Positions 1 to 41,058 of a stretch of 41,058 nt of DNA are shown piece by piece (positions within the stretch are counted from its first letter, which is position 1; each line of letters begins with the position of its first letter). The stretch is from Candidatus Eiseniibacteriota bacterium (GTDB lineage: Bacteria; Joyebacterota; Joyebacteria; Joyebacterales; Joyebacteraceae): the NCBI GenBank assembly GCA_030600655.1, contig JAUVLP010000009.1, positions 1 through 41,058 on the forward strand, given 5' to 3'. The notes below the pieces were generated by a model. The model saw nothing but the letters and a program-made list of their open reading frames with translations. It was not told the DNA's origin and made no database searches. The translations under genes and the position numbers were made by a program.

Positions 1-631
1 CGCCCGGAATACCGATGTACAGATAGATCACGACCATAATGGCGCTGAGAGGCACAAATCCAACAAGATGCGTGACCGTTGTCCAGAGATACGTGCGCTG
101 CCAGATTCTCCACGGGTTCTCTCTTGCGTATAGGGCAATGATGAAACTGATCCCAATGGTGTCCACGGCGAAATAGGTTATGCCACATGCGGCAAGAGGG
201 AGAACCAGCAGTCCCACATTTGCGGTAGACGCTCCGCCGACTGATTCGAACACCGCTCCCGCCGCGAAGATCATCACTACAAAAAGGCTGACATTGAAGA
301 GGAGTTTGTGCAGCGGAAGTCTGGCTCCGGTCGCTGCCACCGTAACGACGGTTGAGATTATGGCTGCAACAGCGGGACCAAAGATGATTATGGCAGCGTA
401 ATCGAGCGCGGATGACACCGTGATGTAGGCGCCGGACCTCGGAACCGAGATTGGACTCAGCTCGGCCACTATGCCAAACGCCACCCACCAGAGCACGGGG
501 ATCCACGATTCAACGCGGACAGAAGGGAATTTCCAGACCGCAAGGAAGAGTCCGAGACCTACTATGAGGAAGTAGTAGAGCTTGAACCAAGGGGTAGTCC
601 CCTCAAATGGACTTGCTGTGGAGTCACTCAA
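1..631 (-). CDS. Polytopic membrane protein, N-terminal part only (runs off left edge)
   Basis: I translated this myself; it is absent from the ORF track because it is cut by the window edge. The frame opens at a TTG (bases 631-629) preceded by GAGG eight bases upstream and stays open to base 1, giving about 210 residues. It is strongly hydrophobic, with about seven or eight membrane segments (for example YYFLIVGLGLFLAVW, IIIFGPAVAAIISTVVTV). A segment like VPRSGAYITVSSALDYAAI resembles, from memory, the N-terminal membrane sensor region of some HD-GYP or GGDEF signalling proteins; the output domain would lie outside the window. The function is therefore a guess. It is the last visible gene of a minus-strand series after the 20-codon ORF. 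Confidence 0.7.
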   Translation of the reverse strand, partial: MSDSTASPFEGTTPWFKLYYFLIVGLGLFLAVWKFPSVRVESWIPVLWWVAFGIVAELSPISVPRSGAYITVSSALDYAAIIIFGPAVAAIISTVVTVAATGARLPLHKLLFNVSLFVVMIFAAGAVFESVGGASTANVGLLVLPLAACGITYFAVDTIGISFIIALYARENPWRIWQRTYLWTTVTHLVGFVPLSAIMVVIYLYIGIPG

Positions 632-674
632 AGGGGGTACCTCGCAATGGGGCGGGCCGACATCCAGCTAGCCA

Positions 675-737
675 CTACTCCCAGCCAGTCTTGGTTCCGA
701 ACAGCAGGATGTCATAGAAAAATCTGAAGAAGAACAA
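675..737 (-). CDS. Candidate small protein of 20 residues
   Basis: This ORF is too short for the supplied track. It starts at TTG (737-735) with an excellent ribosome binding site, AGGAGG, seven bases upstream, and ends at TAG (677-675). The peptide begins with a run of aromatic residues (MFFFRFFYDI) and ends LLFGTKTGWE, so it would be a very hydrophobic, possibly membrane-associated microprotein. It lies between the conserved unknown gene at 852 and the truncated membrane protein, 43 bases from the latter's start. The strong Shine-Dalgarno is the main support; I have no family match. It could instead be a translational-coupling leader for the membrane protein. Confidence 0.45.
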   Translation of the reverse strand: MFFFRFFYDILLFGTKTGWE

Positions 738-851
738 AATTCCACCTCCTCGCGTCTTAGCTACCCCTGGAAGCTACTGCTCATCTCTGACGTGATGTCC
801 ACATCCCAAGGGCAATAGGGGACGCTTCGCTATGAGGTCGAATCCGCTTCG

Positions 852-1655
852 CTAGTTCTCCTGTGCACTAGTCTTCGATGCCGGCCCGATGATTTCGTAT
901 TCCGTCGGCACTCTGCGACTAAGACGCCGCAGGTATCTATTGACTGCATCCAGAGTTGCAAGCGCTGCCGCAAGCACTGGATCCCCGTTCACAGCACACG
1001 CGCCGATCAGCTGCTTCTCCTGCCTGTCGGCGACGTGGATGATGGCCGTGACAACGATTGGATCCCCTCCGACAGTCACCTGCTCAATCGCACTCACCGC
1101 CAGCAGTCCCGCGTCGTCAAGCAGCTGTTGGATGGCCTTGATGACCGCCTCAGACACGGTCCGCAAAATCGATGTCGGCGCGTCCGCCCCGGAGACCGAC
1201 GCTACGGTCTCGGCCTCACCCAACGCAAGCTCCACGCGTGCCTCAGCCATGTTCTGCGACTGAGCTATGCTGACGCCTACGAATTCAACGCGGCTTTCAT
1301 CTGCCTCGAAGCGGCTGACAGATGCTGGAGGCAATGACTCTTCTCTCCCGAGCTCTGGCTCTATTGCCTCATCGCCATCCACGAGCGCAACGCTTATCTT
1401 CCGGTGATCCACTGAGATGCCGAGCTTGGCCACCATGAGCGAACCAACATCACGCGCTATCTGCTTCGCGCTCCGCGCCGCTCCCGCAACAACGTGTATC
1501 TCGAGGATCTCTCCCCTATCGTCCGCCACGACACGTGCCGACCGTACATCGTGCAGACTGACCAGAGCCTGCTCGACATGCTCAATAGGCACAACGCGGT
1601 CTTTCGCCTTGAGAAGTATGGTGCCGCCTCCTGCAAGCTCGTGGTTTCGTGGCAC
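852..1655 (-). CDS. Conserved protein of unknown function (267 aa)
   Basis: A soluble protein with no signal peptide or membrane segment. The first half (about residues 20-90) has an alternating alpha/beta pattern with SARVVADDRGEILEIHVV and a DHRKISVA segment that I associate with an uncharacterised bacterial family. The second half (about 125-245) has another alpha/beta unit with AEARVELALG and a long helix. The stretch between them is acidic and low in pattern. The listed start is GTG at 1655, which has no Shine-Dalgarno. A perfect GGAGG lies seven bases before an in-frame ATA at 1619, right before the conserved part, so the true start may be ATA. The function is unknown. The 106 bases between this gene and the upstream fusion gene hold only a weak promoter-like TTGACT. 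Confidence 0.75.
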   Translation of the reverse strand: MPRNHELAGGGTILLKAKDRVVPIEHVEQALVSLHDVRSARVVADDRGEILEIHVVAGAARSAKQIARDVGSLMVAKLGISVDHRKISVALVDGDEAIEPELGREESLPPASVSRFEADESRVEFVGVSIAQSQNMAEARVELALGEAETVASVSGADAPTSILRTVSEAVIKAIQQLLDDAGLLAVSAIEQVTVGGDPIVVTAIIHVADRQEKQLIGACAVNGDPVLAAALATLDAVNRYLRRLSRRVPTEYEIIGPASKTSAQEN

Positions 1656-1761
1656 TTAAGGTGCCGTTCGCGGCCTCAAACTACAATGAATCTACGTTGT
1701 GACGACGGAAGTCAAGAGAAAACACCCACACCGGCAGCAGACACCACCTAGTAGACCCCCA

Positions 1762-3570
1762 TCACACCCCACCTGACCCCCTCCGCAGGTACCCCACACC
1801 CCACGTCCCCGGCCCCGCATGCGTGCCGACGATCCCGCCGAGTTCGAAGGCTGTCACCTCATCGAACCCGAACCGCTCGCGGAAGAAAGAAGCCAACCGC
1901 TCCACCATCTCCGGTCGCTGCGCGTGCACAATTCCCAGCATTCCGCCTGATGCGCCCTCGAGTTCAGGGGCCGCCAGCTCGCCAAGCTTGTCAATGACGC
2001 CGCGCTCTCCCACCGCCTTGGCTGCCGCAGCTATCTTCCCACCTTCGACTGTCAGAATAGGCTTCAGACGGGCCAGTTTCCCAACGATGGCCCGCGCCCG
2101 GCCGATGCGCCCTCCCTTCACGAGGTAGTCGAGCGTTCCCACCGTGAAGTAGACGCGCGCACGTGCGCAGAGGCCTGAGGCGAGCACCTCGAGCTCCGCG
2201 AGAGACGCCCCACGTCGGGCAGCCCGCGCCGTCTCGATGACAACCAGCCCGAGCGCCACCGAAACGGTCCTCGAATCGATGACCTTCACCTCAAGGCCAC
2301 TGATCTGCTCTGATGCCACCCGGGCCGACTGGACCGTCCCACTCATCTTGGATGATATGTGAATAGAGAGGACGGTCTTCGTCTCCCAACTCAGTTCCTC
2401 GTACCGTTTCAGGAAGTCCTGAAATGTAGGCTGCGAGGTCGTTGGAGGCTTCCCAGCTGTAGCAAGCCTGGAGTAGAACTCTTCATGGGAAAGATCGACG
2501 CCATCCCTGTAGCTCCCATCGTCGAAGTTCACGGTGAGCGGCACAACGACGATGCCCAGGTCCTCCGCAATGTCACCCGGGATGTCAGCCGTCGAATCAG
2601 TGACTATGCGAACCTGTCGCTCGACAGAAACGCTCTTCCGTATGAACTCCCGGTGCTGCTCACGCATGTCGTCTATCTTCTTGTTCCGCACATCTCCAAA
2701 CTTCTCCGCCGTGTCGAAGGCCTTGTTCGGACTGTTGGTGTGAATGTGCACGCGGACGAGTCCCGCGCCCCCGACAACTATGAGTGAGCCGCCCATGCCC
2801 ACGAGCCGGATCCGGAGATCGTCCGGATTGACGTTGGGACTCTCGACCAGAAACTCCGTACAATACCGATACTTGAGATCCTTTTCCCTCATCTTCGGCA
2901 GCACAGCATTATCGACGGTCGGCAGCGCATCAAGCGCATCACCCACGTCCTCTCCCCGGAACAGACGGAGCATGCCCTCGAGAAAATCGACGAAGCCTTC
3001 TCCTCCTGCGTCGACCACACCCGCTTCCTTGAGAACCGGCAGGAGGTCAGGCGTCCGGGCGAGGCTCTCCGCAGCCTTCCGATGCATCACCGAAAGAATG
3101 ACCAGGAAATCTCCTTCGCCCTCCTCGATCACGCTCACGACCTTATCGATCGACTCACGCATCACGGTGAGGATGGTACCCTCGGTCGGTTCGGCCATGG
3201 CCTCGTAGGCTCCGTCCACCGACTTTCTGAGCGCGGCGGCGAAAGCTGGCGGGTAGAGACGATCGATGCCCTCGAGCTCCCCGGCGAAGCCTCTCAGAAA
3301 CTGAGCGAAGATGACGCCGGCATTCCCGCTGGCACCCAGCAATACGGCACGCGACAACACCTCGGCGATCTCGCCAAGAGGGCGATTCTCATGGTGGCGA
3401 ATCGCGTCGGTGGCCGCCTTGAGCGTGAGTGTCAGGTTTGTGCCCGTGTCGCCGTCGGGGACAGGAAAGACGTTTATTTCGTTCAGGTGGACGCGCTTCG
3501 TCGCCACCCACTGGGCTCCGGCGATGAACGCCTTAACAAATCGGGGGCCATCCATGTAGCGGACTGCCAC
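1762..3570 (-). CDS. DAK2-DegV fusion, fatty-acid-kinase-like (FakA-FakB)
   Basis: One 602-residue chain joins two proteins that are usually separate. Residues 8-205 are a DAK2 (DhaL-type) kinase domain with the ATP/Mg loop PDGDTGTN (38-45) and SGNAGVI (81-87). Residues 206-318 match the FakA middle region, including VHIHTNSP. Residues 320-602 are a DegV/FakB fatty-acid-binding domain, starting IVTDSTADIP and carrying SGTVQSA (about 410) and the terminal GTHAGPGTWG. By family knowledge FakA phosphorylates a fatty acid bound by FakB, feeding acyl-phosphate to phospholipid synthesis by PlsX/PlsY. The fusion would fix the ratio at 1:1. The start is GTG, with GGGGAG six bases upstream. It lies 14 bases after the argS stop, so it is probably co-transcribed with argS. 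Confidence 0.88.
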   Translation of the reverse strand: MAVRYMDGPRFVKAFIAGAQWVATKRVHLNEINVFPVPDGDTGTNLTLTLKAATDAIRHHENRPLGEIAEVLSRAVLLGASGNAGVIFAQFLRGFAGELEGIDRLYPPAFAAALRKSVDGAYEAMAEPTEGTILTVMRESIDKVVSVIEEGEGDFLVILSVMHRKAAESLARTPDLLPVLKEAGVVDAGGEGFVDFLEGMLRLFRGEDVGDALDALPTVDNAVLPKMREKDLKYRYCTEFLVESPNVNPDDLRIRLVGMGGSLIVVGGAGLVRVHIHTNSPNKAFDTAEKFGDVRNKKIDDMREQHREFIRKSVSVERQVRIVTDSTADIPGDIAEDLGIVVVPLTVNFDDGSYRDGVDLSHEEFYSRLATAGKPPTTSQPTFQDFLKRYEELSWETKTVLSIHISSKMSGTVQSARVASEQISGLEVKVIDSRTVSVALGLVVIETARAARRGASLAELEVLASGLCARARVYFTVGTLDYLVKGGRIGRARAIVGKLARLKPILTVEGGKIAAAAKAVGERGVIDKLGELAAPELEGASGGMLGIVHAQRPEMVERLASFFRERFGFDEVTAFELGGIVGTHAGPGTWGVGYLRRGSGGV

Positions 3571-3584
3571 AAGTCACTCCCCTG

Positions 3585-5227
3585 CTACATCCTCTCGGGC
3601 GCTGCGATGCCGAGCAACACGAGACCGTTCCTGAGTACGGTCCGCGTCGCTTCAGACAGAAACAGGCGTGCGGACGTCGTTACAGGATCATCCGTGACGA
3701 TGCGGTTGTTGTGGTAGTAAGCGTGGAATCTGGCCGAGACATCTCTCAGGTATGTCGTCAGCCTGTGTGGCTCGCGTGCCTCAGCAGCACTCTCGATGAG
3801 GCGCGGGAAATCGGCGAGCATGAGGACCAGTTGGCAGGCATCCCCCACCCCCATATCGGACAGGTCCGCGTCATCCGGCGCCGGGACCATCTGTCCCCTG
3901 TCCCCGGCGAAGCGTATCAGACTCGAGACCCGGGCGTGCGCGTACTGCACGTAGAAGACCGGGTTTTCATCGGTCTCCTCCCTCGCCAGATCCAGATCGA
4001 AGTCGAGATGCGATGCTTGTTTCCGCATGAGGAAGAAGAACTTCGCCACATCCACTCCGACGTCTCCAACGAGCTCGCTGAGCGTGACCAGCCGGCCGGC
4101 CCGCTTGGACATCTTGACCTGCTTGCCGCCCTCGATGAAGTTCACCTGCTGGATTATCTGGACCTCCAGCCGATCCTTGGGGTACCCGAGGATATCGAGA
4201 GTCGCGTGCATCTCGGCGATGTGCGCGTGGTGGTCCGGACCCCAGAGGTCGATGACGGGGTCGAACCCTCTCTCGAATTTGTTGAGGTGATAGGCGGCGT
4301 CGGGAAGGAGATACGTAGGAAGTCCGTCGCTCTTCACGATAACCTTGTCGTCGTTCGTGCCGTGAGGCGTGGTCTTGAGCCAGACGGCGCCTTCCTTCTC
4401 GTACGTCTCCCCCGATAATTTGAGCTTCTCTAGCGCATCCTCAACCGCACCCGCGTCCCTGAGCTCGCTCTCGTAGAACCAACGGTCGTACTCGACACCG
4501 AAGTTCTCGAGATCATGTTTTTGTTCCGAGACGATCGCATCGATGGCGGCCTTTTTCAAATACTCGAGCCGCTCGGCTTCGGGCATCTCCCTCAGATCCG
4601 GCTTTGAGCAAGGAGCTTCTCGGCGATCTCCTTCAGGTACTCGCCATGGTACCCGCCCTCAGGAATCTCCCACTTCTCACCAAGGATCTCCTTCATGCGG
4701 GCATCGACGGAGAGCGCCAGTTTCTCGACCTGGCGGCCTGCGTCGTTCACGTAGTACTCACGCTGGACCTGGACACCGGTCGCAGTCAGGAGCCGCCCCA
4801 TCGCATCACCGACTGCGGCCGCACGCGCGCTGACGATATTCAGAGGACCTGTGGGATTGGCGCTCACGAACTCAATCTGGATCCTCCGGCCCTTCCCGCC
4901 ATCAGAGGAACCGTAGTTCTCTCCCTGGGACACGACCTGTCTCAGGATCTCCTCGTACCACGGAGCGGCGAATCGGAAGTTGATGAACCCGGGACCCGCG
5001 ATCTCCACGCTCTCGACAAACGATTGCTCAAGCTCAAGCGCGTCGATAAGTTCCTGGGCGATCTCGCGTGGGTTCCTCTTCGCCTTCTTCGCAAGAATCA
5101 GGGCAAGATTGGTCGATGCGTCACCGTGCGACGGATCACGCGGCGGCGACACCTCTATTACATCGCACTCCAGGCCAACGCGATCGACCGCGGCCGTGAG
5201 TATCTTGATCAGGTCCTTCTGGTACAC
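3585..5227 (-). CDS. argS: Arginyl-tRNA synthetase, frameshifted and with a degenerate HIGH motif
   Basis: Two abutting ORFs (5227-4592 and 4586-3585) together make one class I arginyl-tRNA synthetase of about 548 residues, the usual size. The N-terminal part has the ArgRS additional domain and the catalytic start, SANPTGPL; the second part has KQVKMSKR (the KMSKS motif) and a C-terminal DALR anticodon-binding domain. Near 4600 the reading frame is lost: CAA AGC CGG ATC TGA should be read as S-P-D-L-R-E-M-P-E-A, so one base is missing. In addition, the residues at the HIGH position (130-133) read NIVS, so both histidines are absent. The start is GTG, with GGAGG seven bases upstream. The break may be a sequencing indel, since argS is essential; the NIVS motif is not near the break. 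Confidence 0.85.
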
Positions 5228-5277
5228 GCTGGCACCTCCGGGTACGTCATTGCATAGCGGAGTGCATCATGTAGGAG

Positions 5278-5305
5278 AATACACCGTGAGTGTGTGCCAT
5301 TTCAA
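5278..5305 (-). promoter_or_regulatory. Probable sigma-70 type promoter of argS-fakAB
   Basis: Reading the minus strand, TTGAAA and TGTATT are separated by 16 bases. Transcription would start near 5271, about 44 bases before the argS GTG. No other promoter-like pair is evident in the 200-base gap between argS and the next gene. Confidence 0.45.
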
Positions 5306-5372
5306 GGCTGATGGGTAGGCTTGCGGCAGACATGCTCATGCGCCGTCAGCTGCGACTGGCAGAGGAATACCC

Positions 5373-5390
5373 CTCATCTTCGGGGATGAG
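5373..5390 (-). terminator. Short hairpin after the secreted-protein gene
   Basis: CTCATC and GATGAG form a six-base stem around a six-base loop, about 37 bases past the stop of the gene at 5428. There is no T-run, so this is at best a weak terminator. Confidence 0.25.
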
Positions 5391-5427
5391 TTCCAGCAGT
5401 CAAGACGTGGATCGGCTGCAGATCTCA

Positions 5428-6561
5428 TCATCGCCCTCCGCGTCTGGTACCGTGTATCCCCGACGGCACGTGGTCCGGATCGGTTGGCGCCTCCATCTCT
5501 TCCACCGCCCAGCTCGGAAGCCCCTCCGCAGGCGGCTCGCCGGACCTGGTCATGAGCGTCCGTGCAGTGCTGAGCCAGACGGTCGCACCTTTCTCCAGAT
5601 ACCCGGCGACCTTCTGGATTCGCGCGATGGTGCGCTCCCTCGCAGGAGGAAGCAGGGAGGTGTGCTCCCCCGTACCCCGTATCGCGGTGACCCGCTTCGT
5701 GATGCCGTCATCCAACCAGTCGAAGTCGATGCTGTAGTCCGGGATCACGCGGAGGACGTCCACGAGAGGAGACTCCTCGTACACGGCCACCCACTCATCG
5801 AAGCTCTCGCATGCCGAGGCTCGCCAGCACAGGAGCTCGTATGTGTTGAAGGTATCCGGCGTACGAGGCGGCGGTACCTCCCTCTCGGAGACGTACATTC
5901 GCTCACCGTTGATAGTGAGCTTCCCATCATAATACTCGAACACAATCAGGCCGGAGAATGGATGCCCATGCCAGTAGAGCATCCCGTCGGCCTGCACGGT
6001 GAGTTGCCACGGCTCCTCAACGGGAGATGCTGGATCATCCCATACTCGATCCTCTTCCCAGCGAACGATCTGCCATCCGCTCGTATTGCCCGAATCATGC
6101 AGCTGCAGCGTTTGAATGCTGAAGATCGGCACATGCCGATCGCCGATCATCACGTGCATGGACACCTTGTATCGCAGTACGACGAGGTGTCGCCCCTCCT
6201 CGTCCACGAGTTCTTCAGGAGCTCCCATCTGGACATAGTCGATTGACTCGAACACCGGGAGCGGCTCATATCCTCCACCGTCGAACATCCTCTCATGGAA
6301 TCGCAGTTCCATACTCCGGTTCGACCATGGAAACATGTTGCCCCCATCAAGATCGCGCACACCAGGAATGGCAACGAACACGAAATCAGGGGCGAGACAT
6401 GCCGCATACGCAGCGAGATCACTGCCCATATAGGCAGCCACTACTGCCGGCATCACATCCTCGGGCGCAGCAAGTGCCTGAGGATCCTGTCCCCACGCCT
6501 GAGATGACAGGCACACCAAGAGTACGCATGCCATCAGAACAGCAACAGATGCTCGCGGCAT
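5428..6561 (-). CDS. Secreted protein of unknown function with an NTF2/SnoaL-like first half
   Basis: The ORF track starts at 6618, but the best start is the ATG at 6561, with GGAGG seven bases upstream. This gives 377 residues opening with a clean signal peptide (ASVAVLMACVLLVCL, cleavage probably after AWG). Residues about 30-170 look like a SnoaL/NTF2-like fold (VVAAYMGSDLAAYAACLAPDF), by general pattern only. The remainder has no recognised domain and ends in a basic stretch (HGTRRGGR). It is exported, most likely periplasmic. It lies 60 bases after a nitroreductase gene and probably shares its transcript. The function is unknown. Confidence 0.75.
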   Translation of the reverse strand: MPRASVAVLMACVLLVCLSSQAWGQDPQALAAPEDVMPAVVAAYMGSDLAAYAACLAPDFVFVAIPGVRDLDGGNMFPWSNRSMELRFHERMFDGGGYEPLPVFESIDYVQMGAPEELVDEEGRHLVVLRYKVSMHVMIGDRHVPIFSIQTLQLHDSGNTSGWQIVRWEEDRVWDDPASPVEEPWQLTVQADGMLYWHGHPFSGLIVFEYYDGKLTINGERMYVSEREVPPPRTPDTFNTYELLCWRASACESFDEWVAVYEESPLVDVLRVIPDYSIDFDWLDDGITKRVTAIRGTGEHTSLLPPARERTIARIQKVAGYLEKGATVWLSTARTLMTRSGEPPAEGLPSWAVEEMEAPTDPDHVPSGIHGTRRGGR

Positions 6562-6621
6562 TTGACTCCCTCCTCTCAGGGGGTACGGGAGAAGCGTCAC
6601 ACCTCTTCCCACCCTCATCAG

Positions 6622-7422
6622 CTAGCCGGGGCGATCGGAATCCGCATCGGAGTCCCGCACGGGTCCCCGGAGCTCGAATCCGCATTTCTCCAGCTGCTCG
6701 AGCAGAACGTCGGGGGACGGAAACCACTGCCCCCACTTCCTGCCCATGTGCTCTGTCCAGCTGTAGTCATCGTAGTTGAACGTCTCCGCTCTGTCCCCCT
6801 CGAGCTTCACCATGGCCTTCGCCTTGCGGTAGTAATCCTGGGCGAGATAGCCTTCGTCCATGACGCGTGCGGCTTCCTCGATGTCGGCGTCGCTGAAATC
6901 GGGGTATTTGTCCTCGAAGAGGTGGAAGTCCATCGGGAACCGCGGTCGTGGCGGCAGGGTCTCTGCTGGGTATCCAATCGTAAGCTCGACAAGCGGGAAG
7001 ACCCGCCGCGGAAGCTCATAGCGCTCGATCACTTCGTCCGCCCGAAACGGTGTACCGCCCAGAAAACAGCTGCCCATTCCCAGACTCTCGGCGGCCATCA
7101 CCATGTTCTCAGCCATGAGCGCGGCATCCTGGAAGCCGAACAGAAGCAGCGGCAGGTCGCTTGTGACCATCGGCCAGCTGCGCTTGGCCATGATCGCCTC
7201 CAGGCGATGCGCATCGATGCAGATCGTGAACAGAAGAGGTGCGCCGAAGGGAACATTCTTTGGCCCGCGGCTCAGGAGCACGCTCCCCAGTTGCGCGGCG
7301 AACGGCGCCTGCTGGCCGGCACGCACGACCGTCTCGATCACTTCGTCCGAGGGCATGCGGTCCTCGTATCGCCTGAGCGACTTGCGCGCGAGCATGGCAT
7401 CGATGATTTCATTTCTGATCAT
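6622..7422 (-). CDS. Nitroreductase-family flavoprotein (266 aa)
   Basis: The N-terminus IIDAMLARKSLRRYEDRMPS followed by a segment around QAPFAAQ is the FMN-binding start of the nitroreductase fold; AAESLGMGSCFLGG and a family-type ELTIGYPAE support it. Such enzymes use FMN and NAD(P)H to reduce nitro groups, quinones or flavins in the cytoplasm. The substrate cannot be read from the sequence. The C-terminal 70 residues form an extra, charged tail beyond the core fold. The start ATG has GGAGGAG five bases upstream. It lies in tandem with a second, shorter nitroreductase 74 bases upstream; the two are diverged, so this is not a recent duplication. Confidence 0.85.
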   Translation of the reverse strand: MIRNEIIDAMLARKSLRRYEDRMPSDEVIETVVRAGQQAPFAAQLGSVLLSRGPKNVPFGAPLLFTICIDAHRLEAIMAKRSWPMVTSDLPLLLFGFQDAALMAENMVMAAESLGMGSCFLGGTPFRADEVIERYELPRRVFPLVELTIGYPAETLPPRPRFPMDFHLFEDKYPDFSDADIEEAARVMDEGYLAQDYYRKAKAMVKLEGDRAETFNYDDYSWTEHMGRKWGQWFPSPDVLLEQLEKCGFELRGPVRDSDADSDRPG

Positions 7423-7496
7423 GAAGACTCCTCCTCCCGGGGAGTTATGCCTATCAATGAGTCCACAGCAGGCAGTGACCGCGCATGCGCCCGCTG

Positions 7497-7994
7497 CTAC
7501 CAGCGCTCCCTGTGAACACGCTCCTCATCGTACTGGGTGCGTGCTTCCTTGTACTCATTCGCGTGTCCGATCGCCAGTACGGAAACTGGAACGATTTCCT
7601 CGGGGATCGCCGTAAGACTCCTGACGGCATCGAGGCGATCATCGTTCGGATGGCATCCCAGCCAGACGCTGCCGAGCCCCATCATCGCCGCTGCGATCAG
7701 GATGTTCTCGGTCGCAGCGAACGCATCCTGATCCCAGTACTTCCGTGATTCCGCGGGGACACCGCAGACGATGATAGCGAGTGTAGCCTCATGAAGCATC
7801 TTCCAGTACGGCGCGCTATCGGCAAGCGCATTGAGTGTGGCGCGCTCCGTCACAACCACAAAGTGCCAGGGCTTGATGTTCTTTCCTGACGGTGCGGCCA
7901 TCGCGGCATCCAGCAGCATGCGGATCCCGTCTTCACCGACCGGTTCATCCGTGTATTTCCTGATGCTTCTTCTGGCCAGAATCGGCTCGATCAT
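7497..7994 (-). CDS. Nitroreductase-family flavoprotein (165 aa)
   Basis: This is a compact member of the FMN-dependent nitroreductase family. It opens MIEPILARRSIRKYTDEPV, then has APSGKNIKPWHFVVV (the classic FMN-binding APSxxNxQPW region), AATENILIAAAMMGLGSVW and a terminal ISxxxxIG-like VSVLAIGHANE. The length is typical of the short subgroup. The cofactor is inferred to be FMN, with NAD(P)H as donor; the substrate is unknown. AAGGG lies nine bases before the ATG. It sits between rsfS and the second nitroreductase on the same strand, with gaps under 80 bases, so one transcript is likely. Confidence 0.88.
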   Translation of the reverse strand: MIEPILARRSIRKYTDEPVGEDGIRMLLDAAMAAPSGKNIKPWHFVVVTERATLNALADSAPYWKMLHEATLAIIVCGVPAESRKYWDQDAFAATENILIAAAMMGLGSVWLGCHPNDDRLDAVRSLTAIPEEIVPVSVLAIGHANEYKEARTQYDEERVHRERW

Positions 7995-8072
7995 GCTTTC
8001 GATCCCTTTCCATCTGTGGTCGCCCGACGCGGGGCCGGGTCGTGCGCTCCGGACAGCACCAGAGGTCCGCCC

Positions 8073-8471
8073 CTACTCGCCCGCGGGTGGCTCAGCGTCC
8101 TCGTAGGTCTCAACAGGCGCATCTCCCCAGAGACGCTCCAGCTGGTAGTAGTCGCGACGTTCCCTGTCGAACACGTGGATCACAATGTCAACGTAGTCGA
8201 GAAGAATCCATTGCCGTGCTTCCGCCCCCTCGACGTGCCAGACACGATCGCCGTCGTCTCTGAGCCCTCTGGTTATGGCCTCCGCTATGGCGCCCACCTG
8301 AACGTCACTGTTCCCGTGACAGATCATGAAGTAGTCGCAGCTTGTGGTCAGCCCTCGAAGATCGAGGGCGATCACGCCCTCAGCCTTCTTCGAGAGCGCC
8401 AGTTCGGCTGCTCTTCCCAACATGTCTTTCAGTTCCTCGTCCGACATCGTTGTTTTCTTCTTTTTCGGCAA
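8073..8471 (-). CDS. rsfS: Ribosomal silencing factor RsfS
   Basis: Typical RsfS/Iojap protein of 132 residues with the conserved run from ALSKKAEGVIALDLRGLT through CDYFMICHGNSDVQVGAIA to a W-x-V-E-G signature (VWHVEGAE) and LLDYVDIVIHVF. By family knowledge it binds ribosomal protein uL14 and blocks subunit joining when nutrients are scarce. The start is TTG at 8471, with GGGGAG six bases upstream inside the end of the preceding gene, only three bases after its stop, so translational coupling is likely. The N-terminus carries a basic KKKK stretch. The C-terminal tail is acidic. Confidence 0.92.
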   Translation of the reverse strand: MPKKKKTTMSDEELKDMLGRAAELALSKKAEGVIALDLRGLTTSCDYFMICHGNSDVQVGAIAEAITRGLRDDGDRVWHVEGAEARQWILLDYVDIVIHVFDRERRDYYQLERLWGDAPVETYEDAEPPAGE

Positions 8472-8474
8472 AGG

Positions 8475-8942
8475 CTACTCCCCAATCCCTGTATCGTGCG
8501 CGGATCTGTTGCGCTCCTCCACCTCCTCCGGCGACAGGATGCGCGCGACGGTAGCTTCGTGTGTTTCCGTCTTCCTCAATCTGAGATCATACAGTGCGAC
8601 TCCGACAAACGACAGGATGAGGAAGACGATTGCCAGCACGATCGGCAGCAACGCCTCATCGTCTCCGCCCGTCATCCAGTGCCCGACCATGAACCCTATG
8701 ATCGTCACGAACACAGGCACCAGATAGACAATGAATGCGGCCGACACAACCTTGCCGGCGCTGATCTCAATCTCGACCGTGTTGCCTTCAACGGCGCCAA
8801 TCTCGTTCTTAGCCAGCAGAAGAACCTCGTGCCCACCCTCCCCGTCGATGCAGATCCCGCAGCTCTTGCACCCGCCATACATCGGCATGCTGACAACCGC
8901 CGCACCATGTTTGACTGACACCACAATGCCTGTCTCAGTCAC
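8475..8942 (-). CDS. RseC/MucC-type membrane protein (SoxR-reducing-system family)
   Basis: The track start at 9011 is too long. The GTG at 8942 has GGAGG eight bases upstream and overlaps the stop of the Gx gene by eight bases, giving 155 residues. The N-terminus (TETGIVVSVKHGAAVVSM) is a small beta domain followed by a cysteine cluster, GGCKSCGIC. Two membrane helices follow (AAFIVYLVPVFVTIIGFMVG and LPIVLAIVFLILSFVGVALY), then a charged cytoplasmic tail. This is the RseC layout. In gamma-proteobacteria RseC acts with Rsx (Rnf) in reducing SoxR, and the family is often found beside rnf genes. Here it closes the rnf-linked cluster, which supports a redox role. Confidence 0.82.
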   Translation of the reverse strand: MTETGIVVSVKHGAAVVSMPMYGGCKSCGICIDGEGGHEVLLLAKNEIGAVEGNTVEIEISAGKVVSAAFIVYLVPVFVTIIGFMVGHWMTGGDDEALLPIVLAIVFLILSFVGVALYDLRLRKTETHEATVARILSPEEVEERNRSAHDTGIGE

Positions 8943-9453
8943 CTGCGAGTCCTCCTCTATCAATCCGCTTGAACGTAAAGAGCGCGACGAGCCCCGTGCC
9001 GAAACCGGCAATCGCCGCCATAAGCATGGCAGCCGGCATGAGATGGACGGCCGGGCCGGGTCCCGTGAAAAGAATCGCGAGGACGCTCAGCTGCGCCACA
9101 TTGTGGAAAAGCGCACCCACGAGACTGACACCTACAACCCCAAGCGGAGGAGCCGCAAGTCTGAAGGCAACCCACATCGCGAGCGTCGCGGCCACACCAC
9201 CGCCCAGCGCCATGGCAAACGACGGACCCAGAAACGTGCCGACCAGAAGCGACGAGATCGCGACTCTCAGAATGGTCAGGACCATTGCATCGCCTACGCC
9301 CATGGCAATGATAGCATAGACGGTGACAATGTTCGCCAACCCTAACCTCACGAACGGCAGGGGCAGCGGCAGCGCACTCTCCAGCACATGAAGCATCAGA
9401 GAGACCGCCAGCAGCATCCCGAGCTTCGCCACTCTGTTCGCCGGGCCCCGCAT
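8935..9453 (-). CDS. Gx-type membrane protein (Hpre_diP_synt_I family, EetB-like)
   Basis: 172 residues, almost entirely membrane, with about five or six helices. The opening KLGMLLAVSLMLHVLESALPLP and LGLANIVTVYAI, then LRVAISSLLVGTFLGPSFAMALGGG, are the signature of the family annotated as heptaprenyl diphosphate synthase component I or Gx transporter. The fold resembles ECF-transporter S components. In the Listeria flavin-based electron transfer locus EetB belongs to this family and is found with EetA. Here the ATG directly follows the TAG of the NusG_II gene, so the two are translationally coupled. The molecular function is not established; involvement in flavin or redox export is inference from context. 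Confidence 0.85.
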   Translation of the reverse strand: MRGPANRVAKLGMLLAVSLMLHVLESALPLPLPFVRLGLANIVTVYAIIAMGVGDAMVLTILRVAISSLLVGTFLGPSFAMALGGGVAATLAMWVAFRLAAPPLGVVGVSLVGALFHNVAQLSVLAILFTGPGPAVHLMPAAMLMAAIAGFGTGLVALFTFKRIDRGGLAGD

Positions 9454-9846
9454 CTATCTCGTCACCGCGTCGATGGCCGCGCGTTCTTCACCCTCAACCA
9501 TTACCACGACTTGATTGGGAACACACACAATACTCCTGCCTGGGGCGCTGATTCTACCCATCCTGCTACAGATATGATGCCGGCACGGAGACAGGTCTAT
9601 CCTGACCCACCCTGCCTCCACAACAACGACAGTGTCTCCCTTGGGCCCCGGAACGACCAGTTCAGCGTCCTCCGTAAGACTCATGGTCTCCCTGAACCCG
9701 CCGGCGCCCTCGACGACCACCGAACCACCCATCCCCTTCCCGCCGAGCGGAAGAACAAGCATCGCAAGCGCTGCTCCCACCATCAGGAGAAACAGCAACC
9801 TGTCCGCCGGCGTCATGATCCCCCGTTCGATTCTGAATCGCCCCAC
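9454..9846 (-). CDS. NusG_II-domain membrane-anchored protein (EetA-like)
   Basis: The track start at 9906 overlaps amrS. A GTG at 9846 has GGAGG eight bases upstream and avoids the overlap, giving 130 residues. A single N-terminal membrane helix (LLFLLMVGAALAMLVLPLGG) is followed by an exported beta-rich domain of about 95 residues. Its late segment has the NusG_II-family pattern: RIDLSPCRHHICSRMG, then ISAPGRSIVCVPNQVVV. This is the domain II of NusG found as a stand-alone exported domain. The cysteine-histidine cluster CRHHIC could bind a metal or a cofactor. The partner is the Gx protein immediately downstream, as in EetA/EetB pairs. Exported location inferred. Confidence 0.82.
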   Translation of the reverse strand: MGRFRIERGIMTPADRLLFLLMVGAALAMLVLPLGGKGMGGSVVVEGAGGFRETMSLTEDAELVVPGPKGDTVVVVEAGWVRIDLSPCRHHICSRMGRISAPGRSIVCVPNQVVVMVEGEERAAIDAVTR

Positions 9847-9860
9847 TCCCCGTCCCTCCG

Positions 9861-10865
9861 TCAATCGCACCACACGAAATCCGTATCTCTGCCACAGCTT
9901 GCACAAGCCCCGTCCAGAACGCCGTCAGTATCTGTGGCGTAGCCAGTCCGCGACACGAGCACGTGCCCGCACCCGGGACAACGCGTGTCCGATGTCGCAC
10001 TCCCGCCGGCGTTCCCGAGGTAGACGTACCGGAGTTTCTCCCCCGCTATCTTGTAGGCACGCTCGAGTGTCTCCAGAGGCGTTGCCGGGATCTCCATCTT
10101 GAAGGTGGGGAAATAGCGTGAGATGTGAAGCGGAATCGACGGCGATATACCCGCAAGGAAATCAACCAACTCGTGAAAGTCCTCGTCTGAATCGTTCAGC
10201 CCGGGGATAACAAGGTTCGTAACCTCGAGGTGCACGCGCGCTGCCGCAAGCTGAATCGTCCGTTTGGCCGCCTCTACACCGTCGAAATGACAGTAGCGTC
10301 TGTAGAACTCACCGCGCATCGACTTTAGATCGACATTCATCGCATCGATGATCGGAAGAAGCTCCAGAAGCGGTGGCTCATTGATGATACCGTTCGTGAC
10401 GAGAATATTCTTGAGTCCTCGCTCGCGTGCCAGCGCACCCGCATCGAGAATGTACTCGAACCAGACCAGCGGCTCTGTGTATGTGTATGCGATGCCGAAC
10501 GAACCGTTCTCGGTGGCGATGCGCACGAGTTCCTCAGGTGAGACCGTGCTTGTGACAGCGGGGGCCTGCGAGATGCTCCAGTTCTGGCAGAAGTCGCACC
10601 TCAGATTGCAGCCATTGCAGGCCACGGAGAGCACCTGACGCCCCGGACAGAAGTGATAGAGCGGCTTCTTCTCAACCGGGTCCATCGACATGGTCACGCA
10701 CTCCGCGAAGTTCTCCGCGTAGAGCGTGCCTCCGTGGTTCACCCTGCCGAGGCAGATGCCATGCCCATCATCGGGAACACGACAACGCTGGGGACAAAGT
10801 TCGCACTCGACACGCCCGCCATCGAGCTTCGTCCAGTACTTCGCCTCAATCACATGCTGCTCCAT
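9861..10865 (-). CDS. amrS: AmmeMemoRadiSam-type radical SAM enzyme
   Basis: 334 residues with the radical SAM cluster motif CNLRCDFC (C86, C90, C93), preceded by an N-terminal cysteine region (CELCPQRC) and followed by the typical TYTEPLVWFEY and VDLKSMRGEFYRRYC segments. The C-terminus carries two further CxxC pairs (CPGC, CASC), possibly binding zinc. It resembles pyruvate-formate-lyase activase in the core, but the layout is that of AmrS, the radical SAM member of the AMMECR1/Memo/AmrS group, whose reaction is not settled. No AMMECR1 or Memo gene is in the window. It sits between apbE and the NusG_II gene on the same strand. It should not be taken as the activase of the class III reductase at 20019; NrdG proteins are much shorter. 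Confidence 0.85.
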   Translation of the reverse strand: MEQHVIEAKYWTKLDGGRVECELCPQRCRVPDDGHGICLGRVNHGGTLYAENFAECVTMSMDPVEKKPLYHFCPGRQVLSVACNGCNLRCDFCQNWSISQAPAVTSTVSPEELVRIATENGSFGIAYTYTEPLVWFEYILDAGALARERGLKNILVTNGIINEPPLLELLPIIDAMNVDLKSMRGEFYRRYCHFDGVEAAKRTIQLAAARVHLEVTNLVIPGLNDSDEDFHELVDFLAGISPSIPLHISRYFPTFKMEIPATPLETLERAYKIAGEKLRYVYLGNAGGSATSDTRCPGCGHVLVSRTGYATDTDGVLDGACASCGRDTDFVWCD

Positions 10866-10906
10866 ATATCGGGCCGGTCTCCCGGACCTCGTCCACTCGC
10901 TTCGGC

Positions 10907-11950
10907 CTACTCGCTCAGTTCGAATCGCCCTTCCAGACCCGACGAGATGAGGATCTCCTCGATCTCATCGCCCTCCTCTCCCCCCGTGACTATTACAGCT
11001 TCGACGCCATCGGTGCGCTCGACGAACCGCATTCCCCGTCTGGCTCCCATCACGAACACGGCCGTGGCCAAGGCGTCCGCGTCCTCGCAGCGCTCGGTGA
11101 CGATGGTCACGCTCATGACGCCACGAGCCGGAAGACCGGTCGACGGATCGAGGATGTGATGATACCGTTCGCCGTCCCTGAGTATGAATCGCTGGTAGTC
11201 TCCGGAAGTGGCGACGCTTTCATCGCCCAGACTGAGCACCCCCAGGAGGCCATCCTCCCTCGGATGCTTGAGTCCAATCCTCCAACTCCCCCCCTCAGAG
11301 GGAAGACCCAGCATTCTGACATCTCCCCCGGCATCTATCACGGCTGCGTCGACGCCGGCCATTCTCAGCATGTCGTACGCCCTGTCGACTGCGCGCCCCT
11401 TGGCTATCCCATCCAGGTCGATGCGGACATCAGTGGAAAGCGTGAGGCCGCCGCTCGTCGGATGAAGGCGGATCTGCTGGTAACCGACCGTCGACAGCGC
11501 CTCACGGATCTCCTCATCGGTCGGGAGATCGGCCCCCTCCTCAAACGTCCACAGATCCACCAAGGGTGCTATGGTAACGTCGAATGCCCCGCCCGTCATG
11601 CGTGAGATCGCCTGCGACCGTGAAATGATGGTGGAGACATCGAGGTCTATGTAGGTCCGCTCCTCGCCGGGACTCCGCGAGTTGATTTCTTCGACTGCGC
11701 TGTCGGGGCTGAATCTCGTCGCCACAGAGTCCAGGTGAGCTATCGTAGCGAATGCCTTATCAATGGCGCTGTGCAGAACGTCCTCGTCCGGATCGATAGC
11801 GGTGATCTGGACTATCGTACCCATCAGCAACCTGTGTTCAGTCAGCCTTTTGGGCTCGTTCCTTTTCCTCACGGCGAACATGACCATCAGGAAAACAATG
11901 AGAACAACCGCAGCGATCTGCCAGACTGTCCGGGTCCGGCTTGCGTTCAC
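10907..11950 (-). CDS. apbE: FAD:protein FMN transferase (flavin transferase)
   Basis: An ApbE protein with one N-terminal membrane helix (IAAVVLIVFLMVMFAV) and the full set of family motifs: RLLMGT-type start, FDVTIAPLVDLW, DLDGIAKGRAVDRAYD, IDAGGDVRML, SGDYQRF and HHILDPSTG. It cleaves FAD and transfers FMN to a Thr of exported flavoproteins. Its substrates here are very likely RnfG (TGAT) and RnfD (TQAT), encoded a few kilobases upstream. The start chosen is GTG at 11950 with a GGGGGG run four bases upstream; the ORF track start at 12010 has less support. It matches FmnB of electron-transfer loci in family and anchoring. Confidence 0.92.
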   Translation of the reverse strand: MNASRTRTVWQIAAVVLIVFLMVMFAVRKRNEPKRLTEHRLLMGTIVQITAIDPDEDVLHSAIDKAFATIAHLDSVATRFSPDSAVEEINSRSPGEERTYIDLDVSTIISRSQAISRMTGGAFDVTIAPLVDLWTFEEGADLPTDEEIREALSTVGYQQIRLHPTSGGLTLSTDVRIDLDGIAKGRAVDRAYDMLRMAGVDAAVIDAGGDVRMLGLPSEGGSWRIGLKHPREDGLLGVLSLGDESVATSGDYQRFILRDGERYHHILDPSTGLPARGVMSVTIVTERCEDADALATAVFVMGARRGMRFVERTDGVEAVIVTGGEEGDEIEEILISSGLEGRFELSE

Positions 11951-12037
11951 GATACCCCCCTGTGAATGAACCAGTGTGTTACGACACGCGATTCCACCGT
12001 CGCACCCCAAGGCTACGGCCGGCGCAGAAACAACGGA

Positions 12038-13012
12038 CTAGCTGGCGATGGTGACGAGCGCAGATGCGGCTATGATGGCACCCAGAACGGCATGAAGCCG
12101 TATCGCCATCCTCTGTGCTTCCAGGAGCGACTTCGGATCGTTGTAGTGGATCCAGCAGCCGGCGACAACCGTCCGCACGATACCGAAGGCCAGAATGGCG
12201 ACCAGCGAGAGTGGTATAAGGCAACCTGTGAAAACGGCAGCGAAGAGTGATGCGAATACCAGGATTGCCAGCGTGAGAACCCCGCCACGCGCGGCTGAGC
12301 GCGGACCGAGCATCACCACGAGCGTTCGTTTGTTTGCTCGCGAGTCGGAATCCACATCCGGGATCTCGTTGACCCAGAGAACCAGCACGATCGCGAAGGA
12401 GATGGGAAGCGATGCCACTACCACATGCCACGACATCGTGCCCGCCTGGACGAAGTATGCACCAGCAACCGGTAAAACACCAAAACTCAGTGCGATGGCC
12501 AACTCGCCCAGCCCGCGATAACCCAACCGCAGAGGCGGCGCCGTGTAGCCATACGCCGTAAGAACGCCGACCAGCCCAAGTCCGAGAATGAACCAGCCCG
12601 GCGTCGCCAGACTCAGATGGATGCCGATCGCGGCGCCCAACGCCAGTGCGATGAGAGAACCGCGAAGGAAAAAACTCTCAGGAAGCAAACCGGCCTGGAT
12701 AAGGCCGCTTCCCCCATTGAGTGAACTCCGTGTCGTACTGTCCCTGTCAGCTCCGCTTTTCGCGTCGAAGTAGTCGTTGGCCATATTGGCGCCGGCGTGC
12801 AGAGCGACCATCGCGACCATTGTCTCGAAGAAGAACATCCAGTTGAAGGAAAAACCATTGGGCCTCAACCAGAAAGGAAGCGTTGCTCCGATGACGACTG
12901 GAACAACCGACGAGACAAGGAACGGCGCCCGCAGTGCTCTCAGGAAAAGAACCAGCCCACCAGGCGTCTTGTCACCTTGCCGAAGTTCCATATCTCCCGT
13001 CGCTTTGGCCAT
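12038..13012 (-). CDS. UbiA-family prenyltransferase, MenA-like
   Basis: About nine membrane helices with both aspartate-rich prenyl-diphosphate sites: ANMANDYFDAKSGAD (first) and NEIPDVDSDSRANKR (second). GGSGLIQAG and TAPPLRLGYRGLGE are MenA-type features. The enzyme would attach a polyprenyl chain to dihydroxynaphthoate in the inner membrane, making demethylmenaquinone; another aromatic acceptor is possible. I chose the ATG at 13012, four bases after the rnfB stop, over the track start inside rnfB. Direct coupling to rnfB supports a quinone or redox function. DmkA of the Listeria electron transfer locus is of this type. Confidence 0.85.
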   Translation of the reverse strand: MAKATGDMELRQGDKTPGGLVLFLRALRAPFLVSSVVPVVIGATLPFWLRPNGFSFNWMFFFETMVAMVALHAGANMANDYFDAKSGADRDSTTRSSLNGGSGLIQAGLLPESFFLRGSLIALALGAAIGIHLSLATPGWFILGLGLVGVLTAYGYTAPPLRLGYRGLGELAIALSFGVLPVAGAYFVQAGTMSWHVVVASLPISFAIVLVLWVNEIPDVDSDSRANKRTLVVMLGPRSAARGGVLTLAILVFASLFAAVFTGCLIPLSLVAILAFGIVRTVVAGCWIHYNDPKSLLEAQRMAIRLHAVLGAIIAASALVTIAS

Positions 13013-13016
13013 CCGC

Positions 13017-14021
13017 CTATCTGCCTTTCTGATGTCCCAGCGCACCGACCATGGATATCGACTTCGTGGGACAAACGCTCAGGCAGACGCCACATCCGAT
13101 ACACTTGGAGCTGGCAATCTCGTGACGCTCTCCGGGCTCACCTTCAATGGCCTTGACCGGACAGACCTCCTTGCACTTCCCGCTACCGTCACATCCTCTG
13201 CCGATGATGGCCCTCGGTCTGGCCTTCACCTCGTCGATAATTGCCTTGGTAGGACAGACTGCCGCGCAAATGCCGCAGTTCGTACACTTCGAGTAGTCTA
13301 TGACGGCAAGGTTGTTATCCATGTGTATCGCATCGTGGGGGCATTTCTTGACACACAGCTGACACGCGATACACGAAACCTCACAGACGGCCTTTGCAGC
13401 CTTCCCCTTGTCGTGATTCGAGCAGCGGATGTGAACCCGCATGTCTATCGACACCAGTTCGATGATGTTGACGGGACAGGCCTCCACACACTTCCCGCAC
13501 CCCGTGCAACGCTCCCGATTGATGTGCACGATGCCCTCGTCGTCGAGCTCCACCGCATCAAAGGGACAGACCGTCTTGCACGTACCGAGGCTCAGACATC
13601 CGAAGATACACGCCTTCGAACTGCCACTCACCAGCATGGCCGCGCGACAGTCCTCTATGCCATCATACTTGAGGCGCTGAACCGAGTTGGAGAAACCGGC
13701 GGAGCAATGCACGACTGCAACCACAGGCAAGATCTCGCCCGCTTTTGTTCCAAGGATTCCGGCCACCTTCTCTGCGGTATCGCTTCCACCCGGGGGACAG
13801 GCTGCAGGGATCTCCCCCGCCGCCACGGCAGCCTCAGCGTAACCTTGACAGCCAGGGAAGCCGCACGCTCCGCAGTTCACACCGGGAAGCGCCTCGAGTA
13901 TGTCGAGCACCTTCGGATCTCTGTGGACCGCAAATGCCTTGGATGCAACCGCGAGGATGGCGCCGAAGAGCGCCGCCATTCCCGAGAGCGTCAACATCGA
14001 CTTGGCTACGACGGACAGCAT
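13017..14021 (-). CDS. rnfB: Rnf complex subunit B, long ferredoxin-rich form
   Basis: An N-terminal membrane helix is followed by the RnfB Fe-S domain (NCGACGFPGC, then C75) and a C-terminal array of six ferredoxin-like motifs, for example CTGCGKCVEACP, CIACQLCVKKCP, CTNCGICAAVCP and CIGCGVCLSVCP. At 334 residues it matches the long RnfB of acetogens and not the short proteobacterial form of about 190. One motif reads CDGSGKCKEVC, where the second Cys (position 280) is Ser, so that cluster may be a 3Fe-4S centre or may use Ser. RnfB is the likely entry point for electrons from ferredoxin at the cytoplasmic face. It lies last in the rnfCDGEAB order, then UbiA. Confidence 0.95.
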   Translation of the reverse strand: MLSVVAKSMLTLSGMAALFGAILAVASKAFAVHRDPKVLDILEALPGVNCGACGFPGCQGYAEAAVAAGEIPAACPPGGSDTAEKVAGILGTKAGEILPVVAVVHCSAGFSNSVQRLKYDGIEDCRAAMLVSGSSKACIFGCLSLGTCKTVCPFDAVELDDEGIVHINRERCTGCGKCVEACPVNIIELVSIDMRVHIRCSNHDKGKAAKAVCEVSCIACQLCVKKCPHDAIHMDNNLAVIDYSKCTNCGICAAVCPTKAIIDEVKARPRAIIGRGCDGSGKCKEVCPVKAIEGEPGERHEIASSKCIGCGVCLSVCPTKSISMVGALGHQKGR

Positions 14022-14042
14022 CCTATCCCCTTGAGAGAACCG

Positions 14043-14651
14043 TTAGATCTTCAGACCTGAGAAACCAAGGAACGCTATCGCCATAAGGCCGGCGACGATG
14101 AATGTGATCGGTATTCCCTGCATCGACTTCGGGACACCTCCGAGCTGCAACCGCTGGCGAATTGAAGCCATCAGCACCAGTGCCAGAGTGAATCCAACTC
14201 CAGCCGCGAGCCCGTGGACCACCGTGTATATGAAACTGACTGTATTCGGAAGGTCGGTTATGATGAAATCGTCCACGTTGACGACCGCAACACCAAGGAC
14301 AGCGCAGTTCGTCGTGATGAGAGGGAGGTAGATACCGAGAGACCTGTGCAGAGCCGGCGATGTCTTCTCGATGACCATCTCCACGAACTGAACAAGTGTC
14401 GCGATGACCAGGATAAAAGCGATAGTCCTCAAGTACGTGATCCCGAGCGGCTCCAGCACAAAGACATAGACAAACCACGTTACGAGCGACGCAATCGTCA
14501 TAACGAAGATGACGGCCATCCCCATGCCGAGCGCCGAGGCCGGGTCCTTGGAAACGCCGACGAACGGGCAGAGGCCCAGGAATCTCGCCAGAACGAAATT
14601 GGAGACGAAAATCGCTCCTATGATGATCGCGAACAGCTGGCCAAGATCCAT
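14043..14651 (-). CDS. rnfA: Rnf complex subunit A
   Basis: 202 residues and six membrane helices, with the conserved start LFAIIIGAIFVSNFVLARFLGLCPF and the second conserved half NCAVLGVAVVN. The cysteines in GLCPF and TNCAVLG match those that ligate the intramembrane Fe-S cluster shared with RnfE. The ATG at 14651 has AGGTGG seven bases upstream and gives the usual N-terminus MDLGQLF; the track start is seven codons longer. It lies 21 bases before rnfB. The overlapping 223-residue ORF at 14023 in another frame is a shadow. Confidence 0.95.
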   Translation of the reverse strand: MDLGQLFAIIIGAIFVSNFVLARFLGLCPFVGVSKDPASALGMGMAVIFVMTIASLVTWFVYVFVLEPLGITYLRTIAFILVIATLVQFVEMVIEKTSPALHRSLGIYLPLITTNCAVLGVAVVNVDDFIITDLPNTVSFIYTVVHGLAAGVGFTLALVLMASIRQRLQLGGVPKSMQGIPITFIVAGLMAIAFLGFSGLKI

Positions 14652-14711
14652 CTCTCTCCCACCTCTCACTCCGGCGCCCGGTCACATCCCCCACGCGCCG
14701 CTGTTCCTCTG

Positions 14712-15332
14712 CTAGCTGGAAGCGTCTTTCTTCAGCTTCCTCTTCCGTCTGTCGTCCAAGGTGTTGAAATAGCCCATGAGAAGCCCGAGCGTGATGAACG
14801 CCCCGGGCGCCATGATCATGAGCAGAACCGGTTCGAAACCGGGCCCGAAGACCATGTATCCCATAAGCTTCCCGCTTCCCAGAATCTCACGGATAGCGCC
14901 AAGCAGGACCAGCGCAAACGTGAATCCCAGACCCATTCCGATTCCGTCCAGAGCTGACAGGAAGATGCCGTGCTTCGACGCGTACGCCTCCGCGCGGCCG
15001 AGAATGACACAGTTCACCACAATGAGCGGGATGAAAATACCGAGTGATTTTGACAGCTCCGGCAGGTACGCCCCCATCATCAGCTCGACGATAGTAACGA
15101 AGCTGGCGATGATAACGATGAAACACGGGATCCTGACCTTCGCCGGAATGAGCTTCCTCAGGATCGAGATCACCATGTTCGAACCGATCAGAACAAACGT
15201 TGCTGCCGCACCCATCCCCAGAGCATTCTCCACGGACGTCGATACCGCGAGAGCCGGGCACAGGCCGAGCGCCAACCGGAAGACCGGGTTCTCATCGTAG
15301 AAACCCTTGGTGAATTCCTTCATCACGCTCAT
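14712..15332 (-). CDS. rnfE: Rnf complex subunit E
   Basis: 206 residues with six membrane helices, paralogous in fold to RnfA and in opposite orientation in the complex. Signature parts are FTKGFYDENPVFRLALGLCPALAVS and FIPLIVVNCVILGRAEAYASK, with the Cys pair for the shared intramembrane cluster, and GMGLGFTFALVLLGAIRE. Its ATG overlaps the rnfG stop by four bases (ATGA), so translation is coupled. The C-terminus is basic, as is usual for the cytoplasmic end. Sixty bases separate it from rnfA. Confidence 0.95.
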   Translation of the reverse strand: MSVMKEFTKGFYDENPVFRLALGLCPALAVSTSVENALGMGAAATFVLIGSNMVISILRKLIPAKVRIPCFIVIIASFVTIVELMMGAYLPELSKSLGIFIPLIVVNCVILGRAEAYASKHGIFLSALDGIGMGLGFTFALVLLGAIREILGSGKLMGYMVFGPGFEPVLLMIMAPGAFITLGLLMGYFNTLDDRRKRKLKKDASS

Positions 15333-16150
15333 CGAACCACCTCCGGACTACCGGCATCATCTTCTTCCGCTGCATCTTTCGCCACATCTCCAGCCACATC
15401 TCCAGCCACATCTCCAGCCGCATCTCCAGCCACATCTTCGACCGCGTCTCCGGCTGTATCGTCAGCCGCACCGTCATCGTCTTCTGCGACCATCGTGCCG
15501 CCGGCGGACTCACACGGCGCATCATCACCCTCTACGAAGGCAAGAACGAGTTCCAGTCCTCGCCTGACGGAATTCGTCACGGCCTCGGAACTGATGGTCG
15601 CCCCGGTTATGAAGGTGATCCCCTTCAGTGTATCGCTCTCGACCTTGACGAGTTCGTCCGGAGCCAACTGATCGAACCGCTTCTGGAACCACGGCCGAAC
15701 GCCGGTCTCGTCCTTGGCGTTTCCGGAAAGCACGGCCCACAGTGTGTTCTTTGACTCGATCTCCAGAATCCTCGCACCCAGCCCCGGTGTTTCCTTCTGA
15801 TCCGTTATCTTGATCCCGCGGATGGTCCCGTTCGGGTCTACACCGACGATCGTCTCTATCGTGCCGGAGTAACCCTTCCCGTAAGCCTTGAACGAGTATC
15901 CGACCAACTCTCCACTATCGTACGCCGTGAAGTACTCGAAGCGATGACCTGCGAGCATGCAATCGGTAATCGTCTGCTCGAACGTCGCATCGGGACTGCA
16001 GGCCAGTGCTTCAATTCGCGCGGCCACCTCTTCCTCGCGCTTGTACTTCTCCGTGATTCCATGCGTGGAGTTGTACACGGCCGAAAGCCCATAGCTCGCA
16101 ATGAGCGCGATGATCGTCAGTGTGCCAACCAATTTGAAGAAATTACCCAC
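15329..16150 (-). CDS. rnfG: Rnf complex subunit G with an extra acidic repeat tail
   Basis: One N-terminal membrane helix (LVGTLTIIALIASYGLSAVY) and an exported FMN-binding domain ending in ITGATISSEAV; Thr185 of TGAT is the expected site of covalent FMN attached by ApbE. GYSGTIETIVGVDPNG and ETPGLGARI are conserved RnfG segments. After about residue 210 the protein continues with roughly 60 residues that are highly acidic and repetitive (GDVAGDVAGDVA), which RnfG does not usually have. The tail is encoded by a 12-base tandem repeat, so it could vary in length. The gene overlaps rnfD by eight bases and rnfE by four. Confidence 0.95.
   Translation of the reverse strand: MGNFFKLVGTLTIIALIASYGLSAVYNSTHGITEKYKREEEVAARIEALACSPDATFEQTITDCMLAGHRFEYFTAYDSGELVGYSFKAYGKGYSGTIETIVGVDPNGTIRGIKITDQKETPGLGARILEIESKNTLWAVLSGNAKDETGVRPWFQKRFDQLAPDELVKVESDTLKGITFITGATISSEAVTNSVRRGLELVLAFVEGDDAPCESAGGTMVAEDDDGAADDTAGDAVEDVAGDAAGDVAGDVAGDVAKDAAEEDDAGSPEVVR
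15381..15440 (-). repeat. Five tandem 12-base repeats inside rnfG
   Basis: The plus strand reads GCCACATCTCCA three times in a row, then GCCGCATCTCCA and GCCACATCTTCG. The unit is a multiple of three, so gain or loss of copies keeps the rnfG frame and changes the length of the acidic Gly-Asp-Val-Ala tail. Confidence 0.9.
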
Positions 16151-17198
16151 TCGGCTTCACCTCCCCGAACTTCTTCGGTCGCGTACGTCCGTCGATGAGC
16201 GGAGTTGCGATGTTCATGAGCAGAATGGAATAGCTGACGCCCTCCGGATATCCGCCTATCAACCTGATGACGGTCGTGAGGATCCCACAGCCGACACCGA
16301 ACACAAGCATACCTCGCGGCGTTACGGGCGAGGTCACCATGTCCGTGGCCATGAAGAAAGCTCCTAGAATCAACCCCCCGGAGAGAATGTGGAACAACGC
16401 GTTCCCCGTGAAGAGACCGGACGTACCACCAAAGACCGAGGTCAAAACGGCGACAGTCATGATGTAGGCAGCGGGGATGCGCCACGAGATGTAGTGCTTG
16501 AACATCAGGTACGCGGCGCCTATGAGAAGCAGAAGAGCGGACGTCTCGCCGATGCAACCACCGACGTTTCCAATGAACAGGTTGGCGATCGCATCGGAAG
16601 ACCCAAGGTGCGCCACGACCTTTACCGCCTGAACGGTCTGGTGTGTCGTAGAAGCCGGATCCGATATGATGGCTCTAGCGCTGTTCATGATCGCAAGCGG
16701 CGTCGCCTGTGTCAGAACATCGATCTCTGAAAGAGACAGCCCCGACAATGTCCCTCCCCTACCCGGCAACCACTTCGTCGTCATGTGAACGGGCCAGGAT
16801 GCGAGCAGGAATGCGCGGCCGAGAAGCGCGGGGTTCAGTGGATTGTACCCAAGTCCGCCGAACACTTGCTTGCCGATGGCGATCGCAAAGATTGATCCAA
16901 CGACCGGGATCCACCACGGCACGCCCGGTGGGATATTGAACGCCAGGAGTATGCCTGTCACGAGCGCGCTTCCGTCCGTCACAGCCACCGGCACACCTCT
17001 GAGCTTCTGAATCACGGCTTCAGTCAGGACGGCAGCCGCGCAGGCCAGAAGCGTGAGGAAGAGGGCCCTCAGACCGTAGAAATAGACGGATCCAATTATG
17101 GCAGGCACCATCGCGATGACGACGCTGTACATTACCTTCCGCACCGAGACATCATCGCGAATATGTGGGGAGGCTGAGACTACCAGGTGCTCCTGCAT
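16143..17198 (-). CDS. rnfD: Rnf complex subunit D
   Basis: The track ORF has 40 extra residues that overlap rnfC; the ATG at 17198 (AGGAG ten bases upstream, 14 bases past the rnfC stop) gives the familiar start LVVSASPHIRDDVSVRKVMY. 351 residues with about nine or ten membrane helices. VLTQATPLA (Thr166 in the TQAT motif) is the expected covalent FMN site; GYNPLNPALLGRAFL, HYISWRIPAAYI and DMVTSPVTPRG are conserved. It is homologous to NqrB and sits in the membrane core of the ferredoxin:NAD+ oxidoreductase ion pump. Confidence 0.95.
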   Translation of the reverse strand: MQEHLVVSASPHIRDDVSVRKVMYSVVIAMVPAIIGSVYFYGLRALFLTLLACAAAVLTEAVIQKLRGVPVAVTDGSALVTGILLAFNIPPGVPWWIPVVGSIFAIAIGKQVFGGLGYNPLNPALLGRAFLLASWPVHMTTKWLPGRGGTLSGLSLSEIDVLTQATPLAIMNSARAIISDPASTTHQTVQAVKVVAHLGSSDAIANLFIGNVGGCIGETSALLLLIGAAYLMFKHYISWRIPAAYIMTVAVLTSVFGGTSGLFTGNALFHILSGGLILGAFFMATDMVTSPVTPRGMLVFGVGCGILTTVIRLIGGYPEGVSYSILLMNIATPLIDGRTRPKKFGEVKPSG

Positions 17199-17212
17199 TC
17201 GCCCGCTTCTCC

Positions 17213-18541
17213 TTACTTGGTCGGTGTCGCGCTCTTCTGAGCAGCCAGCAGCTTCCCATACTTGAAATAGTGAATGAGCCGTCGCTTTGACGGGCAGACG
17301 TACGAACATGACCCGCACTCGATACAGTCGTTGAGCCCGATCTCGACGGCCTGTTCAATCCTCTCGTTGATAACGAGCTTCTCAAGCATGACGGGAACAA
17401 GCTTCATCGGACAGACATGGACGCAGGCTCCACACCTCAAGCATGGATCCGGCTGCCGCTCGTTCACCTCACCGCGGGCGAGAAAGAGAATCCCCGACAT
17501 GCCCTTTACAACAGGGATGTCGGTCGTGAACTGCGCCACCCCCATCATCGGACCGCCCGAAATCATTTTGCCTGCATCAGTCTTCAGTCCTCCTGCCTGC
17601 TCAATGAGACTCGACAGGAGTGTACCGATGCGCGCCATGAAGTTCGACGGCCTCGCGACAGGCGACCCCGTGAGAGTCAGGATCCGCCTCACAAGTGGAC
17701 GTCCAAGATAGCACGCCTCGTAGACGGCGTAGGCTGTGCCTATGTTCTGAACGACTACACCGACGTCCATGGGAAGGCCGCCGGACGGAACCTGGCGCCG
17801 CAGTAGCGCGTCAATCAGCTGTTTCTCCGCCCCTTGCGGATACTTCACCTGGACAGCCGTTACCGTGATGTCCGTTCCATCGTGAAGCGCAGCTCTGAGT
17901 GCTGCGACAGCATCCGGCTTGTTCGACTCCACTCCGATGATCCCTCTGCCGGCTCCGACTGCCTTCATGAGAAGCTTCATGCCTCTCAGCACATCACCCG
18001 GGCGTTCCAGCATGAGACGGTGATCGGCCGTGAGCCACGGTTCACACTCGGCCCCGTTCAGAATGACAGTGTCGATCGGCTTGGAATCAGGCGGGGAAAG
18101 CTTTACGTGTGTGGGGAATGCAGCTCCCCCTAGACCGACTACACCGGCATCCAGCGTGATCTTCCGAATCTCGTCAGCTGTCAGGAATTCGACGTCGTCG
18201 CGAGGCTTGACACTTTCGTGCCACTCATCCAGCCCGTCTCCCTCAATGACGATAGCAGTATCCTCACCGCCCCCGGGGTGCGGAAACCTGCCGACAGCCG
18301 CGACCTTGCCGGAAATCGATGCATGGACCGGAACAGAAACGAAACCACCCGGCTCGCCGATTCTCTGGCCGACCTTGACGTCGTCTCCTACCGAGACGCA
18401 GACCTCAGCCGGAGTTCCGAGAGACTGTCTGAGCGGTATCACCACACGCTCAGGAAGAGCCGCCTCGGCTATTTCGACTGAGTTGGTCAACTTCTTCGAA
18501 GCCGGAGGGTGAACGCCTCCGGAGAAAGTCTTGAGTCTCAG
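17213..18541 (-). CDS. rnfC: Rnf complex subunit C, probably starting at CTG
   Basis: The soluble NADH- and FMN-binding subunit. The ORF track begins at TTG (18490), but upstream in frame the sequence reads RLKTFSGGVHPP, the conserved RnfC N-terminus. The only start-like codons there are CTG at 18541 (AGGAG eight bases upstream) and ATT at 18544 (five bases); CTG gives the expected M-RLKTF. The total is then 442 residues. Evident parts: a biotinyl-lipoyl-like segment near residue 60 (VPVHASISGKVAAV), the nucleotide-binding GLGGAAFPTHVK, NGAECEPWLTADHR, and two 4Fe-4S motifs (CLRCGACVHVCP, CIECGSCSYVCP). It is the first gene of rnfCDGEAB. No promoter is clear in the 75 bases before it, so it may be read from the lipoprotein promoter. 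Confidence 0.94.
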   Translation of the reverse strand: MRLKTFSGGVHPPASKKLTNSVEIAEAALPERVVIPLRQSLGTPAEVCVSVGDDVKVGQRIGEPGGFVSVPVHASISGKVAAVGRFPHPGGGEDTAIVIEGDGLDEWHESVKPRDDVEFLTADEIRKITLDAGVVGLGGAAFPTHVKLSPPDSKPIDTVILNGAECEPWLTADHRLMLERPGDVLRGMKLLMKAVGAGRGIIGVESNKPDAVAALRAALHDGTDITVTAVQVKYPQGAEKQLIDALLRRQVPSGGLPMDVGVVVQNIGTAYAVYEACYLGRPLVRRILTLTGSPVARPSNFMARIGTLLSSLIEQAGGLKTDAGKMISGGPMMGVAQFTTDIPVVKGMSGILFLARGEVNERQPDPCLRCGACVHVCPMKLVPVMLEKLVINERIEQAVEIGLNDCIECGSCSYVCPSKRRLIHYFKYGKLLAAQKSATPTK

Positions 18542-18616
18542 AATCTTGACTCCTGTAACTCAGGGGTTTGAAGCACGCGCCCGAGGGCTTCCCGAATGCG
18601 CAGTCGCATCTGCGAT

Positions 18617-19504
18617 CTACTCTACGAGCTTGATACTCAAACTCGAAACTATTCCCATCTCGACAACGTTCGACGCGGCAGCCCCCCCCACAGACGATCC
18701 TTCCCCAGTCAGAGTCATCTTCATCTTGCCTGATGAGGAAACAAGTGACGCATCCTCGATCGACAGGTAGAGATCACTGTCGACGGTTCCTTCACCCTCC
18801 ATGAGCCACATCTCACCGGCCTGCTCAGCCCGTCCCGCGAAGCTGAAGTCCGAGTGACGATTGACCACGACGCAGTCGATCCCGTTCTTCATCTTGAACC
18901 CCGTGACGATGTATGTGCTCTCTCCGGTGAAGTCGCGATCGACGGAAGCGGAGAGGTCGGGAATGTCATAGTCGGTGATCCAACTCACTCCCACATCCAG
19001 AGCCTCATCGGGAAGTGGAGGAAAAACATCGTACAGAAGAACGGCCATCTGGCCCGCCCCGGCATCCAGATACTCGGACGAACCGATCCCCGTCCAGGAG
19101 ACGACGGAACCGTTCGGATCAAGTGTGAACTCAAGCTCATTGCCGCGAAGTTCGGTAACCGCTTTGTCAATCTCCGGCCTGTCCCCCACGGTTATGCTGC
19201 CGGACGCGTTCGTGAACAGCATCCGCATCGTCACGTCATCGGGCGTCACTTCTGTGAACGTGCAGGTCGTCTTGATCTCGGTCTGCGAGTAGATGGTCTG
19301 CTCGTACGCCGCACGCTTGATACCGGATTGGGTTCCCATCTTGAACTCGTACTTGGCAACGTCTCCCTCCTCAAACGAGCGAGAAAGAATCACTGGTCCG
19401 TCGACGATGATATCCACACCGCCATCGCCCCCACAACCGGATCCCAGAATGCCGGCCGCCACGACCGTCAGCAGTACCGTGAGAATTGCCTTGCGAGTCA
19501 TCAT
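18617..19504 (-). CDS. Probable lipoprotein of unknown function
   Basis: The track start at 19690 is far too long. ATG at 19504 (or 19501) follows AAGGGG eight bases upstream and gives about 295 residues with a signal peptide (AILTVLLTVVAAGILGSGC) and a likely lipidated Cys followed by GGDGG. The lipobox has Gly at the usual Leu position, so lipidation is probable but not certain. The rest is beta-rich with many Thr and Ser, resembling by pattern uncharacterised lipoprotein families such as DUF6263 (not verified). Its place just before rnfC, with its own extended -10 promoter, makes a link to the Rnf cluster possible but unproven. Confidence 0.72.
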   Translation of the reverse strand: MMTRKAILTVLLTVVAAGILGSGCGGDGGVDIIVDGPVILSRSFEEGDVAKYEFKMGTQSGIKRAAYEQTIYSQTEIKTTCTFTEVTPDDVTMRMLFTNASGSITVGDRPEIDKAVTELRGNELEFTLDPNGSVVSWTGIGSSEYLDAGAGQMAVLLYDVFPPLPDEALDVGVSWITDYDIPDLSASVDRDFTGESTYIVTGFKMKNGIDCVVVNRHSDFSFAGRAEQAGEMWLMEGEGTVDSDLYLSIEDASLVSSSGKMKMTLTGEGSSVGGAAASNVVEMGIVSSLSIKLVE

Positions 19505-19576
19505 CCGTCGGCCCCCTTCCGCGACATGAGTTACCGCCCGGAGCCCTCGCACTGACGCGAGAATCCGAGCGGCAGA

Positions 19577-19585
19577 AGTATAGCA
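19577..19585 (-). promoter_or_regulatory. Extended -10 promoter before the lipoprotein-rnf region
   Basis: The minus strand reads TGCTATACT, an extended -10 element (TGN plus TATACT), with no good -35. Transcription would start near 19570, about 65 bases before the ATG at 19504. It may serve the lipoprotein and, by read-through, the rnf genes. Confidence 0.45.
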
Positions 19586-19655
19586 TGAGTTGTGCAAGCG
19601 TCTACAGACTTTTCGGCTCCACTGCCCTCGACGATGTGCGACGTGCTCACTCCCC

Positions 19656-19699
19656 GGGAAGGCATCAGGCCTCGACGGGGAAGGCATCAAGCCTCGACA
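19656..19699. repeat. 22-base tandem duplication at the redoxin gene end
   Basis: GGGAAGGCATCAGGCCTCGACG is followed directly by GGGAAGGCATCAAGCCTCGACA. One copy contains the stop codon and last residues (VEA) of the redoxin gene; the other lies just past it. Confidence 0.85.
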
Positions 19700-19962
19700 C
19701 CGAGCAACCCAATAAGCTCATCCGAAACCGGGGCTTTCTTTTCCCACCGGCCGATCTCGTTGTCGCCGTCCCTGAGAATAATCGTAGGAATCTCTCCCAC
19801 ACCCTCCATCGCAGCCTCAACCAGACCGTCCTCGGTACTGCAGTTGAACTCCTCGATCTCGACAGTATCGGTCATCTCCCACTTCTTGAGGAAGAACCCG
19901 ATCTTCTCCTTGGCGTTCGTGCAGGCCGAGCAGTCCTCTTTGACAAAGAACACCAGTTTCAC
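19687..19962 (-). CDS. Small thioredoxin/glutaredoxin-like protein
   Basis: 91 residues with the fold order beta-CxxC-helix: KLVFFVKEDCSACTNAKEKIG, then the cis-Pro loop EIPTIILRDG. The redox pair is CSAC. The GTG start has GGTGAGG just upstream, 56 bases after the nrdD stop. By analogy with class III reductases that use a redoxin instead of formate, this protein is the probable electron donor for NrdD. The position where an nrdG activase might be expected is instead followed by the lipoprotein gene. Confidence 0.85.
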   Translation of the reverse strand: MKLVFFVKEDCSACTNAKEKIGFFLKKWEMTDTVEIEEFNCSTEDGLVEAAMEGVGEIPTIILRDGDNEIGRWEKKAPVSDELIGLLGVEA

Positions 19963-20018
19963 AACGCCTCACCTTCGATACGGCCTTCAAACGCGGCCGC
20001 GTTTCCATATCCTGAAGG

Positions 20019-22532
20019 TTACTTGGTTCTGTTTGTGATCCCCGAGACCTGCGATGACGCGCAGTAGGGACAGCTGTCAACGAGACCGCGGCTCACTTTC
20101 TGGCAGACATTACAGGTTGTGAACTCCGGCGAAAACGCTATCTGCGCGTTCCGCGTATGGAAGAACGTGGCTTTGACGAAGCTCGCAATGGCCTCCTTCT
20201 CCGGATGGCTGTCCGCTATCCAGATGTGAGACAGAGCGCCTGCTTCGATCATGTCGTGGAACATGCCTTCCTTCTTCACGCGCTCAATGGGGCTGATCTT
20301 TTCAGACACGTTAAGAAACGTCGAGTTCGTGTAGTAGACCTCTCCCAGCGAGAGGTTTCCTTTCACAACTGCCTCCGCCTCACTCGGGAAGTGCTGGAGG
20401 TCCAGCTTGGCAAGCCGGTAGGCGGCTGACTCGGCCGGCGTCTGCTCGAGCACGAGCTTCATGCCCGTCTTCTTCGACCAGCGCTCACATTCGAGCTTAA
20501 GATGAGCGATGACTCTGAGCCCCAAGCGGAACGCGCGATTGGACTCGTGGATCTCCTCGCCGACGTGACTCTGCACCAGTTCGTTCAGACCCAGAAGCCC
20601 GACCAGGAAAGTCACACGGTGCATTCTCAGGTACTCCTGACCATCCTGCTTCATCGTCAGAAGCGCCAGCGGTCCACCGTCCCCCATCGCGAGCAGCTTC
20701 TCTATGATGACACGCTTCTGCTCGTGCGCTTTGACAATCAGTTCGAAAGCCTCATCGATCTTCTCGAACAGCTTCTGGTCGTCTCCCTTCGCATAGTATG
20801 CGGCGCGTGGGAGATTGAGCGTCACGTTCTGAAGTGCCGAGTAGCGCATCTTCCACGGTTCCCTGGCATCATCAAGGTCGGACTGCTCGAGCTTGAAGGA
20901 GAGCCTGCAACACTCAGAGATCTTGGCGGTGTCCCCACGGTCAAAGACAAAGTAGGTGTTGCCCTTGTCGGCGGCGACATCCGAGATGTGCAGCAGAAAG
21001 TCCTCATGGCCGGGGGTTTTGAAGAAGGTGTCGGTAATGTGGACCAGCGGCTTCGGGAAAAAGAAGGGCCGCCCGGTGCCGTCACCCTCCTTGTACACAT
21101 CGAAGAGAGCCATGGCGAAACGCTGCGACTCCTTCTCGTAGTCCTTGTAAGTACGCCCCGTGTATTTGCCGCCCGGACCGATAGCCGGAACGCCCGCGAA
21201 GTGCTTAGGTGTTTCCCAGTAGATATTGATGTCGCTGAAGATAGCCTGGCCACCTCGCGCGACGCTCTGCTGCGAGTACTCAAAGATCATCATCTCGGCG
21301 AGTTGGTGGACGTCGCGGTCGGACATGCCCTCGAGAAACGGTGAGAAGAAGGTATTGACCGCATCCCATCCGATCGCTCCGGCGAAGTGGCCCTGAAGCG
21401 CTGCGGAGAACTTCACCATATGCGCAAGCAGGATCTCCGGATGCTTCGCCGGTTTCGCAATCGAGAGAGCATTAGGCAGACTGAGGCCGAATTTCTTTAC
21501 ATACTCTATAGACTGCCCCGAGCAATACGGCCTGTCGAAAAAGCCGAGATCGTGCAGGTGGATGTCCCCGCGCGCGTGTCCGTCCGCGACCTCCTGGCTG
21601 AACACGGCGAGAAGCGCGTACTGTTTCTTAACGGCTTCCGCCAGAGACATGTTGGTCGCTTCGGGATTGTGCGGGATGTTCGCGTTCTCTTTGTTCGGTT
21701 CGAGGATGATTCTCTTCGCATCATAGAGGGGAACACCGAGTCGCGTGTGTCTCCGACGCGCGTCTTCAAGACCGTGCTCGATGAGCTTCGCATCCACGAG
21801 TTCGCGAATGAGCGGCGCTGTAATAACCGAGGTCGCACCAAGCGCGATCTGATCCTCGACTTCGCGACTGATCTTCTCGGCCTTCTCAAAAGGAACGTCT
21901 GCTTCTCGAACAAGTGTCTCTATGATCTTCTCGCGGTCCCACGCAATGATGTCATCGTCGGACATTCTCACAAAGAGGGAGAGATCTGTTGAATCGAGCC
22001 CCGGCCGAGCCTGCTTCTCGAGACCCGCGAGACTCGCGTTGAGATCCGTCCTGCGAATTCTCGCTCGCTTGTCTCTATACAGAATGAAAGCCTTGGCCGT
22101 CCTCGCGTGGCCCCTCTCCACAAGGATCTTCTCTATCGAGTCCTGTATCTCCTCTACCTGCGGCAACTTAGCGCCTGTTTCGGAGTACATGTAGAGAAGA
22201 ACTTCGTCCGTGAGCCGCTCTGCGATCTCCTGATCCCTACCCCCCACCTCCCGCGCTGCCTTGAAGATGGCGGTGGTTATTTTCTTCCTGTCGAACGGAA
22301 CGATCTTCCCGCTTCGCTTCCGCACAAGACGGAAGAGCTTGCTCGCGAGTCTTCGGTGAAGACCGAGGATCTCGTCCTCGTCCATGTAGAACTTGAGGCG
22401 CCCGGCATCCGAGGGAGCTTTATCATCCACTGCGATGTCAGTATCGTACGCGGGCGTTTCCTCTGTTGCGGTGAGTCTGTCGTCGCATGCCATCAACTCG
22501 ATGGAGGAATCTTCGTTTCTCAATTCCGACAT
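20019..22532 (-). CDS. nrdD: Anaerobic (class III) ribonucleotide reductase, glycyl-radical motif not found
   Basis: 837 residues. Residues 66-160 are an ATP-cone (KRSGKIVPFDRKKITTAIFKA), followed by a second cone-like unit at about 185-275. The catalytic core shows PYCSGQ (C337), SVARGGQAIFSDINIYWE, PAIGPGGKY and ECCRLSF (C541/C542), and the C-terminus a zinc site CNVC...CPYC (807-824). Class III enzymes should then continue into the glycyl-radical motif (R-V/I-x-G-Y). Here the frame stops at GITNRTK. Either the 3' end is frameshifted or truncated, or the radical is supplied otherwise. The ATG has GGTGG seven bases upstream. A strong promoter lies about 180 bases before. It makes dNTPs without oxygen, with the redoxin downstream as likely donor; no nrdG is adjacent. 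Confidence 0.9.
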   Translation of the reverse strand: MSELRNEDSSIELMACDDRLTATEETPAYDTDIAVDDKAPSDAGRLKFYMDEDEILGLHRRLASKLFRLVRKRSGKIVPFDRKKITTAIFKAAREVGGRDQEIAERLTDEVLLYMYSETGAKLPQVEEIQDSIEKILVERGHARTAKAFILYRDKRARIRRTDLNASLAGLEKQARPGLDSTDLSLFVRMSDDDIIAWDREKIIETLVREADVPFEKAEKISREVEDQIALGATSVITAPLIRELVDAKLIEHGLEDARRRHTRLGVPLYDAKRIILEPNKENANIPHNPEATNMSLAEAVKKQYALLAVFSQEVADGHARGDIHLHDLGFFDRPYCSGQSIEYVKKFGLSLPNALSIAKPAKHPEILLAHMVKFSAALQGHFAGAIGWDAVNTFFSPFLEGMSDRDVHQLAEMMIFEYSQQSVARGGQAIFSDINIYWETPKHFAGVPAIGPGGKYTGRTYKDYEKESQRFAMALFDVYKEGDGTGRPFFFPKPLVHITDTFFKTPGHEDFLLHISDVAADKGNTYFVFDRGDTAKISECCRLSFKLEQSDLDDAREPWKMRYSALQNVTLNLPRAAYYAKGDDQKLFEKIDEAFELIVKAHEQKRVIIEKLLAMGDGGPLALLTMKQDGQEYLRMHRVTFLVGLLGLNELVQSHVGEEIHESNRAFRLGLRVIAHLKLECERWSKKTGMKLVLEQTPAESAAYRLAKLDLQHFPSEAEAVVKGNLSLGEVYYTNSTFLNVSEKISPIERVKKEGMFHDMIEAGALSHIWIADSHPEKEAIASFVKATFFHTRNAQIAFSPEFTTCNVCQKVSRGLVDSCPYCASSQVSGITNRTK

Positions 22533-22721
22533 TGATGCGCCACCGATCCTCTCGTGCTCAGAGTCCGTGAATCACTGCGGCATCGAAGCGGGAAAACCCG
22601 ATCGAAGCTCTCACTTTCTACTGTCTGTAAGTAATGGTTGGTTGGTACTCAAGGTGGCAAGGCTGCTCCGCGCCCACAACACATCATCCCGTAGCGGTCT
22701 TCCTCCTTCGGCGATTTGCAG
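22533..22721 (-). promoter_or_regulatory. Long 5' leader of nrdD
   Basis: About 180 bases separate the predicted start of transcription from the nrdD ATG. The leader has a GGAGG followed 14 bases later by a 12-codon ORF (starting MMCCGRG) and a small CGGG-TTTT-CCCG hairpin. I find no convincing cobalamin riboswitch and no clear NrdR box. Confidence 0.35.
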
Positions 22722-22749
22722 ATTATCAGTCGAGGCCAAACCGTGTCAA
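22722..22749 (-). promoter_or_regulatory. Strong sigma-70 type promoter of nrdD
   Basis: On the minus strand a perfect TTGACA (22749-22744) is followed after 16-17 bases by GATAAT/ATAATC. It lies in the 300-base gap between the dCMP deaminase stop and the nrdD start. Confidence 0.7.
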
Positions 22750-22834
22750 GCGATTAGCATCTCGACCGCGGCTTTTTCTCGGGACAGGCTGTGGAAGGCT
22801 GCTCCAGCCGGTCTGGCAGAGAGTTCTCCACGCG

Positions 22835-23302
22835 TCAAGAAGCCACCTTCTCCGCGTCGCCGAGGACGACGACCGGGATTCCGGCTTGTGCCAAGAGCTC
22901 TGACGCGAGTTCGTCCGGATAGTCATCCGCAGAGATCACACGTCTGATCCCTGCGTTGATGATCATTTTCGCGCACACGGAACAAGGGTGGTGTGTCGTG
23001 TAGATCGCGGAACCACTGATACCGGTCCCGTAGTTGGCAGACTGGATGATGGCGTTCTGCTCAGCGTGGATCCCACGGCAGAGTTCATGTCGTTCACCGT
23101 GTGGGACGTTCAGCTTCTCCCGAATGCATCCGGTCTCATCGCAGTGAGGTAGTCCAGCCGGCGCTCCGTTGTATCCGGTGGCGAGGATCCTGCGATCCTT
23201 GACGATGACGGCGCCGACCGATCGTCTGAGACAGGTCGAGCGCCCTGCGACAAGCTGTGCGATACTCATGAAATACTCGTCCCACGGTGGTCTCTTGGTC
23301 AC
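22835..23302 (-). CDS. dCMP deaminase family protein (ComEB-like)
   Basis: 155 residues from a GTG at 23302, with GGAGG nine bases upstream; the track start is 17 codons longer. The start [21 protein letters not shown], the zinc ligands HAEQNAI and PCSVC, and the family-specific [12 protein letters not shown] identify the deoxycytidylate deaminase family. It would turn dCMP into dUMP for thymidylate synthesis. It follows glyA by 22 bases. Both serve one-carbon and thymidylate metabolism, and the next gene downstream is the ribonucleotide reductase, which has its own promoter. Confidence 0.9.
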
Positions 23303-23324
23303 AGCCAGTGTCCTCCTGATCCCG

Positions 23325-24617
23325 CTATACCGGCCTGTCTTCACCTGCAACAAGCGGAAAAGCTACGCAGAGCTCCTCGACTTCCTTCTTGACCATTTCA
23401 AGATTCTGCTCATTTTCAACATCTGAAAGCGCCCTGTCAATGAGAGCCACTACCTTGTCGAGTTCGGCCGCCCCCATGCCGCGGGTGGTCAGCGCTGGTG
23501 TCCCGACGCGGATACCACTGGCAATGAACGGCTTCTCCGGATCGAAAGGAATCGTGTTCTTGTTCACGGTAATGCCGGCCTTCTCCAGCGACTTCTCCGC
23601 AACCTTTCCTGTCACGCCCTTCGATCTGAGATCGACGAGCATGAGATGCGTGTCGGTCCCACCGGACACGAGGCGGAAACCGTGGCGCTTGAAGGCTTCG
23701 GCCATGTGCTGCGCGTTCTCAACGATGCGCTTCTGATATTCTCGGAACGACGGCTGCATCGCCTCTCTGAAACAGACCGCCTTACCGGCGATGACATGCA
23801 TCAGTGGACCGCCCTGAATCCCAGGGAAGACCATCTTGTCGATGGCCGGTGCAAGTGCTTCCCTGCACAGGATCATCCCCCCGCGCGGGCCGCGCAACGT
23901 TTTGTGTGTTGTCGTCGTCACAACGTCCGCGTATGGAACGGGGCTCGGATGGATGCCGGCGGCGACGAGACCCGCAATGTGCGCCATATCAACCATGAGA
24001 CTGGCGCCGACCTCGTCGGCGATCTCACGGAACTTCGCGAAGTCGAGAGTGCGAGGATAGGCGGATGCACCGGTCACGATGAGCTTCGGCTTGTGCTCCA
24101 GTGCCAGCTTCCGGAGAACGTCGTAGTCCAGAATCTCTGTCTTCTTGTCAACGCCGTAATGGATAACGTCATAGAACATCCCGGAGAAACTGATCGGATG
24201 ACCGTGCGTCAGGTGACCACCATGAGACAATTCGAGACCGAAGTACGTGTCGCCCGGATTCAGGAGCGCGAAGTAGACGGCCATGTTCGCCTGGCTTCCG
24301 GAATGAGGTTGAACGTTCGCATGATCGGCTTCGAACAGCTTCTTCGCTCTGGCTATGGCCAGATTTTCCGCCTTGTCCACGAACTCGCAGCCGCCGTAGT
24401 AGCGTCAGTTCCGGTTCCAGTTGATCGTCCCGTCCTTCTTGCGGAAATACGGGTAGCCCTCAGCGTATTTGTTGGTCATCACTGACCCCACGGCTTCCCT
24501 GACGGCCCCGCTCGTGAAGTTCTCAGACGCTATGAGCTCCAGCTTATCGGTCTGCCGGTGTATCTCCGACTGCACCGCCTCGAATATCTCCGGATCCGCT
24601 TTCCGTAGTGCTGACAT
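23325..24617 (-). CDS. glyA: Serine hydroxymethyltransferase with an in-frame TGA and an active-site insertion
   Basis: Two ORFs (24617-24405 and 24380-23325) are in the same frame and form one SHMT of about 430 residues. The N-terminal part runs to NKYAEGYP; in E. coli GKRYYGGCE follows directly. Here 14 extra residues ([14 protein letters not shown]) come first, then a TGA, then [10 protein letters not shown]. The rest is complete, including [11 protein letters not shown] with the PLP lysine. The TGA stands where Lys (or Arg) is expected, so a CGA-to-TGA change would explain it. It is probably a sequencing error or a recent nonsense mutation; the insertion is real sequence on either reading. 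ATG with a strong GGGGGAG upstream, two bases after the rpiB stop. Transfers the serine beta-carbon to tetrahydrofolate. Confidence 0.88.
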
Positions 24618-24619
24618 TC

Positions 24620-25069
24620 CTACTCCCCCTCCGTCTTCATTATCTTGTTAACTCGGGCTACGTGTCTTCCGCCCTCGAATTCCTCAGCAAGCCATGTGTC
24701 CACCATCCGGACAGCGAGTTCTGCATTCACGAATCGGCCGGGCAGGCAGAGGACATTCGCGTCGTTGTGCTGTCGAGACAGCCGGGCTGTCTCTTCACTC
24801 CACGCAAGCGCGGCCCTCACTCCCTTGACCTTGTTCGCCGCCATAACCATGCCCTGGCCGGACCCACAGACGAGTATGCCGCGGTCCGCGTCTCCCGATG
24901 CGACATCGCGTGCCGCGGGGACGCCGTAGTCCGCGTAGTCGACCGCTTCGTCGCTATCGGTGCCGTGATCCTTCACATCCATACCGAGCGACACCAGGTG
25001 ATCCTTCACGATCGTCTTGATGCTGAACCCCGCGTGATCGGAGCCCATCGCAATTGTCATAGTGCGCAC
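24620..25069 (-). CDS. rpiB: Ribose-5-phosphate isomerase B
   Basis: 149 residues with [17 protein letters not shown] at the start, the active-site Cys in [15 protein letters not shown], and [28 protein letters not shown], all diagnostic of RpiB/LacAB isomerases. It interconverts ribose 5-phosphate and ribulose 5-phosphate. The GTG start at 25069 has GGAGG five bases upstream. The context (tsaC, LMW phosphatase, rpiB, glyA, dCMP deaminase) follows the order known from Bacillus, which supports all five calls. Confidence 0.94.
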
Positions 25070-25089
25070 GTCTCCCTCCCAACAGATCT

Positions 25090-25560
25090 CTATGCCTTCC
25101 CGACACGCTCCAGCAGTTTGGGCAGCAAGCTTCGAAGGTAACCATCGAGCGTGGCGAACACGGCCTCATACTCTTCTACCGGGCCTCCGATGGGATCGGG
25201 AACATCGACATCAGAACCATCAGCGTAATCCGAGAGCAGAAACGTACGGTCGGCCACGGCTGGATCCAGCTCGACGACAAGTTCGCGGTGGATCTCCGTC
25301 ATGACCAGAACAACGTCAGCCTGATCCAGCGCCAGGCGCGTGAGACCACTCGATCGATGCGCCGAGATGTCCACGGAATGACGGAGCGCAACTGAGATCG
25401 CGTGATCCGTCGCCGGCATGCCTTCCAGGTTAGCTGTCCCGGCTGAGCGCACCTCGACGCTGTCCCGGTGATCCCCGGGGATCATCTCACGAAGCATTCC
25501 CTCGGCCATCGCGCTCCGGCACGAGTTGCCCGTACAGACGAATAGAACGGACAGAGCCAT
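25090..25560 (-). CDS. Low-molecular-weight protein phosphatase (YwlE/Wzb type)
   Basis: 156 residues with the P-loop CTGNSCRS (catalytic C9, R15) near the N-terminus and the general-acid segment DVPDPIGGPVEEYE. This is the LMW protein tyrosine phosphatase fold. In Bacillus the protein at this place, YwlE, is a protein-arginine phosphatase whose loop carries Thr at the position that is Ser here (CTGNTCRS against CTGNSCRS), so the substrate cannot be decided. AGAGG lies five bases before the ATG. It is 20 bases from rpiB. Confidence 0.9.
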   Translation of the reverse strand: MALSVLFVCTGNSCRSAMAEGMLREMIPGDHRDSVEVRSAGTANLEGMPATDHAISVALRHSVDISAHRSSGLTRLALDQADVVLVMTEIHRELVVELDPAVADRTFLLSDYADGSDVDVPDPIGGPVEEYEAVFATLDGYLRSLLPKLLERVGKA

Positions 25561-25706
25561 CGATTCCTCTCAATGCGAAGGTAGATTCCAAGTCTAGGCA
25601 GGAGAAAGCGGCTAGTCAACCGCTGAGAGCCAAAACACCGCCCCCAGGGTCGCGCGCGTGCACCCGCAAGCCCGCGCACCCCTCCCGAGTCCCACGGGTA
25701 CGGCGC

Positions 25707-26345
25707 CTACGAACCAAGCACGGCGTGCACGTCGGCCACCGGCACGGTGCCCTCTCTTAGCACGACCGGCGAAGAGGTCGAGAGATCGACAACGGTGGTC
25801 GGTGCCACTGCACCTGAGGGGTACCACCTTACAGCAACCTCGATCCAGTCACGGAGCTGCGCCACGGCTTCGTCCACATTCCGCGGGGGCTCACGCCCCT
25901 CGATATTCGCGCTCGGAGCCGTGACCGGTTGACCGATCAGGGCCAGAATCTCCTGAACCACTTCGTTGCGTTCAAACCTGATGGCGACCGTGCCCGTGCC
26001 TGCGGTCAGTTCCTCCGGAAGCCTGTCGGATGCCTGGAGCACGTACGTGATCCCCTTGCTCCCCAGTTTCCACTCCAGCTCTCTGACGGACGGCGGAATG
26101 TCATTGACGAGCGGCTTCGCCATCTCAAAGGAATCCACGAGCGCGATCAGCGGCTTCGATGCGTCTCTCTCCTTTGCCCGGAACACCCTCTTCACTGCAT
26201 CCGGATTGAGCGCATCGGCACAGAGCGCGTAGTACGTCATCGTGGGTAGCACCACAAGCGACCCGTCCTTGATCGCGAGCGCGGCCGGCTTGAGGAGATC
26301 CCTGATCGTTCCATCATTTCCTTGAGTGAGATCGATCTCTTTCAC
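25707..26345 (-). CDS. tsaC: Threonylcarbamoyl-AMP synthase, Sua5/YrdC family
   Basis: 212 residues with the YrdC fold: KxR and the kinked SKPLIALV after FRAKERD, and the nucleotide-site SANIEG. The canonical substrate loop PT(E/D)TVYGLGADA is changed to PTMTYYALCADA, so the acidic residue is Met. This enzyme makes the intermediate for t6A37 in tRNAs that read ANN codons. The GTG overlaps the purD stop by four bases, with AGGAGG eight bases upstream, so the two are coupled. About 145 bases without a gene follow before the LMW phosphatase; I see nothing in them. Confidence 0.85.
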   Translation of the reverse strand: MKEIDLTQGNDGTIRDLLKPAALAIKDGSLVVLPTMTYYALCADALNPDAVKRVFRAKERDASKPLIALVDSFEMAKPLVNDIPPSVRELEWKLGSKGITYVLQASDRLPEELTAGTGTVAIRFERNEVVQEILALIGQPVTAPSANIEGREPPRNVDEAVAQLRDWIEVAVRWYPSGAVAPTTVVDLSTSSPVVLREGTVPVADVHAVLGS

Positions 26346-27652
26346 GCGTCGTTCCTCCTGCCGGTCTTGGTGTCCCCCACCTTCTCAAGTGCGCGATGCG
26401 CTATGTCGGTTCTGTAGCTCGCGTCATCGAAGCTGATTGCTGTGACACCTGCATACGCGCGGTTGAGCGCATCAGGCAGAGTCGGCCCGGTGCCGGTGAC
26501 GCCCAGCACACGGCCTCCCGACGTCACCGTCACGCCATCACGGTCGGTAGTTCCCGCGTGGAACACAACGACATCCTCCATAATTCCGGCGGCCGCCAGA
26601 CCGCTGATCGGCTTCCCCTTCCCGTACGCACCCGGGTACCCGCCGGAAGCCATGACGACGCAGGCAGCTGACTCACCGGTCGCTCTGAAGGAGGTTGGAT
26701 CGAGCTCGCCGGTGGCAACCGACATCATGATCTCAGCAAGGTCACCGTCAAGAAGCGGGAGGACAACCTGCGTTTCCGGATCACCAAATCGACAGTTGAA
26801 CTCGAGCACTTTGGGCCCGTTATCTGTGATCATGAGTCCCGCATACAGGACCCCACGGTACTCGGTGTCATACTCTTCAGCAAGCGTGCGGACTGCCGCG
26901 GTGATGACGTCGCGTTCGATATCGGCCAGCATACCTTTGTCTACGACAGGCGCCGGCGCGTACGCTCCCATCCCTCCCGTGTTCGGTCCCCTGTCTCCGT
27001 CGTGTGCCCGCTTGTGGTCCTGCGAGGGAACGAGCGATGCAATTCGGCGCCCGTCCGTGAAGGCCAGTATCGATGCTTCCTCCCCTTCAAGGTACTCCTC
27101 GACAAGCACACGGGAACCGGCCGCGCCAAACCTGCCCTCGGTAAGCACAGCATCTATTGCTGCAAGTGCTTCGCCCTCGCTCGCGGCTATCATCACGCCC
27201 TTCCCGGCGGCCAACCCGTCCGCTTTGATCACAACGGGAGCTCCGAGCTCCCGGACGTGGGAAGCCGCTTCCTCGCGGCTCGTGGTCGCCCAGGCGCGCG
27301 CAGTCGGGATACCGGCACGTAGCATGAGTTCTTTTGCAAACCACTTGCTTCCTTCAAGACGGGCGGCGGACTTCGATGGACCGAAGACGGCAAGACCATT
27401 GTCGGCGAACCTGTCGGCGATTCCCATCGTCAGCGGGATCTCAGGTCCGATGACGGTGAGATCGCAACATTCCTCCGATGCAAGACGAACAAGTCCCTCG
27501 ATATCATCGGCCGCCACCGGTAGACACCGCGCGAGCTCTGCGATACCCGCGTTGCCAGGCGCTGCAATGATGCCGGTCACCGTAGGGCTCTGTGCGAGCT
27601 TCCAGACGAGCGCGTGCTCGCGACCTCCTCCACCTACTACGAGAATCTTCAT
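26342..27652 (-). CDS. purD: Phosphoribosylamine-glycine ligase
   Basis: 436 residues, the usual PurD size: the start MKILVVGGGGREHALVWKLAQSP, then ATP-grasp segments (KADGLAAGKGV, LVEEYLEGEEAS, PSQDHKRAHDGDRGPNTGGMGAY) and FNCRFGDPETQ near the active site. It catalyses the second step of de novo purine synthesis. The ATG has GGAAGG seven bases upstream. It is the first gene of a tight minus-strand run through tsaC to the dCMP deaminase. Other pur genes are absent from the window. Confidence 0.96.
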   Translation of the reverse strand: MKILVVGGGGREHALVWKLAQSPTVTGIIAAPGNAGIAELARCLPVAADDIEGLVRLASEECCDLTVIGPEIPLTMGIADRFADNGLAVFGPSKSAARLEGSKWFAKELMLRAGIPTARAWATTSREEAASHVRELGAPVVIKADGLAAGKGVMIAASEGEALAAIDAVLTEGRFGAAGSRVLVEEYLEGEEASILAFTDGRRIASLVPSQDHKRAHDGDRGPNTGGMGAYAPAPVVDKGMLADIERDVITAAVRTLAEEYDTEYRGVLYAGLMITDNGPKVLEFNCRFGDPETQVVLPLLDGDLAEIMMSVATGELDPTSFRATGESAACVVMASGGYPGAYGKGKPISGLAAAGIMEDVVVFHAGTTDRDGVTVTSGGRVLGVTGTGPTLPDALNRAYAGVTAISFDDASYRTDIAHRALEKVGDTKTGRRNDA

Positions 27653-27809
27653 TCCTCTGCCTTCCAGGGAAGTGCCTGTCGAACGGGGCCAACTCCATGA
27701 GGGATCGGCCCCGATGCGGAAGAGTCATACCAACGGCCGGTGTCGCACGTCGGCAGAAGGAGCGGGGCCGACGGTCGTGGCCATCACCGGCAGCCTGTCT
27801 CAATGGAAC

Positions 27810-27838
27810 TAGTACCATAGCGGCGGGAAAACTGACAA
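27810..27838 (-). promoter_or_regulatory. Possible promoter of the purD run
   Basis: TTGTCA and GTACTA are separated by 17 bases on the minus strand, about 160 bases before purD. The -10 is poor. The 336-base gap between the anti-sigma gene and purD otherwise holds only the hairpin at 27930. Confidence 0.3.
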
Positions 27839-27929
27839 GGAGAAACAGTTAGGAGCGCAGAGTGACGGGAACCGCAGCAGAACCGGCGCGGCGAGGCGAC
27901 CGTGGGATGCCACGTTTTGCGCCGGCCGC

Positions 27930-27958
27930 GAGGGCCAGCCGCTCAGCGGCCAACCCTC
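27930..27958 (-). terminator. GC-rich hairpin after the anti-sigma gene
   Basis: GAGGG pairs with CCCTC and GCCGC with GCGGC, joined by three G-T pairs, giving a stem of 13 pairs around a TGA loop, about 30 bases past the stop. It has no T-run. Confidence 0.5.
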
Positions 27959-27988
27959 ACGGCATCAATCGTACACCAGGAATGCGTA

Positions 27989-28579
27989 CTAATCCCGTAT
28001 CTGTTTCTCGGAGAGCATCCTGTCCATGCGGACCTGCGGCTCACGTGACTTCGCCAGAATCAGCTGTGGCCCGTCTGTCGGGCTCGAGAAGCTGTCCGGT
28101 CTGAGCGTATCGGAATAGTCTGCGAAAACGACAGGTTCGCTGCCGCTCGCTACGCATAGTTTGCTGGCCGATGAGATGATGGATGTGGATGTGCTTGTAC
28201 CCGCGATCTCGATGTCTCCCGGACTGCGGCCGCCGAGGCCGGGGCCGTTGCCGACCCAGAATCCGACTGCAAAGAGAACCAACGCCATCGCGACTGAAGC
28301 GAACTTCGGCACAGAACTGTGCGTGAAGAGCAATCGGCGCATCGGAGATTCGTGGTGAATGCGCTGCATGAGGCGGGCCGTGAATCGCGTCCAGTAGAAC
28401 GATGAGGGCTCCACGTACCCATCTTCATGAAGGAGTCCGAAGGTCCGCTTGAGCAGCTCCATCTCGTGGGTGCATTCAACACACTCCGCCAGATGGCGCT
28501 CGAGCTCATCCCCTTCACCGTGACCGAGGTCACCGTCCAGGTACTCGATCAACAGATCTCTGACAACGTCACATCTCAT
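27989..28579 (-). CDS. Anti-sigma factor with N-terminal zinc finger
   Basis: 196 residues. The N-terminus has the anti-sigma zinc motif H-x3-C-x2-C (H29, C33, C36) in a typical layout (LLIEYLDGDLGHGE...HLAECVEC). One membrane helix at about 92-110 (FASVAMALVLFAVGFWVG) separates a cytoplasmic sigma-binding part from an exported part of about 85 residues with no recognised sensor domain. It starts one base after the stop of the sigma gene, so the pair is made together. It would hold the sigma factor inactive until an envelope signal releases it. Confidence 0.9.
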   Translation of the reverse strand: MRCDVVRDLLIEYLDGDLGHGEGDELERHLAECVECTHEMELLKRTFGLLHEDGYVEPSSFYWTRFTARLMQRIHHESPMRRLLFTHSSVPKFASVAMALVLFAVGFWVGNGPGLGGRSPGDIEIAGTSTSTSIISSASKLCVASGSEPVVFADYSDTLRPDSFSSPTDGPQLILAKSREPQVRMDRMLSEKQIRD

Positions 28580-28580
28580 G

Positions 28581-29162
28581 CTATCTCAGATCCTCCAGCT
28601 TCGTTCTGAGCTTCCTGATAGCGTGGAAATAGTTGGCCTTCGACGTTCCCTCGGAACAACCCACGATATCGGCGATCTCGTTATGCGTCAGGCCTTCAAA
28701 GAACTTGAGGACGAATACAGCCCTCTGCTTGTCTGGTAGTGTGCGAACAGCCGCATCGATCCTCTCGGCGATTTCGCTGCTCAGAGCCGCCCTCGCGGGA
28801 TCACTCGATGCCTTTCTGTCCGGCCTCGGCAGGTCCCCAAGCGGGAGCATATTCCTGAACTTGTCCCGCTTCAGTCTGTTGAGAGCGATATTGACGGTGA
28901 TACGGTAGAGCCACGTGTACAGGCTCGACCTGCCCTCGAATCTGCCTATGTGGCGAAAGACCTTTATGAAGGCTTCCTGCGCCACGTCCTCGGCGGTATC
29001 ATCGTCCCGGACAACACGCCAGGCAACGCGGTAGATGCGCTCCCTGTATTCGGTTACGAACTCCTCGAAGGCCCGCTCATCACCGGCCTTGAGGCGCTCA
29101 ATCAGTCTCTCCGAGCCATCATCAGGCGGCAAGTCAGCCTTCCTGGTCATCATATCTGACAC
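28581..29162 (-). CDS. ECF RNA polymerase sigma factor (RpoE-like)
   Basis: 193 residues. Region 2 contains YRERIYRVAWRVVRDDDTAEDVAQEAFIKVFRHI and YTWLYRITVNIALNRLKR; region 4 contains LPDKQRAVFVLKFFEGLTHNEIADIVGCSEGTSKANYFHAI. This is the classic two-domain extracytoplasmic-function type. GTG at 29162 is the track start; ATG codons follow three and four codons later, and none has a clear Shine-Dalgarno. A TTGACA promoter lies about 80 bases upstream. Target promoters cannot be derived from one window; the two secreted-protein genes next door are natural candidates. Confidence 0.93.
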   Translation of the reverse strand: MSDMMTRKADLPPDDGSERLIERLKAGDERAFEEFVTEYRERIYRVAWRVVRDDDTAEDVAQEAFIKVFRHIGRFEGRSSLYTWLYRITVNIALNRLKRDKFRNMLPLGDLPRPDRKASSDPARAALSSEIAERIDAAVRTLPDKQRAVFVLKFFEGLTHNEIADIVGCSEGTSKANYFHAIRKLRTKLEDLR

Positions 29163-29247
29163 ATGCGGTTGTCTGGTGGTTTAGCGTGCGTACGCCCGCC
29201 ACATCCCCCCTGCTCCACCCCGTGTCCCCAGGGGGCGGGTGCCGCCC

Positions 29248-29276
29248 ACGCTATGACACCCGACCGGCAGTGTCAA
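29248..29276 (-). promoter_or_regulatory. Promoter of the sigma/anti-sigma pair
   Basis: A perfect TTGACA, 17 bases, then TAGCGT on the minus strand; start of transcription near 29241. The TGTCATAGCGT part is not a typical sigma-70 -10, so this could also be an ECF-type self-regulated promoter. It lies in a 342-base gene-free stretch (29163-29504) that otherwise holds only the hairpin at 29335. Confidence 0.5.
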
Positions 29277-29334
29277 CCGCCGGTTCACACACTGCTCCTC
29301 CGCTCTGAACACATCCCGGCCCGAGACGTGCGGA

Positions 29335-29363
29335 AGCCGGGGAGATCTCATGCCCCCCCGGCT
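29335..29363 (-). terminator. GC-rich hairpin after the 571-residue secreted protein gene
   Basis: AGCCGGGG and CCCCGGCT form a perfect eight-base stem with a 13-base loop, about 140 bases past the stop. No T-run follows. Confidence 0.45.
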
Positions 29364-29504
29364 CCCACCACAGGCTTGAGCGCGGCGCTCTTGTCGTCAC
29401 TCATGATGCGCAATCGTGAACACCGACGCTCATGCCAAACCGGAATCGCCGGACGCAGCCCAAGCTGTCGGCAGACGGCCCCAGCCAGTCGCAGCACTGC
29501 CCAA

Positions 29505-31220
29505 CTACCTGTTCGGCAGATACCTTGCCTTGATCACACCCCAGGATTCTATGACGGTCGTTGTTCCCGGAGGATCATCCGGAACGCTCGTCACCGTGTC
29601 ACACCAATCCCAGAGATCCATGACCTCCATCGGTCCCACACGCGTCGCCACGCAACCGTCGATGTCGTCGAGGGTCAGCGCCCTGTTCGGATACGTGTCG
29701 CACTCGAAGGTATCGTTGAACGCGTACTTGTACTCCAAGTACCGATAGCTACCGGTCGGGAACGTGACGAGCGCCGTGTAGATGTCGTCATCGGCAACGA
29801 TATCGCCATTCGTACCGTCGTCAACGAGGACTGTGTCAGTCACCCAATCAAGCGGAGCGATTGTGCCGTGAACCGCAATGACGTCGGTCAGGACGTTGAC
29901 CGAGTCGGAAAACACCATCTGGAAGAGCACACCGACATCACACGTGATATTGTCGGATGGAGCCATATCCTCCCACCACACGGTGGCCGTCTGGCTCGCA
30001 GCGTTCGGATCGAGTGTCACATAGTGACCGAAGTCGTAGTCGCCTTCCCACGTCGCGCAGTCGGCAACATACTTGTACTTGACGAGGGTCGACTCAGCGG
30101 CAGCGCCGCAGGTATAACCCATGGAGAAGTACTCATCGACAACATACGTGGAGTCGACATCGCCGTCGGAGCTCTCCGCGCCGGCACACTGATCCCATGT
30201 GAGCGGATACGTGTCGCCCTGGATGTGAACGCTCGTCGGCACACCGTTGATGTCAATATAGAGGTGCATATTCAGTTCGAACGTGACCATGTGCAGGTAG
30301 AAACAGTCATCGTTGTTGCTCGGGCCGACCGGAGTCCCACCTTCATCCGTCACACCGGTCACGACGAACTGGTAATCGTAGCCCTCTGTGAGCGCCGGGC
30401 TCAAGGTCAGGTGGACGATGCCGCCATCGGTGGCGTCCAGAGTCGCATCCGTCACCGTGATTGCGCCGGGTCCACCCGTCACTGCATAGTTTGCCTCGGT
30501 CTCGGCGGTCGTCTGATCCATGTCATCCGAGAACTGGATAGCACAGAGGCTCGCATCGGTGCCGTCCCCGTCAATCCTCGCATCGATTACGGCCGGCGGC
30601 GCGCTCGAGACGACCTCTGTCGTGTTCGTCGCCATGTCGTAGCTGAACGTAACAGGCGTCGTGCCGTCGGATACGAAGACTATGTTGTTACCGCCCGGCG
30701 GGGTGTTCTGATCCCAGTTATTGTTCAGGACGATCTTGAAGGCGTAGCTGCCCGACGGGATAACGGACTGGAACACCCAGACACCGTCGTCGTCACCGTC
30801 GGACATAACGGTAGTCACGGTATCGGTCTGGTCCCAATCGGCGCCGCCGAGTTCACTCATGAGATCACCACAGACGATGGGTGGATTCATGTGATGAAAG
30901 ACGTACTCGTCACCCTCCTTGGTCCCCACCGTCGCGCCAAGGTTGACGTACCACGTGACGTCGTCGTCTGAGGCAAGGTTGAATATCTGGTCCGAGCCGG
31001 GGAAATCCAGGCCCCACGCGTCACCATCGACAGCCTTGTAATTGGTGGCGCCCGCAAGGACGGTCGTCGTTAACGTCCACACTCCGTTCCCCTGAAGCGT
31101 CAATTCACTGGCCGGATCGGCAAGGTCCCAACCCTGGAAGCTACCCACAATGCTCGGAGCGGCCAGCGCGACGGGCGCGGCCAGCAGGGCCACCAGAATG
31201 GCCACCGCGAATGTCCTCAT
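29505..31220 (-). CDS. Secreted protein with several carbohydrate-binding-like beta domains
   Basis: 571 residues. A signal peptide (AVAILVALLAAPVALA) is followed by a glycogen/starch-binding-like unit (SIVGSFQGWD...NYKAVDGDAWG), a similar unit at about 110-205, an Ig-like domain with the bacterial Big_5 style (IQFSDDMDQTTAETEANYAV, LSPALTEGYDYQFVVTG), and two more CBM20-like units with repeated VKYKY/LEYKY strands. It ends in ESWGVIKARYLPNR, a tail shared with the neighbour gene. No catalytic residues are apparent; a glycan-binding or surface role is inferred. The ATG has GGGGAG upstream. Domain calls rest on pattern similarity, not on a search. Confidence 0.8.
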   Translation of the reverse strand: MRTFAVAILVALLAAPVALAAPSIVGSFQGWDLADPASELTLQGNGVWTLTTTVLAGATNYKAVDGDAWGLDFPGSDQIFNLASDDDVTWYVNLGATVGTKEGDEYVFHHMNPPIVCGDLMSELGGADWDQTDTVTTVMSDGDDDGVWVFQSVIPSGSYAFKIVLNNNWDQNTPPGGNNIVFVSDGTTPVTFSYDMATNTTEVVSSAPPAVIDARIDGDGTDASLCAIQFSDDMDQTTAETEANYAVTGGPGAITVTDATLDATDGGIVHLTLSPALTEGYDYQFVVTGVTDEGGTPVGPSNNDDCFYLHMVTFELNMHLYIDINGVPTSVHIQGDTYPLTWDQCAGAESSDGDVDSTYVVDEYFSMGYTCGAAAESTLVKYKYVADCATWEGDYDFGHYVTLDPNAASQTATVWWEDMAPSDNITCDVGVLFQMVFSDSVNVLTDVIAVHGTIAPLDWVTDTVLVDDGTNGDIVADDDIYTALVTFPTGSYRYLEYKYAFNDTFECDTYPNRALTLDDIDGCVATRVGPMEVMDLWDWCDTVTSVPDDPPGTTTVIESWGVIKARYLPNR

Positions 31221-31323
31221 GTTCTCTCCCCTCTCTCGTGGCGAAAGGCCTTGCGCTCAATGTGCTGCAGTCTCAATGGAGTTCGCTCGTGCCCCGTTCG
31301 CCCTCCCCCATGCTCGGAAACTA

Positions 31324-31354
31324 CGGGCCCTGACGTTTGGCTCGCCAGGGCCCG
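31324..31354 (-). terminator. Perfect nine-base hairpin between the two secreted-protein genes
   Basis: CGGGCCCTG and CAGGGCCCG pair perfectly around a 13-base loop, 44 bases past the stop of the gene at 31398. No T-run; it may end transcription by another route, or protect or separate the two messages. Confidence 0.5.
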
Positions 31355-31397
31355 CGTAACACTATGCAGATTCAAACATGTGCCAGACCCTGACTAC

Positions 31398-32222
31398 CTA
31401 CCTGTAGATAGCCTTGATCGTGCTCCACGTCGACTCCTCAACCGGGCTCGAGCAGTCAGGACAGTCAGGCGTGTTCCACTCCCAACCGTCGACCGCAAGG
31501 TCCATCGTCGGCGCTGAGTCATCGATCGTGAAGCTGTGGTTGCCGGTACTTTCCCAAGTCACGCAGTCGTCCTTCTTGTACTTGTACTCGACGTAGGGGT
31601 TACCGCCCGCCGGGAAGAGAATATCCACCTGGTAAAGCTTCGGGCTCACAGCCTCACAGCTGAAAGCCATCAACACACCATCGCCCCAGTTGGTAAGCGG
31701 ATCGCCGGCGCCTGTGACACAGACATCACCAGCGGTCTCGACACCCTCCGTGAGACAGAGGTGGAACGTAACCGTCACATCCTGCGCGGTCACCGTGGTG
31801 ATCGGCAGGAAGAAGTTCGGGTCATTGCCGTACTGGTCCTGACCATAGCACTCGGCCATGTCGGTCAGATCGACGACCTTGACGAAGAACTCGACCTCGG
31901 CACAGCCGTGGCCGGCGGGGATGACACCCTGGTACTCGTCGTTGCTGCCAACGTCGCCCAAGTAGACCATTGGGACTTCGATGAAGTCGGGGTCACCCGT
32001 GCAGCGGTAGTACAGGTAGGCCTCGATGTCCGCGCCCTGACCGGCCGCGTCCGTAACGCCTTCTTTCCAGATCTGCACGTAGACTCCAATGTCCTCAGCA
32101 GACGTGTACGGTGTGCCGTTCACAGGCCAGATATTCCCACACCAGCCTACCGCACCCATCGCGGTCGAGGCGACGGCCAGAAGCATCACGCCGGCCAGAA
32201 GCATTGTCACAGACTTCCTCAT
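31398..32222 (-). CDS. Secreted protein with a CBM20-like starch-binding domain
   Basis: 274 residues from the ATG at 32222 (GGAGG five bases upstream; the track start is 16 codons longer). A signal peptide (SVTMLLAGVMLLAVASTAMG) precedes an Ig-like exported region, then a CBM20-like domain at about 150-250 with VTVTFHLCL, NWGDGVLMAFS and EYKYKKDDCVTWES, very close to the starch-binding pattern. It ends CSSPVEESTWSTIKAIYR. The tail is shared with the 571-residue protein. A very good promoter lies 112 bases upstream, so it is probably highly expressed. No enzyme domain is seen. Confidence 0.82.
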   Translation of the reverse strand: MRKSVTMLLAGVMLLAVASTAMGAVGWCGNIWPVNGTPYTSAEDIGVYVQIWKEGVTDAAGQGADIEAYLYYRCTGDPDFIEVPMVYLGDVGSNDEYQGVIPAGHGCAEVEFFVKVVDLTDMAECYGQDQYGNDPNFFLPITTVTAQDVTVTFHLCLTEGVETAGDVCVTGAGDPLTNWGDGVLMAFSCEAVSPKLYQVDILFPAGGNPYVEYKYKKDDCVTWESTGNHSFTIDDSAPTMDLAVDGWEWNTPDCPDCSSPVEESTWSTIKAIYR

Positions 32223-32340
32223 CCTTCCCTCCCTTTTTCGGACGCCACGACCCGAGCCACTCTTCGGCACGGAAGCGACATCTCATAGTGACACCACGGG
32301 GTCCACTCAAGACGCGAACCCACATTCCATCTACGAAGCA

Positions 32341-32369
32341 ATAATACCACAAATTGCATCACATGTCAA
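32341..32369 (-). promoter_or_regulatory. Very strong sigma-70 type promoter of the secreted-protein genes
   Basis: TTGACA, exactly 17 bases, then TATTAT, in an AT-rich stretch unlike the surroundings. Start of transcription near 32334, giving a 112-base leader. The gap from 32223 to 32568 holds only this promoter and the tRNA terminator. Confidence 0.75.
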
Positions 32370-32501
32370 TTTCAGAACTGGCTTCCTACTTCACCACCTG
32401 CAAGCGCCATCTACTACCCTTCTGATGCTCTCACTACGCCGAGGTCACTCACTCATCTTGAGAAAAACCCACACCGCAGTAAGATCCTTCCACAGGCCAC
32501 G

Positions 32502-32540
32502 AAAAAGGGCCGGCTAGCACCAGTTTGGCGCCTGCCGGCC
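32502..32540 (-). terminator. Rho-independent terminator of the tRNA pair
   Basis: GGCCGGC pairs with GCCGGCC, extended by an inner GGCGCC/GGTGC stem, and is followed by CTTTTT on the minus strand. It lies 28 bases past the 3' end of tRNA-Thr. It is the only clear T-run terminator in the window. Confidence 0.85.
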
Positions 32541-32568
32541 TTCCTGTTACTCATCAGATCGTGAATCA

Positions 32569-32644
32569 TGGAGCTGGTGAGCGGACTCGAACCGCTGACC
32601 TACGCATTACGAGTGCGTTGCTCTACCAGCTGAGCTACACCAGC
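32569..32644 (-). tRNA. tRNA-Thr (anticodon CGT)
   Basis: 76 bases with full cloverleaf: acceptor GCTGGTG/CACCAGC, D arm GCTC...GAGC, anticodon stem ACGCA/TGCGT with loop CTCGTAA, T arm AGCGG-TTCGAGT-CCGCT, discriminator T and an encoded CCA. Reads ACG. Confidence 0.95.
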
Positions 32645-32670
32645 TCGCATTCCAGTCGATCTATCATACA

Positions 32671-32746
32671 TGGTGGCGCCCCGCAGAATTGAACTGCGGA
32701 CACACGGATTTTCAATCCGCTGCTCTACCAACTGAGCTAGGGCGCC
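32671..32746 (-). tRNA. tRNA-Phe (anticodon GAA)
   Basis: 76 bases: acceptor GGCGCCC/GGGCGCC, D arm GCTC...GAGC, anticodon stem GCGGA/TCCGT with loop TTGAAAA, T arm CGCAG-TTCAATT-CTGCG, discriminator A and encoded CCA. It is transcribed before tRNA-Thr, 26 bases apart. Confidence 0.96.
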
Positions 32747-32764
32747 ACAAATCCAATAGCAAGA

Positions 32765-32793
32765 ATACTAGCAACGTCCCCGGGACAAGTCAA
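32765..32793 (-). promoter_or_regulatory. Promoter of the tRNA pair
   Basis: TTGACT, 17 bases, TAGTAT on the minus strand, just after the galE stop and about 20 bases before tRNA-Phe. Confidence 0.7.
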
Positions 32794-32796
32794 GCT

Positions 32797-33789
32797 TCAT
32801 GGGACATCTATGTACCCGTCCGGGTGGGCTTCCATCCACTTCCAGGCTGCCTCGATCATATCCTCCAGCTCTGGATGCCGCGGCGTCCAACCGAGCTCGC
32901 TCTCAGCCACCGACGAGCTGGCGACGAGTCTCGCAGGGTCACCAGCTCGGCGCTCACCCATCTTTCTCGGAACGGTCAGTCCGGTCACTCTCTCTGCAGA
33001 CTCAATAACATTGAGAACGCTCCAGCCTTCACCGTTGCCCAGGTTGTAGACCCCTGAGCGTCCGGCATCGAGCGCCGCCAGCGCTGCGATGTGGGCATCG
33101 GCGAGGTCGCGCACGTCAATGTAGTCCCTGATGCATGTCCCATCAGGCGTATCGTAATCATTTCCGAACACCGTCAGTTCCGGACGCCTTCCGGCAGCGG
33201 CCTGAAGTGCGATCGGGATCAGGTGTGACTCCGGCCTGTGGTCCTCACCGTAGCGCTCCGAAGCTCCTGCTGCGTTGAAGTACCTGAGTGAGACGTGTCC
33301 AAGAGCTGTGCGTTCCGACTGCCAGGAAAGCACACGCTCGAATATGAGCTTCGTATCTCCATAGACATTGACCGGTTCAGTCCGGTTCGTCTCGCTGATG
33401 GGAATCGTCTCGGGTTCACCATACACTCCAGCGGACGAAGAGAAGACGATCTTGCGAACACCCGTGGCGTTCATTGCCTCCAGGAGGCGGATCCCGGCGA
33501 CGACGTTGTTACTGTAGTAGTCGCCCGGCCGTTCCATCGACTCGCCGACAAGACTCATGGCGGCGAAGTGGATGACGGAATCGATCTTGTTCTCCCTAAG
33601 GACCTTCTCGACAAGCCTGGTATCCCCGATGTTGCCTTTGACGAATCGGCTCCCGTAGGGAATGGCCGACTTGTGCCCCTTGGACAGATCATCGATTATG
33701 ACGACGCCATAGCCGGCTTCGAGCAGCTTCTCAACGGTTACACTCCCGATGTAACCTGCTCCTCCTGTGACAAGAATATCCGGTTTCAT
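32797..33789 (-). CDS. galE: UDP-glucose 4-epimerase
   Basis: 330 residues with the Rossmann start ILVTGGAGYIGSVTVEKLLEAGY, the SSSAGVYGEPE serine motif and the YxxxK pair in VYGDTKLIFE, then HVSLRYFNAAGA and GDDYDTPDGTC-like FGNDYDTPDGTCIRDYI, a GalE hallmark. It interconverts UDP-glucose and UDP-galactose for surface glycans. It starts nine bases after the murJ stop, so the two envelope genes are co-transcribed. Confidence 0.94.
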   Translation of the reverse strand: MKPDILVTGGAGYIGSVTVEKLLEAGYGVVIIDDLSKGHKSAIPYGSRFVKGNIGDTRLVEKVLRENKIDSVIHFAAMSLVGESMERPGDYYSNNVVAGIRLLEAMNATGVRKIVFSSSAGVYGEPETIPISETNRTEPVNVYGDTKLIFERVLSWQSERTALGHVSLRYFNAAGASERYGEDHRPESHLIPIALQAAAGRRPELTVFGNDYDTPDGTCIRDYIDVRDLADAHIAALAALDAGRSGVYNLGNGEGWSVLNVIESAERVTGLTVPRKMGERRAGDPARLVASSSVAESELGWTPRHPELEDMIEAAWKWMEAHPDGYIDVP

Positions 33790-33798
33790 CCATTCTCC

Positions 33799-35418
33799 TT
33801 ATGCAGGACCGGACCGGCTCCCAGTTCGACCGCCGAAAAGACCGCGAATCTCGGGCAACCCCAGAGCCCACGCGGCCAGAAGATAGGCCACCAAACCCCC
33901 ACCCCCCGCCACAACAACTCTGACAAGCCGCCCGGACATGGTTTCTTCAGCAAAGCGCATGCCAACGGCCCTCTCGAACCCCCATACAACCACAATCAGT
34001 ACCACCCCGGCCGCGAGCGCTCGCATGGTCGGCGAGGCGATCTCGCGGAGTCCTATTCCCGCCCCACCACTGGTCATCGTTCGATTCAGGAGAACATAGA
34101 GCATGACGGCGTGCGCAGTGAATGCAATTGAACTCGCCAGCGCGAGACCGGCGTGCTTGAGCGGAGTGCGCATGAGCAAAAGATTGAGGATGACATTGAG
34201 CGCAAAAGCAATGAGCGACACTTTCACAGGCGTTTTCGTGTTGAGACGCGCAGCGAAGGCTCTCGTCAGGAGGAAAACACAGCCCATGCTCAAAAGCCCG
34301 GCCGCATACATGGCAAGTGCCGATGCCGTCATTGTCAGATCTATTTCGTCGAAAGCTCCTCTCTGGTAGACCATGCCGACTATGGGCCTCGCGAACCAGA
34401 CTGACAGGAGTGTGATCGGGGTCAGATAGATGATGTTCATCCGAAGCCCGGAAAGAAGAGTCTCCTTGAATTCACGCACTTGACCGAGCGCATGCTGTTC
34501 CGCAAGCGCAGGGGCAACTGACCTGCCGGCCGCGAGAGCGAGAACCGCGTACGGCAGGTGAACCAGGCGGAATGAATAGTAGAGCGACGAGATACTCCCG
34601 GGTACAAGAAACGAGGCAATCATCCTGTCGACGACAACGCCTACGCGCTGAACCGCAGCAGCAAGAACGACGGGACCGGCGAGACCGGACACGCGCTTGA
34701 GACCCTCGTGCGTATCCGTCTGTGATGCGGTTCCGAGACCGCTCTTCCTGTCGGTCGCAAGCAGCATCCGCACGATGGGCGCCTGGACGAGAAACTGGAG
34801 CGTAGCTCCAACGAGGACCCCGACGGCCAAACTGTAGTAGCCGATCCGACCGTGGAGAACCAGCACGGAAACCACGATACCAACGTTGAGGAGTACCGGC
34901 GCCAGGCTGTAGGCACGGTAACGCCTGAAGGCGAGCAGGATGGCGCCCATAAGAGCGGCCATCCCTATGAGCAGACCGAACGGGAACATCATCCGCGTCA
35001 TCTTCACGGTCTCATCGGCGGTGTTCCCGGTGAATCCGCTCGCAACAACCCGCACAAGCAACGGTGCGATGATAATGCCTACCAGCACGACGGCTGACAG
35101 AACGATTGCCAGACGGCGGAAGATCCCCCACGCCAGCGCCCACGCCCGGGCCTTCTCCCCCTTCGCATAGAGCCCCTTGAACAACGGCATGAAGGCGGAC
35201 TCGACCGCGGTCTCCCCAAGGATCCGGCATAGCAGATTCGGGATCGTGAACGCCGCCACGAAGATGTCCATCGACTCACCGGCACCGAAGATGGCAGCGG
35301 TCATGATCTCCCTCACGAAACCCGTGATCCGGGAGACCATCGTGCCCGCCCCGATGTGCGCGAACCCCCTGAGGGCGACGCGCCTGCTGCCGTGTGTCCT
35401 GCCCACTATCGTTCTCAT
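33799..35418 (-). CDS. murJ: Lipid II flippase MurJ (MviN family)
   Basis: About 539 residues with 13-14 membrane helices and the conserved first part TMVSRITGFVREIMTAAIFGAGESMDIFVAAFTIPNLL, LGETAVESAFMPLF and RMMFPFGLLIGMAALMGAILLAFRRY. It is the MATE-like exporter that flips lipid II for peptidoglycan synthesis. The start is uncertain: ATG at 35418 has AGGTG ten bases upstream; the track start at 35451 is 11 codons longer. A promoter candidate lies about 100 bases upstream. It is the first gene of the long minus-strand block. Confidence 0.92.
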   Translation of the reverse strand: MRTIVGRTHGSRRVALRGFAHIGAGTMVSRITGFVREIMTAAIFGAGESMDIFVAAFTIPNLLCRILGETAVESAFMPLFKGLYAKGEKARAWALAWGIFRRLAIVLSAVVLVGIIIAPLLVRVVASGFTGNTADETVKMTRMMFPFGLLIGMAALMGAILLAFRRYRAYSLAPVLLNVGIVVSVLVLHGRIGYYSLAVGVLVGATLQFLVQAPIVRMLLATDRKSGLGTASQTDTHEGLKRVSGLAGPVVLAAAVQRVGVVVDRMIASFLVPGSISSLYYSFRLVHLPYAVLALAAGRSVAPALAEQHALGQVREFKETLLSGLRMNIIYLTPITLLSVWFARPIVGMVYQRGAFDEIDLTMTASALAMYAAGLLSMGCVFLLTRAFAARLNTKTPVKVSLIAFALNVILNLLLMRTPLKHAGLALASSIAFTAHAVMLYVLLNRTMTSGGAGIGLREIASPTMRALAAGVVLIVVVWGFERAVGMRFAEETMSGRLVRVVVAGGGGLVAYLLAAWALGLPEIRGLFGGRTGSRSGPA

Positions 35419-35521
35419 CCGGTTTCTGCACCTATGCGCTGAGTGAAACACTCACACCGATATGAAGCACTGGTGCCGAATGGCACTCCGTGTTGACATG
35501 CAACCTTCACATTGAACGCGG

Positions 35522-35551
35522 AGACTACCAGCTTCCCGCGAACAGTGTCAA
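35522..35551 (-). promoter_or_regulatory. Possible promoter of murJ-galE
   Basis: A perfect TTGACA, 18 bases and TAGTCT on the minus strand. It lies in the divergent gap 35452-35754, which also holds a perfect ten-base palindrome ACTGATCAGT at 35579-35588. On the plus strand two TTGACA boxes (35493, 35635) lack a matching -10. Confidence 0.42.
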
Positions 35552-35754
35552 CCTGCCCCCTGTTTCAGGCCTGCTGGTACTGATCAGTCTGCCGCCGCTT
35601 CCTCTGCAGAGCCATGCAACCTACCTTCCCTTTGTTGACAGGTGGCATGAACTATGCACCTCAAGCAACACAACCTGAGCTATCGGGCATGGAACGGGGC
35701 AGTCGAACCCGCATCGTGCGACACAGCCGTGGACTAGCGCAAAGAGGGGGGCAA

Positions 35755-37185
35755 ATGCGCAAGCTGGCGGTCGTTGTTGCGACTACCATAGTGCTTTTTG
35801 CCGCATGTTGCACACATACTGCGTCTGCTGATACGGACTCGCAGATGTTGTCTTTCCTTGATGCCGGCTCCCTCTCGGCCGACGTGCGCATCTCGCTCGG
35901 TTTCCTCTATGGTGCGGGCTGCCGCCCCGATGGGCTCGGAAACCCTGTGAGCACCGTTCGTGGGGAGCTCGTGTCGGTCTGCGGCAACCCCGCTGGCCTC
36001 GCATTCCTGGAAGCAAACGGCATCCTTATAGACGTTCTCCCTCCCCTTGGCGCTTCGGTCTCCGACCTCGCCGATCTGAACACCGAGGCCGCGTCGATGC
36101 TGGACGATGCACTCGAGTCCGTCGCCGGCCCTGACCTTGAACTCACATACCCCGAGATCGACGCGATGGCGGGGCAGCGGGCCGGAATCGTGTCCGGAGT
36201 CTTCGCAGCGCGTATCGGTCGCGTGGTCATCGGTGGAGCCCTGGAGGAACCGCTGTCAGTCGGGTTCGACATCGCGGCTAACGCAATCGAGGCCTTCGGC
36301 GAAACGGTGAAAGGCGAAGAGGGTGGTGATGTCGACATCGCGGTCCGAGCCACTCTCGACGCTACGGCGGACCTCTCTATGAGCGTCGAGCGATCCACCA
36401 TTGCTGCCGCGATAGAGCTGACTCCAAAGATCGGCGTCGGATTCTCACTCAACAGCTACCACGCATCAGCCAATCTGACATCGATCGCTGTCGGCGACGG
36501 GATCATTGACTACGGCGGCACGGAATACGCCTTCAACGACCCCAACGATCCATGGAACAACCGCCTTGACCAGAGCGCGTCCGGCTCATTCGCGGGAACG
36601 GGCCTCGGGTGGAGCGCCGGCGCCTCCTGGCGTGCCACGAATTCGCTCACATTCGACGTCATCTACACAACCGTCCCGGACGTCGTATTGGAAGGCAGCG
36701 TCACGATCATCGAGAACATCCTTCCTGCCATCTCGGACGACGGATTCGACGCAAGTGAAGTATCGGCTTCGCAGCCAACATTCACTGAGTACAGTGAAAC
36801 TGTGGACGACGACCCAATTCACCTCCACCTCCCATCGCACATGGGAGCGGCCGTATCCATGAGAACAGGGATCGTCCTGACCACGCTCGAATACAGACAC
36901 TACGACGGCATGATCGGTTTCGCATATCAGGATCACTCCGAAGGAGTCACATTCGGAGACGGCGTCGGCCTGGAGTTCGAGATCGGCGGTCTGAGACTGG
37001 GAGGGGGTGTTATCACGGCTGAACTCCAGGGAGATTCGGCGGACAGCGATGGATCGAATGCGATCCTCATCCCATTGGCGAATATCGGGATGGGCTTTGA
37101 ACTCGGGGGGGGAATGCGCATGGATACGCTGTTCCTCGCACTTCCACTGCAAGTACTGAGGGTATCGCTCAGCTACCAGTTCTGA
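35755..37185 (+). CDS. Outer-membrane beta-barrel protein of unknown function
   Basis: The track begins at 35614, but ATG at 35755 with GGGGGG four bases upstream gives a signal peptide (LAVVVATTIVLFAACC, cleavage near TASA) and 476 residues. The mature part alternates small and hydrophobic residues in many beta strands (for example TFDVIYTTVPDVVLEGSV, VLTTLEYRHYDGMIG) and ends SLSYQF with a terminal Phe, the signal for outer-membrane assembly. By pattern it resembles TraF/OmpP1-like barrels with a plug-like N-terminus, but I cannot name a family. It is the first plus-strand gene, 70 bases before the giant repeat protein, so the two may form an operon. Confidence 0.75.
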   Translation: MRKLAVVVATTIVLFAACCTHTASADTDSQMLSFLDAGSLSADVRISLGFLYGAGCRPDGLGNPVSTVRGELVSVCGNPAGLAFLEANGILIDVLPPLGASVSDLADLNTEAASMLDDALESVAGPDLELTYPEIDAMAGQRAGIVSGVFAARIGRVVIGGALEEPLSVGFDIAANAIEAFGETVKGEEGGDVDIAVRATLDATADLSMSVERSTIAAAIELTPKIGVGFSLNSYHASANLTSIAVGDGIIDYGGTEYAFNDPNDPWNNRLDQSASGSFAGTGLGWSAGASWRATNSLTFDVIYTTVPDVVLEGSVTIIENILPAISDDGFDASEVSASQPTFTEYSETVDDDPIHLHLPSHMGAAVSMRTGIVLTTLEYRHYDGMIGFAYQDHSEGVTFGDGVGLEFEIGGLRLGGGVITAELQGDSADSDGSNAILIPLANIGMGFELGGGMRMDTLFLALPLQVLRVSLSYQF

Positions 37186-37255
37186 TACAGCGCCGGCTGC
37201 CTGTGAATGAAGCGAGTCGACGCGTCGCAGGGCAGCCACACACACGAGGACACGA

Positions 37256-40200
37256 GTGAACGTAATGGGAAACACAGTCAGACAAGAGAAGACACTCCTG
37301 GACATGGTCGGCAGCACGTGTGCACGGACGGTGTTGCGAGCGACGTGGGTCTTGTTGATCGCCGTCGTAATCGTTCTCGTGTGGCCGACCGGTGCGTCTT
37401 GCGCCATAACCCTCGCCGACTACCCACACACCCTCGTAGCACTGGACGACATGGTGACCGTCACGTGGGATGAGGACGTAACCTGCAATCTTGCGTACGG
37501 ACGTGCACCCGGCAGTTATGCATTCTCCACCGCCGCGACCGGCACACGGAGCCTCTCGTTCATTCCATATGAGGAGTACATGGCGCCGGGCATATGGTAC
37601 TGCGTCCTCGACGATGTCTCATCCAGTGACATCTCAGAGGAGTTCCGGCTCATTGTCGAATCACCGGTCTTCGCAACACCCACATTTCCCCGAAACGGGT
37701 CAACTATCGAGGAGACCAGCACGCTCTTCGAGTGGGATCCGGTGGACGGCGTCCCATACCACCACATCGCACTCTCCGATCAGGAGATCGTCATCGAAGA
37801 GGTAGGCGGCGAACTCGTTCTAACAGGGGCAAATCTGATCTGGCAGGCACTGACGAACGAAACGTCAATCCAATACGGCTCCATCGATCCATCCGGCTAT
37901 TTCGTGGAAACCAACGGCACGAGTCCTCCGCTGATGAGCGGATTCTCCTACAACTGGCTCATCTTCAACTGCTACGGCAACGACCCCCTTCTGACTTCGG
38001 TCGCCGGAGCAGGACTGGCCGGTTTCACAGTTGATGTCGCGACCGGAATGACAGAACCGGAGCTGCTGTTGCCACCCGACGCGGTAATTATCACCGACGA
38101 CATTCTCGATCTCAGCTGGGGTCCCGTGGACGGCGCCTCCAGCTACCACGCCTACATATACGAAAATCGCGAGCTAGGTGAGGGCGAGGCGAGCTACGCG
38201 GTCTGGGACGGCGGAACCACCGAGAACTCCATAGAGGTAGGCGTCGGGAGCCTCCTTGTCTCCGGCGAATACTCGTGGCGTGTCATCGCGCTCGACAGCA
38301 GGGGTAGAGGCACGGCATCACTGATGAGACGATTCGACTACTCTACGGTCACCGGCACCGCGCTCATAAGAACCTATCAGGAGAGCGGTGAGGAACTGCC
38401 GAGAGTAATGGTGGACATCGAATTCGCGGGCGGTGGCGTGAACATCATCCCGGCCATCACCAATGAGAACGGTTGCCTCGACAAGGAACTCATCCCGGGT
38501 GAATACGTGTTCCTGGCATCGAAGGCTGATTACGTGGATACGATGGCACACGCGGTTATCTACCCAGACAGCGACCGCTACATTTCCATCTACATGAGAC
38601 GCGCCCAGGCCAGGGTGCGCGGCATGGTTCTGGACGAATCATACGCCGTTGTCGCCAACGCGAGGGTCGTAGCGGAGTCAGACGATCAGAGCGTTGAAGC
38701 GTGGACAGATGCATCGGGTCGCTTTGCCATACAGGCTACAACCGGAAGCTGGACAGTGCGCGCCGAGAAGGCAGGGTACGCCCCGTCGGACGTTCAGATG
38801 TTCGACCTCTCGGCCGGCGAGTATTTCGAGCTGGAAGATCCACTCGTGCTTGTCGGGACGCCTGGCATCGTGACCGGCAGCGTCCTGAACGCAGATGGCC
38901 GAGCGATCGTCGGCGCGATGGTGCTGGCGGAGTCCTCACTCGGAACATTCCGCGAGTTCACCAACACCAGCGGACACTTCGCCTTCGAGTTGGCCCCAAC
39001 GACATGGAGCGTCTGGGTCGAGAAGAGCGGATTCCAGACGAGCATTCCCAGGGAGGTGATCGTACATGCCGGTGAGAACCAATCCATCGATCCTCCATTC
39101 ATGCTCCTGCCGGTCGGCTCATCCATAATGGGACGAGTCACTGATGGCTCGATGGATCTGGCGGGAGCCACGGTTACCGCCGTTCCACCATCGGGCGATG
39201 TCGCAATTGTGACAACGAACGCGTTCGGCGAGTTCCTCTTCATTCCACCCGGCTCGACGTACGAACTTGAGGCTCGATACGTCGGATATGGCCGGTCCGA
39301 CCCGTACCAGGTCAGCATTGAGACCGGCGAGGCTTTCACAGGAATCGAACTCGCAATGGCGCCCCTCAACTCTTCGATCGAGGGCTTCGTCACGGCCAAC
39401 GGTGAACCTGTGAGTGGCGCACTGATCACCGACGGGTATCTCGAAACCGAGACAGAGAGCGACGGTTTCTTCAGACTCGAGCTGCCGAGCGGCAGCCACA
39501 CCATATGGGCCATAATGGAAGGCCATGTGTCAGATCGCCCTCTCCTTATTGCAACTTCTCCGGGGCAGGTACTTACCAACCTCGATATCCAACTGGCACA
39601 GGGTGCGAGCACGCTGAGCGGCCGCGTTCTACACGGTGACTTGGCCGTTCCGCGCGCGACAGTCATCTGCTCAAAGGGAGGGATCACGAGCGAGACACTC
39701 TCGGATCATGCCGGACAGTTCAACCTTTTCGTCGAAGCCGGCGACTGGGAAATCCGAGCGACCAGGGACGGATTCGAACCCTCCGCCCTCCAGACCGTGA
39801 GTGTTGCACCGGGGCAGTCCGTATCCGGCATGGCGCTTGGCATGGTCGCGAGATATGCAACCATTAAGGGATCGATCACAGACACCCACGGCGCAGTCAG
39901 GCGCGCGACCGTGTTCGTAAGCAACGTTGGAGGCCACACACCGACATGGCGGACATCCACGAGCTGGAACGGGACGTTCACCGTGCGCGTGTTGCCTGGA
40001 TATCCCTACAAGATCGTGGTCCGAGCAGAGCAACACGGCAGTGCTTCGCTGAATGTGCCGGAACTCGACCCGGGTGAAATAACGACGCGAGACCTGACCC
40101 TTCCCACATACGACGGTTCCATCGGGGGAACGATAGAGAACCCTGCAGGAAGCCCGCTCAGCGACGTCAGAATCGTGGCCTCGTGGGGCGACAGCGTATC

Positions 40201-41058
40201 GGCGGTTACGGATCACAGGGGCAAATACAGGCTGTGGGTGAACGATGGCCTCTACTCAGTGCGGGTGGACTGTGCCGGGTACGCAAATGCGCTTTTCTCT
40301 GGTGTGGAGGTCGTGGGCGGAGAGTTGACCCCACTGGACGTCCAGCTCCGGCCGGTCTTCGCGACTCTTGAAGGCACCGTCAGTGACTCGCTTTCGGGCA
40401 ATCCTATTGCTAACGTGGTTGTGACAAGCAGATGCTCGAGTGGTTCGGCCTCAGACGTAACCGATGGCACAGGATGGTACAACCTGAGTTCGCTCGTCCC
40501 CGGCGAGAACGTGGTGAGCTTCAGAAGGACGGGGCATCGCAATCGCTCCATCACAATGGTCTTGGCAGAATACGAGTCCGTCGAGTTCAACCCGAGCCTC
40601 TTCCGCCTCAGTGGCACGATAGCCGGAAGAGTAACGGAGTCCGACGGCTTGACGCCGGTCTCCCGGGTGTCGCTGCACGCTAAGGTCGACGATCTTCTTG
40701 TCTCTTCAGCAACGACTGATGAGGAAGGTTTCTACGCGCTTGTCGACCTCGACCCAGAGGAGTCGTACGACATTCATGCGTCGAGAACCGCATACTACCC
40801 GGTGTCTCAGAACCCGATCACAAGCGTTGATCCGGGTACGACCGGTCTGGACTTCACGATGCTCCCCAGCGATGGAGTCATCGAAGGCTCGATCACGGAC
40901 GGCACATCCAACGAATACATGTCCGGTGTCACACTGACCGCCGACGATGGAGCGGGCCACTTCGGAGCAACGATGTCCGAAGCCGGTGGTTCCTTCATCT
41001 TCAATGATCTTGTTCCCCTGGAGAGCTACACGGTCACCGCTTCATTGTATGGCTATCG
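37256..41058 (+). CDS. Giant exported protein with at least eleven carboxypeptidase-regulatory-like repeats (runs off right edge)
   Basis: Not in the ORF track as a whole because it is cut by the edge; I translated it through. GTG at 37256 has GAGG six bases upstream; the frame is open to 41058, at least 1,267 residues. An N-terminal hydrophobic segment (TWVLLIAVVIVLVWPTGASCA) is a signal peptide or anchor. Residues about 45-360 hold Fn3-like units (TLFEWDPVDGVPYHHI, LDLSWGPVDGASSYHAYI). From about 363 there are eleven units of about 80 residues of the CarboxypepD_reg / MSP type: G-x-V/I-x-G-x-V, D-G-x-x-V/I-x-G-A-x-V, T-D-x-x-G-x-F, then Y/W-x-V-x-A-x-x-x-G-Y. These are prealbumin-like beta sandwiches; a surface fibre, adhesin or scaffold is likely. 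No catalytic domain is seen so far. Confidence 0.85.
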   Translation, partial: MNVMGNTVRQEKTLLDMVGSTCARTVLRATWVLLIAVVIVLVWPTGASCAITLADYPHTLVALDDMVTVTWDEDVTCNLAYGRAPGSYAFSTAATGTRSLSFIPYEEYMAPGIWYCVLDDVSSSDISEEFRLIVESPVFATPTFPRNGSTIEETSTLFEWDPVDGVPYHHIALSDQEIVIEEVGGELVLTGANLIWQALTNETSIQYGSIDPSGYFVETNGTSPPLMSGFSYNWLIFNCYGNDPLLTSVAGAGLAGFTVDVATGMTEPELLLPPDAVIITDDILDLSWGPVDGASSYHAYIYENRELGEGEASYAVWDGGTTENSIEVGVGSLLVSGEYSWRVIALDSRGRGTASLMRRFDYSTVTGTALIRTYQESGEELPRVMVDIEFAGGGVNIIPAITNENGCLDKELIPGEYVFLASKADYVDTMAHAVIYPDSDRYISIYMRRAQARVRGMVLDESYAVVANARVVAESDDQSVEAWTDASGRFAIQATTGSWTVRAEKAGYAPSDVQMFDLSAGEYFELEDPLVLVGTPGIVTGSVLNADGRAIVGAMVLAESSLGTFREFTNTSGHFAFELAPTTWSVWVEKSGFQTSIPREVIVHAGENQSIDPPFMLLPVGSSIMGRVTDGSMDLAGATVTAVPPSGDVAIVTTNAFGEFLFIPPGSTYELEARYVGYGRSDPYQVSIETGEAFTGIELAMAPLNSSIEGFVTANGEPVSGALITDGYLETETESDGFFRLELPSGSHTIWAIMEGHVSDRPLLIATSPGQVLTNLDIQLAQGASTLSGRVLHGDLAVPRATVICSKGGITSETLSDHAGQFNLFVEAGDWEIRATRDGFEPSALQTVSVAPGQSVSGMALGMVARYATIKGSITDTHGAVRRATVFVSNVGGHTPTWRTSTSWNGTFTVRVLPGYPYKIVVRAEQHGSASLNVPELDPGEITTRDLTLPTYDGSIGGTIENPAGSPLSDVRIVASWGDSVSAVTDHRGKYRLWVNDGLYSVRVDCAGYANALFSGVEVVGGELTPLDVQLRPVFATLEGTVSDSLSGNPIANVVVTSRCSSGSASDVTDGTGWYNLSSLVPGENVVSFRRTGHRNRSITMVLAEYESVEFNPSLFRLSGTIAGRVTESDGLTPVSRVSLHAKVDDLLVSSATTDEEGFYALVDLDPEESYDIHASRTAYYPVSQNPITSVDPGTTGLDFTMLPSDGVIEGSITDGTSNEYMSGVTLTADDGAGHFGATMSEAGGSFIFNDLVPLESYTVTASLYGY

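Follow-up and report, generated by a model that had tools for sequence, protein, structure and literature searches.

The window analyzed here, the whole 41,058-nucleotide stretch of a contig from a Candidatus Eiseniibacteriota bacterium, encodes two neighboring secreted proteins on its minus strand (Table 1). Protein 1 combines a signal peptide with a pullulanase X25-type domain (Pfam PF22058, E = 3.8e-27), an SWM repeat, a choice-of-anchor X-like domain (NCBIfam choice_anch_X, NF041940; E = 1.5e-4, under the curated cut-off) and a C-terminal tail. Protein 2 joins a CBM20-type domain (CBM_20, PF00686; E = 1.4e-5) to a similar tail; its open frame is readable from a GTG at 32270, and the ATG at 32222, which lies at the signal peptide, is the likely start, with the stop at 31398. 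Immediately after the gene of protein 1, genes for an ECF sigma factor and a zf-HC2 protein, a putative anti-sigma factor, follow downstream on the same strand (27992-29162).

Table 1. Features of the two tail-bearing genes (positions are those of the window)
Feature	Position	Strand	Basis
Protein 1 gene, 571-aa secreted protein	29505..31220	minus	ORF list
Protein 1 signal peptide, MRTFAVAILVALLAAPVALAA	31158..31220	minus	sequence
Protein 1 linker motif, TSVPDD	29574..29591	minus	likeness to T-G-[VI]-x-[DE] (inference)
Protein 1 C-terminal tail, ESWGVIKARYLPNR	29508..29549	minus	sequence, homologs, pLDDT
Protein 2 gene, 274-aa secreted protein with CBM20-type domain and tail	31398..32222	minus	ORF list
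Protein 2 signal peptide, MRKSVTMLLAGVMLLAVASTAMGA	32151..32222	minus	sequence
Protein 2 CBM20-type domain	31515..31778	minus	Pfam, residues 165-252
Protein 2 C-terminal linker and tail, SPVEESTWSTIKAIYR	31401..31448	minus	sequence; fits genome-wide pattern

The C-terminal ends of proteins 1 and 2 are ...TSVPDDPPGTTTVIESWGVIKARYLPNR and ...CPDCSSPVEESTWSTIKAIYR, respectively, and so bear out an earlier sequence-only reading of this DNA, which had proposed a tail common to the two proteins. The tail is retained on homologs of both in other genomes. Protein 1 has 12 such homologs, and W560, G561, K564 and Y567 of its tail are invariant (n = 13 homologs), with the endings differing among these 13 as YR, YLPNR, YRAR, YKAK and YRNK; protein 2 has 14 homologs, and the W, K, Y and R of its tail are invariant (n = 15 homologs). 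The pair is slightly off the general consensus given below, protein 2 having S in place of G and protein 1 a four-residue extension. The last domains of the two proteins are distantly related (30% identity over 141 aa, E = 2e-9), so a duplication trace cannot be excluded from the window pair alone.

We searched DNA with the pattern W-x-x-[IVM]-K-x-x-[YF]-R-stop, with the stop codon included, and used the reversed pattern as the control. The bacterium's own genome (2.6 Mb) yielded 48 matches against a single control match, a count far above chance. Across the phylum of the window there were 932 matches versus 2 for the control, distributed over 20/20 genomes at 23-78 per genome. This phylum is probably Candidatus Effluviviacota, an inference from public records in which relatives of the window proteins bear the names Candidatus Eisenbacteria or Candidatus Effluviviaceae. 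A second phylum, which includes a Zodletone genome labelled Eisenbacteria, gave 479 matches versus 4 for the control in 44/47 genomes, and splits into 33 genomes with 4-22 tails and 14 genomes with 0-3. No tail match was obtained in the one genome of a third phylum that was checked (G021).

The overall consensus of approximately 15 residues is S-P-V-E-x-x-S-W-G-x-I-K-A-L-Y-R. The initially suggested form, E-S-(T)-W-x-x-I-K-A-x-Y, had caught a real tail and requires only slight correction: upstream comes [ST]-[PA]-V-E, and the core reads [ST]-W-G-x-I-K-[AS]-[LM]-Y-R-stop. Conservation extends to positions that the search pattern does not set: among the 48 tails of the own genome, V is found at -14 in 44, E at -13 in 35, S or T at -10 in 45, G at -8 in 37, and A or S at -4 in 43. 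As codons vary freely, this conservation is at the protein level. Tails from the second phylum (21 examples) have the same core behind a P-[ST]-P-A linker, with F as frequent as Y. Two short tail-bearing frames without a signal peptide (63 and 58 aa) are probably broken genes or sequencing errors. Three beta-helix-type proteins of about 500 aa, encoded on contigs C25 and C155 of genome G000, have near-identical endings (...SCDGQVTSVEDPPEAAPVSWGRIKSLYR), which suggests recent duplication or an assembly repeat.

The tail is not limited to the two genes in the window: 44 of the 48 open frames in the own genome are carriers of at least 100 aa, and these fall into 21 passenger clusters (BLAST, E = 1e-5), the largest of which has 17 members that are mainly beta-helix proteins. 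The occurrence of one tail on 21 passenger clusters rules out a duplication trace as a general explanation. By a crude test, a signal peptide is present in 40/43 carriers of at least 120 aa compared with 40/276 background ORFs; two of the three remaining carriers have an evident N-terminal hydrophobic segment, and the third is truncated at the 5' end in the sequence read. The background ORFs come from 400 kb of a related genome taken without selection, a sample with too few tails and T9SS domains (the C-terminal domains of type IX secretion) for any other use. Pfam domains found among the carriers include beta-helix, NosD, polymorphic membrane repeat, cleaved-adhesin, FG-GAP, cohesin, CBM20 and X25, and NCBIfam adds choice-of-anchor J along with a sub-threshold choice-of-anchor X. 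The choice-of-anchor families owe their names to their position beside varying anchors. Searches of 45 carriers with Pfam and NCBIfam recovered no match to Por_Secre_tail, CHU_C or FlgD_ig, and no known domain from either collection covers the tail itself in the carriers scanned.

The AlphaFold models, which were built from small alignments, give a pLDDT below 50 for the linker and at or below approximately 50 for the tail in both proteins; in protein 1 the values stay under 50 across residues 541-571. The tail of protein 2 is drawn as a strand, and that of protein 1 as a helix (residues 560-566, very low confidence). On these predictions the tail does not belong to the starch-binding domains as one of their strands; had it done so, the sequence-only reading would have been refuted. 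A membrane-anchored CTERM tail is rejected, as the tails end in IKALYR-stop without a hydrophobic stretch or helix.

Using protein 2 without its tail as the query, we recovered relatives with 37-44% identity in 7/17 genomes of the third phylum. Four complete frames were read for the swap count, and the G021 relative, which runs off its contig, was left out. In all four (467-496 aa; 39-42% identity), the place of the tail at the C-terminus is taken by a canonical T9SS domain, detected as a Por_Secre_tail and/or FlgD_ig match over the last 70-80 residues. They also carry a further starch-binding-like module, which in one of them (L144) is akin to the last domain of protein 1. A partial second swap is seen within the own genome, where the N-terminus of a 1026-aa T9SS-domain protein has its choice-of-anchor J domain in common with a tail protein of 209 aa (167 aa at 57% identity). 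As the relatives of protein 2 carry a T9SS domain at this place, the tag and the T9SS domain appear to do an equivalent job, and the third-phylum swap together with the choice-of-anchor J pair indicates that they serve the same kind of cargo. The replacement of the tail by a T9SS domain in relatives thus provides direct support for a sorting function and, with it, for the original suggestion of a short sorting signal that lacks a membrane helix and is unlike PEP-CTERM or LPXTG. On sequence grounds, we regard it as very probable that the tail is a real C-terminal sorting tag. In four genomes (one of the loci being on contig C30 of G000), one or two tail genes directly adjoin two T9SS-domain genes on the same strand; the sizes in these clusters are 388 aa for the tail protein and 502 aa and 1026 aa for the T9SS proteins.

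The machinery and cargo of type IX secretion are widespread in the phylum of the window. SprA is present in 13/13 near-complete genomes, C25 peptidases in 20/20 genomes at 8-30 per genome (PorU proper was not distinguished from C25 cargo), and T9SS domains likewise in 20/20 genomes (23-106 per genome, 976 in total). A C25 peptidase of the own genome has a C25 propeptide and a C-terminal FlgD_ig domain, and the set of such gingipain-type peptidases in this phylum is large. Per genome, the counts of tails and T9SS domains are correlated (Spearman 0.84; 0.59 once genome size is partialled out). In the second phylum, SprA was detected in 28/33 tail-rich versus 11/14 tail-poor genomes (Fisher p = 0.68), and some of the five tail-rich genomes without a detected SprA may be incomplete. 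The PorV/PorQ family is strongly expanded there, with 6-15 copies in each of the 47/47 genomes (it was not counted in the phylum of the window), and its copy number is little different between tail-rich and tail-poor genomes (10.6 against 9.3; Spearman 0.40, uncorrected for genome size). Neither SprA nor PorV/PorQ is therefore supported as a gene that tracks the tail within this phylum. Since SprA does not do so, the T9SS may be needed and yet be insufficient to predict the tail, and the abundance of PorV/PorQ proteins throughout the second phylum leaves room for a specialized carrier. The expectation that a processing enzyme or reader would share exactly the distribution of the tail was not met in our search, which was confined to T9SS families: SprA and PorV/PorQ are also found where the tail is rare.

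A further point of contact lies in the linkers. Canonical T9SS cargo of the window's phylum, at a series of loci (L078-L079, L134-L138 and L153-L172), has a common T-G-[VI]-x-[DE] linker, and T-G-[VI] stands 16-21 residues upstream of the PNP start in 16/23 non-redundant T9SS domains, compared with 1.7% of background stretches. Judged from sequence, this linker is likely to be a PorU cleavage motif; the PorU of Prevotella intermedia cuts PT/GI (PMC11969387), which makes T|G-V a plausible cut site here. The linker of the tail, [ST]|[PA]-V-E, resembles T|G-V, although [ST] is mostly followed by P or A in place of G. The closest cases are families with TSVPDD or TSVEDPP, and the TSVPDD of protein 1 is similar to the T-G-[VI]-x-[DE] linker of the canonical cargo described above.

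The best single explanation, to which we assign a probability of roughly 0.6, is that the tail is a minimal sorting tag read by the T9SS itself; there is no experiment, and the dependence of secretion on the T9SS is inferred. Under this explanation, a Sec signal peptide would export the carrier, and the T9SS would then recognize the tag in the periplasm, the simplest candidate for this step being a carrier of the PorV/PorQ family at the SprA translocon. The passenger would next cross the outer membrane via the T9SS. At the [ST]|[PA/G]-V linker it may be cut by a C25 peptidase of the PorU type (the cutting is likewise inferred), which may also attach it to the surface. On this view the tag, with its 15 or so residues, would be a stripped-down T9SS signal that possibly retains no more than the last basic strand (K...R/K) of the usual 70-80-residue domain. 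For comparison, the signal of HBP35 resides in its last 22 residues, with strand 7 carrying a conserved lysine (PMC11285876). Against the T9SS explanation, the tail has no Ig-like fold, no motif B and no GxY motif D, although every T9SS domain so far described has these, and T9SS domains contain nothing that corresponds to its conserved W and G. With the fold and motifs B and D missing, the tail falls outside the T9SS C-terminal domain family as presently defined, though it works like a member.

The missing counterparts of W and G suggest a different reader, and the occurrence of SprA without the tail in the second phylum means that a dedicated reader is possible. The strongest competitor is accordingly a sorting tag with machinery of its own, such as a dedicated receptor, translocon or transpeptidase, operating beside the T9SS. 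In its full form this would be an undescribed sorting system of Candidatus Effluviviacota and Eisenbacteria, in which a reader of its own recognizes a tag of some 15 residues without a fold (W-G-x-I-K-x-x-Y-R); it would have taken over cargo that relatives send via the T9SS. The S/T-W-G-x-I-K core is unlike any T9SS motif, and both types of signal are abundant in the same genomes with no scanned tail carrier having a T9SS domain. Such a system nonetheless remains doubtful, as related passengers have a T9SS domain precisely at the place of the tail, the linkers of the two signals are alike, and no candidate reader emerged (within T9SS families only).

Less likely still, the tail would serve for retention or anchoring, as a short amphipathic segment that attaches after export to the outer membrane, to an envelope polymer or to a receptor in the periplasm, without any translocation across the outer membrane. 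Its W, I, L/M and Y together with K and R would make an amphipathic end, and the predicted flexible linker and the low-confidence helix in the model of protein 1 would suit such a role; but the model of protein 2 has a strand instead, the W-G-x-I-K spacing is tighter than membrane-binding peptides require, the passenger types are usually extracellular, and T9SS domains substitute for the tail. Short C-termini are recognized by PDZ-type readers, so a tag for quality control or turnover, with a PDZ protease or a chaperone of the periplasm as its binding partner, can be conceived; this is improbable, however, in that the variable endings of the 13 protein 1 homologs would hardly be tolerated by a reader of the free C-terminus, and exchange with a T9SS domain is not expected of a turnover tag. 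That the tail merely records a duplication, or belongs as a strand to a folded starch-binding domain, is an idea that the kinship of the last 141 residues of the window proteins might recall; it can be virtually dismissed given the 21 passenger clusters, the disordered linker ahead of the tail and the T9SS-type relatives that have the same domains without it.

We found no published description of the tail in the open literature, though the search was limited and is weak evidence of novelty; in the 2024 Effluviviacota paper (PMC11323493), a search by term located neither type IX secretion nor sorting. Being present on many exported proteins, and at the place of the T9SS domain in relatives, the tail looks like an unrecognized cell-surface address label. 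It allows the surface proteome to be predicted from sequence, to the extent of 23-78 proteins per genome in one phylum and typically 4-22 in the other. We know of no cultured model for either of these phyla. If the T9SS reads a 15-residue peptide without an Ig fold, the tail would show the minimum of a T9SS signal, a question for which the arguments have so far come from Porphyromonas truncation mutants; if the reader is something else, the catalogue still lacks a secretion or sorting machine. For surface display, a 15-residue tag would be handier than a 75-residue domain.

Among known systems, the tail has most in common with the type A T9SS domain (PF18962 Por_Secre_tail; here also PF13860 FlgD_ig): both form the very C-terminal end of proteins that are exported by Sec and whose passengers can be exchanged, number dozens per genome, follow an [ST]-small-[VI] linker, and combine a conserved Lys close to the end with K or R as the last residue. 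In a comparison with motif E, the conserved basic residue of the last strand in T9SS domains, the Lys of the tail is at -5, ahead of the terminal R/K, a register that differs from the K at about -6 in the local T9SS domains. The tail further differs in its length of about 15 rather than 70-80 residues and in its invariant Trp, usually followed by Gly, and is unmatched by the Pfam and NCBIfam models. The shortest T9SS domains described, of 40-55 residues in Prevotella intermedia, are similar in being shortened signals that occur beside long ones in the same organism; however, they keep three strands and motifs B, D and E, of which the tail has none but the basic end (PMC11969387). With PEP-CTERM/exosortase, MYXO-CTERM, GlyGly-CTERM and LPXTG the tail shares the principle of a short C-terminal tag on diverse secreted passengers, including choice-of-anchor domains, but it lacks their membrane helix and basic stop and ends directly in Y-R. 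The C-terminal signature of beta-barrels read by BAM is likewise short with an aromatic residue near the end, whereas the tail is borne by soluble-type passengers rather than barrels, has Arg and not an aromatic as its last residue, and is preceded by a disordered linker.
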